Assembly: GCF_005885635.1 (NCBI RefSeq)
Contig: NZ_VATY01000002.1
Coordinates: 372,001-436,000, forward strand
DNA from: Maribacter algarum (ex Zhang et al. 2020)
Lineage (GTDB): Bacteria; Bacteroidota; Bacteroidia; Flavobacteriales; Flavobacteriaceae
Length of the DNA: 64,000 nt
Direction of reading: 5' to 3'
In this document: in pieces, positions 1 to 64,000 of the stretch
How the letters are laid out: each line of letters starts with the position of its first letter
Numbering within the stretch: the stretch's first letter is position 1
Notes under the pieces: generated by a model
Database searches by the model: none
Seen by the model: only the letters and a program-made list of their open reading frames with translations
Told to the model about the DNA's origin: nothing
Program-made: the position numbers and the translations under genes

Positions 1-489
1 GCTACAAACGGTTTTGGAAAAATCCATCCTGGAGAAGACCCAGATTTGACCTTTCGTTTATGGAACAAAGGATATGAAACCCGTTTGATTCCGGAAGCTT
101 ATGTCTATCACAAGCGCCGAATTGATTGGGGCAAATTTTATACTCAAGTGAATAAGTTCGGGATCGTACGCCCAATATTGAACAAGTGGCACCCCCAAAC
201 GGCTAAAGTTACCTATTGGTTTCCAATTCTTTTTTGCCTTGGTTTCGTTGTCGCATTGATTTTGACAACAGTGGGTATATTAGTTCCTTTATTCCTTTAT
301 GGGGTCTATTTTCTAGTTGTTTTTATCGATGCACTATTTAAGACAAAAAGTATAGCAATTGCTTTGTGGGCGGTGCTTGCTGTACAAATACAGTTTGTGG
401 GCTATGGATTAGGTTTTTTAAAATCAACAGTTCTTCTTAACTTCACAAGTAAGAAGCCTCAAGAGATTTTCCCAAAATTATTCTTTTAA
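1..489 (+). CDS. Glycosyltransferase family 2, C-terminal part (5' end outside window)
   Basis: The reading frame is open from base 1, so the start lies upstream of the window; 162 residues are visible. They begin with an acidic GT-A type stretch (GEDPDLTFRLW, about residues 11-21) and an HKRRIDWGKFYTQ segment that resembles the loop following the catalytic region in membrane-associated family 2 glycosyltransferases. Two or three hydrophobic segments follow (about residues 70-113 and 118-142), consistent with a membrane-anchored enzyme making an envelope polysaccharide or glycolipid. The acceptor cannot be told. The GTG of the YbbR-like gene follows 11 bases after the stop, so the two are probably co-transcribed. 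Confidence 0.8.
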   Translation, partial: ATNGFGKIHPGEDPDLTFRLWNKGYETRLIPEAYVYHKRRIDWGKFYTQVNKFGIVRPILNKWHPQTAKVTYWFPILFCLGFVVALILTTVGILVPLFLYGVYFLVVFIDALFKTKSIAIALWAVLAVQIQFVGYGLGFLKSTVLLNFTSKKPQEIFPKLFF

Positions 490-500
490 AATGCCTACAC

Positions 501-1457
501 GTGATACAAAAAATCAGAAACAGCTTAAAAAAGCGAAAAGTTAAAGTCTTTTTGGTGTTCTTATTTTGCTCAACTTCAGCTTGGTTCATTAGCAATTTAT
601 CGGAATCTTATATTAGCAATACAACTTTCGAACTGGAATATGCAAATGCCAAGGAAGATCTTATGCTGGTCAACTCTTCCCAAGATAAAATTAATGTGAA
701 ATTGGAGGCCGTAGGTTTTCAATTCTTAGGATTCAATTTCAAAAAGAAAAATATTGCTATTGATTTATCCGCCGTTGCAAAAGAAGGGCGTCAATATTAC
801 TTGTCCTATCAAAATTATAGGGCCCAAATAGAAAAACAACTTCCAAGTTCAATGCGGCTGATAGACATCGAAAAAGATACCTTGTTTTTTGATTTTCAAG
901 AAGTTATTTCTAAGGAAGTTCCGGTTAAGCCCCAATTAAATTTAAGTTTGGAGCAAAATTATTTGTTGGATGGAAAATTAAAAGTTACTCCTGCCACAGT
1001 TATTATTAAAGGCCCAAGGAACGAGATTGATACCATTGCAAATGTGAAGTCATCTAAAATAAACCTTATCGATTTGACTTCTGATTTTACTCGTAAAGCC
1101 ACTGTCATAGTTCCTGTTGGATTACGCTTTAGCACCTTCTCTGAAACATCGATTACGGTTTCTGGAAAGGTTTCAAGATTTTCTGAAAAAATGATTACCA
1201 TTAAGGTTAAAGTGTTGAACCTTCCAACAGGAACATCGGTCAAAATGTTTCCTGATAAAGTTAATGTTTTATGTAAAGGTACAATTGGTGCTCTAAAAGA
1301 CCTGGAACCTTCTGATTTTACTGTAATTGCAGACTTCGACAAAAAGAAGAACAGCAAATCGAAAAGAATTGCTTTGAGACTGAACAAAATACCAGAGCAA
1401 CTATCTAGTGCTATACTGCAAGAAATGGAAGTAGAATACATTCTAAAACGAGAATAA
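501..1457 (+). CDS. YbbR-like domain protein
   Basis: This 318-residue protein has one N-terminal membrane segment (about residues 14-31) followed by an all-beta extracytoplasmic part resembling repeated YbbR-like domains. In Firmicutes YbbR/CdaR proteins control the diadenylate cyclase; in Bacteroidota the gene is commonly found next to coaE, as here, and its role is unknown. The start is GTG at 501: an ATG at 491 is in another frame and runs quickly into a stop. The stop codon overlaps the ATG of coaE by one base (TAATG), indicating translational coupling. Confidence 0.8.
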   Translation: MIQKIRNSLKKRKVKVFLVFLFCSTSAWFISNLSESYISNTTFELEYANAKEDLMLVNSSQDKINVKLEAVGFQFLGFNFKKKNIAIDLSAVAKEGRQYYLSYQNYRAQIEKQLPSSMRLIDIEKDTLFFDFQEVISKEVPVKPQLNLSLEQNYLLDGKLKVTPATVIIKGPRNEIDTIANVKSSKINLIDLTSDFTRKATVIVPVGLRFSTFSETSITVSGKVSRFSEKMITIKVKVLNLPTGTSVKMFPDKVNVLCKGTIGALKDLEPSDFTVIADFDKKKNSKSKRIALRLNKIPEQLSSAILQEMEVEYILKRE

Positions 1458-2038
1458 TGATTGTAGGTTTAACCGGAGGAATAGGTAGTGGTAAAACCAC
1501 GGTTGCTAACTTTTTCAAAGAATTAGGTGTCCCAATTTACAATTCTGATAAGGAGGCACGTAAATTAATGAGGACTTCGAAAAAGGTAAAAAATGCTATA
1601 ATTGAACTACTTGGCGAAGAAGCCTTTACAGGTAAAAAGTTAAACAAAACGTTGATTTCTGATAAAATTTTCAATAACAAAAAGCTGCTACAAAAGTTAA
1701 ATTCAATTGTGCACCCAGCTGTTAGAGCTCATTTTGTAAAGTGGGAAAAGAAGCAGGATGCTCCTTACGTAATACAAGAAACCGCACTTATTTTTGAAAA
1801 TAAATCCCAAGATTTTTATGATAAGATTATTTTAGTTGTGGCCCTAGAAGCTCAAAGAATACAAAGAGTTTCGGAACGAGACGGTATTTCTGAGGAGCAA
1901 GTTCAAAATCGATTAATGAACCAGTTGGAAGATGTAGAAAAAATACCATTTGCCGACTATGTTATCGAGAACACCAACTTATCGAAAACCAAAAAAGAAG
2001 TCAATCGAGTGAATAAGGCTCTCCTTGATTATTGCTAG
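1457..2038 (+). CDS. coaE: Dephospho-CoA kinase
   Basis: Phosphorylates the ribose 3'-hydroxyl of dephospho-CoA, the last step of CoA synthesis, in the cytoplasm. The P-loop GLTGGIGSGKTT sits at residues 5-16, and the HPAVR segment typical of CoaE follows in the middle of the protein. The 193-residue length is normal for the family. It overlaps the YbbR-like gene by one base. The two-component pair downstream has its own candidate promoter, so coaE probably ends the upstream operon. Confidence 0.95.
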   Translation: MIVGLTGGIGSGKTTVANFFKELGVPIYNSDKEARKLMRTSKKVKNAIIELLGEEAFTGKKLNKTLISDKIFNNKKLLQKLNSIVHPAVRAHFVKWEKKQDAPYVIQETALIFENKSQDFYDKIILVVALEAQRIQRVSERDGISEEQVQNRLMNQLEDVEKIPFADYVIENTNLSKTKKEVNRVNKALLDYC

Positions 2039-2060
2039 AGTTCCACGTTTTTTTAACATT

Positions 2061-2091
2061 TTTGTTAAGGTTTGGTTAAAGCCGTAATTTG
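2061..2091 (+). promoter_or_regulatory. Candidate Bacteroidota promoter for the sensor kinase gene
   Basis: TTTG at 2061-2064 and TAATTTG at 2085-2091 are separated by 20 bases. This fits the Bacteroidota pattern TTTG-N(17-23)-TAnnTTTG except that the -7 box is one base short. It lies about 30 bases before the ATG at 2123. Confidence 0.45.
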
Positions 2092-2122
2092 CCCGAAGTA
2101 TAATCTTTAAATTAGCTTAGAG

Positions 2123-3700
2123 ATGAATAAAAGATTGTTTATTCTTTTGGTAATCTTAATGAGCCTCTCACTTATTGGAATAATTTTTGTCCAGTTTTAT
2201 TGGATAAAAAAGTCGGTAGAAGACAAAGAAGAACAATTTTCCAATGCTGTTACAGAGGTTTTAAGTAAAGTTACTGATAAGATAGAAGGAAGGGAGCGGA
2301 AGGATTATTCTGATCGCTATTTAAATCAAAAAGATAGCATTGGCGAATTGAAGGACGCCAATTATACCAATATCATGTTTGGTTATCGCGACTTTGATTC
2401 GAACGAGTTGCGTTTATACGAACATGGTATTTTAGAAGAAGATTACAACATCCCCTACACGTTCTTTGACACTAGCATTGGTGATACGACTACTATTAAG
2501 AGTTACACCAGCAAGCGAACTACAACTGTTTTGAAGGAAGAGTTTGGATTGGACGGAAAAGAATATCGTTTGACTCCACTTCAAAAATATCAAAAAATCG
2601 GTGGGTTAAGTGCAATAGAAAAAGCCCAGTTCGAGGATATTTTCAGCGAGTTCGCCAAGAAAGTACCTATCCATGAAAGAGTCTCTACCCAAGAGGTAGA
2701 ACTTTTGCTCAATCGTGAACTCAAAAATAGAGGGGTTGATACGGAATATGAATATGGCATTTATAGTAATGGTTTGCCTACTAAGGTTAAATCAAAGCGA
2801 TTCAAGTATAAGGTCAATACATTTTATGAAGCTCCGATTTTTGTCGATAGCGAAGGAAAAACTAATTTTTCACTTTTACTTTCTTTTCCAAAGAAAAAGA
2901 GCTTTCTAATAAGTTCAATACTTGGGTTGGCAATTTTATCGCTTTTGTTCACTTTGGTAATTGTAGCCTCCTATTCGGGTGCGATTTATCAGTTAATCAA
3001 ACAAAAACAGATTTCTGAAATTAAGTCTGATTTTATTAACAATATGACGCATGAGTTTAAAACTCCAATTGCTACGATAAATTTAGCGGTCGAAGCGATA
3101 CGGAATCCGAAAATTATCGATGATAAGGAAAAAGTGATGCGTTATTTGCAAATGATACGTGACGAGAACAAGCGAATGCATGCGCAGGTTGAAAACGTTT
3201 TACGTATTTCAAAACTTGAGAAGAATCAGCTTGATATTAGTAAGGACAGAGTAGATGTTCACGACATAGTACAAGACGCTATAGCCCATGTCGAACTTAT
3301 TGTTGCTGACCGTGGAGGATATATAGAAACCCATCTAGATGCAGATAGAAGAGAGGTTTTAGCGAACGAAATGCATTTTACCAATGTAATTGTGAATATA
3401 CTTGACAATGCTATTAAATACTCAGTTGAACCTCCCAAAATAGATGTGTTCACTGAATTGGCGAAGAATAATATTATTATAAAAATACAGGATCAAGGTG
3501 CCGGAATGAGTAAGGCGGTACTTAAAAAAGTTTTTGAGAAATTTTACCGTGAACACACCGGTAACATACATAATGTAAAGGGACACGGATTAGGGCTCTC
3601 TTACGTAAAAAAAATAATAGACGATCATCAAGGTGAAGTTTATGCAGAAAGTGAGAAAGGAAAAGGAAGCACTTTTTACATTAAACTGCCTTTAATTTAA
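2123..3700 (+). CDS. Sensor histidine kinase (RprX-like)
   Basis: A 525-residue membrane sensor kinase. Two membrane segments (about residues 5-27 and 260-286) enclose a periplasmic sensor region of some 230 residues. The HisKA phosphoacceptor is H310 in NNMTHEFKTP, followed by the HATPase domain with the N box (NILDNAIKYS), G1 box (DQGAGMS) and G2 box (GHGLGLSYV). The cognate regulator gene starts 5 bases after the stop. The arrangement resembles the RprX/RprY pair of Bacteroides; the signal sensed cannot be told. Confidence 0.9.
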   Translation: MNKRLFILLVILMSLSLIGIIFVQFYWIKKSVEDKEEQFSNAVTEVLSKVTDKIEGRERKDYSDRYLNQKDSIGELKDANYTNIMFGYRDFDSNELRLYEHGILEEDYNIPYTFFDTSIGDTTTIKSYTSKRTTTVLKEEFGLDGKEYRLTPLQKYQKIGGLSAIEKAQFEDIFSEFAKKVPIHERVSTQEVELLLNRELKNRGVDTEYEYGIYSNGLPTKVKSKRFKYKVNTFYEAPIFVDSEGKTNFSLLLSFPKKKSFLISSILGLAILSLLFTLVIVASYSGAIYQLIKQKQISEIKSDFINNMTHEFKTPIATINLAVEAIRNPKIIDDKEKVMRYLQMIRDENKRMHAQVENVLRISKLEKNQLDISKDRVDVHDIVQDAIAHVELIVADRGGYIETHLDADRREVLANEMHFTNVIVNILDNAIKYSVEPPKIDVFTELAKNNIIIKIQDQGAGMSKAVLKKVFEKFYREHTGNIHNVKGHGLGLSYVKKIIDDHQGEVYAESEKGKGSTFYIKLPLI

Positions 3701-3705
3701 ATTTT

Positions 3706-4419
3706 ATGGAAGCGATAAACAAAAAAATTCTTTTAGTAGAGGATGACCCAAACTTTGGTATCGTACTGAAGGACTATTTGTCAATGAACGATTTTGATGT
3801 GGTTTTGGCAAAAAATGGAATGGAAGGTTTTGAGAAATTCAAGAAAGACAACTATGATGTTTGTATTCTTGATGTAATGATGCCTTATAAGGATGGATTT
3901 ACTTTGGCTAAGGAAATACGTGAGAAGAATGAAAATGTTCCTATCGTATTCCTTACAGCCAAGACAATGAAAGAAGATGTATTGAAGGGATACAAGGCCG
4001 GTGCGGATGATTATCTAAACAAGCCTTTCGATTCTGAGGTATTATTGATGAAGTTGAAGGCAATCTTGCAAAGAAAAGCTTCTAATACGCTTGCGGATAG
4101 TAGAAAATTTGAGTTCCAGATTGGTGGTTTCCATTTGAATTCAAAACTTCGTTTCTTAAAGTACAAAGAAACAGATGCTATCAAGCTTTCCCCTAAAGAG
4201 AATGAATTGCTTCGTCTTTTGGCTTTACATGAAAATGATTTAATGCCCAGAGAGTTGGCACTTACCAAGATTTGGAGAGATGACAACTATTTCACGTCTA
4301 GAAGTATGGATGTGTATATCGCAAAACTTCGCAAGTATCTCAAGGTTGATGATACGGTTGAAATCCTAAATATTCATGGTGAAGGATTTAGATTGGTGGT
4401 AAAGACAGAAACTGAATAA
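3706..4419 (+). CDS. OmpR-family response regulator (RprY-like)
   Basis: A 237-residue two-domain regulator. The receiver domain has the acidic pair ED(D) at 12-14, the phosphoacceptor D56 in CILDVMMP, T84 and the conserved K106 in NKPFD. The C-terminal winged helix (about residues 130-235) contains the SPKENELLRLLA and MDVYIAKLRKYL segments typical of OmpR/PhoB DNA-binding domains. It is partner of the kinase immediately upstream and is followed by a rho-independent terminator. Confidence 0.93.
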   Translation: MEAINKKILLVEDDPNFGIVLKDYLSMNDFDVVLAKNGMEGFEKFKKDNYDVCILDVMMPYKDGFTLAKEIREKNENVPIVFLTAKTMKEDVLKGYKAGADDYLNKPFDSEVLLMKLKAILQRKASNTLADSRKFEFQIGGFHLNSKLRFLKYKETDAIKLSPKENELLRLLALHENDLMPRELALTKIWRDDNYFTSRSMDVYIAKLRKYLKVDDTVEILNIHGEGFRLVVKTETE

Positions 4420-4440
4420 TAGCTAATAACAAGAATAAGA

Positions 4441-4472
4441 AAGCCTTGGCATTTAAGTCAAGGCTTTTTTGT
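4441..4472. terminator. Shared terminator between convergent regulator and gluconate kinase genes
   Basis: An 8-bp stem (AAGCCTTG at 4441-4448, CAAGGCTT at 4459-4466) with a 10-base loop, followed on the + strand by a T run. The same hairpin serves the - strand gene, whose TGA stop (4458-4460) lies inside it. Confidence 0.85.
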
Positions 4473-4961
4473 TTTATAAAGCTCAATCACTTCGGATAGT
4501 ATTTCTACTGGCGTTTTCATGATAGAAACGGTTATCGCATCTGAGGGTATTTCTAAAGCATCGAACTGCGATTGCAACAAACCTGATGGCATAAAATGAT
4601 TCTTTCGTTGTAAAAGGCGTTCCGATATCTCTTCGAAGGTTCCACTTAAATAGACAAACTCTACTTGACTTGCCACATGCTTGCGAAGTATTTCTCTATA
4701 GACTTTTTTCAGGGCAGAACAGGCAATTACAAGACCTCTATCTTTATGGTCTAAAGATAAAGTATTTAGTTGCTCAAGCCACCCTTGCCGGTCATCATCG
4801 TTTAATGGATTGCCTGCGGCCATTTTTTTAACATTGCCCTCTGGATGGTAATCGTCCCCATCAAAAAAGGGAATGCCAAATTCCTTCGCTAGGAGTTTTC
4901 CAATCGTGCTCTTTCCGCAACCGGAAACTCCCATAACATAAAAAATTGGGGCTTTATTCAT
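4458..4961 (-). CDS. gntK: Gluconokinase
   Basis: Phosphorylates D-gluconate to 6-phosphogluconate. The P-loop GVSGCGKS is at residues 11-18. The family block FFDGDDYHPEGNVKKMAAG and the downstream PLNDDDRQGWL are diagnostic of GntK-type gluconate kinases, and 167 residues is the usual length. The start overlaps the end of miaA by 8 bases, so it is translated from the same message. No other gluconate genes lie nearby. The last codon and stop lie inside the terminator hairpin. Confidence 0.92.
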   Translation of the reverse strand: MNKAPIFYVMGVSGCGKSTIGKLLAKEFGIPFFDGDDYHPEGNVKKMAAGNPLNDDDRQGWLEQLNTLSLDHKDRGLVIACSALKKVYREILRKHVASQVEFVYLSGTFEEISERLLQRKNHFMPSGLLQSQFDALEIPSDAITVSIMKTPVEILSEVIELYKTKKP

Positions 4962-5868
4962 TACTTATTTTGCTTTCTATTTTTCGCAAGATTTCCGAGC
5001 TATTTTCTTCAAAATCAACCCAAAGGGTTTCTTTATTTTTTTTGAACCAAGTTAATTGACGTTTTGCAAATCTACGGGTGTTTTTTTTGATTTCAGATAG
5101 GGCAAAATCAAGTTCCCACTCACCCTCAAAAAATTTGAATAGTTCTTTATAACCGACTGTTTTAAGGGCATTAAGTTCTTTATATTGGTAAACGGACTTC
5201 GCCTCTTCTAAAAGCCCTTCTGCCAACATTGAGTCTACTCGTCGATTAATGCGGTCATAAATAATTTCTCGATCTGCACTAATGCCCACTGTACAAATAT
5301 CAAAAGGTCTTTTTGATTTTTCTTGATTGATGAAATAGGAGTAGGGCTCACCCGAACCAATGCAAACTTCTAATGCGCGAATCAATCGATGTGGGTTTTC
5401 TAAATCTACTTGGGCATAGTAAGACGCATCAAGTTCTTTAAGTCGTTCTTGTAGATGGGTTATTCCGTGTTCTTTTAATTCGGTGTTCAACTTTGTCCGT
5501 ATTTCTGGGTTGATTTTTGGAAAGGTATCTAAACCCTTTGTGACGGCATCCACATATAATCCGCTTCCACCAACAAGAACTATAATGTCTTTTTCTTTAA
5601 ATAGAGAATGCAGAAGTTCTATAGCATCCCTTTCAAAATCACCGACGGAATACGATTGGTTTATGCTTTTATGTTGAATAAAATGATGTGGAGCACTATA
5701 CAGTTCTTCTTTAGAGGGGACAGCTGTACCAATTCTCATTTCCTTAAAAAACTGACGGGAATCCGCTGAAAGGATTTCTGTCTCAAAATGCTGCGCTATG
5801 GCGATAGCTAATTTTGTTTTCCCTATAGCCGTTGGGCCAACAACGGTAATCAGTGTTTTCTTCATCAC
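4954..5868 (-). CDS. miaA: tRNA dimethylallyltransferase
   Basis: Adds a dimethylallyl group to N6 of A37 in tRNAs reading codons that begin with U. The P-loop GPTAIGKT is at residues 11-18, followed by the family motifs DSRQFFKEMRIGTA and GGSGLYVDAVTKG. The 304-residue length is normal. It overlaps the potassium channel gene upstream by 4 bases and gntK downstream by 8, forming a tight - strand operon. Confidence 0.95.
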   Translation of the reverse strand: MMKKTLITVVGPTAIGKTKLAIAIAQHFETEILSADSRQFFKEMRIGTAVPSKEELYSAPHHFIQHKSINQSYSVGDFERDAIELLHSLFKEKDIIVLVGGSGLYVDAVTKGLDTFPKINPEIRTKLNTELKEHGITHLQERLKELDASYYAQVDLENPHRLIRALEVCIGSGEPYSYFINQEKSKRPFDICTVGISADREIIYDRINRRVDSMLAEGLLEEAKSVYQYKELNALKTVGYKELFKFFEGEWELDFALSEIKKNTRRFAKRQLTWFKKNKETLWVDFEENSSEILRKIESKISNE

Positions 5869-6698
5869 AATTCACTTCCGCAATTAAAACAATGTGAAGC
5901 TTCATCGCGATGACCTTCGCAAGAACATGTCGGACAGGATTGTGTGTTGAGATGAATTTTATCCTCTTCGGTATTACCCTGTTTAGTAAATTCTGAGGTA
6001 ACTATTCCCGTAGGTACAGCGATTATCCCGTAACCCAATATCATTACTATGGTCGCTATAAGTTGCCCTAAACTTGTTTGAGGAGCAATGTCTCCATAAC
6101 CTACCGTAGTTAAGGTTACGATAGCCCAGTAGATACTTCTCGGGATACTTGTGAAACCTGCAGCATCATCTTCAACTAGATACATGATGGTTCCCATAAT
6201 AACAGATAAAATCAAAACCGCGTAAATAAATACCGCGATTTTCGCTCTACTTGCCTTCAATGCTCTCGTAAGTTGAGAGGCTTCGCCTAAGAACTGAACC
6301 AACTTTAGAATTCTAAAAACACGTAATAATCGGAGTGCTCGAACCGCCAATAATACTTGAGAACCTGCAAAAATATAAGAGATGTAAAGCGGTATAGTGG
6401 AGATTAAATCTATAATCCCATAAAAGCTAAATATGTACTTGAATGGTTTTTTTATACTTACGATACGCGCTATATATTCTACTGTAAAGAAGATGGTAAT
6501 TACCCATTCAAGGCTTAGTAGAATATCATGGTATTTAGTATCAATTTCCTTAACACTTTCAAGCATTACCAAGATGACGCTCGTAATAATTAGAATAAAA
6601 AGGACGATATCAAACCACTTGCCCATGGGCGTATCCGCCTCATAGATGATTTCATGAATTTTACTTTTCCAGCCTTGGTTCGGTTTCTTGTTTTTCAA
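5865..6698 (-). CDS. Voltage-gated-type potassium channel with C-terminal zinc-ribbon-like tail
   Basis: A 277-residue six-segment ion channel. The pore loop carries the K+ selectivity filter TTVGYGDI (G200-Y201-G202). An Arg-rich S4-like segment (RALRLLRVFRILKL) lies before it. S1 begins near residue 30. The tail holds two CxxC pairs (C255/C258 and C270/C273) spaced like a zinc ribbon, which most bacterial Kv-like channels lack. It overlaps miaA by 4 bases. The channel identity is secure; the function of the tail is inference. Confidence 0.9.
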   Translation of the reverse strand: MKNKKPNQGWKSKIHEIIYEADTPMGKWFDIVLFILIITSVILVMLESVKEIDTKYHDILLSLEWVITIFFTVEYIARIVSIKKPFKYIFSFYGIIDLISTIPLYISYIFAGSQVLLAVRALRLLRVFRILKLVQFLGEASQLTRALKASRAKIAVFIYAVLILSVIMGTIMYLVEDDAAGFTSIPRSIYWAIVTLTTVGYGDIAPQTSLGQLIATIVMILGYGIIAVPTGIVTSEFTKQGNTEEDKIHLNTQSCPTCSCEGHRDEASHCFNCGSEL

Positions 6699-6708
6699 AG
6701 CGTATACT

Positions 6709-8076
6709 TTATAAGTCGATAACTTTCTTTACACGACGCTTTCGTAGGTATGATTCAATGATATGGGTGGTATTGGCATTACTTTTCATGGGAGTGATAA
6801 TCGATTCTAAGATATGAATATTATTTATTTGATGATTCAAATCGTAAAATCCTATACCTTTGAGTTCTCCATTTTGAATTAGAATGGCACTGTATTCACC
6901 CACCTCACGGCCTTTATCAGTAAGAATGCAGTTTTTCATTGATAAGGAAAAGGTCTTCAGTGCTTCCAAAGCCCTTTCATTATACGTATCCACCCCTTCT
7001 TTTTGAATACAAGCTCCTTTACAGTTACCTTCTTTGTATTTTGAGCAATTACTTTTGGCTTCTGAGAGTCCGTTTATCTTGTCACATAGATTAAAATCTT
7101 TGCTAATCTTATAGAGTAGGTTTTTAGCACTTGCATTGCTGCTGAAAGTAGTGACCAATCCCGTACTTCCTTTTGCATTTATAGCGGCTGTGTAGAATTG
7201 GATATATCCATCCTCCGAAATCGTTTGATACAAACCATGGGAAAATAGTTTTGGTTTTACTCGGTGATTGTATCTAGGTTTGTTTCGTTTTAATTCTTCG
7301 TTCTCCTTTAAGAGCGCGATTAATTCGCTTCCCGTTTTCTCGAAAGTTACTTTTTTTGTCTCTTTTTGGAGTTTTCTTGCCTTATTTCCACTCTTGGTAA
7401 AGTGTTGATTTACCCTTTTTTTGATGTTACTGCTTTTCCCTAAGAAAATAATCTCGCCATCCTTATTGTGCATGTAGTAAACTCCAGTTTCTGAAGGAAG
7501 TGTATCAACAATATCAAGCTGACGTGTCGACAATTCTCCCAACGTTTCGGCACGTACTACCGTTTTTATAATGGACTTATCTAAGTCTTTACTAAGTAAT
7601 AATCGAAAAAGCTTTAAAGTCGCTAACGCATCTCCATTAGCACGGTGGCGGTCGCTGACCGCAATACCAAGAGAACGGACCAACTTTCCTAAACTATAGG
7701 ATTCAGCATCTGGCAATAATTTCTGCGATAACTCAACTGTACAAAGGGTTTTACGCTCAAAATTGTACCCCAATCGTCTAAATTCTGTTCTTAGAATACG
7801 ATAATCAAATTGTGCATTGTGAGCTATGATAACAGCACCTTCGGTGATTTCAACAATGCGTTTCGCTACCTCATGAAACTTGGGAGCAGTGCGGAGCATC
7901 TTATTATTAATACCGGTCAGTTTGACTACGAAAGGTTGTATATCTTTCTCAGGATTAACCAAAGAGATAAACTTATCCACCACCTCATGTCCGTCATATT
8001 TATGGATTGCAATTTCCGTTATGCCTTCCTCATTGTATTTTCCTCCGGTAGTTTCAATATCTAGTATTGCGTACAT
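6709..8076 (-). CDS. DnaQ-like exonuclease fused to GIY-YIG nuclease domain
   Basis: A 455-residue two-nuclease protein. The N-terminal third is a DEDDh 3'-5' exonuclease of the DNA polymerase III epsilon type (D6, E8, D91, H144, D149). A GIY-YIG domain like that of UvrC/Cho follows (TGVYYM at about 197-202, then FLGKSSNIKKRV). The C-terminal part has several Cys (KSNCSKYKEGNCKGAC). Such fusions are known in many bacteria and are thought to act in DNA repair, but the exact role is not settled. It lies between a YggS-type gene and the potassium channel on the same strand. Confidence 0.88.
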   Translation of the reverse strand: MYAILDIETTGGKYNEEGITEIAIHKYDGHEVVDKFISLVNPEKDIQPFVVKLTGINNKMLRTAPKFHEVAKRIVEITEGAVIIAHNAQFDYRILRTEFRRLGYNFERKTLCTVELSQKLLPDAESYSLGKLVRSLGIAVSDRHRANGDALATLKLFRLLLSKDLDKSIIKTVVRAETLGELSTRQLDIVDTLPSETGVYYMHNKDGEIIFLGKSSNIKKRVNQHFTKSGNKARKLQKETKKVTFEKTGSELIALLKENEELKRNKPRYNHRVKPKLFSHGLYQTISEDGYIQFYTAAINAKGSTGLVTTFSSNASAKNLLYKISKDFNLCDKINGLSEAKSNCSKYKEGNCKGACIQKEGVDTYNERALEALKTFSLSMKNCILTDKGREVGEYSAILIQNGELKGIGFYDLNHQINNIHILESIITPMKSNANTTHIIESYLRKRRVKKVIDL

Positions 8077-8115
8077 GTAGGGTATTCAGATGTTTTCTAG
8101 ACCAATTCGGCCTTG

Positions 8116-8772
8116 CTAATAATTTCTTGTTCCAAAGATACTACTTCCAATGCGCACCATGGTGCTGCCTTCTTCAATTGCCATTTGGTAGTCACCGCTC
8201 ATGCCCATCGAAAGAATACCGAGGTTTTCGATTTCTTTTTCAAGTGTAGTATAGATGGATTTCAATTGTTTAAATTCCCTTCGGATTTGTTCTTGATTTT
8301 CAGTAAAAGTGGCCATTCCCATAAGCCCGACAACCTTGATGTTTTCTAACTGATGGAATTCTTCGGAAGTAATAATTTCATTTAACTCATTTTCATCTAA
8401 TCCGAATTTGGTATCCTCTTCTGCAATATGAATCTGTAAAAGGCAATCAATAACACGATTGTGCCTTTTGGCTTGCTTATCAATTTCTTTGAGCAATTTA
8501 AAAGAGTCCACACCGTGGATTAAGGAAACGAATTTAGCCATGTACTTGACTTTATTGCGCTGTACATGCCCAATCATATGCCAGTGGATATCTTTGGGCA
8601 TGGCTTCCCACTTTTGTGTCATCTCTTGAATTTTATTCTCTCCAAAAACCCGCTGCCCAGCGTCGTATGCTTCCAGTAAATCGGATACGGGTTTGGTTTT
8701 GGAAACCGCAACTAGCGTGACTTCTGAAGGAAGTGAATCTTTAATTTTTTCTAAATTATCTCCTATAGACAT
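8116..8772 (-). CDS. YggS/PROSC-family pyridoxal phosphate homeostasis protein
   Basis: Binds PLP and helps keep free PLP and amino-acid pools in balance; no catalytic reaction is established. The PLP lysine is K25 in LVAVSKTKP. HWHMIGHVQRNKVK and GMSGDYQMAIEEGSTMVRIG are family signatures. The 218-residue length is slightly short but complete, because family members vary at the N terminus. Confidence 0.93.
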   Translation of the reverse strand: MSIGDNLEKIKDSLPSEVTLVAVSKTKPVSDLLEAYDAGQRVFGENKIQEMTQKWEAMPKDIHWHMIGHVQRNKVKYMAKFVSLIHGVDSFKLLKEIDKQAKRHNRVIDCLLQIHIAEEDTKFGLDENELNEIITSEEFHQLENIKVVGLMGMATFTENQEQIRREFKQLKSIYTTLEKEIENLGILSMGMSGDYQMAIEEGSTMVRIGSSIFGTRNY

Positions 8773-8851
8773 AAATTCTATTTAATTATTTTTCAGAATG
8801 CCTTTAATTTTGAACACGAATTTTTGTTAATATTTACTCTGAATTCTAAAC

Positions 8852-10087
8852 TCACAACTCGTAAATCGCCAAACCACTTCTTAATTTTGGCTCGATAAAG
8901 GTGCTTTTTGGCGGCATAACCAATCCTGCATCGGCTATAGCCTTAATCTCAGAGATGGTTATCGGAACCAAGCCAAAACCAACAGCAAACTTGCCCTTAT
9001 CAATTTCGTCTTTCATTCTGATGATGTTGTGCTTGCCAGAACCATACTGAATGCGCTTATCTTTACGCAAATCATGAATTCCCAAAATAGGTTCAAGAAT
9101 TGTTTTAAAAAGTATTTGCGTATCTAGTTTGCTTAGAGCGTCCTTGAATTTGTATACTTTTTTACGAAGATATAAGGAGTAAAACTCGCCATCAAGATAC
9201 ATGCTGAAATGATGTTTTTTGCTGGGGTTATAGTCATTATCTCCTTGATTTTCAATCCGATAGAATTCATCTAAACGTATTAGAAATTCTTCTTTGCTTA
9301 ATCCGTTTAAATCTTTTACCATGCGATTGAATTCGTAAATGCGGATTTCAGATTCAGGAAGTAAATAACTCATAAAATAGTTATACGGCTCTTTTCCACT
9401 GTGAGTCGGATTCTTCTTTTCTGCGTTCTCAGCCAATAAATTGGAAGAGGCACTTCTGTGATGACCATCGGCAATATATAGCGAATCAATTTCTTTGAAG
9501 GCCTTTTGAATCTTGCCAATTATTTTCGAATCAGAAATGGTCCATAAGCGATGGGTGATTTTATCTCTGGTCGTAAACAGATACTCAGGCCCAGCCTGCA
9601 TTTCCTTTCTTAAAATTGCAGCAATGGTTTTATTATCAGCATAAGTCATCAAAACCGGTTCTGCATTGAATTTTACTGTTTCCAAATAGTTTGCAAAAAG
9701 CTTCTCTCTGTGTTGTAAAGTATCTTCATGTTTCTTTATTTGGTTGTGGCGATATTCTTGAACACTAGTGCCGCAGAAAAGACCTGTAAAAGTGGCACTA
9801 CCTTTTTGCATCTGATAGAGGTAGAGTGAATCTTTATCATCCTTGAGAAAAACAGAATCTTCTAAAAACTCTAGATAGCGATTATGGACTAATTTGAAAC
9901 GTTCTTGCCCCGAAACGTTTTTAGCGTATTTATACCCCGGATTGATAATGTGTAAAAATGAAAAGGGATTGAAATCGAGCACCGCATTTAATTCTCTTCG
10001 CGAATATTCTTGATACGAACGGGAAGCTACAAAACTTACTTTGTCTTTTACTGGTCTTATGGCTTGGAATGGTTTGATTATCGCCAT
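8852..10087 (-). CDS. DUF1015 family protein
   Basis: A 411-residue protein with the conserved IKPFQAIRP start, the IADGHHRSAS block near the middle and the MPPKSTFIEPKLRSGL end that mark the DUF1015 family. These are cytoplasmic proteins of unknown function, often near serine biosynthesis or redox genes. The ATG directly abuts the stop of the upstream 3-hydroxyacyl-CoA dehydrogenase gene, so the two are one transcription unit. Confidence 0.88.
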   Translation of the reverse strand: MAIIKPFQAIRPVKDKVSFVASRSYQEYSRRELNAVLDFNPFSFLHIINPGYKYAKNVSGQERFKLVHNRYLEFLEDSVFLKDDKDSLYLYQMQKGSATFTGLFCGTSVQEYRHNQIKKHEDTLQHREKLFANYLETVKFNAEPVLMTYADNKTIAAILRKEMQAGPEYLFTTRDKITHRLWTISDSKIIGKIQKAFKEIDSLYIADGHHRSASSNLLAENAEKKNPTHSGKEPYNYFMSYLLPESEIRIYEFNRMVKDLNGLSKEEFLIRLDEFYRIENQGDNDYNPSKKHHFSMYLDGEFYSLYLRKKVYKFKDALSKLDTQILFKTILEPILGIHDLRKDKRIQYGSGKHNIIRMKDEIDKGKFAVGFGLVPITISEIKAIADAGLVMPPKSTFIEPKLRSGLAIYEL

Positions 10088-10975
10088 TTACCTAAATTGT
10101 TTTGATACTGTTTCTGCTCTTCGTGATTCTGAATAGTCATAGAACCCTTCTCCTGATTTCACTCCGAATTTCCCAGCCATAACCATATTTACTAGTAGCG
10201 GACAAGGAGCATACTTCGGATTCTTGAATCCGTCATACATCACATTTAGAATAGACAAGCAAACGTCAAGTCCTATAAAGTCTGCTAATTGCAAGGGTCC
10301 CATCGGATGTGCCATACCCAGTTTCATCACCGTATCGATTTCTTGAACCCCAGCAACGCCGTTATACAAAGTTTCAATGGCTTCATTAATCATTGGCATT
10401 AAAATTCGATTTGCCACAAAGCCTGGATAATCATTTACCTCGGTCGGTGTTTTGCCTAATTTTGAGGAAAGTTCCATGATGATGTTTGTCGTTTCATCAG
10501 AAGTACTATACCCTCTAATGATTTCAACCAACTTCATAATCGGCACCGGATTCATAAAGTGCATTCCGATAATCTTTTCAGGTCGACTAGTTACCGCAGC
10601 GATTTGAGTAATTGAAATTGAAGAAGTATTCGTTGCCAAAATTGTTTTGTCAGCACAAATTTCATCCAACTCCTTGAAAATTTTAAGTTTTAAATCTAGA
10701 TTTTCTGTAGCAGCTTCTACTACCAAATCAACATCGGACACCCCTTTCGATAAGGAATTAAAAGTGCTGATATTATTCAAAGTTCCTTCCTTATCACTCT
10801 CGGAGATTCGTTCTTTGGCCACCATGCGGTCTAAGTTCTTACCTATAGTTGCCATGCCTTTATCCAATGAGGCTTGCGATATATCAATTAATTTTACTTG
10901 GTATCCATTTTGGGCAAAAACATGGGCTATTCCGTTCCCCATAGTTCCTGCACCGATAACTGCTATATTCTTCAT
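10088..10975 (-). CDS. 3-hydroxybutyryl-CoA dehydrogenase family protein
   Basis: Oxidises 3-hydroxyacyl-CoA (probably short-chain) to the 3-keto form with NAD(P). The Rossmann motif GAGTMGNG starts at residue 8. The family segments NTSSISITQIAA, GMHFMNPVPIMKLVEII and DYPGFVANRILMP are all present. The 295-residue length fits the stand-alone Hbd/PaaH type rather than the fused FadB type. Substrate chain length cannot be told. It is directly followed by the DUF1015 gene. Confidence 0.92.
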   Translation of the reverse strand: MKNIAVIGAGTMGNGIAHVFAQNGYQVKLIDISQASLDKGMATIGKNLDRMVAKERISESDKEGTLNNISTFNSLSKGVSDVDLVVEAATENLDLKLKIFKELDEICADKTILATNTSSISITQIAAVTSRPEKIIGMHFMNPVPIMKLVEIIRGYSTSDETTNIIMELSSKLGKTPTEVNDYPGFVANRILMPMINEAIETLYNGVAGVQEIDTVMKLGMAHPMGPLQLADFIGLDVCLSILNVMYDGFKNPKYAPCPLLVNMVMAGKFGVKSGEGFYDYSESRRAETVSKQFR

Positions 10976-10988
10976 GTATAATTACTTT

Positions 10989-11021
10989 TATTGTCATTCC
11001 CGAGAAAACGGGAATTCTTTT
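10989..11021 (+). repeat. Short hairpin repeat, family B, copy 1
   Basis: TATTGTCATTCCC, a short loop, then GGGAATTCTTTT forms a hairpin (ATTCCCG / CGGGAAT). A near-identical sequence lies in the opposite orientation at 14190-14222. This copy abuts the longer repeat that starts at 11018. Confidence 0.7.
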
Positions 11022-11120
11022 ACTCGATAATCGAGATTTAAAATGCTCCGACGCCTGCATCGAAATCAATGTTGATTTTCCTTTTGATGCCTCATGGGCT
11101 TGCCCTGAGATTATTTACTC
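11018..11120 (+). repeat. Interspersed multi-hairpin repeat, family A, copy 1
   Basis: Begins TTTACTCGATAATCGAG and ends TGAGATTATTTACTC. Between them lie hairpins AAATCAATGTTGATTT and CCTCATGGGCTTGCCC. The same series recurs at 12105, 32459 and 50256, always in + orientation. This copy lacks the GC-rich insert found in copies 3 and 4. It lies between the oxidoreductase gene end (11129) and the dehydrogenase gene start (10975). Confidence 0.85.
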
Positions 11121-11128
11121 AAACTAAC

Positions 11129-12094
11129 CTATTTTTCAAAACAATCAATAATCTGCAAAGCTACTTTCAAAGCTTGCGTACCTTGCTTTAAACTAACCAC
11201 AGGAACTAAGTCATTTTCAATAGCATTTGCGAAGGTTTCCAACTCATCAGTGATAGCGTTGTTCGTTTCGATATCAGGGTTTTCAAAATAGATTTGCTTT
11301 TTAACGCCCTCTGCGTTCTGTAGAATCATATCAAAGTCACCGGGATTTTCTGGCGCATCTTTCATCTTTACAACTTCTACTTTCTTTTCTAAAAAGTCCA
11401 CCGAGATATAGGCATCTTTTTGAAAAAAGCGCGATTTACGCATGTTTTTCAAGGAAATTCGACTCGCCGTTAAATTAGCAACACAGCCACTCTCAAACTC
11501 AATTCTGGCATTGGCAATATCTGGGGAATTGCTAATTACAGAAACCCCGCTTGCATTAATATTTTTCACTTCAGAATTTACAACACTCAAAATGGCATCA
11601 ATGTCGTGAATCATCAAATCTAAAACCACAGGAACATCAGTGCCACGGGGATTGAACTCTGCCAGCCGATGTGTCTCAATAAACATCGGGTTTTCGATTT
11701 TGTCTTTTACTGCGGTAAATGCAGGATTGAATCGCTCTACATGACCAACTTGACCTTTTACGTTGAATTCTTTCTCAAGATAAAGTAGCTTTTCAGCTTC
11801 CTCTAACGTATTGGTAATGGGCTTTTCGATGAAAATATGTCTTCCTTTTTCAATCGCTTTTTTAGCACAGTCAAAATGGGAAAGAGTAGGGGTGACGATA
11901 TCAACCACATCCACAGCATCAATAAGTGTATTGATATTCTCAAAATAAGAATACCCAAACTCTTCAGATACTTTTTTGGCATTAATGGCATCAGGGTCGT
12001 AAAAACCAATCAATTGATATTTTTCCGATTCGTTGAGAAGACGTAAATGGATTTTTCCTAAATGTCCAGCTCCCAAAACACCAACTTTGAGCAT
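11129..12094 (-). CDS. Gfo/Idh/MocA family oxidoreductase
   Basis: An NAD(P)-dependent sugar or inositol-type dehydrogenase, 321 residues. The Rossmann motif GAGHLG lies at residues 8-13 and the family's EKPITNT block with the catalytic-region Lys is at about residue 94. There is no signal peptide, so it acts in the cytoplasm. The substrate cannot be told. It is flanked on both sides by copies of interspersed repeat family A. Confidence 0.88.
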   Translation of the reverse strand: MLKVGVLGAGHLGKIHLRLLNESEKYQLIGFYDPDAINAKKVSEEFGYSYFENINTLIDAVDVVDIVTPTLSHFDCAKKAIEKGRHIFIEKPITNTLEEAEKLLYLEKEFNVKGQVGHVERFNPAFTAVKDKIENPMFIETHRLAEFNPRGTDVPVVLDLMIHDIDAILSVVNSEVKNINASGVSVISNSPDIANARIEFESGCVANLTASRISLKNMRKSRFFQKDAYISVDFLEKKVEVVKMKDAPENPGDFDMILQNAEGVKKQIYFENPDIETNNAITDELETFANAIENDLVPVVSLKQGTQALKVALQIIDCFEK

Positions 12095-12104
12095 AGGTTG
12101 AATT

Positions 12105-12205
12105 TTTACTCGATAATCGAGATTAAAATGCTCCGAGGCTTGCCTCGAAACGATACGTTATTTTTTTTCGAATACCTCATAGGCTTGCCTCAAGGTAATT
12201 TGCTT
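12105..12205 (+). repeat. Interspersed multi-hairpin repeat, family A, copy 2
   Basis: The head TTTACTCGATAATCGAG matches copy 1. The hairpin CGAGGCTTGCCTCG is perfect here but mismatched in copies 1 and 4, and the last hairpin reads AGGCTTGCCT instead of GGGCTTGCCC, which keeps the pairing. The middle part is diverged. It lies just upstream of the oxidoreductase gene's start. Confidence 0.8.
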
Positions 12206-12312
12206 CAAAAATAGGGAGATTTGTTCAATTATGTTCCTGTGAATTCGAATAAGCAAAGGAAATAATTCGGAATATTATCCGTAAGATTGTTGAAACATAA
12301 TACTTTAGAAAT

Positions 12313-12819
12313 ATGCGTAAGTTCAGTCTATACATTTTGGTGTTTTCAGTCGCTTTTGTTTCCGCTCAAGATGCACAATCGATACAAAAAGAAATCAATC
12401 AAACGCTTTGGAAACCCTTCAAAGCAGCCTTTGAAAATATAGACGGACCAGCATTGAATGCCCTATATGGAAAGCAAGTTTTGCGAGTAACTCCAAATGG
12501 AATAGATACTGAAAACAAATTCAAGGAAGCTAACTTAAAACGCTTTGAGGATAACAAGAATAGTCAAACCAGTATTCAATTGGACTTTTGGTTTGATAGC
12601 CGGCATACCAATTCCGATACCTCTTATGAGGTCGGATTCTATAAGATGCAATTAACGAACTCAGAAGGAGAAAATACTATTTATGGGCAGTTTCATATTG
12701 TTTTGAAAAAGATGGATGGTGTATGGAAAATCACCCAAGATTGGGATACTACGACGATAAACGGAAATGCAATCACCCCACGAGATTTTGAAAAGCAAGC
12801 CCCAATTCAATTTGAATGA
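12313..12819 (+). CDS. Secreted NTF2-like (SnoaL/DUF4440-type) protein
   Basis: A 168-residue protein with a cleavable signal peptide (MRKFSLYILVFSVAFVSAQ). The rest has the cone-fold pattern: a helix with FENIDGPALNALY, a mid region, and a final strand pair around GVWKITQDWDTTT. It is similar in design to the protein at 58779-59234. It may bind a small ligand in the periplasm; no catalytic residues can be assigned. Monocistronic by position. Confidence 0.65.
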   Translation: MRKFSLYILVFSVAFVSAQDAQSIQKEINQTLWKPFKAAFENIDGPALNALYGKQVLRVTPNGIDTENKFKEANLKRFEDNKNSQTSIQLDFWFDSRHTNSDTSYEVGFYKMQLTNSEGENTIYGQFHIVLKKMDGVWKITQDWDTTTINGNAITPRDFEKQAPIQFE

Positions 12820-12923
12820 AACAGTTCCTGAAGGATACTTTAAATTTCCAGTGAGGCTTGGTACATTTTTAATGGCGATTATCAGCTAAACTTTTTTAAC
12901 TTCGTGACACCAAAATCAAACCC

Positions 12924-13565
12924 TTGAAAGATACCCTCAAACATCGCGGAATGCGAAATAAACTGGCTAATGTGCTGATAGGCAAAGGCATTACGAACAC
13001 CAAAGTTTTAGATGCGATTCGAATTATTCCAAGACACTTGTTTATGGATAGTAGTTTTGAAGTACATGCGTATCAGGACAAGGCTTTCCCCATCGGAGCC
13101 GACCAAACAATTTCTCAGCCTTATACAGTGGCTTTTCAAACGGAACTTTTAGAATTAAAACCCAACCACAAAATCTTAGAAATTGGTACGGGTAGTGGCT
13201 ACCAAACCGCTGTTTTGTTGCAGTTAAAGGCGAAAGTATTTTCCATTGAAAGACAGCGAGAACTTTTTAAAAAAACAAACCTATTTTTTAAGAAATTGGG
13301 GTATCGCCCCAAAAAAGTCATTTTTGGTGATGGGTATAAAGGCTTGCCTGAAGAGGCTCCATTTGATGGAATAATAGTCACTGCGGGTGCTCCAGAAGTC
13401 CCGAAACCTTTGATGTCGCAATTAAAAGTTGGTGGAAGGTTAGTAATTCCCGTAGGGGTTGATGAACAGATTATGACTTTATTTGTTCGTAAATCCGCCA
13501 CTGAATTTGAGAAGAAAGAATTCGGTTCTTTTCGATTTGTTCCTTTGTTGGAGAATAAAAATTGA
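12924..13565 (+). CDS. pcm: Protein-L-isoaspartate O-methyltransferase
   Basis: Methylates isoaspartyl residues in damaged proteins with S-adenosylmethionine. SAM motif I EIGTGSGYQTAV is at about residues 83-94, and the family blocks PRHLFMDS and ADQTISQPYTVAF are intact. The TTG at 12924 is chosen because the preceding nine residues (KDTLKHRG) look like the usual N terminus; the first ATG (12951) would remove them. Length 213 is normal. Confidence 0.92.
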   Translation: MKDTLKHRGMRNKLANVLIGKGITNTKVLDAIRIIPRHLFMDSSFEVHAYQDKAFPIGADQTISQPYTVAFQTELLELKPNHKILEIGTGSGYQTAVLLQLKAKVFSIERQRELFKKTNLFFKKLGYRPKKVIFGDGYKGLPEEAPFDGIIVTAGAPEVPKPLMSQLKVGGRLVIPVGVDEQIMTLFVRKSATEFEKKEFGSFRFVPLLENKN

Positions 13566-13658
13566 ATCGTGTTTACGCCTAAACCTCCTAAAGCGGACTT
13601 CTTTTCTAGACAACTTATGGAGGTATTGTTTGGCATCCCTCTTGAGACCTAGGAGAAG

Positions 13659-14123
13659 CTAGTTATTAAACCCCTTTTTAATACGAGCCAAATCTCTTTT
13701 GTTGTCACGGTCTTTCATCACCTCGCGTTTGTCGTAGAGTTTTTTTCCTTTTGCCAAAGCGATATTGATTTTGGCTAAACCTCTTTCATTTAGAAATAGA
13801 TTCAAAGGAACTATAGTCAGACCTGATTGATTGACCTCTTTCTGTAATTTTTTTAATTCACGTTTGTTCAGCAGTAATTTTCGTTGTGCCTTAGGTAAAT
13901 GGTTGTAGTGCGAACCATGAGAGTATTGGTCAATATTCATATTGATAATAAAAAGTTCACCACGGTCACTGAATTCACAGAAGCTTTCTGAAATAGAAGC
14001 TTTACTCTCGCGAATTGATTTGATTTCAGTCCCGCCCAAAACAATGCCAGCTGTATACTTGTCAAGCAACTCATACTCAAAGCGGGCTTTTCTGTTTTTA
14101 ATATTGACGTTTTTCTGAATCAT
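13659..14123 (-). CDS. smpB: SsrA-binding protein
   Basis: Partner of tmRNA in trans-translation. The 154-residue protein shows the signature KYTAGIVLGGTEIKSIR, the NPLN-equivalent region, KLYDKREVMKDRD and a basic tail ending RDLARIKKG. The tmRNA gene is not in this window. It converges with pcm and is divergent from the lipoprotein gene at 14235. Confidence 0.95.
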   Translation of the reverse strand: MIQKNVNIKNRKARFEYELLDKYTAGIVLGGTEIKSIRESKASISESFCEFSDRGELFIINMNIDQYSHGSHYNHLPKAQRKLLLNKRELKKLQKEVNQSGLTIVPLNLFLNERGLAKINIALAKGKKLYDKREVMKDRDNKRDLARIKKGFNN

Positions 14124-14189
14124 AAGACAAAAATAGGTTTTTTAACTTCTATCTTTTGTAAGATTGTGTCACTTTTGCGTACTCATACT

Positions 14190-14222
14190 AAAAAGATTCC
14201 CTTCTTTAAGGGAATGACAATA
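14190..14222 (-). repeat. Short hairpin repeat, family B, copy 2
   Basis: On the - strand this reads TATTGTCATTCCC, short loop, GGGAATCTTTTT, matching the copy at 10989-11021 nearly base for base outside the loop. It lies just upstream of the lipoprotein start at 14235 and explains the apparent in-frame N-terminal extension there. Confidence 0.65.
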
Positions 14223-14234
14223 AATAGATTACTT

Positions 14235-14990
14235 ATGAGCAAAATCGTATTCCTATTAGCGGTGATTGTAACTTTTTCTTGTAAAGATAAAGTTGAGCCG
14301 AAATTATCTGCTCAAGATATTGTGGATAAGAGTATTGAAGCTAGTGGTGGGGTTGCGCGGTATGAAAAGAGTACAATCGCTTTCAATTTCAGGGATAAGG
14401 ATTATATATCAGAGATGAAGGGAAAACGAAAGATTTTGAAAAGAATTCAAAAGAACGATACGATTGATTTGCTGGATATTCTTTCCCCTGAGGGATTTGA
14501 AAGATTCGATAATGACAGATTAGTTTCGTTACATGATTCGTTGTCAACTAAATATGGAAATTCTGTTAACTCAGTACATTACTTTTCAAAGCTCCCTTAT
14601 GGATTGAATGACCCTGCTGTACAAAAGGAATTATTAGGAGAAACTAAAGTAAAAGGGAAGCAGTACTACAAGGTAAAAGTTACTTTTAATCAAGTTGGTG
14701 GCGGAGATGATTTTGATGATACCTATGTATACTTTTTCAATAAAAGTACTTTTAAGCCGGACTATCTTGCCTATGATTTTCATGTAAATGGCGGTGGAAT
14801 GCGTTTTCGAGAAGCCTATAACGAAAGATATGTGAACGGAATTCGATTCGTAGACTACAATAATATGAAACCTATTGACGAAGGTACATCCGTCTTACAG
14901 GTGGATAGTCTATTCAATATGAACAGATTAAAATTGCTTTCGAAAATTGAACTAAAAGATGTAAAAGTTAGTCAGGGCAGTTACAACTAA
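14235..14990 (+). CDS. Outer-surface or periplasmic lipoprotein (DUF6503-like)
   Basis: A 251-residue lipoprotein. The leader MSKIVFLLAVIVTFSCKDK has a hydrophobic core and a lipobox Cys. The body has the pattern KSIEASGGVARYEKS followed by many beta strands, typical of a flavobacterial family of unknown function that I tentatively equate with DUF6503. An upstream in-frame start at 14166 is rejected because that stretch is repeat sequence. Its 3' end overlaps the convergent phosphatase gene by 23 bases. Confidence 0.7.
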   Translation: MSKIVFLLAVIVTFSCKDKVEPKLSAQDIVDKSIEASGGVARYEKSTIAFNFRDKDYISEMKGKRKILKRIQKNDTIDLLDILSPEGFERFDNDRLVSLHDSLSTKYGNSVNSVHYFSKLPYGLNDPAVQKELLGETKVKGKQYYKVKVTFNQVGGGDDFDDTYVYFFNKSTFKPDYLAYDFHVNGGGMRFREAYNERYVNGIRFVDYNNMKPIDEGTSVLQVDSLFNMNRLKLLSKIELKDVKVSQGSYN

Positions 14991-15516
14991 TGTGTAATCG
15001 CTGTGAAATTACAGCACCATTCGCTAGCTGAACAACAAAAAGACTTCCATTATCATCATCATCCATAGCAGGGTATTTTTCCTCACCAATCATATTGTTG
15101 ACGAAATCCGGAGTCGTATTACTATGCCCTACTACTAGAACTGTACGGTTTAAATTTTCAACTTTAAATTGTTCAAAATCAATAATTCTAGGGTCATAAT
15201 ATTCTACATCAACATCCTGTTTTACCGATGTTGGAGCTGCAGTCATAGAAGTTCTGTTATAGTCAGTGCTGTAAATTGCATCTAGCTCAACATCCTTTAA
15301 AATTTCAGCCCAGTGCATAGCTCTGCCTAAACCTCTTTGGGTCAATTCGGGGTCAGAGTTTTCTGAATTACTCCTGTCTTTCTCAGCATGTCGAATAAAA
15401 TAGAAAGTTGAAACTCCGGTGTCAACCGGTTCAGCAACGATTACTTTAGGGTCTTCCTTGCATCCTACAATACTCAATAGGAAAAGAGAAATTAATACTA
15501 CTTTTAGCTGTCTCAT
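14968..15516 (-). CDS. Histidine phosphatase family lipoprotein
   Basis: A 182-residue member of the phosphoglycerate mutase-like superfamily. The catalytic RHAE motif is at R42-H43-A44-E45 and the second catalytic His is H131 in VVGHSNT. The leader ending LLSIVGCKED is a lipoprotein signal, so the enzyme is extracytoplasmic, unlike SixA. Substrate unknown. The 3' end overlaps the convergent lipoprotein gene. Confidence 0.85.
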   Translation of the reverse strand: MRQLKVVLISLFLLSIVGCKEDPKVIVAEPVDTGVSTFYFIRHAEKDRSNSENSDPELTQRGLGRAMHWAEILKDVELDAIYSTDYNRTSMTAAPTSVKQDVDVEYYDPRIIDFEQFKVENLNRTVLVVGHSNTTPDFVNNMIGEEKYPAMDDDDNGSLFVVQLANGAVISQRLHISCNCPD

Positions 15517-15612
15517 AATTAGTTGGTCGAATTGTTGAAAACTTTTCTTCTATTTTAACTAAAATTACCGGAAAATAGTATGTAGAACAAGTGGTTTTTT
15601 GTTTTTTTGCAT

Positions 15613-17607
15613 ATGTTCAAACCAGCTGTTCTAGTAGCAATTTTTTTATTTTTTTTTCTAGGTCAAGCACAGGAAGTTTCACTTCCAGCTGATTTGAGAC
15701 AACATGCGTTAACTCAATATAATGCCAGCCTATTTAATCCAGCGTTTTCACTGGATAGGAATAACCCCCAATCCGTAGCTTTTTGGACTAGATGGCAATG
15801 GCAAGATGTGGATACTGATCCTACAACCCTGTTTCTAAACTACTCGAGAAGTCTGAATAAAAATTCAGTAGCAGGCATTGGTTTTTTTCAGCACAATACA
15901 GGAATCTATTTTAATACTGGTGGCGCTCTTAATTATGCTTATCAAATTGAATTTAATCGATTGATTAAACTTTCTGTTGGAGCCAATGTTTTCGGATTTC
16001 AACAGCAAATTGCAGATACCCGTTTTCCTGTAACCCCCATACCTGGCATTCCTCAGTCAATTCCTACCGACGATTTTATTCTACAAGTTGCGCCTGGGTT
16101 TAATATACAGGTGGAGAATTTTTCGCTGAGCCTGGCTTCAGAAAACTTATTCGACTATAATTTTACTGATAATGCTGCAAATACCGCTCCCTCGGATAAG
16201 ATTTTTATGGGAATGGCATCCTATGATTTCCCGGTAATGGCTTCTGATTCTACGGCATATATCCGTCCCTCTATTTATTTGAGAACAATTCCTGAACAGG
16301 AAAATCAAATAGGACTAAATGCTTTATTTAGCACCCAAAAGTTTTGGATACAATCAGGTTACAATAATTTCTACGGAATTTCGGTAGGTGCTGGAGGAAC
16401 TTTTTTCAATCGGTTTTCTTTAGGAGCTTTGGTCGAGTTTGGAACAAGTGCATCGCTAAATTCCAAGGACCCATCCTTTGAAATTATAGCTTCCTATTAT
16501 CTCGGGAAACCGGATACAAGAAGACCAGTTGTAGCGAGTGGAATACTAGACGATACTGAACAAGTAGTATTAATAGGAGAGGACCTCACCAACGAGGAAA
16601 TTCAAGAGGAGCTCGAAAAGGCGGAAAAAATGGCTAATCCAGATGAGGAAGAGACGGATGAACTAGAGGAGATACATGAAGAGAAGACGGAAGAGGTAAT
16701 AGAAGTAAATCCAACAGAAGAAATCATTGATGAAACAAATGCCAAAGTCGATAAGAAAGAAATCCGTAGGCTAGCTGCGGAACAAAAGGCACTAGAGAAG
16801 CAACAGCGCAAAGACTCAATTGCTGAGGTCAAGAAAGAAAAAGAAGCTTTGGACCTACTTAAAAAGCAGGAAGAAGAACAAGCAAAAAAAGATGCTGAGG
16901 AAGCTAAAAAAGCCAAAGAACTTGAGGCTGAAGAGGCTAAAAAAGCAGCCGAACTTGCTCGAGCGGAAAAGCTAAAAGAACAGCAACGCCAAGAAGAACT
17001 TAAGAAAAAGAGAGACGAAGAGACATCAGCCGAAGCTCAAAGAATCGAACAACAAAGAAGATTAGACTCAATTAGTGACGTTAGAAAAGCAGTAGCAATT
17101 GCAGCTGAGCTTAAGTTGAAAGAGCAACAACAACTGGATTCTATAAATGAAGCTAAAAGGGCTGAAGCAATTGTTGAAGCAACAAAGTTAAGAGAAAAGC
17201 AACGTTTAGATTCTATAACAAGAGCTAATGAAGCAGAGGAGCTAGCCATCAAGAAGGCGGCAGAAGAGGCCGCGGTTAGGGCGGAAGCAGCTAAACAGAT
17301 TGAGACTGAAGTTGTCAAACCGCGGGCAGGTGAAAAATATGAAGAAGTCGCTAATGAAGACGGCTTAGAACCTGGCTACTATTTAATAGCCAACGTATTT
17401 GGAACGAAAAAGTATTTTGATGCTTTTATGGCAGACTTGAGAAGAAAGGGGCTTCAACCAAAGTCATTCTTTAGAAGTTTAAATAAGTATAATTACGCGT
17501 ACCTCGAACGTTATGATACGATAAGCGCGGCAAGACAAGGAAGAGATAGTAAGTTCAATGGTCAGTATGGTGGTAAAACATGGATCTTCCGAGTAGTTGG
17601 AAAGTAA
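15613..17607 (+). CDS. PorP/SprF-family membrane protein with coiled coil and SPOR-like end
   Basis: A 664-residue three-part protein. After a signal peptide (ending GQAQ), about residues 20-300 match the PorP/SprF beta-barrel family linked to type IX secretion (LFNPAFSLDRNNPQSVAFW). Residues about 325-575 are a charged Lys/Glu/Ala coiled coil with repeated (Q)RLDSI units. The last 75 residues (GYYLIANVFGTKKYFDAF to WIFRVVGK) resemble a peptidoglycan-binding SPOR-type fold. The protein may tether an outer-membrane barrel to peptidoglycan. The ATG at 15613 is preferred over TTG at 15607. A terminator follows. Confidence 0.82.
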   Translation: MFKPAVLVAIFLFFFLGQAQEVSLPADLRQHALTQYNASLFNPAFSLDRNNPQSVAFWTRWQWQDVDTDPTTLFLNYSRSLNKNSVAGIGFFQHNTGIYFNTGGALNYAYQIEFNRLIKLSVGANVFGFQQQIADTRFPVTPIPGIPQSIPTDDFILQVAPGFNIQVENFSLSLASENLFDYNFTDNAANTAPSDKIFMGMASYDFPVMASDSTAYIRPSIYLRTIPEQENQIGLNALFSTQKFWIQSGYNNFYGISVGAGGTFFNRFSLGALVEFGTSASLNSKDPSFEIIASYYLGKPDTRRPVVASGILDDTEQVVLIGEDLTNEEIQEELEKAEKMANPDEEETDELEEIHEEKTEEVIEVNPTEEIIDETNAKVDKKEIRRLAAEQKALEKQQRKDSIAEVKKEKEALDLLKKQEEEQAKKDAEEAKKAKELEAEEAKKAAELARAEKLKEQQRQEELKKKRDEETSAEAQRIEQQRRLDSISDVRKAVAIAAELKLKEQQQLDSINEAKRAEAIVEATKLREKQRLDSITRANEAEELAIKKAAEEAAVRAEAAKQIETEVVKPRAGEKYEEVANEDGLEPGYYLIANVFGTKKYFDAFMADLRRKGLQPKSFFRSLNKYNYAYLERYDTISAARQGRDSKFNGQYGGKTWIFRVVGK

Positions 17608-17636
17608 ATTTGCTACTGCAAGCGAATTGAAAAAGA

Positions 17637-17665
17637 AGAGGTTCTATTTAGAGCCTCTTTTTTTA
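17637..17665 (+). terminator. Terminator after the PorP/SprF-like gene
   Basis: Stem AGAGGTTCT (17637-17645) with AGAGCCTCT (17650-17658), one G-U pair, loop ATTT, then seven T. Confidence 0.85.
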
Positions 17666-17684
17666 TATCACATAGTTTGAAAGA

Positions 17685-18281
17685 TTACTTCTTGATTTCT
17701 TTATTTACCAATTGTTCCAGGTAAGCTACCGTATTGATAAGGTATTTTCTATCACGGGTCATAGTTGACATCGCAACAGCGCCTTGTAGCATTGTATATA
17801 GCTGTTTGGCAAATTGAAGTGGTGTTACCGGAATTCGAATCTCTCCGGAATTGACACCGTTTTCAAAAACCAATGCTATTTTACCTTCAATAGTTTTTAT
17901 GGTTTCTTTTGCCGCAGCACTAAGCAAAGGATTATTATGCTGGGCATCTACACCGATATTTAAAATTGGGCAACCACCCATATCCAAGGTAAAGACATCA
18001 TAGTTGCGATAAAAATTAGTCAAGACGAAAATCTTTTCTATGGCAGTTTTTCCTTCTTCTAATTTTTCATCTATTTTGTTCAGTAACTTATTGCTATTGT
18101 ATTCAAAAGCGGAAAGTGCCAAAGCTTCTTTGTTTTCAAAATTACCATAGATTGCGCCTTTGGTAAGGCCTGTAGCCTCTGTGAGATCGCTCATACTTGT
18201 GCCAACATATCCATGTTTATTGAAAACTGGCGCAACAGTTTCAATAATAAAGGCGGTAGTTCTCTCAGCTTTGGTTGACAT
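17685..18281 (-). CDS. TetR/AcrR-family transcriptional regulator
   Basis: A 198-residue repressor-type protein. The N-terminal helix-turn-helix is GTSMSDLTEATGLTKGAIYGNF (about residues 25-46) with the usual following KEALALSAFEYN. The ligand domain is of the C-terminal type seen near RutR/AcrR relatives. No target operon is divergent from it; the only nearby palindrome is in its own promoter, suggesting autoregulation plus targets elsewhere. Confidence 0.88.
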   Translation of the reverse strand: MSTKAERTTAFIIETVAPVFNKHGYVGTSMSDLTEATGLTKGAIYGNFENKEALALSAFEYNSNKLLNKIDEKLEEGKTAIEKIFVLTNFYRNYDVFTLDMGGCPILNIGVDAQHNNPLLSAAAKETIKTIEGKIALVFENGVNSGEIRIPVTPLQFAKQLYTMLQGAVAMSTMTRDRKYLINTVAYLEQLVNKEIKK

Positions 18282-18316
18282 AAGGTGTAAGCAATTTTAT
18301 ACGAATATAAAAAAAC

Positions 18317-18336
18317 TATATACTGTATGGTATATA
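18317..18336. promoter_or_regulatory. Candidate TetR operator
   Basis: Perfect 7-bp inverted repeat TATATAC-N6-GTATATA, about 36 bases upstream of the TetR gene start. Size and position fit self-binding by the encoded TetR protein. Confidence 0.6.
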
Positions 18337-18339
18337 TTT

Positions 18340-18384
18340 TTGTAAAAAAGCATCCTTTAATATTTCTATCTTAAGGATGCTTTT
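18340..18384 (-). terminator. Terminator after clpB
   Basis: Twelve-bp stem (18346-18357 with 18373-18384, AAAAGCATCCTT / AAGGATGCTTTT); on the - strand it is followed by a T-rich run. It is 18 bases beyond the clpB stop. Confidence 0.85.
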
Positions 18385-18401
18385 AAATTAGTTAAACTAT
18401 T

Positions 18402-21002
18402 TTATTTTACCAATTCGTTTTGATTTCTAAAGACCAACTTACCATCAAAGGAATCGATTAAAACAATGCTATCTGTTTTGATTTTTCCGCTCAATATTTC
18501 TTTTGATAAATTATTGAGCACCTCTTTTTGAATAATACGTTTTACGGGTCGGGCTCCATATTGAGGGTCGTATCCTTTTCTAGCGAGGTACTCAACGGCT
18601 TCTTCTGTGGCATCTATTGTAATATTTTGTAACGCTACCATCTTTTTTAATTGATTTAATTGTAGTCTTACAATTTTTGCAATGTCTTCGCTAGACAAAG
18701 GTGTAAACATCACAATATCGTCAATTCTATTTAAGAACTCTGGCCGAACAGATCGTTTCAAAAGTCCTAAGACTTCAACGCGAGCAATTTCGGTGGCACT
18801 TTCGATATTTTCCGTGCCTTCGAATTTCTCTTGTATAATATGGCTTCCAATATTACTTGTCATAATAATAATGGCATTTTTAAAATCAGCAATGCGTCCC
18901 TTATTATCTGTTAACCTTCCTTCATCTAAAACCTGCAGCAGAACATTAAAAGTATCTGGATGTGCTTTTTCAATCTCATCCAATAACACGACAGAGTAGG
19001 GGCGTCTTCGAACGGCTTCAGTAAGCTGTCCCCCTTCATCATAACCCACATACCCGGGAGGAGCTCCCACCAATCGACTCACAGAATGACTTTCTTGGTA
19101 TTCACTCATATCAATTCTCGTCATTGCGTTCTCATCATCAAATAAATAAGAAGCCAAGGTTTTAGCCAACTCTGTTTTTCCAACGCCCGTTGTGCCTAAG
19201 AAAAGGAACGAACCTATTGGTTTTTTGGTGTCCTGTAAGCCTGCTCTACTTCTTCTGATAGCATCTGAAACCGCAGCAATAGCTTCTTCCTGACCTACAA
19301 CTCTTTTGTGTAACACGTTTTCAAGTCGCAATAGCTTTTCGCGTTCACTTTGCAGCATTTTAGTTACCGGAATTCCAGTCCATTTGGCGACGACCTCTGC
19401 GATATCCTCGTTGGTTACCTCCTCTTTAATTAGAGTTCCGATTTCTTGCTGCTGTTGTAATTCTTGCTGTAGATGCTCCAAGTTTTCTTGAGCATCTTTG
19501 ATTTTCCCATATCGAAGTTCTGCTACTTGACCATAATCACCATTACGTTCAGCGCGTTCGGCCTCCTGCTTGAAGTTTTCAATATCCTGTTTTGTTTTTT
19601 GAATATTGTCGACTACAATTTTTTCACCTTCCCACTTTGCGAAAATCTCATTTCGTTCTTCTTTGAAATTTGCTAAGTCTACATTCAAAGACTTCAGTTT
19701 AGCCTTGTCATCTTCACGTTTTATAGCTTCTATCTCAATTTCCAGTTGCATGATTTTGCGGTCTAGTACATCCAATTCTTCAGGTTTTGAATTGATTTCC
19801 ATCCGGAGTTTTGATGCAGCCTCATCCATTAAATCAATGGCCTTGTCTGGCAAAAATCGACTTGTGATATAACGCTGAGAAAGCTTTACTGCGGCGATAA
19901 CAGCTTCATCTTTAATCCGGACTTTGTGATGTGCCTCGTATTTTTCTTTGATTCCTCTAAGAATCGAGATTGCACTTTCAGTATCAGGCTCGTTTACAGT
20001 AACCTTTTGAAACCTTCGTTCTAAAGCCTTGTCTTGTTCAAAGTATTTTTGATATTCATCTAAAGTGGTTGCTCCTATTGCCCTAAGTTCTCCTCGAGCC
20101 AAAGCAGGTTTCAAAATATTTGCGGCATCCATTGCACCCTGACCGCCACCGGCACCAACTAGTGTATGTATCTCATCAATAAAAAGAACAATGTCCCCAT
20201 CAGAAGAGGTAACTTCTTTAATAACAGACTTTAAGCGTTCCTCAAATTCACCCTTATATTTCGCTCCCGCTATCAGGGCACCCATATCCAAAGAATAAAT
20301 CATTTTATCCTTTAAATTTTCAGGAACATCGCCTTGAATTATGCGATGAGCTAGACCCTCTGCGATTGCTGTTTTACCAGTTCCGGGTTCCCCCACCAAA
20401 ATTGGATTGTTTTTTGTTCTCCTCGATAAAATCTGAAGAATGCGTCGAATCTCGTCGTCCCTACCAATTACGGGGTCTAATTTTCCACTATCAGCGAGGG
20501 CGTTTAGATTATTGGCATATTTGTCCAATGAATTATAGGTTTCTTCTGCACTTTGAGAGGTTACCTTGCCACCTTTACGCAGTTCTTCAATCGCTGACTT
20601 TAAATCTTTTTCTGTAGCGCCTTGGTCCTTTAGAATTTGAGCAATCTTACTTTTTGATTTAAGAATGGCCACTATCAGGTGTTCTATGGATACGAATTCG
20701 TCTTCCATTTTTTTAGCTATGATACTGGCTTCGTTTAGTGCTTTGTTCGCCTCACGAGAAATCATAAGTTCTCCACCTGAAACTTTAGGGAAGTTTTCCA
20801 ACTCTTTTTCAAGTATCTGTTTAAGAAGCTCAACATTGATGTTCAGCTTTTTTAATATAAACGGTAGCACATTTTCATCCACTTCTGAAATGGACTGAAA
20901 AAGGTGTTCGTTTTCAATCTGTTGATGCCCCATTTCTTGTGCAAGCAATTGCGCTTGCTGGAGGGCTTCTTGTGATTTTATGGTATAATTATTAAAGTTC
21001 AT
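18402..21002 (-). CDS. clpB: ATP-dependent disaggregase ClpB
   Basis: Hexameric AAA+ chaperone that pulls apart protein aggregates together with DnaK. The Clp N-domain covers about residues 1-145. NBD1 has Walker A GEPGTGKT (204-211) and Walker B VLFIDEIHTLVGAG. The coiled-coil M domain lies at about 400-530. NBD2 has Walker A GTTGVGKT (603-610) and the sensor block around LLDEIEKAHPD. The 866-residue length is standard. It is monocistronic with its own terminator, and two near-palindromes lie upstream. Confidence 0.97.
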   Translation of the reverse strand: MNFNNYTIKSQEALQQAQLLAQEMGHQQIENEHLFQSISEVDENVLPFILKKLNINVELLKQILEKELENFPKVSGGELMISREANKALNEASIIAKKMEDEFVSIEHLIVAILKSKSKIAQILKDQGATEKDLKSAIEELRKGGKVTSQSAEETYNSLDKYANNLNALADSGKLDPVIGRDDEIRRILQILSRRTKNNPILVGEPGTGKTAIAEGLAHRIIQGDVPENLKDKMIYSLDMGALIAGAKYKGEFEERLKSVIKEVTSSDGDIVLFIDEIHTLVGAGGGQGAMDAANILKPALARGELRAIGATTLDEYQKYFEQDKALERRFQKVTVNEPDTESAISILRGIKEKYEAHHKVRIKDEAVIAAVKLSQRYITSRFLPDKAIDLMDEAASKLRMEINSKPEELDVLDRKIMQLEIEIEAIKREDDKAKLKSLNVDLANFKEERNEIFAKWEGEKIVVDNIQKTKQDIENFKQEAERAERNGDYGQVAELRYGKIKDAQENLEHLQQELQQQQEIGTLIKEEVTNEDIAEVVAKWTGIPVTKMLQSEREKLLRLENVLHKRVVGQEEAIAAVSDAIRRSRAGLQDTKKPIGSFLFLGTTGVGKTELAKTLASYLFDDENAMTRIDMSEYQESHSVSRLVGAPPGYVGYDEGGQLTEAVRRRPYSVVLLDEIEKAHPDTFNVLLQVLDEGRLTDNKGRIADFKNAIIIMTSNIGSHIIQEKFEGTENIESATEIARVEVLGLLKRSVRPEFLNRIDDIVMFTPLSSEDIAKIVRLQLNQLKKMVALQNITIDATEEAVEYLARKGYDPQYGARPVKRIIQKEVLNNLSKEILSGKIKTDSIVLIDSFDGKLVFRNQNELVK

Positions 21003-21072
21003 TTCTATATATTTTTTGGGATTGCTTACTTTTAACAGCTTTAAGTCAACAACCTTACCAATACAAGTAACC

Positions 21073-21118
21073 CGACAAAATGTCGCTTAACCTCAACAAA
21101 AACAGGACATTTCGGCAG
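21073..21118 (-). promoter_or_regulatory. Two related near-palindromes upstream of clpB
   Basis: CGACAAAATGTCG (21073-21085) is an inverted repeat. GGACATTTCGGCAG (21105-21118) resembles one strand of it. Both sit 70-115 bases before the clpB ATG. They may be stress-regulator sites; the protein is unknown. Confidence 0.4.
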
Positions 21119-21175
21119 TTGTAAGTATTTGTGTAGCCTACGACTTATTCAAGGTAATTAATAGAAATTAAAATT

Positions 21176-21571
21176 ATGGGAGTTTTTGGCGGTTTGTTTG
21201 GAGGCAAAGGAAATAAAGAGAAGAAGGAGGAAAAAAGTATTCCATGGATAGCTTTGACCTCTCTTGAACAGTTGGAAGAAATTGAGAAAAAATCCCTTTC
21301 AAAACCACAGTTTATTTTCAAGCATTCCACAACATGTGGTATAAGTAGAATGGTTATCAATATGTTTAAAAGTAGCTATGAGCTAACAGAAAACCAGGCT
21401 GATTTATACTATTTAGACTTGCATGCTTTTCGAGAAGTATCTAACGAAGTAGGGTACAGGTTTCAAGTGATGCACCAATCACCACAACTATTGGTAATTA
21501 AAAACGGTACAACAGTAGCGCATTCGTCACACGGAGCGATTGCAGAAATTGATGTACAAAAGTTCATATAA
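21176..21571 (+). CDS. ytxJ: Bacillithiol-system monothiol protein YtxJ
   Basis: A 131-residue thioredoxin-fold protein. The active segment FKHSTTCGISRMV carries a single Cys (about residue 54), fitting the monothiol bacilliredoxin-like YtxJ family that removes bacillithiol from proteins. This implies that the organism makes bacillithiol. It starts MGVFGGLFGGKG with a charged linker. It is followed by a strong bidirectional terminator. Confidence 0.85.
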   Translation: MGVFGGLFGGKGNKEKKEEKSIPWIALTSLEQLEEIEKKSLSKPQFIFKHSTTCGISRMVINMFKSSYELTENQADLYYLDLHAFREVSNEVGYRFQVMHQSPQLLVIKNGTTVAHSSHGAIAEIDVQKFI

Positions 21572-21574
21572 TAA

Positions 21575-21613
21575 AAACGTCTTTGTACGGTTCAACCAGA
21601 AACAAAGACGTTT
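21575..21613. terminator. Bidirectional terminator between ytxJ and lipoprotein gene
   Basis: Twelve-bp stem AAACGTCTTTGT (21575-21586) with ACAAAGACGTTT (21602-21613), loop of 15 bases, A and T runs on the two flanks. Confidence 0.85.
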
Positions 21614-21631
21614 AATAACTTTATATAACAT

Positions 21632-22819
21632 TTAGTTAAATCGATGTCTTCCTACAATCGATTTTATTCGTGCCTTCAAATCTTCACCTGCATCGTAGAC
21701 CATTTGCTCATTAGTTGGAAAGGGAATGGCAACCTGATCTAGGTAGGGTCTTAAATCATTGTCCAAAGCTCTTTTATCTCCGTCAATATTAGCATATATA
21801 TGCTCAAAAATGAACTCACTAGCTAATGGATACGAATTCAATTGTTGCTTGGTTTTGAAATCAAGATAAATTACATTTCCGGCTACTCGCGCAGACTTGA
21901 ATTGGGTAAACTGATTAAATCTACATCGAACGGTTTTGAACTTGTCGATTTTAATCTTATTGCCAAGACTGTCCTTTACAACATTACCATTTGAATCTGT
22001 TGCATATTTGTAACCATCTTTGATTTGTTTTTCCCTGATGATTTCCTTTTCACTTAATTGTTCAGGCGAAATATCAATTTGATTGAAGGAGACTTGCATT
22101 CCATAATCATATTTGATATTAGACACTGGATTACTATGGTATTTCGTCCAAAGATCATCTAAACCAAAAGTATTGAAATTTAAGAGTTCCTCTGATAGTC
22201 GAACAGGTATTATCTGATTCGAGTTATTCAGCACTTGAACCTCTACATAGTCAATTCCTTTTTCATGAGCTTCTTCAATCTTTTGTCTAGTATCTTCAAA
22301 TCCTGGGTTGATTTCTTCTAGATACACAAAATCATTATAGGCTTTTCTATAATCCCGCTTCGTTACTGCATTAGTCAATAAATCTTCAGCATTATCAAAA
22401 AGATATTCAGATAAATCTTCTTTGTAGTCTATGATATCATTTTCATAGTTGCTAAAAGAAAACTCAGCGTCTCTATTTTCCTCAGTAATTCTGAGCGGCA
22501 ATAGTGGTCGTATTCTTTCTTGGATGTCTCGTAGGCTGACATAACTTTTATAAATGTCTTCATAACTAGCCTCATTTCCGTCTTTTTCTAAGAAGGCAAT
22601 ATACTTCAATTCACGTTCGGTATTTTTCTTAAAAGCATCTTCCAAAAGTACAATGTAGGGTTGATGACTTTTTTTCGTTTTGTTTTCCGCTAAATTTTGG
22701 AGTGCATTGTTTATGGCGTTCGAATAATCACCCGCATTTAGGGCTTTCTGCGTTTTCTTTACGCCTCCACACGCAATTAATAAAACCAAAATAGGTACTA
22801 AGAGTATCATTTTCTTCAT
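21632..22819 (-). CDS. Lipoprotein with TPR-like helical repeats, function unknown
   Basis: A 395-residue lipoprotein. The leader MKKMILLVPILVLLIACGG has a clear lipobox Cys and fixes the start at 22819; an in-frame start 48 bases upstream would bury the signal. The N-terminal half (KALNAGDYSNAINNALQNLAENK) looks like tetratricopeptide-type helices, and the rest is mixed. No enzyme motif is seen. Such proteins are widespread in Flavobacteriia without a known role. Confidence 0.7.
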   Translation of the reverse strand: MKKMILLVPILVLLIACGGVKKTQKALNAGDYSNAINNALQNLAENKTKKSHQPYIVLLEDAFKKNTERELKYIAFLEKDGNEASYEDIYKSYVSLRDIQERIRPLLPLRITEENRDAEFSFSNYENDIIDYKEDLSEYLFDNAEDLLTNAVTKRDYRKAYNDFVYLEEINPGFEDTRQKIEEAHEKGIDYVEVQVLNNSNQIIPVRLSEELLNFNTFGLDDLWTKYHSNPVSNIKYDYGMQVSFNQIDISPEQLSEKEIIREKQIKDGYKYATDSNGNVVKDSLGNKIKIDKFKTVRCRFNQFTQFKSARVAGNVIYLDFKTKQQLNSYPLASEFIFEHIYANIDGDKRALDNDLRPYLDQVAIPFPTNEQMVYDAGEDLKARIKSIVGRHRFN

Positions 22820-22940
22820 AATAGATGTATTAACGTTTTGGGGGAATAAATTCAACAGCCATGCCAAAAACGTATTTGCTTCTAACGGAAAAACAACAAA
22901 TTATCGTATAACCACTATAACATAAAGGCTGAACAGCAAA

Positions 22941-24227
22941 TTATTTTTCTTGTAACAGAGCCGGAAGTAACTTGGTAGACACCTCACCGAATCCAATATG
23001 AACACCATTTTTTTGACAATATCCTGTTAAAATAACGGTATCATTATCCTGAATGAATTTTCTTGTTTCACCATTGTTTAGGGGAACAGGTTTTGTTCCT
23101 TGCCATGACAGCTCAAGCATCGACCCATAGGAGTCCGAAGTAGGGCCCGAGATAGTACCGCTGCCCATCATATCACCACTATTTACAATGCATCCGTTAA
23201 TGGTGTGGTGGGCCAATTGTTGAGCCATCGTCCAATACATATATTTAAAGTTGGATTTAGACACTGTAGTTGCTTCATTGTTTTCGGGTTGAATAGCGAC
23301 TTCGAGATGAATATCAAAACTGTGCTTACCCATTTGCTGTAAGTAAGGGAAAGGCTTTGGTTCTTGCTTCGGACTATCAACTCTAAAAGGTTCTAGGGCA
23401 TCCATCGTAACAATCCATGGAGAAATTGAAGAAGCAAAATTCTTCGCCAAAAATGGGCCTAAAGGAACATACTCCCATTTCTGAATATCTCGCGCACTCC
23501 AATCGTTAAAAAGTACCATTCCGAAAATGTAGTCTTCAGCTTCTTCAATAGGAACATGCTCTCCCAATGTATTGGCATCGGTTGTTATGAATGCCATTTC
23601 AAGCTCAAAATCCACTAATCTTGAAGGTCCGAAAATAGGTTTTTCAGCTCCTTTTGGGAACTGTTGTCCTAATGGTCTTCGGACGGGTGTTCCACTCGGA
23701 ATTATGGTAGAACTCCTACCATGATACCCTACTGGAATATGAAGCCAGTTGGGCAAGAGCGCATTTTCAGGGTCACGAAACATGGTTCCCACGTTCGTTG
23801 CATGCTCTTTGCTGGAATAAAAATCAGTATAATCTCCTATCTGAACAGGAAGCTTCATTTCTATTTCATCCATAGAAAAGAGGACAACCTTTTTGTGTTC
23901 TTCATTACTTTGAAGCGTACTATTTTCAATATCAAAAATTTCACTAATTCGATTTCTTACCGCGCGCCATGTTTTCTTTCCGTCGGAAATAAAATCATTC
24001 AAAGTGTCTTGTAGAAAAATATCTTCGGTTAGTGGGATGCCTTCAAAATAACCCAATTGATGTAATGCCCCTAAATCAATAGCAGTGTCACCTATTCTTG
24101 TTCCAATTGTAATGATGTCTTCTCTTGTTAAAAACACACCAAAAGGAATATTTTGAATAGGAAAATCTGAATTTTCCGTTACATTAAGCCATGTTTTTTT
24201 ATTCGGATTATTTGTACTCTCAAGCAT
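22941..24227 (-). CDS. fahA: Fumarylacetoacetase
   Basis: Cleaves fumarylacetoacetate to fumarate and acetoacetate, the last step of tyrosine degradation. The metal-binding and substrate blocks DFELEMAFITT, LFNDWSARDIQKWEYVPLGPF and NSGDMMGSGTISG are all present, and length 428 fits the FAH family with its N-terminal SH3-like domain. The other tyrosine-degradation genes are not adjacent. It is divergent from glyA. Confidence 0.95.
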   Translation of the reverse strand: MLESTNNPNKKTWLNVTENSDFPIQNIPFGVFLTREDIITIGTRIGDTAIDLGALHQLGYFEGIPLTEDIFLQDTLNDFISDGKKTWRAVRNRISEIFDIENSTLQSNEEHKKVVLFSMDEIEMKLPVQIGDYTDFYSSKEHATNVGTMFRDPENALLPNWLHIPVGYHGRSSTIIPSGTPVRRPLGQQFPKGAEKPIFGPSRLVDFELEMAFITTDANTLGEHVPIEEAEDYIFGMVLFNDWSARDIQKWEYVPLGPFLAKNFASSISPWIVTMDALEPFRVDSPKQEPKPFPYLQQMGKHSFDIHLEVAIQPENNEATTVSKSNFKYMYWTMAQQLAHHTINGCIVNSGDMMGSGTISGPTSDSYGSMLELSWQGTKPVPLNNGETRKFIQDNDTVILTGYCQKNGVHIGFGEVSTKLLPALLQEK

Positions 24228-24304
24228 ACAACAATTGTTAATTTTTATTTGATAAATTCCTATTCAAATATATTCTTTTCTTCTAATTTACTGCTCGCAA
24301 TTTG

Positions 24305-24312
24305 TACTTTTG
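24305..24312 (+). promoter_or_regulatory. -7 promoter box of glyA
   Basis: TACTTTTG matches the TAnnTTTG consensus, 26 bases before the glyA ATG. No clear -33 TTTG is visible. Confidence 0.45.
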
Positions 24313-24338
24313 CTCTTCATTTAACATAAACTCTTTAT

Positions 24339-25613
24339 ATGCAACGCGACGAGATAATTTTTGACCTTATTAATGATGAAAAAGAGCGTCAACTTAGTGG
24401 AATTGAACTAATAGCTTCGGAAAATTTCACTAGCCCGCAAGTAATGGAAGCTTGTGGCTCAGTTCTTACGAACAAATATGCCGAAGGATACCCAGGAAAG
24501 CGTTATTACGGAGGTTGCGAGGTTGTTGATAAAATTGAACAATTGGCGATAGATCGTGCCAAACAACTGTTTGGAGCAGAATATGCGAATGTTCAGCCAC
24601 ATTCGGGCTCGCAGGCCAATGCATCTGTATATCATGCTTGTTTGAAGCCAGGTGATACAATTCTTGGTTTTGATTTATCTCATGGTGGACATTTAACGCA
24701 CGGCTCACCGGTAAATTTTTCTGGAAGGTTATACAATCCTGTTTTTTATGGAGTAGAAGAGGAGACTGGAGTTTTAAACTATGATTCTATTCAAGAAATT
24801 GCTAGTCGTGAAAAGCCTAAAATGATAATTGCGGGAGCCTCGGCTTATTCAAGGGATATGGACTTTAAACGTTTTCGAGAAATTGCTGATAGTGTTGGAG
24901 CTCTTTTGTTGGCCGATATTTCGCATCCTGCAGGTTTGATAGCCAAGGGAATATTAAATGACCCAATTCCACATTGTCATATCGTTACCACTACAACGCA
25001 CAAAACACTTAGAGGACCAAGAGGAGGGCTTATTTTAATGGGTAAAGATTTCGATAACCCATTTGGAATCACCTTAAAAAATGGTAACCTTAGAAAAATG
25101 TCTGCGTTGCTAAACTTGGCTGTTTTTCCAGGCAATCAGGGAGGACCTCTTGAGCATATTATTGCGGGAAAAGCAATTGCCTTTGGGGAAGCATTAAAAG
25201 ACGATTTTCTTCATTATATGCTTCAGGTTAAGAAAAATGCAGAAGCGATGGCCGCCGCATTTGTTGCAAAAGACTATCATATTATTTCTGGAGGTACTGA
25301 CAATCATATGATGTTGATTGATCTCCGCAATAAGGATATAACAGGTAAAGATGCAGAAAGAGTTTTGGTAGCGGCTGACATTACGGCGAATAAAAATATG
25401 GTGCCTTTTGATGACAAATCTCCTTTTGTTACTTCAGGAATTCGATTTGGTACTGCGGCTATAACGACCAGAGGCTTGATTGAGAACGATATGGCTACAA
25501 TTGTTGATTTGGTAGATGAAGTCCTGATAAATGCTGAAGATGAAGCTATTATAGCTAACGTAAAGTCAAAAGTTAACAAATTGATGGCTGGTAAAGCTCT
25601 TTTTAATGCCTAA
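24339..25613 (+). CDS. glyA: Serine hydroxymethyltransferase
   Basis: PLP enzyme interconverting serine and glycine with transfer of the C1 unit to tetrahydrofolate. The PLP lysine is K222 in [14 protein letters not shown]. The conserved [13 protein letters not shown] (residues 21-33) and [11 protein letters not shown] blocks are intact. The 424-residue length is normal. It is monocistronic. Confidence 0.97.
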
Positions 25614-25642
25614 TACTAGAATTATAGATTTGAGATTGAATT

Positions 25643-26299
25643 CTATCTATTTAGCATTTGAAGATTGCCTATGATTATTGATCGATTTTTTAAATCATAA
25701 ACAACAGCATCATCTTCTGAATAGTAGTAAAGCCCCCAAAAACTGAAGTAGTCTTGTTCGCTATTGTTTCCCGATTTTATATTCATTAGAAGTGTATGCT
25801 CATTTTCCATGACATTGTCTTCAAAGACCGGAATGTATACCTCAAATGGAATTTCAGTAAATCCTTTCGTGAAATTGATAGCGTGCTCGTTCAGTTTGAT
25901 TAGAATATTTTCTAGCTGTAATGAAATGCTCTCATCGTAAATTCTATTAATAATAATGGAGGTGTCTTTCAAAAAAAGAGAAAATTCTTCGACTTCTATT
26001 GGCAGGTCATTACACTCTTTCAATTGTTGAAGCGCACCTGCAAAAGATTTTTCTTGCGATTGAAAATTTCCCCATGTCTCTTTTTCGAAATGATGCAAAG
26101 TTTCGGTTAAACCGAAATTACAATCTAATTCAATGACAAGATTCACCGAGTCATTCGAAATAGAGCAGTTTCGAACTGTTACTTGGGAAAAAAAGTGTTT
26201 TTCGAGATTTTTGGTAAAGCAATCAAGACCTTCTATTTCTAAATTCTTGTTAAATCCAACGCGTGAAAAGTTATCAAAATTATCCTTGTTTAACGGCAT
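25643..26299 (-). CDS. Hypothetical cytoplasmic protein under a candidate NarL-type operator
   Basis: 218 residues, no signal peptide, no membrane segment, acidic, no motif I recognise. It is predicted as mixed alpha/beta. What makes it notable is its promoter region: the AAACC-N13-GGTTT motif (26369-26392), which also precedes the LytTR gene, sits at the same distance from a -7-like box. It lies directly downstream of the NarL-type response regulator on the same strand and so may be a target of that system. Confidence 0.6.
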   Translation of the reverse strand: MPLNKDNFDNFSRVGFNKNLEIEGLDCFTKNLEKHFFSQVTVRNCSISNDSVNLVIELDCNFGLTETLHHFEKETWGNFQSQEKSFAGALQQLKECNDLPIEVEEFSLFLKDTSIIINRIYDESISLQLENILIKLNEHAINFTKGFTEIPFEVYIPVFEDNVMENEHTLLMNIKSGNNSEQDYFSFWGLYYYSEDDAVVYDLKNRSIIIGNLQMLNR

Positions 26300-26331
26300 A
26301 CGGCAATAATAAAATGGTTAGCTCTTAAGAG

Positions 26332-26392
26332 TAAAGTTAATTTTAAACCATTTCACAGCACCATAGAAAAACCGTATAAATATGGAGGTTTT
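26332..26392 (-). promoter_or_regulatory. Operator-like motif plus -7 box, copy A
   Basis: On the - strand: AAAACC, 13 bases, GGTTT (26392 down to 26369), then 29 bases, then TAACTTTA (26339-26332). The motif agrees with that at 30410-30433 in 21 of 24 positions, with identical spacing to the -7-like box there. It lies upstream of the gene starting at 26299. Confidence 0.6.
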
Positions 26393-26471
26393 CCTTAGTT
26401 GGTAAAATCTGAATTCCTTAAAAATCTAATTATCAGATATTTATATTTAAAGAGGAGGTTAAAAAAATCGA

Positions 26472-27140
26472 TTAAATGAAGCCTTTTTTTCGCGCTTCTT
26501 CGATTAAAGTGATGTCATTGCCACTTTCTATACCAAAAAGTGTCTTTAATTGTCGCTTGCGAGACTCAACGGTCGTAGTTGCCGAGGAGATTAGAGGTGC
26601 AATATCTTTTGTTCTGGTTCCAATGGACAAGTAATACAATATTTTTTTATCTAATTCATCAACTACTATATCACTAGTCATTCTTCTCCGAATAGCGGCG
26701 AAAGCTCCGGCGGTGTAATAAGGAGGTTTTGTAATCACTGTTTCCACCATTGTTCTTAGGGATTTTTCATCGATTTCGGATTTAACCATATAGCCATCTG
26801 GGTCCACTGATTTGAAAATACTGTTAATACGAAGATTATCACTGAAAGAAGACATGAAAACCACTTTCGATTCAGGAGAAATTTTTCGAGCTAAAATTCC
26901 CAAATCTTCTCCACTTCTAATTTCATTTGAATGAGCTGGAAACAATTGTATATCCAGTAAAATAATATCATACTTCAAAGATCGAGCAGAAAACTCAATT
27001 TTTTCTTGACCCATTTCATAGGTTGTGGCGATATCAACTCTTACCTCAAAATTTTCAAAAGGTTCTCCTTCTAAGATGTACTTATAACCAGTAGTGGTCA
27101 TCTCGTGATCATCAATCGCCAAAATGCGTATTATTTCCAT
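26472..27140 (-). CDS. NarL/LuxR-type response regulator
   Basis: A 222-residue regulator. The receiver domain has the acidic DDHE start (about residues 9-12) and the phosphoacceptor Asp in ILLDIQL. The C-terminal helix-turn-helix region is LDKKILYYLSIGTRTKDIA followed by TTTVESRKRQLKTLFGI, where the family's usual AxxLxIS is diverged. It starts 3 bases beyond the stop of the TPR kinase gene and is its evident partner. It probably binds inverted repeats such as the AAACC-N13-GGTTT motif found on either side of the pair (inference). Confidence 0.87.
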   Translation of the reverse strand: MEIIRILAIDDHEMTTTGYKYILEGEPFENFEVRVDIATTYEMGQEKIEFSARSLKYDIILLDIQLFPAHSNEIRSGEDLGILARKISPESKVVFMSSFSDNLRINSIFKSVDPDGYMVKSEIDEKSLRTMVETVITKPPYYTAGAFAAIRRRMTSDIVVDELDKKILYYLSIGTRTKDIAPLISSATTTVESRKRQLKTLFGIESGNDITLIEEARKKGFI

Positions 27141-27143
27141 ATA

Positions 27144-29246
27144 CTATATTTCTTGTAGGTTGCTTTTTTTTGGTGAGATGCTTGGGGCATTTTCACTATC
27201 GTTCGAAACTAGTGGTATAATAAAAGTAACTGTTGTTCCTTTTCCAACTTCACTTTTAATATCCCAATTACCATTTATTTTTTTTATTCGAGAGGCCATA
27301 TTTCGTATGCCAATTCCTCTTTTACCTCTTTTTTGTACAAATCCCTTTCCGTCATCCACTATATTGACTGTTAGTAAACTCTCATCTGAAAAAAAATTCA
27401 TGTAAATATTTTCGCAATTGGCATGTTTTACCGAATTCTGAAGACTTTCTTGAACCATTCGGTACAAGTTAATCTTGATTTCCCCACTCAATGCATCCCA
27501 ATCCAATTCATCAGTAAAATTAAAATCAATATTTATTTTCGAGGCATTTTCAATAGTTTGCACCAACTCTTTAATCGAAAGAATAAAGTTATGAATTTTT
27601 TGATAAGCGGCGTGACTTAAATCGTGAGAAATAGATCGGACTTCACCTTCGACATCTTGCAGAATTGAGATGGCTTTTGCTCTTTCCCCGATTGCTTCGG
27701 GGTCTGTTTTTTTATTGAGACCCAGTAACATCATACGGGCCCCTAGCATTTTACCTAGAACACCATCGTGTAGCTCTTCGGAAACCCGCTTTTGCTCCAT
27801 TTTTTTGCCTTCCTCCACTTTTTCACCTTGAGCTAACATGAGGTTGAATATCTCTTGGTTATTCGCCTGTTGTTGCTGTCTGAACTTTAGAATTCTGTTT
27901 TTTACGCGTTGATTAATGATGATAAAACTAGCGAGTCCTAGTAAAATTAGGGAGGCGGCTATACCTGTCCAGAGTTGTTTTTCACGCGCCAGAACCTCAT
28001 TCTCGGCGATAAATTCGTCAGTTTCGAATTGGATGCGCGCAAATTTATTTCTAATCTGACGTTCTTGCATCTGCAGGCTGTCGTTAAGAGTGATGAACTG
28101 TTCAGAGTATTTTACTGCATTTTTGGTGTCAGCTTTTGGTAACATTCTTAAAACATTTAGTCGAAGCTTACTATCACCCGTTGCAAGTGCTAGACTTTCG
28201 GAGGCTTTCAAGTTACTTAGGGCCTTGGCGGAATCTTTTACCATTAAATGGTACTCGGCAAACTTTAAAGCCCCAGAAGATTTACCTCTTATATCATTTA
28301 TGCTATCCTGCACTTTTTGGGCCTCGAGAAATGGGCCTGGAAGCTTTTCATATTGCTCACTTTTAAGATAACTATAGCCTAGATTATTTAATACCTTCCC
28401 ATAAAAAGAAATATTTTCTTGTTTAAAATTTTCAAGAGCTAGAACCTCTAGAAAAATTGGTATCGCTTTTTTATGCTGTCCTTGTTTTTGATAAACTAGC
28501 GCCATATTATGTTTTGTAATAAGAATTCTAACTGGAGAAGCGTTGGCCTTTTTATAATAATCTAAAGATTCGTTATAGTGATTCAAAGCCCTTTCATGTT
28601 CGTTTAACAATTTAGCGTTATCAGCTAGAAGGTCATAACATCTGGCAAGTTCACGATATTTCTTTAGGGGTTTTAGCTTTTTGATTGCTTTTATGATTGT
28701 TGCTTCAGCGCCAGAATTATCCCCAATATCTGATTGAATATTTGCCATACTTCGCAGTAATTGACCTGCACGAAATTGATCGTCCAAGGCTTCAAATATC
28801 AGCTGTGCTTCCTTGTAGTGAAAATAAGCACTATCTTTTATGTTGTGTTGGCTCAAAAAAGCTGCTAAATCCCAATAAACTTCTCCTAGGTTGGACGAAT
28901 CACCCATGATTTTATTGAGTTGAATAGCCTTAGAATTAATTTTTCTAAATCTTGAGGAATCCTTGAGGTTGTAATTGATTAAAGATAGCTGAGTAAAAAA
29001 TCTTGCTTTTAGTGAGTCGTTAGAAAGAGAACTGGCTTTGTTTAAGGCCTTATTTAATAGATCGGATTTTACCTCCGGAGTAATATCTGCCAATTTGCTT
29101 TGGTTAATCCAGATTTGTATACTATCGGGTTCAACAGTTCTTACGGAACCCTTAGAACTATTTTGGTTCTGACAAGCAGATACCCAACAAAACAAAAATA
29201 AAACAGCAAGGAAGGATGGTTTCTGGAACGGGGATGGTTTTAGCAT
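27144..29246 (-). CDS. Lipoprotein-type sensor histidine kinase with periplasmic TPR repeats
   Basis: A 700-residue kinase. The leader ends WVSAC, a lipobox, so the N terminus may be lipidated. About residues 50-390 are tetratricopeptide-type repeats, placed in the periplasm. One membrane segment (about 425-447) follows. The cytoplasmic part has the HisKA_3 phosphoacceptor H493 in SEELHDGVLG and a HATPase with N box (ESLQNSVKHA) and G boxes (DDGKGF, KRGIGIRNM). TPR kinases of this kind are common in Bacteroidota. The signal is unknown; the small secreted peptide encoded just upstream is a candidate. Confidence 0.88.
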   Translation of the reverse strand: MLKPSPFQKPSFLAVLFLFCWVSACQNQNSSKGSVRTVEPDSIQIWINQSKLADITPEVKSDLLNKALNKASSLSNDSLKARFFTQLSLINYNLKDSSRFRKINSKAIQLNKIMGDSSNLGEVYWDLAAFLSQHNIKDSAYFHYKEAQLIFEALDDQFRAGQLLRSMANIQSDIGDNSGAEATIIKAIKKLKPLKKYRELARCYDLLADNAKLLNEHERALNHYNESLDYYKKANASPVRILITKHNMALVYQKQGQHKKAIPIFLEVLALENFKQENISFYGKVLNNLGYSYLKSEQYEKLPGPFLEAQKVQDSINDIRGKSSGALKFAEYHLMVKDSAKALSNLKASESLALATGDSKLRLNVLRMLPKADTKNAVKYSEQFITLNDSLQMQERQIRNKFARIQFETDEFIAENEVLAREKQLWTGIAASLILLGLASFIIINQRVKNRILKFRQQQQANNQEIFNLMLAQGEKVEEGKKMEQKRVSEELHDGVLGKMLGARMMLLGLNKKTDPEAIGERAKAISILQDVEGEVRSISHDLSHAAYQKIHNFILSIKELVQTIENASKINIDFNFTDELDWDALSGEIKINLYRMVQESLQNSVKHANCENIYMNFFSDESLLTVNIVDDGKGFVQKRGKRGIGIRNMASRIKKINGNWDIKSEVGKGTTVTFIIPLVSNDSENAPSISPKKSNLQEI

Positions 29247-29265
29247 TCAACTTTTTCCTACAAGA

Positions 29266-29301
29266 TAAAAAAAAAGCTCCAAATGCATTGCATTTGGAGC
29301 T
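29266..29301 (-). terminator. Strong hairpin with T tract between peptide gene and kinase gene
   Basis: Perfect 13-bp arms (29275-29287 and 29289-29301, AGCTCCAAATGCA and its complement); read on the - strand it is followed by nine T. It ends 19 bases before the kinase ATG, leaving no room for a normal promoter in between. It is a terminator or attenuator. Confidence 0.85.
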
Positions 29302-29323
29302 CCATATGAAATAAGATAAAAAT

Positions 29324-29482
29324 TTATGCTGTTCCTCCTCTAGGATCTTCATCAGGACAGTCAGCACAAGTTAACATTGTCGCTAAGTCAAAATCTAAGT
29401 CTATTTTTTCTGCTTGAGTTGCTATCATACTTACTGCGAATACCGCTACTGCCAAAATACTTGCTACTTTCTTCATGTTCAT
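29324..29482 (-). CDS. Small secreted peptide precursor (52 aa)
   Basis: A short reading frame with a typical signal peptide: MNMKKVASILAVAVFAV then SMIATQA, predicted cut after QA. The mature part would be about 28 residues, very acidic (EKIDLDFDLATML), with a CADC Cys pair and a PRGGTA end. A second ATG lies six bases in. A good -7 box (29523-29530) and a pair of LytTR-type direct repeats precede it, and a strong terminator follows, so the gene has its own transcription unit. It stands between a LytTR regulator and a TPR kinase. A signalling role is inference. Confidence 0.7.
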   Translation of the reverse strand: MNMKKVASILAVAVFAVSMIATQAEKIDLDFDLATMLTCADCPDEDPRGGTA

Positions 29483-29522
29483 TTTGTTTTAAGGGGTTGA
29501 ATTTTTGCTTGTTATGTTTAAA

Positions 29523-29530
29523 CAAAATTA
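29523..29530 (-). promoter_or_regulatory. -7 promoter box of the small-peptide gene
   Basis: On the - strand TAATTTTG matches TAnnTTTG, 40 bases before the ATG at 29482. The LytTR-type repeats lie 58 bases further upstream. Confidence 0.55.
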
Positions 29531-29588
29531 TACAACAGCTATTATGAAGAAGGCAGTCTAGAAATTTTGAAAGTAGATGGTCCAGTTT

Positions 29589-29622
29589 TGAGAGTATTCG
29601 AATTAAATCTGAGAGTATTCGA
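29589..29622 (-). promoter_or_regulatory. Candidate LytTR operator: two 13-bp direct repeats
   Basis: TGAGAGTATTCGA occurs at 29589-29601 and again at 29610-29622, exact copies 21 bp apart (two helical turns). LytTR proteins such as AgrA bind paired direct repeats with this spacing. The pair lies between the LytTR stop codon (29623) and the peptide gene. Confidence 0.6.
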
Positions 29623-30354
29623 TTAATTTAAGGAGGAAATTGCGTTTTTTGTCAGGAGTTTCTTTAGCGTGTCAATATTTTCCCGGTATGATTTTGAGAA
29701 AGGCAATTGCTGTTTTTTATATTTTAAGGTACAGCTGGCTTTTCCGTAGCTAATACGGGAGATATAGTCGCTATTTACGATATAGCTTTGGTGTATACGT
29801 ATGAAGTTTTTTGGCATCTGACCTTCGAAGGTTTTCAACGTTTTGAAAGCATGATTTATTGTTCCATCTTTCATAATGAATTCAGTGGCATTATTGTCGG
29901 CTTTCAAATAAAGTATGTCATTTGTGTTTATATAATGAAAGTCACGATAGGATTTTAAACATATGGTCTGGGCCTGAACCTCTTGAGGCATAGTTTTTGT
30001 TAATCGCATTATCGTTTTTCGAACATCGAACTCATCGTAGGGTAATAACCAATAATCGAAAAAGTTATTCTTTATGGCCTCATAAGCGTGATTCTTCGTC
30101 TTTGAAATACCAATATAAATTGGAAGATTACTTGTGTATTGATGTAGCTCAACACTCATTTGAAAATAGGAGCCGGCATTTTCATTTAAGTTAACGAAAA
30201 CAATATCAGGCGTATACTTTAAAATAGCATTTAGTCCCTCCGCGCTATTTTCGGCAATTGCTACGCAATCAAACTCACCACATTTAGCTAAATGGTGTTG
30301 CAAGTTTAGAGTCGCAGAGGTCTCTGAATCGATTATGGTGTATGTATAGGACAA
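29623..30354 (-). CDS. LytTR-family DNA-binding regulator with receiver lacking the Asp
   Basis: A 243-residue protein. The N-terminal receiver-like domain (about 1-120) has the fold pattern, but the phosphoacceptor position is Asn (N55 in VFVNLN). The LytTR DNA-binding domain covers about 136-240 (YINTNDILYLKADNNATEF and FIRIHQSYIVN are diagnostic). The start is TTG at 30354; no ATG is in frame close upstream. A -7 box (TACTTTG) and the AAACC-N13-GGTTT motif precede it, so it may be controlled at transcription rather than by phosphorylation. Confidence 0.87.
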   Translation of the reverse strand: MSYTYTIIDSETSATLNLQHHLAKCGEFDCVAIAENSAEGLNAILKYTPDIVFVNLNENAGSYFQMSVELHQYTSNLPIYIGISKTKNHAYEAIKNNFFDYWLLPYDEFDVRKTIMRLTKTMPQEVQAQTICLKSYRDFHYINTNDILYLKADNNATEFIMKDGTINHAFKTLKTFEGQMPKNFIRIHQSYIVNSDYISRISYGKASCTLKYKKQQLPFSKSYRENIDTLKKLLTKNAISSLN

Positions 30355-30373
30355 AATTTCAATACTATATTTG

Positions 30374-30433
30374 CAAAGTACTGATAGTGTTGCGAAAAAT
30401 GGATGAGGTAAACCTTATATAAATGGAGGTTTT
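30374..30433 (-). promoter_or_regulatory. Operator-like motif plus -7 box, copy B
   Basis: On the - strand: AAAACC, 13 bases, GGTTT (30433 down to 30410), 29 bases, then TACTTTG (30380-30374). Motif and spacing match copy A at 26332-26392. It is the promoter region of the LytTR gene. Confidence 0.6.
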
Positions 30434-30503
30434 TGTTTAAAATTCAAGACTTTTGTTAAAATTTGATGATATCTTTTGAAAAAAGAAAGAAAAATCTTAT
30501 AAT

Positions 30504-32033
30504 TTAATTTTGTGTTGATATTTGATACGCTCCGATTGAAGGAGATGATGTTCGGTCAATTCCTAAAAGATCAAAGGGAATTCGCAATGCGGTTCCGATA
30601 TTAGCCCTTCCTTCCGCAGCTGAAGGGTTTTCTATTCTAAAATCGTTTTTGGCGACATTCAGATAGTTGGCGTCCTCATTGATAAATACCTCCTTATACA
30701 AACTTAAATTTCCAAAGTCGTAAAGCGGGTCTGAATCAAACATTCCGCCAGAATCCCTAAACTTCAAGAGGCAATTAATAAATGAGTATTCAAATAGGTT
30801 TGTATTGTTGTTTCTTAAAACGAGTTCAATGGCATTATTCCCGTCTATAATGCAATTGAAGAACTCTGCTCTTTCCAGTTCACCATTAGACGAACGTGTG
30901 AAATTATCAATTTCTAATGCCGTTCCCCCACGGAAGCCATTACTCCAGTAGTTCGCGACAGTACAATGTGCAAATTCATATTTACCTCCTAAATTTAAGA
31001 ACAGTGAGGTATTCCCTGAACTTCCTAAGACTACGTTTTCTGCGTTAATTGCTGCTTTTTTGCCCCACAGGTTCACACTTGCGCTATTATAAATTTGAGA
31101 GTTGGTTACTGTTAGGGTAGGCGAGTTTAGAATACCATCTCCGTCAACCAATAAACCTACGGTGGCGTTTTTAAGGGTTAAATAATTTATGGTGTTATTG
31201 ATACTACCCGAGGTAATCCATAAAGTCCCCCATTGGCCTGCAACATTTGTTAACTCACTTTCCAACCTGTCTCCAGAGAAAATCACTTCATTTTCTAGCA
31301 GGTCTTGATCTTCACTAAGTCCTCCGTTGACTTGTAATGAAGCGTTGGATTTTATCAGCATTCCAGAATCTTTATGAAAGTGGACACGACTACCAGCATC
31401 AACGATAAGCTCTTTTCCTTCGGGAACTACGGCATAACCATAAATGACATAGGGTTTTTGATTTGTAAAATTCAACTGGTCGTCTTCCAATTCAAATCCT
31501 TCGGCTCGGATTTCGTTTCCAGAATCATCAAACCCAATCAAAACAGTTTCTTTCGAGCCGTCAGGCAGACTTTTTGGATACAAGAAAACAGCGTCTTTGA
31601 TTAAGGTTACCAGTTGTACCTCCTGCAGGTATTCACCATTATCAAATTGAATGGCATCGGTATACAGAAATTCATTTAGAGCAGTATCAGGAACGTTAAA
31701 AGTAGTTTCAATAAAAATGAAAATACTATCCTGAGCAAGTATCTGGATACCCTCAAACTCTTTTCCCGCAACTCCATCTACGTTCAATCGATAGCTGCTA
31801 TTTTGTCCCTGAGACAAGCGGATTGAAGGAATTTCGATATCATCACGTGTTCTGTTGTACACCTTTAACGTTCGTGTGCTGCTGGTGAGGTTTGTGTAAA
31901 TAGTATCTAAGAATATGGTGTCTTTTGAAAATTCCAAATTCCCGTTACTTGGTGCATATTCCAAGTCCTTTCGGCACGAACTAACTAGAGCAACAAGGGC
32001 AAGAATTAGAAGAGAAACGAAAAAAGAACGCAT
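30504..32033 (-). CDS. Lipoprotein with parallel beta-helix-like region
   Basis: A 509-residue lipoprotein (leader ending ALVSSC). The first 160 residues look like an Ig-like or cohesive beta domain (FSKDTIFLDTIYTN). About residues 200-450 have the short repeated hydrophobic/Asn pattern of right-handed beta-helix proteins (INYLTLKNATVGLLVDG, IIDGNNAIELVLRNN). The end has ANIGTALRIPFDLLGIDRTSSPSIGAYQ. This architecture is frequent in marine Bacteroidota; no catalytic residues can be named. Surface exposure is likely. Confidence 0.65.
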   Translation of the reverse strand: MRSFFVSLLILALVALVSSCRKDLEYAPSNGNLEFSKDTIFLDTIYTNLTSSTRTLKVYNRTRDDIEIPSIRLSQGQNSSYRLNVDGVAGKEFEGIQILAQDSIFIFIETTFNVPDTALNEFLYTDAIQFDNGEYLQEVQLVTLIKDAVFLYPKSLPDGSKETVLIGFDDSGNEIRAEGFELEDDQLNFTNQKPYVIYGYAVVPEGKELIVDAGSRVHFHKDSGMLIKSNASLQVNGGLSEDQDLLENEVIFSGDRLESELTNVAGQWGTLWITSGSINNTINYLTLKNATVGLLVDGDGILNSPTLTVTNSQIYNSASVNLWGKKAAINAENVVLGSSGNTSLFLNLGGKYEFAHCTVANYWSNGFRGGTALEIDNFTRSSNGELERAEFFNCIIDGNNAIELVLRNNNTNLFEYSFINCLLKFRDSGGMFDSDPLYDFGNLSLYKEVFINEDANYLNVAKNDFRIENPSAAEGRANIGTALRIPFDLLGIDRTSSPSIGAYQISTQN

Positions 32034-32064
32034 AGCTAAAATTCATATTTTCAATAAGACGTTT

Positions 32065-32454
32065 TCAGGAAAAGACGTTTTTGATTTCTTCTGAAATACG
32101 CATAGGTCGTAAAGTTTTTGCATTTAGCAAGCACCATTCAGTTTTTGAACGTAATAAAAGTTGATTTGTTATGGCATTGTACATTTCAACAACGCGAATA
32201 CAAGTGGCACCCCTACTTTCAGCAATATGTGTTTGAATTTTGATTTCATCACCCAATTGCGCGGCATTTTTGTATGTAATATTATGATTCATAACGACCC
32301 AGACCACGTCCTCCTGTATTTGCGACGAAGCATAATTCTGCCAGTGTTCTTTCGAAACATCTTGAATCCATTGTACATAGCGTACATTGTTTACGTGATT
32401 TAAATCATCTAAATCATCAGATGCAACCGTCAATACCTTTTCATAGTATTCCAT
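32065..32454 (-). CDS. Acyl-CoA thioesterase, 4HBT hotdog family
   Basis: 129 residues forming a single hotdog fold. The helix motif DLDDLNHVNNVRYVQWIQDVS contains the Asp and Asn residues typical of the 4-hydroxybenzoyl-CoA thioesterase/YbgC branch. Substrate is unknown but is likely a short- or medium-chain acyl-CoA. It lies 31 bases downstream of the start of the beta-helix lipoprotein gene's operon direction, on the same strand, with a family A repeat behind it. Confidence 0.82.
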   Translation of the reverse strand: MEYYEKVLTVASDDLDDLNHVNNVRYVQWIQDVSKEHWQNYASSQIQEDVVWVVMNHNITYKNAAQLGDEIKIQTHIAESRGATCIRVVEMYNAITNQLLLRSKTEWCLLNAKTLRPMRISEEIKNVFS

Positions 32455-32458
32455 AAAG

Positions 32459-32581
32459 ATTACTTGATAATCGAGACCCGTCTGCCAGAGGGGCAGGTTT
32501 AAACGGCTCTGATCCTTGCGTCAATATTAATGTTAATTTTCCTTCCAATGCCTCGCGGACTTGCCTTGAGGTAATTTACTT
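32459..32581 (+). repeat. Interspersed multi-hairpin repeat, family A, copy 3
   Basis: Head TACTTGATAATCGAG, then a GC-rich hairpin (CTGCC-AGAGG-GGCAG) absent from copies 1 and 2, then the usual series ending GAGGTAATTTACTTC. The end of the repeat supplies the AAG-TAA end of the glutaminyl cyclase gene at 32576. Confidence 0.82.
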
Positions 32582-33625
32582 CTTAATGATTTTGACTTCG
32601 AAAAGTTTGTCCCAGTCTTTGCCGGTAACGAAGAATGTTTTTCTCGTTGGGTGGTAAGCAATACCGTTAAGAACATTATCGGTGTCGACCCAATTGGGTG
32701 TTTTGGTTACTTTTTTACTTAATCCCCCGAAATTAACAACACCTTCAATCGCCCCACTTTTTGCATCAATAATCATGACTCCTGACTTTTGATAAACATT
32801 CGCATATAGTTTACCAGCCACATATTCCAATTCGTTTGTTTTGTTGAAGATAGATGAGTTTGTAACGGTTTGTGTATGTCCTTCTTCAACAAGTGTTTCA
32901 GGGTTCAAGAACCAAATGTTCTCCGTGCCATCACTTTTGAAAAGTTTCTCGCCATCATTCGCAAGACCCCAACCTTCTTTACTTTCACCATATTGAAAGC
33001 TATCAATCTTTTTAAAGTCTTTTAAATCATAGACATACCCAATGTGACTTTGCCAGGTAAGCTGGTATATTTTTCCATTCAGAATGGTCATGCCTTCACC
33101 GAAAATAGTATTGTCAAGATCTATTTGCTTTAACACTTTACCAGTCTTGTAGTCTACTTTTCGCAGAGAAGAACGTCCTTTTTTACCTGTGCTTTCGTAG
33201 AGGGTATCTTGATAAAATTCAAGACCTTGCGTATAAGCTCTGTTGTCATGTGGGTACTCCTTTATAATTTCATAGGTATATAGTTCTGGAGCCTTTTCAG
33301 CTAAAATCTTGATGTTTTTCGATATTTCTACAGAGGTTTCATCGTAATCAACCACTGCCTTTAACGTTTTGTTTCCTAAGGTCGGAATATCGAAGGTGAT
33401 ACTATTGTTAGAAACAGTAAGCTCTTTCCCATCTATGCTGTATCGGACACTTTTGATAGTTTTATCCAACTTATTGTCCAAACCAATATCAATCGATTCA
33501 TTTTGTTGAAACTGTTTTTTATCTCCCTCAAGCTTTATTGCGAAAAGGTCTTGAGGTTGATGGTTTTCTCCACCACAGGCTAAAAAGAGTAGAAGAGAAA
33601 TTGTTGAGAAGAAAACTTTGATCAT
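32576..33625 (-). CDS. Glutaminyl-peptide cyclotransferase (plant-type fold), lipoprotein
   Basis: Converts N-terminal Gln of peptides to pyroglutamate. A 349-residue protein whose leader MIKVFFSTISLLLFLACGG is a lipoprotein signal, fixing the start at 33625. After an N-terminal Ig-like region, about residues 105-345 form the five-bladed propeller of the plant/bacterial glutamine cyclotransferase family (YPHDNRAYTQGLEF, TWQSHIGYVYDLKDF, NVLNGIAYHP). Its site of action would be the periplasm, suiting exported proteins with N-terminal Gln. Confidence 0.87.
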   Translation of the reverse strand: MIKVFFSTISLLLFLACGGENHQPQDLFAIKLEGDKKQFQQNESIDIGLDNKLDKTIKSVRYSIDGKELTVSNNSITFDIPTLGNKTLKAVVDYDETSVEISKNIKILAEKAPELYTYEIIKEYPHDNRAYTQGLEFYQDTLYESTGKKGRSSLRKVDYKTGKVLKQIDLDNTIFGEGMTILNGKIYQLTWQSHIGYVYDLKDFKKIDSFQYGESKEGWGLANDGEKLFKSDGTENIWFLNPETLVEEGHTQTVTNSSIFNKTNELEYVAGKLYANVYQKSGVMIIDAKSGAIEGVVNFGGLSKKVTKTPNWVDTDNVLNGIAYHPTRKTFFVTGKDWDKLFEVKIIKK

Positions 33626-33799
33626 AAGGTTAGCTTTGTTGATGATTATTTGATAAAATAGATGGACTATCATTAGAGTACAAGAATAGTGTTTTAGCTA
33701 AAACCCTACTATTGAAACCTTTGGGGCAAAAATAACACCAAACCGCAAACCATGGGCAATATTTACCCTAAAATTATGAATGTAAAAATGAAAAGATTG

Positions 33800-33807
33800 T
33801 ATATTTG
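33800..33807 (+). promoter_or_regulatory. -7 promoter box of the SRP RNA gene
   Basis: TATATTTG matches the TAnnTTTG consensus exactly. It ends five bases before the predicted RNA 5' end at 33813, the spacing expected for this promoter class. Confidence 0.7.
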
Positions 33808-33812
33808 CAGTT

Positions 33813-33913
33813 GGCAAGTCCTACACGACCAGCTCCTGTAGAATCCCCCAGGGTGGGAACGCAGCAAGGGTATATGGTTGTAGCGGTGCGATGTAGGTAG
33901 CTTGCCTTTTTTT
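33813..33913 (+). ncRNA. ffs: Signal recognition particle RNA (4.5S-type)
   Basis: About 94 bases that pair end to end: GGCAAG at 33813 with CTTGCC at 33901-33906. The apical part CCAGGGTGGGAACGCAGCAA carries the GGAA-type tetraloop and the asymmetric loop bases (GCAGCA) that bind Ffh. A T run follows as terminator (to about 33913). The RNA works with Ffh to target membrane proteins. The gene stands alone between the glutaminyl cyclase and SDR genes; the rest of that gap holds nothing else I can see. Confidence 0.93.
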
Positions 33914-33979
33914 GTACCCAAAAGTCAAGGAAGCAAACTATTTTAACTGTTGGTTATTATTCGTTAATTTGCCGGAATT

Positions 33980-34789
33980 ATGAGTTCTAAGGTTGTTTTA
34001 ATTACGGGAGGTTCTTCTGGTATCGGTAAATCAATTGGTTTGTTTTTAAAGACAAATGGATTTATAGTTTATGGTACAACTCGAAAATTAAACAAGCATT
34101 CGAGCTTCAATTCATTTGAACTTCTTGAAATGGATGTTACAGATGTGGGTACCATACGAGATGCAGTTTCTAAAGTGATTTCCAACGAGGGAAAACTTGA
34201 TGTTTTGATAAATAATGCAGGTATCGGAATTACTGGCCCGATTGAAGAAACGCCACATGATGAAATTTTAAAGGTTTTCGATACCAATTTTAATGGCCCA
34301 ATACATATGATGAAGGCGGTGTTACCTCAAATGCGAAAGCAAAAGAGTGGACTGATAATAAATATCACTTCTATCGCCGGGTATATGGGGCTTCCGTATA
34401 GAGGGGTCTATTCTGCAACAAAGGGAGCTTTGGGGTTGATAACTGAAACTTTGCGCATGGAGGTCAAAGATTTCGGCGTGCATATTACCAATCTTGCCCC
34501 GGGTGATTTTGTAACCAATATTGCTTCCGGAAGATATCATTCTCCAGTATTCGAAAATTCTCCCTATAAGTCCGCCTATGGCAATACATTAGAGTTGATT
34601 AATGAAGGGGTTCATGATGGGGAAGACCCTATTTTAGTAGCGCGAACCGTATTCAAGATTATAAACACCAAAAAGCCTAAAGTGCATTACAAAGTGGGTA
34701 CTTTTATGCAGAAATTTTCATTGTTTTTGAAAAATGCTTTGCCCGATAAAGTATATGAGAAACTATTGTTGAACCATTATAAGTTGTAA
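33980..34789 (+). CDS. Short-chain dehydrogenase/reductase
   Basis: A 269-residue classical SDR. The cofactor motif is TGGSSGIGKS (about residues 9-18), followed by NNAGIG (about 77-82). The catalytic Ser is in INITSIAGYMG and the YxxxK in YSATKGALG. The basic residue after TT in GTTRKL suggests NADP(H) preference. Substrate is unknown. It is followed after 58 bases by the transaldolase-like gene. Confidence 0.9.
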   Translation: MSSKVVLITGGSSGIGKSIGLFLKTNGFIVYGTTRKLNKHSSFNSFELLEMDVTDVGTIRDAVSKVISNEGKLDVLINNAGIGITGPIEETPHDEILKVFDTNFNGPIHMMKAVLPQMRKQKSGLIINITSIAGYMGLPYRGVYSATKGALGLITETLRMEVKDFGVHITNLAPGDFVTNIASGRYHSPVFENSPYKSAYGNTLELINEGVHDGEDPILVARTVFKIINTKKPKVHYKVGTFMQKFSLFLKNALPDKVYEKLLLNHYKL

Positions 34790-34847
34790 TTTTGGACTCG
34801 GGAAAAATTCCTAAAAATAAATTTTAATCATATTCAAATAGCTAAGA

Positions 34848-35501
34848 ATGAAGTTTTTTATCGATACAGCCAATCTAGATCAAATTCGTGAAGCCCAGGC
34901 ACTGGGAGTACTTGATGGAGTTACAACTAATCCGTCATTGATGGCTAAAGAAGGAATCACCGGTAGAAATAATATTTTAAAGCATTATGTTGACATATGC
35001 ACAATTGTCGATGGTGACGTTTCTGCTGAGGTCATCTCTACAGATTTCGAAGGAATGATTAAAGAAGGGGAGGAGCTAGCAGAATTACATGATCAAATCG
35101 TGGTTAAAGTTCCAATGATTAAGGATGGGGTAAAGGCTTTGAAATATTTTTCAGATAAAGGAATCCGAACGAATTGCACTTTGGTATTTTCTGTCGGACA
35201 GGCTTTATTGGCTGCTAAAGCAGGTGCAACTTATGTGTCGCCGTTTATAGGAAGACTTGATGATATTTCTACAGATGGCTTGAATCTGATTGCAGAAATT
35301 CGACATGTTTATGACAATTATGCTTTTGAAACGCAAATATTAGCGGCTTCAGTACGACATACAATGCACGTTATTGATTGTGCCAAAATTGGAGCCGATG
35401 TCATGACGGGACCTTTATCTTCTATTGAGGGACTTTTAAAGCATCCATTGACCGATATTGGTTTGGCAAAATTTTTAGCTGATTATCAAAAAGGAAACTA
35501 A
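34848..35501 (+). CDS. Transaldolase-like / fructose-6-phosphate aldolase
   Basis: A 217-residue small class I aldolase of the transaldolase B3/FSA subgroup. The Schiff-base lysine is K87 in [28 protein letters not shown] and SPFIGRLDD are diagnostic. Whether it works as transaldolase or FSA is decided by a few active-site residues that I cannot judge firmly. It ends with a bidirectional terminator. Confidence 0.92.
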
Positions 35502-35525
35502 TAGAATAGATATATTAATTAATAG

Positions 35526-35562
35526 AAAAGCCCTTGAATACATTTGTTCAAGGGCTTTTATA
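35526..35562. terminator. Bidirectional terminator after the transaldolase-like gene
   Basis: Thirteen-bp stem AAAAGCCCTTGAA (35526-35538) with its complement at 35547-35559, flanked by A and T runs; shared with the convergent gene ending at 35584. Confidence 0.88.
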
Positions 35563-35583
35563 TGTTATTAAAATAAGGGGAAT

Positions 35584-36984
35584 TTAAAAATTAGATGCCC
35601 ACATCGTGGTAAAAGCATCAACAATTTTCGCATCCTCAGTAATAATACATTTGTTTGGAGGATAAATAACAAGGGCTCTGGTCAATTCTTCGAAATTAAC
35701 CGCCTTATATTGATTTGACGGATTTAATTGGGTTTGTTCAATCATACCTTTCCATGTCGTGTCGTCTGTATTGTGATTTATACCGACAAAAGTGTATTCT
35801 TTTTTCGCCGAAGAAAGTTGATTCACTCTTTTATGTATGTCCTTGAAATATCTTTTATTGGCACCAGTCCAGAAGTAAAACACTACTTTTTTATCCTTGG
35901 CGATTTCCTGAAGGGATATTTTATTTCCATCGACGTCCGTTACAAGCACATTTGGTATTTTTTTTCGTGGTTGTATGTTGCGAATACCTTCATACAAATC
36001 GCTAATCTCTTGAATATGTCTATTATTTGCTGACCTTAAGTGGAAATCTTGTATAAAAATTTCGTTGTTCGATTCAGTATCTTGAGCCATCAATAGGTAA
36101 TCGAAAGCAACATTTCTAAATAGATTGTCTTTAAGTTCTGATTCTTCTACTAAACTATCAATTAGGGTTAATTTGTGACGGTTGAAGTGGAGGTGGTTTG
36201 TTATTTTTTCATTTTCGACACCACACTTTTCCGCACAACCCATATAGGAGAGATTGTTCAAATGAGATTTCATAAAATCGTAGTATGGTTTGAAATAATT
36301 AAGGTCTTTACTATTGAAGCTTACATTATTTCTGTATGCATAGAATCCTTCTGGTAATGCATGAAGCGTTTTCTTACCTGTTTTTTTACGATGTTCGAAA
36401 GGGTATTTTTCTTTGTAATTAAAAAAGGTATAATTAATCGTTACCTCGGCAATTTTCTTTTCTGCCACAGAAAGTCCGGTCTCCGAAATTAATTGGTCAA
36501 GGCTTTTGAGTTTCTCAGATCGTAATTCCTCAATACGTTTGTTAAACTCTTCCGGTTCCATCTTGAAATAGGTTGAAAGTATGAGTTTTTCTTCTTCTTC
36601 ATTAACTAAGAAAAGGTCTAAAAGAAAGTTATTGATTTCTGCACCTTCTCCCGAAAAAACCAAGGATTCATCAAAATCAATGGTATTCAATCGAATTTGA
36701 ATGCTATCGCCCTTTTCAAAAAAGACATACTGAAGTTCTCTTTTTAATCCTTCGCCATGTTCGAAATGATGCAACCCTTCCTCAACAGAAGGAAGTTTGA
36801 AAGTGAAGCGATTGTTTTCATTCAATTTTGCAGAATCAAGTATAACATTTCCTTTGTAAAGAAATACTTGATTACTGGTTGGATTCACGATTTCCCCGGC
36901 AAAAAAAACGTTGGGGGACTTTTTTTTCTCTTGACTACAACCGGCTAAAACTAGAATAAAGAGATATAGTAAATGTTTTTGCAT
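35584..36984 (-). CDS. Thioredoxin-like lipoprotein lacking the CxxC motif
   Basis: A 466-residue lipoprotein (leader ending LVLAGCSQ). The first 120 residues resemble the DUF4369 beta domain found before TlpA-type thioredoxin domains. The C-terminal 130 residues have the TlpA fold pattern (KKVVFYFWTGANKRYF, then YTFVGINHN), but where the WCxxC should be the sequence reads WTGANK, so no redox activity is expected. Function unknown; it may bind rather than reduce partners. It shares a terminator with the transaldolase-like gene. Confidence 0.75.
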   Translation of the reverse strand: MQKHLLYLFILVLAGCSQEKKKSPNVFFAGEIVNPTSNQVFLYKGNVILDSAKLNENNRFTFKLPSVEEGLHHFEHGEGLKRELQYVFFEKGDSIQIRLNTIDFDESLVFSGEGAEINNFLLDLFLVNEEEEKLILSTYFKMEPEEFNKRIEELRSEKLKSLDQLISETGLSVAEKKIAEVTINYTFFNYKEKYPFEHRKKTGKKTLHALPEGFYAYRNNVSFNSKDLNYFKPYYDFMKSHLNNLSYMGCAEKCGVENEKITNHLHFNRHKLTLIDSLVEESELKDNLFRNVAFDYLLMAQDTESNNEIFIQDFHLRSANNRHIQEISDLYEGIRNIQPRKKIPNVLVTDVDGNKISLQEIAKDKKVVFYFWTGANKRYFKDIHKRVNQLSSAKKEYTFVGINHNTDDTTWKGMIEQTQLNPSNQYKAVNFEELTRALVIYPPNKCIITEDAKIVDAFTTMWASNF

Positions 36985-37132
36985 AAAAGAATATCTACCT
37001 AGTAACGAACAAAACTACTAAACCCGTACTTGCATTGCTGTTAATAGCACGTTAAAAAAGCCTTTAGTTTCGTTAAGGTATTCGATGAAATGCGCCTTCT
37101 TAAGTTTATTCGCATAAGGGCAATAATTTATC

Positions 37133-37140
37133 TATTTTTG
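37133..37140 (+). promoter_or_regulatory. -7 promoter box of the ABC-F gene
   Basis: TATTTTTG fits TAnnTTTG, 25 bases before the ATG at 37166. Confidence 0.45.
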
Positions 37141-37165
37141 CACGAAATTTTAATGCTTTATTTTT

Positions 37166-38794
37166 ATGTTATCTGTTTCAAATCTATCTGTTCAATTTGG
37201 CAAAAGAGTTTTATTTGATGAGGTCAATGTTGCCTTTACCCAAGGGAATTGTTATGGTGTTATCGGGGCCAATGGAGCCGGAAAATCTACTTTTTTGAAA
37301 ATTCTTGCCGGAAAGCAAGATCCTACCTCTGGGCATGTCCATTTAGAACCAGGAAAGCGCATGTCAATTTTAGAACAAGAGCATAATGCGTATGATGACA
37401 CTCCGGTTTTGGAAACAGTTGTAATGGGTAACAAGCCGCTTTACGCCTTAAAAACGGAAATTGATTCACTTTATGCGGATTATAATGATGAGAATGCTGA
37501 TAAGATAGGGGAGTTACAAGTGCAATTCGAAGAAATGGATGGATGGAATGCTGATAGTTCAGCTGCAGCTTTATTGTCAAACTTAGGGATTACCGAGGAT
37601 TTACATTTCACAACCATGGCGGAAATGGATTCTAAGCTAAAAGTTAGAGTGCTTTTGGCTCAGGCCTTATTTGGCAATCCTGATGTATTGATTATGGATG
37701 AGCCCACCAATGACTTGGATTATGAAACGATAAGTTGGTTAGAGAACTTTCTGGCCAACTACGACAATACTGTAATTGTTGTTTCTCACGACCGTCACTT
37801 TTTAGATGCTGTTTGTACGCATATCTCGGATATTGATTTTGGTAAAATGAACCATTATTCTGGCAATTACACATTCTGGTACGAGAGTAGCCAATTGGCG
37901 GCACGTCAAAGAGCGCAGCAGAATAAAAAAGCTGAAGAGAAAGCTAAGGAACTTCAAGAGTTCATTGCACGATTTAGTGCGAATGTAGCCAAGAGTAAAC
38001 AAGCTACTTCGAGAAAGAAAATGTTGTCCAAACTCAAAATCGATGATATTAAGCCTTCAAGCCGTAGATATCCTGCTATTATTTTTGAACGAGAACGTGA
38101 GGCAGGAGACCAAATCTTGAATGTGGAAAACTTATCGGCTTCTTCAGAAGATGGAGATCTCTTATTCAAGAAGGTAGATATCAACTTGGCTAAGGGGGAT
38201 AAGGTTGCGATTATTTCTAGGGATTCCAGAGCTACGTCAGCCTTCTACGAAATTATCAATGGAAACAAAAAAGCAGACTCAGGGAAATTTCAATGGGGAG
38301 TTACTACAAACCAATCGTATTTGCCGGCCGATAACTCTGATTTTTTTACCCAAAATATTAATCTTGTAGATTGGTTACGTCAATGGGCAAAAACCGAAGA
38401 AGAACGTGAGGAAGTTCATATTCGCGGGTTTTTAGGTAAAATGCTATTTAGCGGTGAGGAAGCATTAAAAAATTGTACGGTGCTTTCAGGAGGCGAAAAA
38501 ATTCGTTGTATGCTTAGTCGAATGATGATGTTAAGAGCCAATGTAGTTATGCTAGATGAGCCTACAAATCACTTAGACCTAGAAAGTATTACTGCTTTTA
38601 ATAATTCCTTAAAGAATTTTAAAGGTACAGTTATGTTTACCACACATGATCATGAGTTTGCCCAAACTGTTGCTGATAGAATCATAGAATTAACGCCTAA
38701 AGGCAATATTGACAGGTATTTGACGTTCGATGAATACATGTCCGACCAAACAATTAAAGAACAACGTATGAGGATGTACGCAATCAACGCGTAG
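37166..38794 (+). CDS. ABC-F family ATPase with one degenerate ATP site
   Basis: A 542-residue soluble double-ATPase of the ribosome-associated ABC-F type (no membrane segments). NBD1 has Walker A GANGAGKS (34-41) and Walker B VLIMDEPTNDLD, but its signature is MDSKLK (154-159) rather than LSGGEK. NBD2 has an intact signature LSGGEK (from about 440) and Walker B VVMLDEPTNHLD, but its Walker A reads SRDSRATS (351-358). So one composite site is complete and the other lacks both halves. A charged linker lies at about 245-300. Likely acts on translation. Confidence 0.9.
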   Translation: MLSVSNLSVQFGKRVLFDEVNVAFTQGNCYGVIGANGAGKSTFLKILAGKQDPTSGHVHLEPGKRMSILEQEHNAYDDTPVLETVVMGNKPLYALKTEIDSLYADYNDENADKIGELQVQFEEMDGWNADSSAAALLSNLGITEDLHFTTMAEMDSKLKVRVLLAQALFGNPDVLIMDEPTNDLDYETISWLENFLANYDNTVIVVSHDRHFLDAVCTHISDIDFGKMNHYSGNYTFWYESSQLAARQRAQQNKKAEEKAKELQEFIARFSANVAKSKQATSRKKMLSKLKIDDIKPSSRRYPAIIFEREREAGDQILNVENLSASSEDGDLLFKKVDINLAKGDKVAIISRDSRATSAFYEIINGNKKADSGKFQWGVTTNQSYLPADNSDFFTQNINLVDWLRQWAKTEEEREEVHIRGFLGKMLFSGEEALKNCTVLSGGEKIRCMLSRMMMLRANVVMLDEPTNHLDLESITAFNNSLKNFKGTVMFTTHDHEFAQTVADRIIELTPKGNIDRYLTFDEYMSDQTIKEQRMRMYAINA

Positions 38795-38843
38795 TTTTCA
38801 AAGTGCCCCAAACGCTTACGTACTAACTTTAAAATTCGAACGG

Positions 38844-39980
38844 ATGAAAACCTACACTACTTTTTGTGCCATTTTACTATTGGTCTTTTTCAGTTGCTCT
38901 AAATCAGATAACGGCCCAGGAGACGGAGACAAAAATGAGGATACCAGCATCGATGCCGATTATGTTACCTTATTAAGCAAAGATGGCTTGATAAAACCGC
39001 AACTACTCAATGCAAATGCTGAAGTGATTACTTTAAACCCAGCAGAAAGTGCATTGACCGAAAAACCGATTCCTGATTATAGTTATGTTGACCGCTCTTA
39101 TTTTTTGCAGTACCACAAAGATGGTAATTGCGGTGGGCAGGTAACAAAGCATGATTTCAAAAGCGATACTACGACTGATATACCGGTTTTTACAGATTTA
39201 AACGATTGCAATCTTTCAGCTACTGCTTTAGCTAAATATGATGATTCGCTTTTTATTTCTTACGTAGTAACAAATTTAGGGTCATTTGACTATTTGGTTC
39301 GAGTAATAGACCTGAATTCTTCAGATTTTAGTTATACCGACGTTACCTTAGGCCAAAAACCTGTTGATTTGACGATTGCTAATAATCGCCTATTTATCTT
39401 GACTTTAGATGAGTTGATTACCGATGAAAATAGTCTTTCTGTTATGGATATGTCCTCAAATGAATTGATTCACGAAATGGATTTAGGTTATAGTGTGCGC
39501 CGCATTTTTACTGATGTTCAAGATAATGTGATTGTCAGTTATGATGAGTTGCATACCACTTTAAATAGTGCGACTATGGCATTTGAATATACGCAATATG
39601 ATGGTGTAACATCACCAAATTTTGCAAATTCAAAGTCTTCTAACTTTGATTTGAGCGGGAGGTTATTTTATCCTATGGACCCAGGTTCCAATAGCGCTTA
39701 CCCCTTGGTGCCGGCCATATATGATTTCTCCAAGAAGTTAGTGGTGCTTTATGCTTTTGAGAATTTTTTGACTGAAGCAAAGAGGAATTTTGAATACGAA
39801 ATAGAAACTACCACAGCTGTGGGTTATGATGAAAAGAATGGCTTAATGTTAATAGGATACAAAAAAATGAACGGCGCTGTGAAAGAAGGTGGTTTGCTAA
39901 GAATAAAACTTAAACCAGAACCTGCATTTGTAGATAATATTGATTTAGACGGAGTGCCAGTGGAACTAATTATGAATTAG
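38844..39980 (+). CDS. Lipoprotein, probable beta-propeller, function unknown
   Basis: A 378-residue lipoprotein (leader ending VFFSCSKS) with an acidic Gly/Asp-rich spacer after the Cys, as in surface-exposed lipoproteins of this phylum. The remainder shows repeated strand sets (PVDLTIANNRLFILTLDE, SVMDMSSNELIHEMDLGY) suggesting a propeller. No catalytic motif. It has no partner gene; a strong terminator follows. Confidence 0.65.
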   Translation: MKTYTTFCAILLLVFFSCSKSDNGPGDGDKNEDTSIDADYVTLLSKDGLIKPQLLNANAEVITLNPAESALTEKPIPDYSYVDRSYFLQYHKDGNCGGQVTKHDFKSDTTTDIPVFTDLNDCNLSATALAKYDDSLFISYVVTNLGSFDYLVRVIDLNSSDFSYTDVTLGQKPVDLTIANNRLFILTLDELITDENSLSVMDMSSNELIHEMDLGYSVRRIFTDVQDNVIVSYDELHTTLNSATMAFEYTQYDGVTSPNFANSKSSNFDLSGRLFYPMDPGSNSAYPLVPAIYDFSKKLVVLYAFENFLTEAKRNFEYEIETTTAVGYDEKNGLMLIGYKKMNGAVKEGGLLRIKLKPEPAFVDNIDLDGVPVELIMN

Positions 39981-39998
39981 GATTACTTTAAATCCAAG

Positions 39999-40036
39999 AA
40001 TGCCCACATAATTCCAGAATTATGTGGGCATTTTTA
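39999..40036. terminator. Bidirectional terminator
   Basis: Sixteen-bp stem AATGCCCACATAATTC (39999-40014) with its exact complement at 40017-40032, then T run. It serves the lipoprotein gene and the convergent gene ending at 40053. Confidence 0.9.
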
Positions 40037-40052
40037 TTAGTTCTATGCTTGG

Positions 40053-40772
40053 CTAAGCATTGAAATACTTACTGTTCCAAATTGCTGGATTAAAGTTTTT
40101 ACCTAGAGCAAAGCCATAAAAAATGACAACAGCGGCGATGGATTTAAACATAAAAAAGCAGACAATCCAGAACTCGGAACTGGAACTTGTTTTTGAAAAC
40201 AACCCAGAAGGAACCATCAAAGTGACCAAATAACTCATTACTAGTACTAACAAGGTAAGATTGATTATATTCTTAAAGGGCCACATCAATATTTTTCTTA
40301 AGGGATGTAGGTCATCCCCCCATTTGTGAATGAGATAGAAATAATCATTTCCGATAGGTGCAAACAGCAATGGGTCATCCTTGTCTTTGAGTTTGAAAAG
40401 CTTTGAGGGAGCTACAATTTTAAACCCTTTTACTTCGATTGCATGGTTTTTTTCTAAGGCCTTTATTTTATGGATAGCCTCCTGCGGAATATCTCCTTTG
40501 AAGTATTTAGAGTTTAAAAACCGAAGTCTATAATCAATACAAATCTGTTTTATTTGACTGATATGGAAAATTTTATCCGTTTCAAGTTGGTCGAAGTCAA
40601 ACCGGTTTTCAACATCTTTTCGACCACCGGATATATTTTTTTCAATTCGCTCCTCGTTTTCGTAATCAGTTTTTAAAATTTGACGAACTTCCCGGAGAAG
40701 TTCTTCTGATTTTAAGTCACCGATTTTAACTCTTGAGAGTTTTTCTTCGATATTGGTTTTTTTTAATAGCAT
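40053..40772 (-). CDS. Membrane protein with long cytoplasmic N-terminal part, function unknown
   Basis: About 239 residues. The first 165 are soluble and charged; two membrane segments lie near the end (NIINLTLLVLVMSYLVTLMV and FWIVCFFMFKSIAAVVIFYG). ATG at 40772 is chosen over an in-frame TTG 18 bases upstream. I do not recognise the family. Confidence 0.6.
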   Translation of the reverse strand: MLLKKTNIEEKLSRVKIGDLKSEELLREVRQILKTDYENEERIEKNISGGRKDVENRFDFDQLETDKIFHISQIKQICIDYRLRFLNSKYFKGDIPQEAIHKIKALEKNHAIEVKGFKIVAPSKLFKLKDKDDPLLFAPIGNDYFYLIHKWGDDLHPLRKILMWPFKNIINLTLLVLVMSYLVTLMVPSGLFSKTSSSSEFWIVCFFMFKSIAAVVIFYGFALGKNFNPAIWNSKYFNA

Positions 40773-40853
40773 TTTTCTTTTTTTTAGCAACTACTCAAAG
40801 TTAAGGAATTCTCTTGCAAAAGAATTTAAGGTGTTTTCTTGAAATGTTAATAT

Positions 40854-40887
40854 TTTGTTAATTCGCAAAAAGGATGACCTACATTTG
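40854..40887 (+). promoter_or_regulatory. Promoter of the fasciclin gene
   Basis: TTTG at 40854-40857 and TACATTTG at 40880-40887, 22 bases apart, match the Bacteroidota promoter layout. The transcript would start near 40893, leaving a leader of about 88 bases. Confidence 0.65.
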
Positions 40888-40918
40888 CACGAATTACGTC
40901 ACTGATATTGTATCTTGC

Positions 40919-40941
40919 CGATGAACGGTAACCGTTCATCG
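40919..40941. other. Palindrome in the leader of the fasciclin gene
   Basis: Perfect 11-bp arms (CGATGAACGGT at 40919-40929, its complement at 40931-40941) around one base, about 25 bases after the predicted transcription start. It is either a leader hairpin or an operator. Confidence 0.6.
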
Positions 40942-40980
40942 ATAATTCGCCCTAATATTATAACCGGAACAGAGAACCCC

Positions 40981-41541
40981 ATGAAATGTAAGGCATGCCC
41001 CGTGTCCCTAATCTTGCTTTTATTTTCTTTTAGCACCTTAGCGCAGAACACTTATCAAAAAGATTATCTGGAAACTGAAATGGACCCAAACGCCTCCATT
41101 ATTTCCAATACAGAAAGTTCACAAAATCATAAAATGTTGTTAGCTGCAATGCGGGCGGCGGAGTTAGAGGAAATCTTAAGTTTTGATGGTCCTTTTACTG
41201 TATTTGCGCCTTCTGATTTGGCTTTTGAAAAATTACCTCGTGATACAGTCGCTGAACTTTTAGATCCAACAAATAAGAAAGAAGTTCAAGCACTAATGAC
41301 CTATCATATCATTGCTGGAAATTTTTCGGCTTCTAAAATTCTAAGAGCCATGTGTAGGGGGGAAGGTAAAGCTACGTTCACCACTGTTCATGGGGATTTA
41401 ATTACAGCGACCATGCAAGGAGTAGACATTGTTCTAACAGATAATTTTGGAAATAGAGCTAAAATTACAACCGCCGATTCTAACCAGTGTAATGGAGTCA
41501 TACACGAAATTGACACTGTAATTCGACCAAGTAAACTTTAG
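40981..41541 (+). CDS. Fasciclin-domain secreted protein
   Basis: A 186-residue protein. The ATG at 40981 gives a signal peptide (MKCKACPVSLILLLFSFSTLAQ); an in-frame start at 40915 would place translated hairpin sequence in front. A single FAS1 domain follows (GPFTVFAPSDLAFEKLP, LMTYHIIAGNFSASKIL, NGVIHEIDTVI). Such proteins act in surface adhesion. It has its own promoter and converges with pheT. Confidence 0.88.
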   Translation: MKCKACPVSLILLLFSFSTLAQNTYQKDYLETEMDPNASIISNTESSQNHKMLLAAMRAAELEEILSFDGPFTVFAPSDLAFEKLPRDTVAELLDPTNKKEVQALMTYHIIAGNFSASKILRAMCRGEGKATFTTVHGDLITATMQGVDIVLTDNFGNRAKITTADSNQCNGVIHEIDTVIRPSKL

Positions 41542-41544
41542 ATT

Positions 41545-43968
41545 TTAGCGCAACTCAGCGCTCAATTCATTTTCATAACGCTTTTGAAGCTTATCCATAA
41601 TCTTATCAATTTGTGTTTCAGTTAGTGTACTGTTTTCATCTAACAAGGTAAAACTCACAGCATAGGATTTCTTTCCATCTGGCAATTTCTTACCTGTATA
41701 AACATCAAACAAATTTACCTGTTTTAAAAACTTTCTTTCTGTTTGAAATGCAAGATCATGTACTTCTTTAAAAGTGGTGCTATTATCTAAGAGCAGAGCA
41801 AAATCTCGTTTCACTTGAGGGTATTTTGGAATGTCTTTATAAACAATTTCAGTCTTTTCAACTGCTTCCAAAATAAGGCTCCAGTTCAAATCGGCATTGA
41901 TGACATCCTGCTTTATGTCAAACTTTTTTAAGATTGACTTTTTCACTATTCCAAGAATGGCAACTTCTTTATTGTTAGACTTAATTAAAATTCCCTCTGA
42001 AAAATGGGAATAATTTTTTGGAGTTGAACTTAAACGGCTAATTCCTAAACGGGTCAAAATACTTTCAATAGTTGATTTCAAAAAGTAGAAATCTGTTTTT
42101 TCAATTGATTTTGTCCAACTATCCTCGCTGCGATTTCCAGTCGCGAATAAGCTTAAATGCTTATTTTCAACTCTACCTGATTCAAATTGATGATAGGTCT
42201 TTCCAAATTCGAAAAATTTGAGATTTGCTCTTTTCCTATTGATATTGTGTGAAATAGCCGATAAACCTGAAAATAACATTGACTGACGGAGAACCGACAA
42301 ATCATTACTCAAAGGGTTAATTATGTTAACATTGTGTTTAGTGTTGAGACCTTCAATAAGCTCATGATTAATCGGGGAAGTAAGGCTATTTGCCAAAATT
42401 TCAAAGAAACCTTGGGCAGCCAAATGATTCCCGACAATATTTTGTAGTTTATAATCTTCGAACTTGGATGTTGGCGCAATCGAGGCATTTAATTTCTCAG
42501 TGAAATCAATGTTATTATATCCAAATACACGTAATATTTCTTCTATAACATCTACATCACGCTGCACGTCAACACGATAAGACGGTATCATTAAGCCAAG
42601 ACCAGTTTCGGTAACGTTCATTACTTTGATATCTAAAGAAGACAATATTGATTTAATCGTATCTCTGGGTATTTCTTGTCCGATCAAAGAATTGATTTTA
42701 TTAAAGCTTAAGAAAACTTGATGGTCTTTCGCCTTATTTGGATAGAGGTCAACAATATCAGAAGTGATATCGCCACCAGCAATCTCTCGTATCAAAACCG
42801 CCGCTCTTCGAAGTGCAAATTCAACATTTTCAATATCGATACCCCGTTCAAACCGGAAAGATGCATCTGTATTCAGGCCATGTCTTTTTGCCGATTTACG
42901 AATGGATACGGGGTCAAAATAAGCACTCTCTAAAAATATGGACGTGGTGTTTTCAGTAACTCCGGAGTGAATACCACCGAAAACACCAGCTATGCACATC
43001 GGTTTTTCAGCATCACAAATCATCAAATCTTCCTCATGCAGTTCTCTTTCAACTTCATCCAAGGTTGTGAATTTGGTGCCTGCTTCGACAGTCTTAACGA
43101 CTATTTTCTTTCCTTTTATTTTATCGGCATCAAAAGCGTGTAGAGGTTGCCCCAATTCATGAAGTACATAATTAGTAGCATCAACCAAATTGTTTTTCGG
43201 AGTAATTCCGATAGCATTTAATCTATTTTTCAACCAATCTGGAGAAGGTTGGACTATGAGGTTGCTTAAAGTTATACCGCAATAACGGGGTGCTAATTTA
43301 CTGTCCTTAACTTCAACATCAACTTTTAAAGACCTATCAGTAATGTTAAAATTAGTAACCGGAGGCGTAATCAACTCCAGTTCGATTTCCTTTTGTCTGA
43401 GTCCCGCTCTTAAGTCTCTGGCAACTCCATAATGACTCATTGCATCAGAACGGTTGGGGGTTAGACCAATTTCAAATACGTGATCATTTTCGACTTCAAA
43501 GATTTCTGAACAGGGAGTTCCAACTTCAAGAGCATTATCTAAAATCATAATGCCGTCATGACTTTCACCTAAACCCAATTCATCTTCGGCACAAATCATT
43601 CCATGGCTTTCCTCACCTCGAATCTTCCCTTTTTTTATTTTCCATGGTTTGCCGTCTGAATATAAAGTGGTGCCAATAGTTGCTACAGGAACTTTTTGTC
43701 CCACTGCAACATTGGGTGCTCCACAAACAATTTGAACCGATTCACCTGTGCCAATATCAACGGAAGTCAATTTTAACCGGTCGGCATTCGGGTGTTGAAC
43801 ACAAGTCTTAACATGTCCTACAACAACACCTTTTAGTCCGCCTTTGACAGATTCAAATGAAGTAACTCCTTCTACTTCAAGGCCTAAGTCAGTCAAAAGT
43901 TCAGAAGTTTGGTCGGCTTCCCAATCTATTTTTATGAATTGTTTGAGCCAGTTGTATGATATGTTCAT
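41545..43968 (-). CDS. pheT: Phenylalanine--tRNA ligase beta subunit
   Basis: The large subunit of the alpha2-beta2 enzyme. At 807 residues it has all expected parts: tRNA-binding EMAP-like domain (about 40-150, with VVGHVKTCVQHPNADRL), B3/B4 editing region, B5 (about 400-470), catalytic-like core and C-terminal FDX-ACB anticodon domain (YPQVKRDFALLLDNSTTF). The pheS gene is not adjacent, which is usual in this group. Confidence 0.96.
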   Translation of the reverse strand: MNISYNWLKQFIKIDWEADQTSELLTDLGLEVEGVTSFESVKGGLKGVVVGHVKTCVQHPNADRLKLTSVDIGTGESVQIVCGAPNVAVGQKVPVATIGTTLYSDGKPWKIKKGKIRGEESHGMICAEDELGLGESHDGIMILDNALEVGTPCSEIFEVENDHVFEIGLTPNRSDAMSHYGVARDLRAGLRQKEIELELITPPVTNFNITDRSLKVDVEVKDSKLAPRYCGITLSNLIVQPSPDWLKNRLNAIGITPKNNLVDATNYVLHELGQPLHAFDADKIKGKKIVVKTVEAGTKFTTLDEVERELHEEDLMICDAEKPMCIAGVFGGIHSGVTENTTSIFLESAYFDPVSIRKSAKRHGLNTDASFRFERGIDIENVEFALRRAAVLIREIAGGDITSDIVDLYPNKAKDHQVFLSFNKINSLIGQEIPRDTIKSILSSLDIKVMNVTETGLGLMIPSYRVDVQRDVDVIEEILRVFGYNNIDFTEKLNASIAPTSKFEDYKLQNIVGNHLAAQGFFEILANSLTSPINHELIEGLNTKHNVNIINPLSNDLSVLRQSMLFSGLSAISHNINRKRANLKFFEFGKTYHQFESGRVENKHLSLFATGNRSEDSWTKSIEKTDFYFLKSTIESILTRLGISRLSSTPKNYSHFSEGILIKSNNKEVAILGIVKKSILKKFDIKQDVINADLNWSLILEAVEKTEIVYKDIPKYPQVKRDFALLLDNSTTFKEVHDLAFQTERKFLKQVNLFDVYTGKKLPDGKKSYAVSFTLLDENSTLTETQIDKIMDKLQKRYENELSAELR

Positions 43969-44099
43969 GGATAGGTTTTAAAGCGCGTAAAGATAAAACA
44001 ATGCATTTAGACATTCAATAGGGCGTGATTCGAAATATATTAATTTTTAAGTGTTGGTTTTTTGTTGTTATTTCGACTTTGAGAATAAACATTCCAGTT

Positions 44100-45323
44100 A
44101 TGAAAAAAATTATTGGCTTATTCCTGTTACTTCTTCTAATGAGTTCATGTGCTGAGAAAAAGGAGGATTCTCTGGCAGAGGGAATTTGGCTTGCGGAATT
44201 AACTGCAATGGACGACGTAATACTTCCGTTTAACTTCAAGTTAATGAAAAGTGCAAATGGGAAATTACAAATGGAAATCTACAATGCCGAGGAGGTTATT
44301 ACTGTGGATGAAATTGAAACTAAGAATGATTCCATCTGGATTAAATTCCAAGTTTTTGAAGGATATATCGCTGGAACTTTTACCGAGAACTCTATTAATG
44401 GGGAGTTCATCAAAGAAAGTTTAGACCGAATTGTTCCGTTCAAAGCGACTCATGGAATAACAGAACGCTTTAAGAATAGTCGTACACCCGAGGAAAATGT
44501 TTCGGGAATTTGGGAAACAGAATTTGGAAAAGGTACCCCAGACAAGTATAAAGCGAAAGGTATTTTCGTTCAAAAAGGGGACAAGATAACAGGAACTTAT
44601 AGGACGGAAACTGGAGATTACAGATACCTTGATGGAGTTGTTAGCGGTGATTCGCTCAAAATATCTGCATTTGACGGTGCGCACGCTTTTGTATTCACTG
44701 CAAAAGTTACCGATAGCAGTATGAATGGGGCTTTCTATTCTGGAAATCACTCCAAAGAACTTTTTACCGCAAAACGTAACGAAGCTTTTGAATTGACAGC
44801 AGCAGATTCTTTGACCTTTATTAAAGATGGGTATGAGAAGTTTGCGTTTTCCTTTCCAGATGCAGATGGAAAGATGATTTCTTTAGAAGATGAGCGTTTT
44901 AACGATAAGGTGGTCATTGTTCAGGTAATGGGTACTTGGTGCCCTAATTGTTTGGATGAAACCAAATACTATATTGATTATTTGAAAAAGAATCCCGATA
45001 CTGATTTAGAGGTTATCGCCATTGCTTTCGAATATGCCAAATCCAAAGAGGGTGCTTTTAGAAGTATAAAGAGAATGAAAGATAGAATAGGAGTGGAGTA
45101 CCCTATTGTTTTGGCACAGTTCGGTTCATCAGATAAGGCTTTGGCACAGGAGAAACTCCCAATGTTGAATCATGTTTTGTCCTATCCAACCTCTATATTT
45201 ATTGATAAAAATGGAAACGTTCGAAAGATACATACTGGTTTTAATGGACCAGCAACGGGGGAGAAATTTATTGAATTTCAAAAAGAGTTCGATGGGTTTG
45301 TTAAGAAGTTGCTTTCAGAATAA
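44100..45323 (+). CDS. TlpA-type thioredoxin lipoprotein
   Basis: A 407-residue lipoprotein (leader MKKIIGLFLLLLLMSSCAE, start fixed at 44100). After about 240 residues of beta-rich sequence comes a thioredoxin domain with the active-site WCPNC (C281, C284) and the cis-Pro region LSYPTSIFID. It works in the periplasm as a thiol reductase, possibly in cytochrome or protein thiol maintenance. Compare the CxxC-less relative at 35584. Confidence 0.87.
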   Translation: MKKIIGLFLLLLLMSSCAEKKEDSLAEGIWLAELTAMDDVILPFNFKLMKSANGKLQMEIYNAEEVITVDEIETKNDSIWIKFQVFEGYIAGTFTENSINGEFIKESLDRIVPFKATHGITERFKNSRTPEENVSGIWETEFGKGTPDKYKAKGIFVQKGDKITGTYRTETGDYRYLDGVVSGDSLKISAFDGAHAFVFTAKVTDSSMNGAFYSGNHSKELFTAKRNEAFELTAADSLTFIKDGYEKFAFSFPDADGKMISLEDERFNDKVVIVQVMGTWCPNCLDETKYYIDYLKKNPDTDLEVIAIAFEYAKSKEGAFRSIKRMKDRIGVEYPIVLAQFGSSDKALAQEKLPMLNHVLSYPTSIFIDKNGNVRKIHTGFNGPATGEKFIEFQKEFDGFVKKLLSE

Positions 45324-45385
45324 ATGATAATAGCTCGTTACACATTCTGGGGAAGGGACCTAAAATTTAAATTATAATTTGAGTT

Positions 45386-46504
45386 TTAAATAATCGTAGA
45401 TTTCCCCAATCCAATATTCTCATCGTTTATATTTGAGTCATCATCAGAATCTACAATGTGGTCAGCAATATAATCTCCAACATAATCAGTACCGTATTTT
45501 TCGCTGCCTAGGATATCAGTAGTAGTTATACCCTTTTTGAAAGATTTTTGAATTGCAGTGGCTACTGCATTCGCTTCTTCATATAGTCCAAAGTGCTGTA
45601 ACATTAATACTGTACTAAAAATAGAAGCTACCGGGTTGGCAATATTTTTCCCTTTAGCTTGGGGATATGAGCCATGGAACGGAGAGAACATCGCATTTTC
45701 ACTACCTACAGAGGCTGATGGCAATAAACCTATGGAGCCTATAATTACACTACCAAGACTGGTAAGGATATCTCCAAACATATTTTCCGTCAGAATTACA
45801 TCAAATTGCGATGGGTTCGTCATCATTTGCACCACAACGTTATCAATGAATATAGATTCAAAGTGTACCTCAGGATAACTATCTGATATTTCAGTCACCA
45901 CCTTTCGCCATAGACGTGAGGTTTCGAGAACGTTTGCCTTATCTACAAGAGTTAGTCTACCTCTGCGCTTTTTGGCGGCCTTAAACGATAGGTGGGCTAT
46001 TCTGGCAATTTCTTTTTCGGAATATTCGCATAAATCTGATGCTAAGGTAGCATCATCATTAAGGCTTTTCTTTCCATAATAAATGCCTCCAGTTAGTTCA
46101 CGATAAATAACAAAATCTGTTCCTTTAACTATCTTTTTGGGAAGCACAGAATTTTTGGAAAGGATGGGGAATACTTTTACAGGTCGAATACTTGCAAAAA
46201 GACCCAATTCTTTACGGAGTTTGAGTAGGCCTTGCTCGGGTCTAACTTTTGCTTCAGGGTCATTATCATATTCCAGCGCTCCAATAGCGCCAAACAATAT
46301 GGCATCTGAATCTTTACAAAGTTGCAGGGTTTCTTTTGGTAACGCCTTTCCATCGTTAGAAATAGCAACCGCTCCCACTGGGGCCTCAGTATATGTAAAC
46401 CGGTGATTGAAAGTTTCTTCGACGGCCTTCAGACACTTTACAGCTTGTGCCAGCACTTCAGGTCCGATTCCATCTCCTCCTAACAGTGCAATTTTTAAGT
46501 TCAT
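45386..46504 (-). CDS. leuB: 3-isopropylmalate dehydrogenase
   Basis: NAD-dependent oxidative decarboxylation of 3-isopropylmalate in leucine synthesis. LLGGDGIGPEV is at residues 7-17, the substrate-binding YRELTGGIYYG and the metal-binding DVILTENMFGDILTSLG blocks are intact. Its ATG follows the leuA stop by two bases. Length 372 is normal. Confidence 0.95.
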   Translation of the reverse strand: MNLKIALLGGDGIGPEVLAQAVKCLKAVEETFNHRFTYTEAPVGAVAISNDGKALPKETLQLCKDSDAILFGAIGALEYDNDPEAKVRPEQGLLKLRKELGLFASIRPVKVFPILSKNSVLPKKIVKGTDFVIYRELTGGIYYGKKSLNDDATLASDLCEYSEKEIARIAHLSFKAAKKRRGRLTLVDKANVLETSRLWRKVVTEISDSYPEVHFESIFIDNVVVQMMTNPSQFDVILTENMFGDILTSLGSVIIGSIGLLPSASVGSENAMFSPFHGSYPQAKGKNIANPVASIFSTVLMLQHFGLYEEANAVATAIQKSFKKGITTTDILGSEKYGTDYVGDYIADHIVDSDDDSNINDENIGLGKSTII

Positions 46505-46506
46505 TG

Positions 46507-47679
46507 CTAGACCTTTTCGATAGCCACATCAGTCGCAGCTACAATTTCATGAATATCCTTATCCACTACTTCTTTTCTGGTATCGGCATACTTTAAAAAC
46601 TCTTTGTAGACCGTATCTAACTGTACTTTGGTAAGTTCGTAACCGACAATTTTTGCGCGATATGCTAGTGCAGCACGTCCACTTCTTGCGGTAAGAATAA
46701 TTGAAGATTCATCAACTCCTACATCTGCTGGGTCGATGATTTCATATGTTTCTCTGTTCTTAATTACACCATCTTGGTGAATGCCTGAACTGTGGGCAAA
46801 AGCATTCGCACCAACAATGGCTTTGTTGGGTTGAACGTTCATTCCCATCTTTTCAGATACCATTTTGCTGGTGCTATTAAGAAGTCTACTATTGATACCG
46901 GTATCGAGCCCTAAAGAAGGATGTTGACGCATCACCATTACAACTTCTTCCAGGGAAGTATTTCCTGCACGTTCTCCAATTCCATTAATGGTACATTCGA
47001 TTTGACGAGCTCCGTTCATCGCCCCTGCGATTGAATTAGCTGTGGCCAATCCTAAATCATTATGGCAATGGCAAGATAGCGTAGCTTTTTCAATTCCCTT
47101 TACATTTTCTTTAAGGTATTTGATTTTAGCACCGTATTCCTCGGGAAGGCAATATCCAGTCGTGTCAGGAATATTTAAAACGGTAACACCAACCTTAATC
47201 AATTCTTCACAAATTTGAGCCAAAAAATCATTGTCCGTTCTTCCGGCATCTTCGGCAAAAAACTCCACATCTTCAACAAAGGTCTTAGCATATTTTACTG
47301 CGGCGACTGCTTTTTCAATGATAGCGTCTTTGTTGGAATTGAATTTATATTTTATATGCGAGGGGGAGGTGCCAATGCCTGTATGTATTCTGGGGTATTT
47401 CGCATGCTTCAAAGCATCTGCCGCAACTTCAATGTCTTTTTTTACGGCTCTTGTCAATCCGCAAATGGTGATGTCCTTTTTAATGAGCTTTGCAATTTCT
47501 GAAACGGATTTAAAATCACCAGGACTCGATATCGGAAAACCAGCCTCGATAACATCCACACCGAGAAGCTCTAGACGCTCGGCAATAACTAGTTTTTGTT
47601 CGGTATCTAACTTGCATCCGGGCACTTGTTCTCCGTCCCTGAGTGTCGTATCAAATATTTGTACTTTATCTTTGCTCAT
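46507..47679 (-). CDS. leuA: 2-isopropylmalate synthase, short form without regulatory domain
   Basis: Condenses acetyl-CoA with 2-oxoisovalerate, the first leucine-specific step. The TIM-barrel HMGL-like domain has [11 protein letters not shown] (residues 10-20) and the metal-binding HCHNDLGLA. At 390 residues it ends after the linker (subdomain) region and lacks the roughly 130-residue leucine-binding C-terminal domain of long LeuA. It heads the leuA-leuB pair; leuC and leuD are not in the window. Confidence 0.93.
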
Positions 47680-47828
47680 TGTAATATTTGTGTAGTTTTA
47701 TGTACCCTATACGAATATATGACCAATAGGGGAAATCTCCTAGAAAAGCAATTAAGATTTACAATGCTTAATCACTTTTTGGGATATTAAAACATTGGTT
47801 ATCAAATATTTAAATCAAAATTTTTACG

Positions 47829-49373
47829 ATGACAAATGCGCATAAAGATGCTTTGTTCGTACTGGTAAAATCACTCTCCAAGTCTGAGAAACGGCAGTTT
47901 AAACTCTACGTAGGGCGTTTGGGCGTAAATACGGATGCAAAATTCATAGCATTGTTCAATCTAATGGACAAGATGCGGGAATACAACGAGAAAACCATTT
48001 TGGGTAGTGGCATTGTAAAAAAATCTCAGTTGTCAAACCTTAAGGCGCATCTCTACAAACAGATTTTAATAAGTCTTCGCTTGAATCCAGTAAATCAAAA
48101 TATGCGCGTTCAAATTCGTGAGCAACTTGATTTTGCTACTATTTTGTATCAAAAGGGATTGTATAAACAGAGTCTTAAAATTTTAGATAAAGCGAAGACC
48201 ACGGCAATTGAGAATGAGGAGAAGAATATCGCTTACGAAATTGTAGAGCTTGAGAAGATTATTGAAACGCAATATATTACCAGAAGTATTCCTGATCGAG
48301 CGGATGAGTTGGCTATTCAGGCGAAGGAGCTTTCTGCTCATAATGTAATGACCAGCAAGCTTTCGAATTTGTCCTTACAACTCTACGGATGGATGTTAAA
48401 AGTCGGTTATGCAAAAAGTGATGAGGACCTAAATAAATTAGAAACCTATTTCAATAAAAAGTTGCCAAAATATAATATCGAAGACCTTGGTTTTCGGGAA
48501 AAGCTTTGGTTGTACAAGGCGCATTTATGGTATAGTTTTTTAACGCAAGACTTTCTTTCATGCTATAAATATGCGAACAGATGGGTAGATCTTTTTTATG
48601 AGAATAAGGAAATGATTTATATGAATCCTGTTTTCTTTTTAAAAGGGAATCATTATTTACTAGAGTCTTTGTTTTATGTAAAGTATAGCTCTCAATTTAA
48701 AGAAACACTTGATCGTATGGAGGCAATGGTTGAGAGCAAGGATTTCCCTAAAAATGATAATATAGCATCGCTTGCATTCCTTTATATCAATTCCAATAAA
48801 TTGAACTTTCATTTTATGGAAGGAACGTTTAATAAAGCGCTTTACTTGGTACCAATTGTTGAGTATGGAATAGCCAAACATAAAGACCGAATTGATGAGC
48901 ATCACATTATGTTGTTGTACTATAAGATTGCTTGTTTGTATTTCGGGATTGGAGATAATAAAACTTGTATTCTGTATCTCAAAAAAATCATAAACAATAA
49001 GAATTTAAAAATGCGTGAAGATCTTATGTGTTTCGCCAGGGTATTAAGTTTGGTGGCGCATTATGAGGCAGGAATGGATTATCATTTGGAGGTTCAACTT
49101 AAAAGCACCTACAAGTTCTTATTAAAAATGGATGACCTTCATGAGGTTCAAAAAGAGATGATTAAATTCCTTCGAAACCTTGGTAGTATATACCCAAGTG
49201 AACTTCGAAAGGAATTTCAGAAGTTACATACGGAGTTGAAGAAATATGAAGATCATCCTTACGAGAAAAGAGCCTTTTTGTATTTGGATGTCATTTCTTG
49301 GTTGGAAAGTCATTTAGAGAATAAACCAGTTGCCGAGATTATTCGAGAAAAGGCGCTATCACTTACCCGATAA
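47829..49373 (+). CDS. Helical-repeat cytoplasmic protein, function unknown
   Basis: A 514-residue protein without signal peptide, almost all alpha-helical, with repeated helix pairs of TPR type (LYQKGLYKQSLKILDKAKT, IACLYFGIGDNKTCILYLKK). A charged N terminus (SLSKSEKRQFKLYVGRLG) is conserved in a flavobacterial family I know only as hypothetical. It may be a scaffold. Four bases separate it from the transporter gene, so they are one operon. Confidence 0.65.
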   Translation: MTNAHKDALFVLVKSLSKSEKRQFKLYVGRLGVNTDAKFIALFNLMDKMREYNEKTILGSGIVKKSQLSNLKAHLYKQILISLRLNPVNQNMRVQIREQLDFATILYQKGLYKQSLKILDKAKTTAIENEEKNIAYEIVELEKIIETQYITRSIPDRADELAIQAKELSAHNVMTSKLSNLSLQLYGWMLKVGYAKSDEDLNKLETYFNKKLPKYNIEDLGFREKLWLYKAHLWYSFLTQDFLSCYKYANRWVDLFYENKEMIYMNPVFFLKGNHYLLESLFYVKYSSQFKETLDRMEAMVESKDFPKNDNIASLAFLYINSNKLNFHFMEGTFNKALYLVPIVEYGIAKHKDRIDEHHIMLLYYKIACLYFGIGDNKTCILYLKKIINNKNLKMREDLMCFARVLSLVAHYEAGMDYHLEVQLKSTYKFLLKMDDLHEVQKEMIKFLRNLGSIYPSELRKEFQKLHTELKKYEDHPYEKRAFLYLDVISWLESHLENKPVAEIIREKALSLTR

Positions 49374-49376
49374 AAC

Positions 49377-50237
49377 TTGAGTACAAAAAGCCCACACTTT
49401 TCACATTTACTTGAAATCAATTTGGCCATGCTTTTCATAAGCACATCCGGTGCTCTCGGTAGATATATTCAGCTACCTGTTCCCGTTACTATTGGTTCGA
49501 GGGCAATTATAGCCTTTACGCTTTTGTTTTTGTATTGCCGTTTTAAAAAGATTTCCTTCAAAGTCGAAAAGAAGGATTTACCCATGGTAGTTTTAAGTGG
49601 GGTCTTGATGGGTTTGCATTGGGTTACCTATTTCTACGCACTGCAAATGTCAAATGTTGCCATCGGTATGCTTTCCATGTTTACTTACCCTGTTTGGACT
49701 GCTTTTTTGGAACCGTTGTTGTTAAAAACAAAATTCCAGAAAATACATTTGTTTCTTGCAGTTTTGGTTTTGTGCGGGATTTACTTTTTGATTCCCGATT
49801 TTAATCTTGAGAATTCCTACACCCTTGCCATCGGCATTGGGATTTTATCCGCTATCGTCTATGCTATACGGAATTTATTGATGAAATCTAAGGTAGCCAA
49901 ATACAATGGTTCACTTTTAATGTCTTACCAAACAGGCATTGTTGGTTTTCTACTTCTACCCGCTTTATTTTTTACCAATTTAAGTGAAATTATGTCGCAG
50001 TGGGAAGCCTTGATTACCCTTGCCATACTAACTACCGCAATAGGACATACCTTATTTTTATTAAGTTTAAAACACTTTTCAGTTACTACGGCGAGTATTA
50101 TCAGCAGTGTGCAACCCGTGTATGGAATCCTCATCGGTATGATATTCCTCTCAGAATTCCCTTCTTGGTCAACAGTTTTCGGTGGCGTTTTGATTCTGGC
50201 CGCTGTAGTTGTAGAAAGCATTCGAACTTATAAATAA
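49377..50237 (+). CDS. EamA/DMT-superfamily transporter
   Basis: A 286-residue inner-membrane carrier with ten predicted membrane segments in two EamA repeats (MGLHWVTYFYALQMSNVAIGML in the first, HFSVTTASIISSVQPVYGIL in the second). Substrate cannot be told; members export amino acids, nucleotides or other small metabolites. It starts with TTG three bases after the upstream stop. Confidence 0.87.
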   Translation: MSTKSPHFSHLLEINLAMLFISTSGALGRYIQLPVPVTIGSRAIIAFTLLFLYCRFKKISFKVEKKDLPMVVLSGVLMGLHWVTYFYALQMSNVAIGMLSMFTYPVWTAFLEPLLLKTKFQKIHLFLAVLVLCGIYFLIPDFNLENSYTLAIGIGILSAIVYAIRNLLMKSKVAKYNGSLLMSYQTGIVGFLLLPALFFTNLSEIMSQWEALITLAILTTAIGHTLFLLSLKHFSVTTASIISSVQPVYGILIGMIFLSEFPSWSTVFGGVLILAAVVVESIRTYK

Positions 50238-50255
50238 AAGCTTGATTAATTTCGC

Positions 50256-50378
50256 TTTACTCAATAATCGAGACCCGCCTGTCGGACGGGCAGGTTTAAA
50301 ATGCTCCGACGCTTGCATCGAAATCAATGTTGATTTTCCTTTTAATGCCTCGTGGGTTTGCACCGAGGTTATTTACTT
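50256..50378 (+). repeat. Interspersed multi-hairpin repeat, family A, copy 4
   Basis: Head TTTACTCAATAATCGAG, the GC-rich insert CCCGCCTGTCGGACGGGCAG, then the same series as copy 1 with few changes, ending GAGGTTATTTACTT. Its end supplies the AAG-TAA terminus of the lipoprotein gene at 50373. Confidence 0.85.
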
Positions 50379-50771
50379 GCGGAATATCAGGCTGGTATCT
50401 TTGTCTACACGCCATGAAAGTTCGTTTCCTTCTATATAAATTTCGATAACCTCATTTCCTAAATAGTAGAAGCCTTCTTCATTGGTAATAGATGTGGTAT
50501 TATCAAGGACGGTTTCACACGTACCATTTTCCAATCGGTCTTGGATAAAGAAAGTAATGGTTTCTGCATCTGACTCTACAAACGATTCACGGTAACAATC
50601 AACATTTGCTACGTCAGTGTCATTCACAGTGGTTAAAAACCACTTGCCGATTATAGGGTCTGAATTTTCATCGATTACGTCTTCTGTTGTACAACTGGTT
50701 GTCATAATGAGAAGTAAGGCAAAAGAAAGCAACATCGGAAATCTAAAATCTGTTCGCGTTTTCATAGTCAT
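50373..50771 (-). CDS. Lipocalin-like small lipoprotein
   Basis: A 132-residue lipoprotein (leader ending LLIMTTSCTTE). The GKWFLTTVND after the Cys and the following strands resemble the lipocalin-like lipoproteins common in Bacteroidota. Function unknown. The last codon and stop lie inside the end of repeat copy 4. Confidence 0.65.
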   Translation of the reverse strand: MTMKTRTDFRFPMLLSFALLLIMTTSCTTEDVIDENSDPIIGKWFLTTVNDTDVANVDCYRESFVESDAETITFFIQDRLENGTCETVLDNTTSITNEEGFYYLGNEVIEIYIEGNELSWRVDKDTSLIFRK

Positions 50772-50885
50772 AGTTTTAATGTTTACCTAAAACTATGCGG
50801 TAGTATAAACAGACTCAAATAACCTCTGAAAAATACTCGAAAACTAGTAGTTTTTCATACCTGAAGGGGAGTAGCAAGTATACCT

Positions 50886-52613
50886 TTACTCATTTTTACG
50901 ATACACAATTTGTCCGTTAAAAATGGTCATTTCTATTTCTGTATCTAGTAGTTTATCTTCCGCAACAGACATTAAATCTTGATTGTAAATCGTAAAATCA
51001 GCAAGTTTACCCACAGTAATAGAACCCTTGATGTTTTCTTCGAAAGCACCGTAAGCTGCATCTAAGGTGTATGAGCGTAAAGCCTGTTCACGTGTCATTT
51101 TTTGCTCGGGCTCATAGCCACCTTCTGGCAAGCCTTTCAAGGTCTTACGACTTACACTACCATAGAAGCTTGCGATGGGATTCAAAGGTTCTACGGGTAC
51201 ATCAGTGCCATTTACAATAGGAATACCACTTTTTAACAAGTCTTGCCACATATAGGCGCCCTCTTTAATTCGTTTTTCACCTAAACGGTCAATAGCCCAA
51301 GGTCGGTCTGAAGATAAGTGAACCGCCTGCATAGCTGGAATCACCCCAAGTGCAGCAAAACGTGGAATGTCATCAGGATGCAAGTGTTGCGCATGTTCGA
51401 TTCGAAATCTGTGGTCCTTCGTCATATCTAGCAATTCGGTAAAGGCAGCTTCGTAGCGGTCTAGAATTTCTCTGTTTGCCCGATCACCAATGGCATGCGA
51501 ACAAACCTGAAATCCATTTCGCAATCCGTTGAGGGCGGTTTCCTTTACTACTTCCATAGGAAGTGTTTCATGTCCGAAATGTCCCGGTCGGTCAGTATAG
51601 GATTCTAACAACCAAGCACCTCGGGAACCTAAGGCACCGTCACAGTTTAATTTTATCGACCGAATCGTCAAGAGGTTATCTGGATCTACCATGGGACCTT
51701 TCTTATACCATTCTTCAATGAGTTCAGGGTCCCACCCTGTGAGCATGGTATACAAACGGACATTGAGTTTGTTTTCTGCTTTCATTTGTTCGTAAAGGGC
51801 AATAGTTTCTTTCCCTATTCCGGCATCATGAAAACCTGTAATGCCATGTCTATGGCAGGCAGCTACTGCTAGTTCAAAAGCTTTTCTATCTTTTTCCGGA
51901 GTGTTCTCTGGAACATGCTTCCAGATTAGGTTTTGAGCACGTTCATTAAAAATACCCGTAGGTTGACCGAGTTTGTCACGCATAACTTCCCCACCTTCCA
52001 CTTCAAGCTTATCGATTCCATCTTTGGCGAGTACTTGTAATCCGGCAATTTCCATGGCTTTTGCATTCGCGAAACCGGCATGGCCACTGGCATGACTTAA
52101 ATACACTGGATTATCGGGAGAAACCTGGCTTAACTTGTAATGGGTTTGGAAACCATTTACTGCATCTTCCGGGAGTGCATCCCATTTACTTTGGTGCCAG
52201 CCTCTTCCTAAAATCCATTCTCCGGGTTCTGTATTTTTGACAGCTTCCGCTACCATATCTACAATTTCTTGATAGCTTGTGGTATTGATTAAATCAAGAT
52301 TCAGTTCATTATAACCAAGACCCATGAAATGTCCGTGACCTTCGATTAAACCTGGAGTCATCGTTTTGCCTTGTAAATCAATGATTTCGGTTTCTTCGGT
52401 TTTATAGGCTTCTGCCTCCGCTAGCGTACCTGCGAAAAGTATCGTATCATTTTTGGTGGCGACGGCCTCCACCATAGTTTGGGTTGTATCGACAGTATAA
52501 ATGGGGCCACCATAAATCAGTAAGGTAGCGGACTCTTTTTGTTCTGTTGCACAAGAGGATAAAAGGAGAAAGCCCAAGAAAAGGCTTAGCAGAAATGAAA
52601 TTCTTAATCGCAT
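50886..52613 (-). CDS. Amidohydrolase family lipoprotein (YtcJ-like)
   Basis: A 575-residue metal-dependent hydrolase of the amidohydrolase 3 type, exported as a lipoprotein (leader ending LLLSSCATE). Motifs: MTPGLIEGHGHFMGLG with the metal-binding HxH, CSHAIGDRANREILD, FRIEHAQHLHPDDIP and GTDVPVEPLNP with the catalytic Asp. Relatives hydrolyse N-formyl or N-acyl compounds; the substrate here is unknown. Confidence 0.87.
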   Translation of the reverse strand: MRLRISFLLSLFLGFLLLSSCATEQKESATLLIYGGPIYTVDTTQTMVEAVATKNDTILFAGTLAEAEAYKTEETEIIDLQGKTMTPGLIEGHGHFMGLGYNELNLDLINTTSYQEIVDMVAEAVKNTEPGEWILGRGWHQSKWDALPEDAVNGFQTHYKLSQVSPDNPVYLSHASGHAGFANAKAMEIAGLQVLAKDGIDKLEVEGGEVMRDKLGQPTGIFNERAQNLIWKHVPENTPEKDRKAFELAVAACHRHGITGFHDAGIGKETIALYEQMKAENKLNVRLYTMLTGWDPELIEEWYKKGPMVDPDNLLTIRSIKLNCDGALGSRGAWLLESYTDRPGHFGHETLPMEVVKETALNGLRNGFQVCSHAIGDRANREILDRYEAAFTELLDMTKDHRFRIEHAQHLHPDDIPRFAALGVIPAMQAVHLSSDRPWAIDRLGEKRIKEGAYMWQDLLKSGIPIVNGTDVPVEPLNPIASFYGSVSRKTLKGLPEGGYEPEQKMTREQALRSYTLDAAYGAFEENIKGSITVGKLADFTIYNQDLMSVAEDKLLDTEIEMTIFNGQIVYRKNE

Positions 52614-52682
52614 GGTTATTCAGTTTTTAGGAAGGACTGAATTTACGATTTTAAAAGTTTATTGGAAAAGGGTAATTATATC

Positions 52683-52815
52683 TTGTCAACGGTTTTATGT
52701 ATGAGCAGTAGCGGGTTTTATAGTACCACTTTTCGGAAAACAATATACTTTATTAAAATAAAAAAGTGGTTTGATTTAGCACCCAAACCGCTATTGCTTA
52801 TACGTTGTTGGCAAC
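52683..52815. repeat. Long imperfect inverted repeat downstream of the serine hydrolase gene
   Basis: Left arm (52683-52733) TTGTCAACGG...GCAGTAGCGGG...CCACTTTT pairs with right arm (52761-52815) AAAAAGTGG...CCGCTATTGC...CGTTGTTGGCAA. There are bulges, as in integron attC hairpins, but the attC core consensus is not matched. The right end repeats a palindrome (TTGTTGGCAACA) found also at about 55991. Confidence 0.55.
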
Positions 52816-52825
52816 AGTTATTTTG

Positions 52826-54310
52826 TCACATCTTTTTTAAGTCGTTAAGTGCTTTTTTAGAAGATTTACACCAATGACAATCGTTTTTCGGTGCTAATTC
52901 CAATGCTTTTTTATAACTTTTTACAGCTTCTTCTTTTTGGTTATCAGCGATGTAACCCTCTCCTAATGAATCCCAGATGTTTCCTTCTTCAGGAAAAAGT
53001 TCAGTATTCAGCTTGAATAGTGCCACAGCCAATTTAGAATTTTTGTTCGTTCGCAATACATCATATCCAAGTCCATTTAGGTTTTCTGAATATTTTAAGT
53101 ACGAATTATACTTTTCCTTAATCGTTAAGATAAGTTCATTAATTTGCCTAATGCTACGAGTTTCCAGATTATCAAAAACCAAATTATTAAGGCTCTTTTT
53201 TATTGGGTCGGGTTTAAAATCCTCATTGAATATCATTTTTTCAATAGTCCAAGCAACTTCTGCTTCTCTACTACTTGCATTAGTAAACTGTATTATGAGG
53301 ATATCTTCTTTTGGTAACCAAATAAAATCGTGAAAGAAAATAGCATTTCCTCCATTATGACTGATAATTTTCGTGTTTCTATCAGAATTATAGATTACCC
53401 AGCCGTATGCATAATAACTTGATTGTCCTTCATATTCCAAAATGTATGGTGTGGTCAATTTTTTAAATAATTCTTTAGATAAAATGGTATTGTTTTTTAA
53501 AGCTTGATACCATTTATACATATCTTCAATAGTTGAATGAATACCACCATTGCCCTTTAACGTCCAAGTTACTTTCCCAATCTTATTAAATCGTGATATC
53601 ATAGTCCCTACATTCATTGTATTGTTATAATATCCTATAGCAATTTTGTTTTCATCCCATTGTGGAATAAAGTAACCCGTTTGATTCATTTGGGCAGGTT
53701 TAAATAAAAATCGATTCAAAAACTTCTCGTAATCCTGACCAGAAGAAATTTCAATAATTCTTGCCAGAATGCTGTATCCTACATTTGAGTAAGCGTATTT
53801 TGTACCTGGTTTGTGTAACAACTCGGTTGAAAATACTGTTTTGAAAAATTTATCTCTGGGAATATCATCAAAATCTCCATCGCCAATAACATCTATAAAC
53901 CCTGCAGTATGTGTCAATAAATGATGTACAGTAATTTCTCTTTTATCTTCTGGTAGATTTTTGAAAAACTTATCTACTGAATCAGTTAGCTCCAGTTTAT
54001 TTAATTCAACAAGTTTCAGAATAGAGGTTGCTGTAAATTGTTTTGTAACAGAGCCGATAGTAGAAACTGTTGTGGTAGTGTAAGGAACAACATCCTCTTT
54101 ATTCGCCATTCCATACCCTTTAGCAAGAATGGGTTTGCCTTTTTCGGCAATGAGTACCGCACCAGAAAATCCGTTTTCTACTCCGTCATTTAAGTACTTG
54201 TCTATCCTATTTACTTTGGTAGTGTCTAATTTTACTTGTTGTGCATTTGTAATGGCTATACCTGAAGATGTTAGAGCTATCGTCCAAATCATTAATAGTG
54301 TTTTTTTCAT
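52826..54310 (-). CDS. Serine beta-lactamase-like hydrolase with C-terminal TPR
   Basis: A 494-residue exported protein (signal peptide ending TNAQQ; start ATG 54310). The class C beta-lactamase/penicillin-binding fold has the SxxK motif S87-V-T-K90, YSN in AYSNVGYSIL, and the H-N-G triad in ISHNGGNA. After about residue 390 comes a helical region ending in a TPR pair (NIWDSLGEGYIADNQKEEA). It may act as a peptidase or esterase on cell-wall or peptide substrates. It follows the membrane-protein gene that carries an ECF-type promoter. Confidence 0.85.
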   Translation of the reverse strand: MKKTLLMIWTIALTSSGIAITNAQQVKLDTTKVNRIDKYLNDGVENGFSGAVLIAEKGKPILAKGYGMANKEDVVPYTTTTVSTIGSVTKQFTATSILKLVELNKLELTDSVDKFFKNLPEDKREITVHHLLTHTAGFIDVIGDGDFDDIPRDKFFKTVFSTELLHKPGTKYAYSNVGYSILARIIEISSGQDYEKFLNRFLFKPAQMNQTGYFIPQWDENKIAIGYYNNTMNVGTMISRFNKIGKVTWTLKGNGGIHSTIEDMYKWYQALKNNTILSKELFKKLTTPYILEYEGQSSYYAYGWVIYNSDRNTKIISHNGGNAIFFHDFIWLPKEDILIIQFTNASSREAEVAWTIEKMIFNEDFKPDPIKKSLNNLVFDNLETRSIRQINELILTIKEKYNSYLKYSENLNGLGYDVLRTNKNSKLAVALFKLNTELFPEEGNIWDSLGEGYIADNQKEEAVKSYKKALELAPKNDCHWCKSSKKALNDLKKM

Positions 54311-54412
54311 TTTGTTTATGTTTAATTTGTTCATTTTGGGCAAGGGATATCCTACTCATATTACCATAAGGTCATATAACAATGGAATAGAAAGAGGGAA
54401 AAAATTTTCAGA

Positions 54413-54790
54413 TTACTTACCGAAAAGCTTTAGATAGATAATGTAAAGAAGAAATCCAAAGGCCATACTAATCGTCATTATCCCAATAGAATGTAAACCT
54501 AAAGGCAGATATTGATTGGTAATAAATAAACCTCCTCCTGAAGAGGCAAGAATAATAAACCACTTTATGCTGTTTTGAGTTTCATTGTTAGACTCGGTTT
54601 TTAGTACAGAGGACGCTAAATCCTGTGATATTTCTTTATCAAGAATCTTGTTCTTCAATTTGTGTTCTAACAATCTTTTTAAAATTGTTACTGTGAACCA
54701 CATTATCAGTACTATAATTAAAATTACCACAATCACTTTATATACATCTGGGTCGATGTATTCGGTTTGAGTTGAAAATAATAGTTTCAT
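54413..54790 (-). CDS. Small membrane protein, function unknown
   Basis: 125 residues with three predicted membrane segments: about 19-37, about 81-97, and about 102-120, with a charged cytoplasmic stretch between the first two (RLLEHKLKNKILDKEISQDL). Family not recognised. Its promoter region repeats the ECF operon's promoter exactly in spacing, placing it in that regulon. The serine hydrolase gene starts about 100 bases downstream. Confidence 0.6.
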   Translation of the reverse strand: MKLLFSTQTEYIDPDVYKVIVVILIIVLIMWFTVTILKRLLEHKLKNKILDKEISQDLASSVLKTESNNETQNSIKWFIILASSGGGLFITNQYLPLGLHSIGIMTISMAFGFLLYIIYLKLFGK

Positions 54791-54822
54791 ATTCTTGAGA
54801 TATTTACTTTTCGTTCACTAAG

Positions 54823-54855
54823 ATTAGACAGACCATGTGGATAAAGGTTGCAGAT
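54823..54855 (-). promoter_or_regulatory. ECF-type promoter, copy 2 (membrane protein / serine hydrolase)
   Basis: On the - strand TTATCTGCAAC, 17 bases, GTCTAAT. -35 TGCAAC is at 54852-54847 and -10 GTCTAAT at 54829-54823. Same elements and spacing as at 55913-55945. Lies 32 bases before the ATG at 54790. Confidence 0.75.
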
Positions 54856-54860
54856 AACAC

Positions 54861-55307
54861 TCAAAATTTCAGCATTTTCATTTTTCTTCTGTGGGATTTC
54901 ATTATATCATTTATCAAAATCATTAAAATTGAGAGCGCAATACATATAATGAAAGCCATCGAAACTGTCGAATTACCTTTAAACCAATTGATACAGAATA
55001 AACTGAAACAAGCTACACAAAATCCAACCAACAAGCCACTTAACGTTATGAGCGCATAGACGAAATAATCTAATAAGGGTTTCTTTTTTGAAGATGTTTC
55101 CAATTGCATTAGTACTCTTTTAGATAAATCAAATCCTAATGCTGGGTCTGGTATACTTTTGATTGAGGTTGATAGTAATACATAATCTTCTACTCTCTGT
55201 TTGCACAAACTACAAGAAGACATATGTTCTACTACATCTTTTTCACATTCGGACTCGTCGAATGCAAATTGCTGTATTTCGCTGTCTATTAAGTGTTTAT
55301 TCTTCAT
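54861..55307 (-). CDS. Anti-sigma factor with zinc-binding motif
   Basis: A 148-residue protein. The N-terminal HMSSCSLC (H28, C32, C35) is the Hx3Cx2C motif of zinc-containing anti-sigma factors. Two membrane segments follow (about 80-103 and 111-131). The start overlaps the end of the sigma factor gene by 4 bases, so the two proteins are made together. It probably holds the ECF factor at the membrane until an envelope signal releases it. Confidence 0.85.
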   Translation of the reverse strand: MKNKHLIDSEIQQFAFDESECEKDVVEHMSSCSLCKQRVEDYVLLSTSIKSIPDPALGFDLSKRVLMQLETSSKKKPLLDYFVYALITLSGLLVGFCVACFSLFCINWFKGNSTVSMAFIICIALSILMILINDIMKSHRRKMKMLKF

Positions 55308-55897
55308 AAATCTTCTCTTTTGTATTTCCCTAACAAGTTGTTTTTCAATTGTTTTCTCGCTCGGTATAGATAGTTTTTCAATGTTCCTTCGGGCAAGCTT
55401 GTAATTTCTCCAATTTCTTTATAGCTCAATTCTTGATTGTGATATAAACTAATAAGCGTTTTATATAAAGGTGGAAGATTTTCTATTTCTGATGCTATTA
55501 TCTGATGTTTTTCTTTTCTTAAAATGTGTGAATCTACTTGGCTATTACTATTGCCGAGAACTTTTCTATCAATTAAATCCCAAGATTCTAAACCATCTTC
55601 ATCTATATTTAGAATTAATATTTTTTTCTTTTCAAGAAAATTCAAGCACGTATTGTATGTAATAGTGCCAATCCAAGTACTTAGTTTGGAATTGAACTTA
55701 AAACTCCCAAGTTTGTCATAAGCTTTTAAAAAGACTTCTTGAGCTAAATCTTCTCTGTCTTCTTGATTTTTAATCATTTTATAAATGATTTGAACGACCA
55801 AACCTTGTGTATTGACAACGATAGTTTTAAAGGCATTGGAATTTCCTTCCAACACCTTTTTTACAAGTTTTTTGTCTGTGGATTGGTCTTGTCTCAT
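55304..55897 (-). CDS. ECF-family RNA polymerase sigma factor
   Basis: A 197-residue sigma-70 family protein. Region 2 is NQEDREDLAQEVFLKAYDKLGSF (about 42-64) with the WIGTITYNTCLNFLE segment. Region 4 is LPPLYKTLISLYHNQELSYKEIGEI with GTLKNYLYRARKQL. Its own promoter (55913-55945) and that of the membrane-protein gene are the same, so it very likely transcribes both. Confidence 0.92.
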   Translation of the reverse strand: MRQDQSTDKKLVKKVLEGNSNAFKTIVVNTQGLVVQIIYKMIKNQEDREDLAQEVFLKAYDKLGSFKFNSKLSTWIGTITYNTCLNFLEKKKILILNIDEDGLESWDLIDRKVLGNSNSQVDSHILRKEKHQIIASEIENLPPLYKTLISLYHNQELSYKEIGEITSLPEGTLKNYLYRARKQLKNNLLGKYKREDL

Positions 55898-55912
55898 CTG
55901 TTCTTATGAAAT

Positions 55913-55945
55913 ATTAGACCAGATAGTTTAAAAAAAGTTGCAGAT
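55913..55945 (-). promoter_or_regulatory. ECF-type promoter, copy 1 (sigma/anti-sigma operon)
   Basis: On the - strand TTATCTGCAAC, 17 bases, GTCTAAT; -35 at 55942-55937, -10 at 55919-55913, about 15 bases before the sigma ATG. Thirteen of 14 bases around the -35 agree with copy 2. Confidence 0.75.
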
Positions 55946-56006
55946 AAAACTTTTTTTGTTGAGCTCAAAAAGCTATGGGCGGGTTTTTAATTGTTGCCAA
56001 CAAAAC

Positions 56007-56030
56007 AATAAACACACTAGTGTGTTTATT
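56007..56030. terminator. Perfect 24-bp palindrome after the DUF4252 gene
   Basis: AATAAACACACT followed directly by its complement. It lies 20 bases beyond the DUF4252 stop; on the - strand GTTTTGTT follows, so it probably ends that transcript. It could also be a protein-binding site. Confidence 0.55.
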
Positions 56031-56050
56031 CCTCTTTTAGAACAATGTGT

Positions 56051-56596
56051 TTAGTTCTCTTTCTGCTCTTTCTGATTAATACCTGGCGTACTCCCCATAT
56101 TAAATTGATTGATGAGTCCATCACCTAATTTTTGAAAGTCTTCGTTTTTAGCCATTTCACGTACTTTTACAGGGTCGAAATTGCCATTGAAGTAGAGAAA
56201 AGAACCTCTTGAAGTATTGTTGTTGTAAATCAAAATTTCTTTAACGGCATCTCTCTTTTCGCGAATGGATACCACATTTCGCTTTTGATTGTCATTCTTA
56301 CGGTAAACTTCAATAAAGGAGCTGCCCGTCATATTGTTCATTGAATTATTTAAAAATTTGGTGCGTTCTGGAGTAGCACTCGGGAATTGCATATACCTTA
56401 AGTCTTTAGTATTTCCTATCAAAGAGTTCATTTCAGGTGAAATGTTCCCAAGTAATGAAAGCATAAACCGAGGTACCCGAACCGCTGTCACTTGGTCATC
56501 GTTTTTATGGGCTTCGTAAAAGGAATCAATTGAATTATAACTTCCACAGGAAGACATCAGAATTAGGCTCAATAAAAAAAGTGTTCTCTTAATCAT
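56051..56596 (-). CDS. DUF4252-type lipoprotein
   Basis: A 181-residue lipoprotein (leader MIKRTLFLLSLILMSSCGS fixes the start at 56596). The pattern RVPRFMLSLLG, the middle MTGSSFIEVYRK and the end VREMAKNEDFQKL fit the DUF4252 family, whose genes often stand next to ECF sigma factors in Bacteroidota, as here. Function is unknown. A palindrome separates it from the ECF operon. Confidence 0.78.
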   Translation of the reverse strand: MIKRTLFLLSLILMSSCGSYNSIDSFYEAHKNDDQVTAVRVPRFMLSLLGNISPEMNSLIGNTKDLRYMQFPSATPERTKFLNNSMNNMTGSSFIEVYRKNDNQKRNVVSIREKRDAVKEILIYNNNTSRGSFLYFNGNFDPVKVREMAKNEDFQKLGDGLINQFNMGSTPGINQKEQKEN

Positions 56597-56630
56597 GTTT
56601 ATAGTGTTTTGGTTTCTAAATATAACCAAA

Positions 56631-57329
56631 TTAGCAACAAGCGTTCCAAACTGAGTCATGGGGTGGGGGAGCCACAAATTCAAGCATTTCCTTTTTTACA
56701 GGATGAATAAAAGAAAGTTTTCGCGCATGTAGATGAATGCTGCCATCCTTGTTGCTTCTATCAAAGCCATATTTTAAATCTCCCTTTATAGGACTTTCAA
56801 TCGCACTCAATTGTGAACGTATTTGATGATGCCGACCCGTTTTCAAATCGACTTCCAGCAAATAAAAGTTATCTAGCTTTTTAATGACTTTATACTCTAG
56901 AATGGCCTTTTTACTATCTGGTACTTCTTTTCTATGAGCGTATGATTTGTTTTGTTTGGGGTTGCGTTTCATCCAATGGGTCAATGTATCCTCTTGTTTT
57001 TCTGGCATATTTTTGACTACGGCCCAATACGTTTTTTTTGCTGCTTTTTCTGCAAAGAGTTTATTTAAGCGAGGTAAGGCTTTTGAGGTTTTGGCAAATA
57101 CAACAATTCCTGAAGTTGGCCTATCTAACCGATGGGCAACACCCAAATAAACATTTCTAGGTTTGTTATACTTTTCTTTGATGTATTGTTTTACGACTTC
57201 GCTTAGCGGAAGGTCCCCTGTTTTGTCTCCCTGTACAATATCGCCGGGTCTTTTATTGATGACAATGAGGTGATTATCTTCATAGATTACCTGAAGGTTC
57301 TTTGCTGTAGAAAAGATTTTATTCGCCAC
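56631..57329 (-). CDS. RluA-family RNA pseudouridine synthase
   Basis: A 232-residue enzyme isomerising uridine in rRNA or tRNA. The catalytic Asp is in GVAHRLDRPTSGIVVFAKT (about residue 69) and GRHHQIRSQLSAI is the second family block. No S4 domain is present, so it belongs to the RluA/TruC-like short branch. It overlaps lspA by one base. Confidence 0.92.
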   Translation of the reverse strand: MANKIFSTAKNLQVIYEDNHLIVINKRPGDIVQGDKTGDLPLSEVVKQYIKEKYNKPRNVYLGVAHRLDRPTSGIVVFAKTSKALPRLNKLFAEKAAKKTYWAVVKNMPEKQEDTLTHWMKRNPKQNKSYAHRKEVPDSKKAILEYKVIKKLDNFYLLEVDLKTGRHHQIRSQLSAIESPIKGDLKYGFDRSNKDGSIHLHARKLSFIHPVKKEMLEFVAPPPHDSVWNACC

Positions 57330-57814
57330 TAGATGTCCAGTTTTCGATAGCGGATACTAAGAAATAGAATCAAAATAACTCCCATAGTAACCGAAACGTC
57401 CGCCATATTGAAGATTCCAGTTTTGAAAAATCCGCCTAAATCGATGTAAAAAAAATCCGTGACCTCACCGTGAGCGATACGATCAATTAGGTTTCCAATA
57501 CCACCACCAATTACACAGGCAAATGCAAAAACCAACCATTTGTTCATATCTGTTCTTCGTAAAATTCTGAAAAGAAGCACCAACAAGACCAAAACAGGTA
57601 AAGCTTGTAGAAATATGAGCTTTAAAATAGGAGAAAGCTCAGAGCCGAAGCCTAACATAGCGCCGCTATTTTCCACTTTGGTTAAAATGAAGTTATCTCC
57701 CACCAATTCTATTCGCTCGCTCGGATTGATATTGTTGCGAACCATGTTTTTTGAAACCTGATCACAACCTATATTCAACAATACTATAGCGATTATGGCA
57801 ATTCTCTGAATCAT
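57329..57814 (-). CDS. lspA: Lipoprotein signal peptidase (signal peptidase II)
   Basis: An inner-membrane aspartic protease that cuts lipoprotein signal peptides; consistent with the many lipoproteins encoded nearby. 161 residues, four membrane segments. The catalytic Asp pair is in GGGIGNLIDRI and FNMADVSVTMG. It overlaps the RluA-type gene by one base and follows panB by 24 bases. Confidence 0.96.
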   Translation of the reverse strand: MIQRIAIIAIVLLNIGCDQVSKNMVRNNINPSERIELVGDNFILTKVENSGAMLGFGSELSPILKLIFLQALPVLVLLVLLFRILRRTDMNKWLVFAFACVIGGGIGNLIDRIAHGEVTDFFYIDLGGFFKTGIFNMADVSVTMGVILILFLSIRYRKLDI

Positions 57815-57838
57815 AATTTTATCTTTCGAATCCCGAAC

Positions 57839-58657
57839 TTAATATTGTTCCTCATCATTTGGGAAGTCCCTACTTTTTACATCGGCCACATATTGTCCAA
57901 TGGCCTTTCCCATTTCCTCATACAAGTTCATATACCTTCTTAAAAATCTTGGATTGAATTCATGGGTCATTCCTAAAAGGTCGTGAATTACTAATACTTG
58001 CCCATCAGCATGTTTACCACCGCCAATTCCGATTGTGGGAATAGAAATGCTTTCGGAAACCTTTTTAGTCAATTGAGCTGGAATTTTTTCCAATACAATT
58101 CCAAAACAGCCTAATTTTTCAAGGAGTTTGGCGTCTTCCATTAATTGTTGAGCTTCCTCTTCTTCCTTGGCTCGAACCGTGTAGGTGCCGAATTTGTAAA
58201 TGGACTGTGGGGTGAGTCCCAAATGCCCCATTACTGGTATTCCCGCGGCTAAAATTCGTTTGACAGATTCTTTAATTTCTACCCCTCCTTCTACTTTGAT
58301 GGCATGTGCACCACTCTCTTTCATTATGCGAATTGCAGAACGTAAAGCCTCTTTTGGGTCACTCTGGTAACTTCCGAAAGGAATGTCAACAACTACCAAG
58401 GCACGATCTATGGCCCTAACCACAGATTGCGCATGATATATCATTTGATCTAGAGTTATTGGTAATGTGGTTTCATGACCTGCCATGACGTTACTTGCAG
58501 AATCACCAACTAAAATAACATCTACATTTGCAGCATCTACAATTTTGGCCATGGAATAATCATAGGCGGTAAGCATGGAGATTTTTTCTCCATTCTTTTT
58601 CATATCCACAAGGGATTTAACGGTGACGCGCTTGTACTCTTTTTTGGCAGTAGACAT
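57839..58657 (-). CDS. panB: 3-methyl-2-oxobutanoate hydroxymethyltransferase
   Basis: First step of pantothenate synthesis: adds a hydroxymethyl group from methylene-tetrahydrofolate to 2-oxoisovalerate. [32 protein letters not shown] and AIKVEGG blocks are intact. Length 272 is normal. With coaE in the window, two steps of the CoA pathway are present but far apart. Confidence 0.96.
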
Positions 58658-58754
58658 TTGTAATTTGTTTTGTTCCGATAAAAGTAAGGAGATTTCATTA
58701 GAAAGTTGGATTGTTGTCCCTTTAGCTAACGGACTACATATCGAATATTTCTTC

Positions 58755-58762
58755 TATTTTTG
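58755..58762 (+). promoter_or_regulatory. -7 promoter box of the gene at 58779
   Basis: TATTTTTG fits TAnnTTTG, 16 bases before the ATG; no clear -33 element. Confidence 0.35.
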
Positions 58763-58778
58763 AGTAAATCCTTTGAAA

Positions 58779-59234
58779 ATGAAACAAATACTCTCTTTGT
58801 GCTTATTCCTATTAAGTATAAATATATGTGCGCAAGATGCTGAAAAGTACGCTGTGCAAAAGACAATAGAAGCCTTTTTTGAAGGTTTTCATCTACAGGA
58901 TTCCGTTGCCATAAAGGAAACTGTTGTCAAAGAAGTTATTCTTCAAACCCTATCCAAAGACTCCCTTGGGAAGCATTATGTGAGAACAGAAGACTTTTCA
59001 AAGTTTATCAAAAACATTGTTAGCATATCTGAAACAACCAAATTTCAGGAAACTATAAAATCTTATTCCATTCAAGTAGATGGACCCATGGCCAATGCTT
59101 GGACGGCTTACGAATTTCATGTGAATGACAAATTCAGCCATTGTGGTGTGAATTCGTTTCAATTGGTAAAACAAGAGGATGCCTGGAAGATTATTTATCT
59201 GATTGATACGAGGCGAAAGGAGGGATGTGAGTAA
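58779..59234 (+). CDS. Secreted NTF2-like protein
   Basis: A 151-residue exported protein (signal MKQILSLCLFLLSINICAQ). The helix TIEAFFEGFHLQDSVAI and the final DAWKIIYLIDTRR are typical of the SnoaL/lumazine-binding-like cone fold. The ATG at 58779 is preferred over TTG at 58773. Similar design to the protein at 12313. Role unknown. Confidence 0.68.
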   Translation: MKQILSLCLFLLSINICAQDAEKYAVQKTIEAFFEGFHLQDSVAIKETVVKEVILQTLSKDSLGKHYVRTEDFSKFIKNIVSISETTKFQETIKSYSIQVDGPMANAWTAYEFHVNDKFSHCGVNSFQLVKQEDAWKIIYLIDTRRKEGCE

Positions 59235-59240
59235 AACTAG

Positions 59241-59306
59241 TGTCAGTCTGAGCGCAGTCGAAGACCTTTGTAGTTCCTAAGCATTTCGACTCCGCTCAAT
59301 GTGACA
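59241..59306. repeat. Palindromic intergenic repeat
   Basis: Left arm TGTCAGTCTGAGCGCAGTCG (59241-59260) pairs with right arm CGACTCCGCTCAATGTGACA (59287-59306), 20-base loop. It lies between convergent genes and can serve as terminator for both. Sequences of this kind recur in many flavobacterial genomes. Confidence 0.75.
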
Positions 59307-59312
59307 GTTCGG

Positions 59313-60647
59313 TTAAAACTCCCGATAAGGAGAATCTAAAAATTGATTGGCTTCTTCCTCCACGAATTTTGCATTTTCACTATCCCAGTGTAAGGTTTTG
59401 TTTGGAAAACGGCCTGCAATAGTTCCTAATAAAATGGTTTCTGTAAGTCTTGAGGCATAAGAAAAAGGTGCTGTTACCTGATCTTTGCCCAGACATGCAT
59501 CAACAAATTGGTGATAATGCTTTGGACTTTCAGCTGCATAGTCACGGACCGGTTCGCCCAAGTTTTGAGCCATAATTTGGTCGGTTATGTCTACGAATTC
59601 GCCATCAACAATCAATTGCGGTAATTTTTGAAAGTGCGGTAGATAGAACCTTCCTTTTTCGCCAATGAACATAGCGCCTTGGTCATTTAAAGGTTCACCA
59701 CCGGGCAGCATTAAATCTTCACGCTGTTTATCCGCATCAACACCATCATACCAAACCCATTTTAGGGTTTCTGTGGTATATTCGGTGCCAGGAAATTCAT
59801 AAGTTACCATGTTCTGTTCTGGATATCCGAAACCGTTTGGTTTTCTACAGTTTGTAGTTATGGTCGTTGGAACATCTAACTGTAAAGCGTTATAGGGAGT
59901 ATCAAAAATATGAACACCCATATCGCCTAAAGTCCCACAACCATAATCGACTAGCTTTCTCCAATTTCCAGGGTGGTAAACGTCTTCTTTATACGGTCTT
60001 TCCGCTGAGGTGCCCAGCCAAAGGTTCCAATCCAAAGTTTCTGGTACTGGGTCACTTCCTTCAGGAGCGGGACCATCATATCCCCAGTTCTTGGGAGACC
60101 ACGCTCTAACTGTGCTTACTTTTCCAATAATCCCTGATTGAATCAATTGGGTTGCTAATTTATAATCGTAAAAGGAATGTACTTGAATTCCCATTTGAGT
60201 AACCAAACCTTTTTCTTCTGCCATTTTACGCATTGCCCTTGCTTCGCTCACGTGATGAGTGAGCGGTTTTTGACAATATACAGGTTTACCCAATTCCATT
60301 GCCATCATTGAAGCAGGTGCATGTGTATGATCTGGAGTCGACACTATCACCGCATCAATTTTTCTCTTCATTTTCTTCAGCATCACTCTATAATCTGGAA
60401 ATACTTTTGCTTTCGGATGTAATAGTTGGGCAGCAGCTAGTCGCTCTGAATCCACATCACATAGGGCTACTACATCTACCATTGCATGTGAAGAAATTGC
60501 ATTTAAATCCTCAGCACCCATTCCGCCAACCCCTATATGGGCTGTGCGTAAACGTTTATCTTTTTTTGAAAAAGCCCATGATGCATTAGGAAGCATAACT
60601 ATTGAGGATGCAGCTGCGGTTTTCTTAAGGAATTCTCGTTTGTTCAT
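59313..60647 (-). CDS. Gfo/Idh/MocA oxidoreductase with Tat-like signal
   Basis: A 444-residue dehydrogenase with an export signal resembling Tat (MNKREFLKKTAAASSIVML, a KR rather than RR pair). The Rossmann motif GVGGMG is at about 38-43, CQKPLTH carries the family Lys. The next gene downstream in its operon direction's partner is DUF1080. Such periplasmic oxidoreductases oxidise sugars at C3; the substrate is unknown. Confidence 0.87.
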   Translation of the reverse strand: MNKREFLKKTAAASSIVMLPNASWAFSKKDKRLRTAHIGVGGMGAEDLNAISSHAMVDVVALCDVDSERLAAAQLLHPKAKVFPDYRVMLKKMKRKIDAVIVSTPDHTHAPASMMAMELGKPVYCQKPLTHHVSEARAMRKMAEEKGLVTQMGIQVHSFYDYKLATQLIQSGIIGKVSTVRAWSPKNWGYDGPAPEGSDPVPETLDWNLWLGTSAERPYKEDVYHPGNWRKLVDYGCGTLGDMGVHIFDTPYNALQLDVPTTITTNCRKPNGFGYPEQNMVTYEFPGTEYTTETLKWVWYDGVDADKQREDLMLPGGEPLNDQGAMFIGEKGRFYLPHFQKLPQLIVDGEFVDITDQIMAQNLGEPVRDYAAESPKHYHQFVDACLGKDQVTAPFSYASRLTETILLGTIAGRFPNKTLHWDSENAKFVEEEANQFLDSPYREF

Positions 60648-60663
60648 TTTTGTAGTTGTTCGG

Positions 60664-61425
60664 TTATAATTTTTTAATTTTTATGTTTCGAAACCATAGG
60701 GGACTGTCATGATCTTGAATGGCAATGTAGCCGGACTTAAAAGTACCATATTTTGGAAAATCTTTCCACTTGCCTTCATTTTTTCGTTTTTCCCAATCTT
60801 CAGTCCATGGTTCAAATTCCAATAATTTCTTTCCATTTAGCCAGTGTTCTACCTTCTCAGGAGTGAATATGATGCGGGAAGTATTCCATTTCATAGCTGG
60901 TTTTACGATTTTTTGACTTTCATCAGGAAGGTACATTGCATAGTCCGCACCTGTCTTTTGCCAAGGCTCTAACTTCGCATTATTGATTTCTTCCCATTTT
61001 AAATCGTCAAGCATTTGGTATTCTGGAGAAACTTCTGGTGGACCCCAGTCGCCTTCTTTCAAGTGGTATAGCATTCCACTATTGCCGCCCTCAGGTAGTT
61101 TCCATTCCCAACGCAATTCGAAATTGTCAAATTCTTCAGCCGCATAAATAATGTCTTTTCCGCCTTTTCTTTCTTCTTCGGTACGTTTTTCGGTATCGAA
61201 AGTAAGCTCCCCGTTTTTAATAACCCATTGCGGTGGAAGATCATCTCCATTGTACGCCCGCCAACCCTCTGTGCTCGTACCATCAAAAAGCGATATCCAT
61301 TTATTTTCATCGGTAACTTCATTCTTTGTTTCTGCAGACTCTGTAACAGTTTTTTCAGTTTTTTTATCTGTTTTACACGCTACTAGGGCGAGTAGTGCAA
61401 GGGATATTAGCAGACTTTTTTTCAT
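60664..61425 (-). CDS. DUF1080 (3-keto-disaccharide hydrolase-type) lipoprotein
   Basis: A 253-residue lipoprotein (leader ending LALVACKTD). The concanavalin-type fold of DUF1080 shows WISLFDGTSTEGWRAYNGDD and NSGMLYHLKEGDWGPPEVSPEYQMLDD. Members hydrolyse 3-keto-glycosides. It stands 16 bases upstream of the Gfo/Idh/MocA gene on the same strand, so the pair is an operon for oxidation and cleavage of a glycoside in the periplasm. Confidence 0.88.
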   Translation of the reverse strand: MKKSLLISLALLALVACKTDKKTEKTVTESAETKNEVTDENKWISLFDGTSTEGWRAYNGDDLPPQWVIKNGELTFDTEKRTEEERKGGKDIIYAAEEFDNFELRWEWKLPEGGNSGMLYHLKEGDWGPPEVSPEYQMLDDLKWEEINNAKLEPWQKTGADYAMYLPDESQKIVKPAMKWNTSRIIFTPEKVEHWLNGKKLLEFEPWTEDWEKRKNEGKWKDFPKYGTFKSGYIAIQDHDSPLWFRNIKIKKL

Positions 61426-61454
61426 ACGGACTTTTTGGTTTAGGTTTTGGAAAG

Positions 61455-61826
61455 TTATCTATGTTGATCAAACAAAATGACATTCCCATCAGGGTCTTTT
61501 AACATTATACTGCCCGGTCCGGAAGTTGTTTCCCCAACTTGCTTGTCCAGTTCAATTCCATGTTGATTGAGGGTTTTTTCAATTTCTCGTACATCATCAA
61601 ATTCATCGATATTCTTACCATTTGTATCCCATCCAGGATTAAAGGTCAAAATATTTCCTTCGAACATCCCTTGAAACAAGCCTATTAGAGAATCCTCATT
61701 TTTCATAATGAGATAATTACTCTCATGGGAACCTGCAAGGGCCGCAAAGCCCAAATTTTCATAAAAGTTTTGTGAGACCTTAAGGTCCTTGACCGAAAGA
61801 CTTATAGAGAATGCGCCGAGTTTCAT
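61455..61826 (-). CDS. VOC-family (glyoxalase-like) protein
   Basis: 123 residues, one vicinal-oxygen-chelate domain with two beta-alpha-beta-beta-beta units (GAFSISLSVKDLKVSQNFYENLGF and the end TSGPGSIMLKDPDGNVILFDQH). The Glu/His metal ligands are partly present. Substrate unknown. It lies 29 bases upstream of the DUF1080 gene and may be in the same operon. Confidence 0.82.
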   Translation of the reverse strand: MKLGAFSISLSVKDLKVSQNFYENLGFAALAGSHESNYLIMKNEDSLIGLFQGMFEGNILTFNPGWDTNGKNIDEFDDVREIEKTLNQHGIELDKQVGETTSGPGSIMLKDPDGNVILFDQHR

Positions 61827-61869
61827 TTTTATTGGTTTTGATTTTAAAAATAAATATAAGGATTTATCA

Positions 61870-63297
61870 CTAGCAGTCGCTTAGAAATACACCAACAGCC
61901 AATCCACCTTCGGAGGTTTCCTTATATTTTGAGTTCATGTCCTTGGCAGTTTCCCACATGGTTTGAACTACTTTGTCTAAGGGAACTTTGGCGTCTTCAG
62001 GATTAGAATCTAATGCCAATTCAGCAGCATTAATTGCTTTGATGGCTCCCATAGAGTTTCTTTCTATACAGGGAATTTGAACCAATCCGCCTATGGGATC
62101 GCAGGTCAAGCCCAAATGATGTTCCATAGCGATTTCTGCTGCCATTAAAACTTGTTCGGGGCTACCACCGAGCAGTTCGGTCAAAGCACCTGCTGCCATA
62201 GCTGATGATACTCCAATTTCTGCTTGACAACCTCCCATCGCCGCGGAAATGGTAGCTCCTTTTTTAAAGATACTACCGATTTCACCTGCAACAAGTAAGA
62301 ATTTCTTGATGTGTTCGAAATCGGCTTCGTGGTTTTCAATTACCATGTAATACATCAAAACAGATGGAATTACTCCCGCACTGCCATTGGTAGGAGCGGT
62401 AACTACCCTCCCCAATGAAGCATTGACCTCGTTGACAGATAAGGCAAAACAGCTTACCCATTTTAAAATCTGTCGGAACTTTACTTCTGTTTTTCGAATG
62501 GTTTCCAACCAGTTTTCTGGTGAATTATAAGAGCCGGCAGTGGCCATTAAATTCTTATGCATTTCAAAAGCCCTGCGTTTTACATTAAGTCCTCCTGGCA
62601 ATTGTCCTTCGGTATGACAGCCAATGTACATACATTCAAGCATGGTGCTCCATACTTTTTGGAGTTGGCTCCCTATTTCTTCACCTGTTCGCAACGAACG
62701 CTCATTTTCCAATACCAATTCAGAAATGGATTTTTGTTCTTTCTGACAATAGGCGAGTAGTTCATCACCTTTATGGATAGGGTAGGGAAAAGTATTGAAG
62801 GTTTCAATTTTCTTCTTCGCATTTTTGCGCTCTTCTTCGACTACAAAACCACCACCGATAGAATAGTATTTTTTAGATTTTTTTGTACCATCTTCTAAAG
62901 TCGCTTCGAATTTAAGTCCGTTTGCATGAAAGGGTAAAAATTTTCTATGGAAAAGAATATCATTTGATGCGTTGAAAGGCAGATGTTTTTCGTTTCCAAA
63001 ATGTAGCACTCCATTTTCTTGGATATCAGCAACAATGGTATGAATATTTTCTACGGGAATTTCTACGGGGTCCGTGCCCGAAAGCCCAAGCATAAGGGCA
63101 TAATCGGTGGCATGCCCTTTCCCTGTTAGGGATAAAGAACCGTAAACATGTACCCTAATTTGTTGAACGGAATGAAATTGTTCTTTACTTTTCAATTCGG
63201 CAATCCAACGTTCAGCAGCTCTCCATGGGCCAAGCGTATGAGAACTTGAGGGTCCGATTCCGATTTTGAGCATGTCGAAAATACTTATGCACTCCAT
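61870..63297 (-). CDS. sdaA: L-serine ammonia-lyase, iron-sulfur type
   Basis: Deaminates L-serine to pyruvate with a 4Fe-4S cluster. A single 475-residue chain carries both beta (about 1-160, FDMLKIGIGPSSSHTLGPW) and alpha parts (GGCQAEIGVSSAMAAGAL, LTCDPIGGLVQIPCIERN). The cluster Cys are in CQAE, CDP and CIERN-type positions. ATG at 63297 starts MECISIFDML; an in-frame start 102 bases upstream would overlap the neighbouring gene. Confidence 0.94.
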   Translation of the reverse strand: MECISIFDMLKIGIGPSSSHTLGPWRAAERWIAELKSKEQFHSVQQIRVHVYGSLSLTGKGHATDYALMLGLSGTDPVEIPVENIHTIVADIQENGVLHFGNEKHLPFNASNDILFHRKFLPFHANGLKFEATLEDGTKKSKKYYSIGGGFVVEEERKNAKKKIETFNTFPYPIHKGDELLAYCQKEQKSISELVLENERSLRTGEEIGSQLQKVWSTMLECMYIGCHTEGQLPGGLNVKRRAFEMHKNLMATAGSYNSPENWLETIRKTEVKFRQILKWVSCFALSVNEVNASLGRVVTAPTNGSAGVIPSVLMYYMVIENHEADFEHIKKFLLVAGEIGSIFKKGATISAAMGGCQAEIGVSSAMAAGALTELLGGSPEQVLMAAEIAMEHHLGLTCDPIGGLVQIPCIERNSMGAIKAINAAELALDSNPEDAKVPLDKVVQTMWETAKDMNSKYKETSEGGLAVGVFLSDC

Positions 63298-63355
63298 TTT
63301 CGAAAAATTTGTTCTTATGTAAAGGTATCTGTATTTGGATAGAAAGCACCTTATT

Positions 63356-63835
63356 TTATAGCCATTTTTGCTTTTTTTCGGTTGCATTAAGAATATCAAT
63401 GTCCAATGCTAGCTTGAAATGATTTGCAACTTCAAAAGCTTTTTCTTTACTAAAGGTTCTATAAAAAGTATGGTGCTTATTTCGACTGTAGAAGAGGTTT
63501 ACTAAAATTACGTCCTCAGTAAAAGTAGTCGATGCGCCAAGTGAATTTACACGCTGTTTTTGTTTGCCCTTGAAAACGGAAATATATTCAAATTTAGGTA
63601 TGGGTTTCCATTTGCCGATGTGAACACCAAATAGTGACCAAATAGTACGATAGGTCTTGTCGTCTAGATTTATCTGAGATCCCTCTGTAGAGGCCAGATA
63701 GACCCCAAAAGCCATAATAAAAAAACCGAACAAGATACTCGTAGTGAAAATCACGAAAAATGCTGCGATACAAAGAAATCCTCCGAATATTCCCTTCATC
63801 AAAGGTACTGGTCTTACGTATGTGATTGTTTTCAT
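63356..63835 (-). CDS. Small membrane protein, function unknown
   Basis: 159 residues with two membrane segments near the N terminus (about 15-31 and 32-48), then a soluble beta-rich domain (YRTIWSLFGVHIGKWKPIPKFEY). It resembles the PH-like bacterial membrane proteins often annotated only as hypothetical. It lies 8 bases after the end of the partial gene upstream. Confidence 0.6.
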   Translation of the reverse strand: MKTITYVRPVPLMKGIFGGFLCIAAFFVIFTTSILFGFFIMAFGVYLASTEGSQINLDDKTYRTIWSLFGVHIGKWKPIPKFEYISVFKGKQKQRVNSLGASTTFTEDVILVNLFYSRNKHHTFYRTFSKEKAFEVANHFKLALDIDILNATEKKQKWL

Positions 63836-63843
63836 ACCGTGAA

Positions 63844-64000
63844 CTATAGTATTTCGAAAAATACGGTAACTTCAACCTTTACTTTTCTTTTATTAATCCC
63901 TATTTCACTGACTTCAAAGTCGGAGTAGTTTGAAACATTGAGGGAATTTAATGCAGCATTAGAACCCAGATATCGAAGGTTATTTGTTTTAGCGTCTGAA
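63844..64000 (-). CDS. C-terminal part of an unidentified protein (5' end outside window)
   Basis: The - strand frame is open from 63999 to a TAG at 63844-63846: 51 residues ending KVKVEVTVFFEIL. This is too little to recognise. It ends 8 bases before the start of the membrane-protein gene and is probably in the same operon. Confidence 0.55.
   Translation of the reverse strand, partial: SDAKTNNLRYLGSNAALNSLNVSNYSDFEVSEIGINKRKVKVEVTVFFEIL

Follow-up and report, generated by a model that had tools for sequence, protein, structure and literature searches.

Receptors of the RRNPPA family in Firmicutes (Rap, NprR, PlcR and AimR) are TPR superhelices whose genes lie beside those of Sec-exported peptide precursors; the receptors are cytoplasmic, have an HTH or phosphatase output and bind, in the groove of the TPR superhelix, a peptide that has been re-imported. 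In the Agr, ComDE, Blp and Pln systems, a peptide gene is found next to genes for a polytopic kinase and a LytTR regulator that is phosphorylated; the peptide-receptor region is hypervariable and autoinduction proceeds via LytTR direct repeats. Pairs of a TPR-HisKA_3 kinase and a LuxR-type regulator are represented in Bacteroidetes by FimS/FimR of Porphyromonas gingivalis. That system is not known to have a peptide ligand, and we know of no peptide-based cell-cell signalling that has been worked out in Bacteroidota.

The locus described here lies in a 64,000-nt stretch of Maribacter algarum DNA (the window). It resembles RRNPPA loci in having a TPR superhelix encoded beside the gene for a Sec-exported precursor, but the TPRs form the predicted outer portion of a histidine kinase with a lipobox signal sequence, the phylum is Gram-negative and a cascade of NarL-like and LytTR regulators follows. 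With Agr, ComDE, Blp and Pln it shares a peptide gene next to a kinase and a LytTR regulator; it differs from them in its HisKA_3 kinase with TPRs, its NarL-like partner and its LytTR protein without phospho-Asp. With FimS/FimR it shares the architecture of the kinase. Full-text searches of an open-access library brought up no description of this gene layout.

Layout and conservation of the locus

A sequence-only reading of the window had proposed a set of five genes with associated motifs, all on one strand. This arrangement, on the minus strand, was borne out by gene calls, domain searches and the sequence itself. The genes, and the main domain of the kinase, are:

29623..30354, minus strand: LytTR DNA-binding regulator with degenerate receiver and TTG start (PF04397, E 5e-18)
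29324..29482, minus strand: 52-aa secreted peptide precursor (Sec-signal-like start, leader about aa 1-24, conserved frame)
27144..29246, minus strand: sensor histidine kinase with lipobox Cys25, TPRs, HisKA_3 and HATPase_c (domain searches)
27975-29174, minus strand: TPR superhelix of the kinase, aa 25-424, predicted to be periplasmic
26472..27140, minus strand: NarL-like response regulator, phospho-Asp and Lys intact (domain searches, alignment)
25643..26299, minus strand: orphan protein of 218 aa, putative output (neither domain nor fold matched)

The same gene order is kept in 74 of 80 named-record loci; five of the others stop at a contig end and the sixth (L141) has a partial kinase match only. 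The proposal was to be abandoned if relatives with this neighbourhood did not conserve the peptide frame. That refuting condition does not hold: the frame is present in all 80 loci (cut in L124). An ORF with the same leader also follows lytTR in 14 of 14 genomes of the genus, one copy (G002) being cut by a contig end. Counts are not additive across sets, as 16 of the 80 loci are contigs of genomes also counted in earlier sets and 8 of the 75 family-wide kinase loci considered below overlap the 80.

Neighbours with Pfam matches comprise a thioesterase, a glutamine cyclotransferase, a serine hydroxymethyltransferase, an FAA hydrolase and a short-chain dehydrogenase; one neighbour gene has no Pfam match. 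Among the Pfam-annotated neighbours and in the module itself, no dedicated exporter or protease was recognised, nor was any AgrB- or ComAB-type gene near the module. The orphan protein has no Pfam or NCBIfam match, and its AlphaFold model (pLDDT 83, computed with 13 of 74 alignment rows left out) resembles no PDB entry at E up to 0.001; we treat its gene as a putative co-regulated output of the module.

Sensor kinase and regulators

Besides its lipobox, whose Cys25 is kept by 90% or more of the 75 kinase sequences in the alignment, the kinase has a TPR domain of about 400 aa and one further hydrophobic/TM segment; on this reading, made by eye, it is not polytopic. In a single-chain structure model built with 1 of 76 alignment rows left out, the TPR fold is closest to peptide-binding LGN, with Rap-CSF (4gyo), Rap-Phr* (6t46) and NprR (5dbk) also among the matches; RapF was matched by profile as well. 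The NCBIfam FimS model aligns to residues 162-454 of the kinase with E 1.6e-13, far under its cut-off.

The HisKA_3 and HATPase_c domains of the kinase and the intact Asp and Lys of the adjoining NarL-type regulator make up the arrangement of HisKA_3/NarL two-component pairs. The receiver match of this regulator is under the Pfam cut-off, as is its RespRegMctR match (E 8e-15) under that model's own; its HTH is divergent, and the Pfam search gave no GerE match. The LytTR receiver has Asn at the phospho-Asp site; among 20 aligned homologues, 18 likewise show N at this position, one shows H and one D. The earlier proposal that kinase and NarL-like regulator activate LytTR, which in turn activates the peptide gene, is supported with one correction: its order fits the conserved operators described below, but activation of LytTR by ordinary phosphorylation cannot apply to a protein with a pseudo-receiver (N or H in 19 of 20 homologues). 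Hence the cascade is probably transcriptional, with the NarL-like regulator acting on lytTR by transcription.

Operators, direct repeats and transcription signals

The following elements were recognised in the intergenic regions:

30410..30432, minus strand: palindromic operator AAACCTC-N11-GGTTT upstream of lytTR, ending 29 bp before a -7-like box
26369..26391, minus strand: second copy of the operator, upstream of the orphan gene, ending 29 bp before a -7-like box
29610..29621, minus strand: LytTR-type direct repeat 1, CGAATACTCTCA (sequence reading)
29589..29600, minus strand: LytTR-type direct repeat 2, 21 bp on (sequence reading)
29568..29579, minus strand: LytTR-type direct repeat 3, degenerate, a further 21 bp on (sequence reading)
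29523..29530, minus strand: putative -7 box for the peptide gene, TAATTTTG (sequence reading; the Bacteroidetes consensus is TAnnTTTG)
29264..29303, minus strand: intrinsic terminator 3' of the peptide gene (hairpin of -20.2 kcal/mol, z -5.0, followed by a T run)

Thus, the motif that had been noticed in front of both the LytTR and orphan genes is real, with AAACCTC-N11-GGTTT at both sites, and the LytTR-spaced repeats before the peptide gene amount to three copies 21 bp apart, the third degenerate. In relatives, palindromes were scored by a strict test (CC..GG with at least 5 of 6 arm bases paired) against shuffled sequences. Of 80 loci, 43 have one in front of lytTR (shuffle mean 1.5) and 37 fail the test; for the region before the orphan gene, 55 loci of 75 pass (shuffle mean 1.7) and 20 fail. 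Both sites occur together in 25 of 74. Three-copy repeats past the LytTR stop scored 18.3 versus 14.9 in shuffles, and among four offsets tested (20-23), 21 was the best in 72 of 81 loci. Palindromes and repeats are thus present more than by chance.

In the whole genome, AAACCTC-N11-GGTTT has 8 matches, 2 of them in the module, versus 4 for a control pattern, so that about half of the genome matches may be chance. Two matches with the same core are on contig C15, one ahead of a gene for a metallo-beta-lactamase-fold protein and one ahead of a gene for an MBOAT O-acyltransferase. A possible regulon wider than the module and including these genes is only a lead.

The peptide precursor and its repeats

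Conservation of the precursor is 88% in the leader and 62% in the mature part, whose predicted sequence in the window contains CxxC and DPRGG. In the three peptide classes defined below (A to C), the mature part is short and hydrophilic and in most cases acidic. At the named loci, precursors of classes B and C bear a lipobox, so their product may remain anchored to the membrane on its periplasmic side; a lipobox-like pattern also occurs in 42 of 63 peptides found family-wide. These 63 are small secreted ORFs preceding homologous kinases in a scan of 75 such genes (one ORF was found on the reverse strand, taken as control), 60 of the 76 loci considered having been hand-picked from a larger match list; L268 was left out for too little upstream DNA and L036 was not included. 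The other 12 kinases have no peptide in the strict scan, two of them (L072 and L078) showing one under looser rules. The pairing of peptide and kinase genes thus reaches beyond loci with a LytTR gene.

In 17 of 80 loci a unit is repeated inside the precursor, up to 10 times. Such multi-copy arrays recall yeast alpha-factor. They are also a likeness to RRNPPA systems, passages of PMC9765709 describing several mature-peptide copies per precursor for AimR, NprR, PlcR and Rap. Between neighbouring units of the 17 loci, 142 of 185 codon differences are synonymous and 43 nonsynonymous, with 40 synonymous expected; this anchor-bounded analysis is the version relied on. Purifying selection therefore acts on the repeat unit itself, although four two-copy loci (L127, L136, L083 and L146) show the opposite trend, with 12 synonymous and 26 nonsynonymous differences together. 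Two other versions were set aside: hand-written unit patterns (15 loci; 85 vs 9 variable columns) biased the result, and a fixed-period search, which recovered arrays at 12 of the 17 loci, extended beyond them into unique sequence (144 synonymous against 94 nonsynonymous differences, with 52 synonymous ones expected).

Co-variation of mature peptide and TPR domain

Flanked by conserved sequence on either side, the mature peptide and the TPR domain together make up a hypervariable cassette. Distances of the mature peptide follow those of the TPR domain when kinase and LytTR are controlled for (partial Mantel r 0.74, P 1e-4, n = 15). Peptides were assigned to classes A, B and C by sequence patterns, and changes of class were counted on trees, all of them quick ones. 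Of 81 loci (the window plus 80), 76 contain the kinase frame at full length, and 71 of these contain two of three flank genes as well; a truncated peptide (L124) was set to class A by hand. Class C, to which L119 (first labelled B as it ends in R) was moved for its SGGSGG tail after the TPR tree had been viewed, requires one change on the TPR tree, where it is a single clade, versus five each on the species, kinase and LytTR trees. A class C clade is rejected on these three trees (AU p 3.5e-9, 6e-41 and 2e-109, respectively), in tests on 6 class C rows since L089 and L113 fall outside the 71. Changes among all three classes number 11 (species), 11 (kinase), 10 (LytTR) and 6 or 7 (TPR) with final labels; on shared rows with the first labels they number 10 (species), 10 (kinase) and 7 (TPR).

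Pairwise comparisons show a trough of identity over the cassette. Between L129 and L126, the five LytTR blocks are 92-97% identical in bases and the part beginning at the TM region 81-94%, whereas the peptide end and the TPR domain reach only 49-72%. Similar troughs occur between L129 and L133, L111 and L107, L102 and L107 and, within one coarse class, between the window and L083 and between L111 and L102. Among four pairs with kinase dS below 1, TPR dS is saturated (program output -1) in three (kinase 0.74, 0.80 and 0.98), which favours exchange of the cassette by recombination over fast point change. In L110-L112, TPR dS equals kinase dS (0.97 and 0.94) and the repeat units are near-identical. 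Where kinases are 50-65% identical, TPR identity is only 1-2 points apart between pairs of the same class and pairs of different classes; at 65% and above this difference grows to 5 to 14 points, though different-class pairs are few there (45, 5, 5, 2). Sensor variability is common in kinases, and the comparison has no peptide-less kinase control of equal depth. The co-segregation lends support to the earlier suggestion that the peptide may feed back on the TPR domain.

Alternative explanations

Could linkage by itself produce such a pattern? A fast-varying TPR sensor and a peptide might be co-carried by recombination while their products never touch: the genes are neighbours, the identity troughs span both, and in the family-wide set the TPR tree needs 3 class changes, barely fewer than the 4 of the kinase tree. 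This last result is a weak one, based on 40 rows after omission of 24 unclassed peptides out of 63. This explanation is improbable in our view, as class C is found in five places of the species tree yet in one TPR clade, the leader stays conserved inside the same locus (88% versus 62% for the mature part) and the repeat unit is itself selected. Still less probable is an antimicrobial or anti-competitor peptide that the kinase senses in order to regulate its production or the immunity to it, in the manner of nisin-type autoinduction. Bacteriocin loci are likewise diverse among close species and under LytTR control, but the conserved neighbourhood contains no recognised gene for a transporter, for modification or for immunity, and mature parts as short, mostly acidic and hydrophilic as those of classes A to C speak against it.

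A more serious contender, though one that we find rather unlikely, accepts the peptide as partner of the TPR domain but not as a message between cells: it would stay in the envelope of its producer and tune the cell's own kinase, reporting on export, lipoprotein sorting or envelope state. The lipobox-like patterns of 42 of 63 family-wide peptides and of class B and C precursors, the lack of a recognised exporter nearby and the barrier of the outer membrane all fit such a role, and co-segregation is compatible with any cognate partner. However, multi-copy arrays and the apparent exchange of whole cassettes between lineages are easier to explain by a released, socially selected signal. On balance, we lean towards a peptide that acts between cells.

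Proposed mechanism and implications

The locus is probably an autoregulated peptide-receptor module with a positive loop and a polymorphic signal/receptor cassette, and the peptide is, with still greater likelihood, the cognate ligand of the kinase. The small gene would encode a Sec-exported precursor whose C-terminal part, tandemly repeated in some species, is processed to the signal. The lipid-anchored, periplasmic TPR superhelix of the neighbouring kinase would bind this signal, and the kinase would phosphorylate the NarL-like regulator. The latter may then activate lytTR and the orphan gene through their common palindrome, and LytTR, not phosphorylatable in the usual way, may activate the peptide gene through the three repeats spaced by 21 bp, closing the positive loop. 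Mature peptide and TPR domain would be swapped between lineages as one specificity cassette, so that related species would use different signal types.

That peptide and adjoining sensor change together between species suggests a so far undescribed chemical language among marine flavobacteria. Whether this extends to a polymorphic peptide language of the whole Flavobacteriaceae, in which Sec-exported precursors and adjacent periplasmic TPR kinases are exchanged together as signal and receptor, we consider evenly balanced. If the module works as proposed, TPR-peptide recognition, known from RRNPPA systems inside Gram-positive cells, would have a place in the Gram-negative periplasm, and the locus would offer a natural set of matched receptor-ligand pairs, with signals that could be predicted from genomes and then made synthetically. 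A large marine and algal bacterial family would share a common dialect system readable from sequence and, if the language is indeed family-wide, neighbours on algae and in sediment would speak distinct dialects.

Gene organization and conservation

Two palindromes mark the borders that a sequence-only reading had given for a five-gene set on the minus strand, and all five genes were found at that place:

30410-30432, minus strand, palindrome upstream of lytTR
29623-30354, minus strand, lytTR
29324-29482, minus strand, 52-aa peptide gene
27144-29246, minus strand, lipoprotein-TPR histidine kinase gene
26472-27140, minus strand, NarL-like regulator gene
26369-26391, minus strand, palindrome upstream of the orphan gene
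25643-26299, minus strand, orphan gene (218-aa protein)

In the kinase, a lipobox (Cys25), TPRs and a hydrophobic segment accompany HisKA_3/HATPase_c. The leader of the 52-aa ORF is basic and hydrophobic, and its final part contains CxxC and DPRGG; since a strong hairpin followed by a run of T lies 3' of it, the peptide gene appears to form an independent unit.

A peptide match was obtained in 14/14 genus genomes examined (best E per genome, 7e-30 to 0.018), and an ORF with the same leader lies 3' of lytTR in all 14, being interrupted by a contig end in G002. Genome records were then scanned with the LytTR alignment and the best 80 of 185 relatives kept; genera given in the record titles include Maribacter, Zobellia, Pricia, Eudoraea, Kriegella, Euzebyella, Muriicola and Robiginitalea, and some titles read only "Flavobacteriaceae", "Bacteroidetes" or "Bacteroidia". 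The gene order sought in relatives recurs among these best 80, with a kinase match downstream of lytTR-peptide in 78 loci, the NarL-like gene in 74 and the orphan gene in 74. Six loci are exceptions: L089, L101, L102, L105 and L124 run into a contig end, and L141 has a partial kinase match only. The peptide frame is likewise kept beside LytTR, an ORF being present in 80/80 loci (truncated in L124). Full-text searches of an open-access literature library listed no description of such a module.

The orphan protein model (pLDDT 83) had no PDB fold match at E <= 0.001. Locus L115:4933-9100 has one LytTR-peptide pair followed by two tandem kinase genes of the same kinase family. The NarL-like regulator of L065 (G002:C91), 61% identical to the window's versus 81-92% in other genus members, is possibly a replacement or paralogue. 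Three genes upstream of lytTR, and syntenic in most relatives, lies a glutamine cyclotransferase gene (PF05096; 32576-33673). Capping of a peptide N-terminus by its product is conceivable, but the gene more probably belongs to the core neighbourhood.

Candidate operators and proposed regulatory wiring

Palindrome arms covary by lineage, as would fit an operator of a dimeric regulator: the window's genus has AAACCT/AGGTTT, Zobellia has CCCC/GGGG forms, and some Maribacter have TGTCCT/AGGACA. Where present, the palindrome starts at -75 to -82 before lytTR. A strict test detected it before lytTR in 43/80 loci and before the orphan gene in 55/75; some of the misses are imperfect palindromes, and in the others no palindrome was found within these 80 and 75 upstream regions. 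Three direct repeats lie 3' of the LytTR stop; among offsets of 20-23 bp, 21 bp was the best in 72/81 loci. The receiver Asp site of LytTR is N or H in 19/20 aligned homologues; the NarL-like protein retains Asp and Lys. From these placements and residues we infer that the NarL-like regulator would act on lytTR and the orphan gene, and LytTR then on the peptide gene.

Two further operator copies in the same genome (G000:C15:339334 and 341084; L191:5335 and 7085) stand upstream of genes for a metallo-beta-lactamase-fold protein and an MBOAT O-acyltransferase, possible members of the module's regulon.

Peptide precursors

Precursors fall into three coarse classes. Class A has a plain signal peptide, a CxxC tail and mostly a later DxR; class B comprises lipoproteins, many with DGDD..DxR-like tails, and class C lipoproteins with SGG-rich tails. 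Two loci, L126 and L158, encode lipoproteins with CxxC. The leader is the conserved portion of the precursor (88% base identity between the window and the related locus L083, versus 62% for the mature part).

Some precursors carry tandem units: 10 in Zobellia barbeyronii (L104), 8 in Maribacter arenosus (L116), 7 each in Z. russellii (L103) and M. polysiphoniae (L112), and 2 to 5 in thirteen other loci. Of the codon differences between neighbouring units of these 17 loci, 142 are synonymous, where random change would give 40, and 43 are nonsynonymous; the unit peptide is thus itself under selection. The yeast alpha-factor precursor is similarly multi-copy. So, according to PMC9765709, are propeptides for AimR, NprR, PlcR and Rap.

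Covariation of peptide and TPR domain

Between the window and L083, base identity is 87-91% in the kinase domain and 61-69% in four TPR segments. Loci L129 and L126 are 92-97% identical over five LytTR blocks, 49-72% across the peptide end and TPR domain, and 81-94% thereafter. Within a close group by protein identity (kinase 80%, LytTR 87-93%), comprising L111, L102 and L107 (L049, L058 and L054 under a second set of labels), TPR domains of the class A members L111 and L102 are 64% identical, and that of L107, class B, is 42% identical to either. Partial Mantel tests gave a peptide-TPR r of 0.74 both for 15 loci (P 1e-4) and for 12 genus loci (P 3e-4). Class C, one label of which was assigned after the first tree had been seen, is monophyletic with support 95 on the TPR tree and requires 5 changes on each of the species, kinase and LytTR trees, where AU tests reject a class C clade. 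In distant locus pairs the effect of peptide class is small. Three pairs whose kinase dS is 0.74-0.98 show saturation of TPR dS; L110 and L112, with near-identical units, have a TPR dS of 0.97 and a kinase dS of 0.94. These data on class, identity and dS fit exchange of a specificity cassette (mature peptide plus TPR domain), with the caveat that the class label is coarse and same-class pairs may differ equally.

The TPR-domain model (pLDDT 90) is nearest to LGN, the nearest bacterial proteins listed being Rap and NprR receptors; profile comparison reached RapF at 1e-9, after designed TPRs, kinesin light chain and LGN. Because TPR folds are common, this likeness supports peptide binding, short of proof.

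Peptide-kinase pairing across the family

Kinases matching the window's at E <= 1e-60 occur in 83/120 genomes of its family. Seventy-five such loci were scanned, 60 of them taken from this search and most of the others from a separate one; in 63, a small ORF with a signal peptide lies no more than 700 bp upstream of the kinase (controls: reverse strand 1/75; shuffles, mean 0.8). By eye, tandem precursors were seen at L075, L228, L234, L253 and L264, and a triple run of small peptide genes upstream of a single TPR kinase at L277. Adjacent TPR kinases of the same family number two at G032:C11:102064-106121 and five at G090:C1:3337644-3347739. A LytTR match lies upstream of the kinase in 28 of the 75 loci; the peptide-kinase pair thus looks like the core, and LytTR like an added amplifier.
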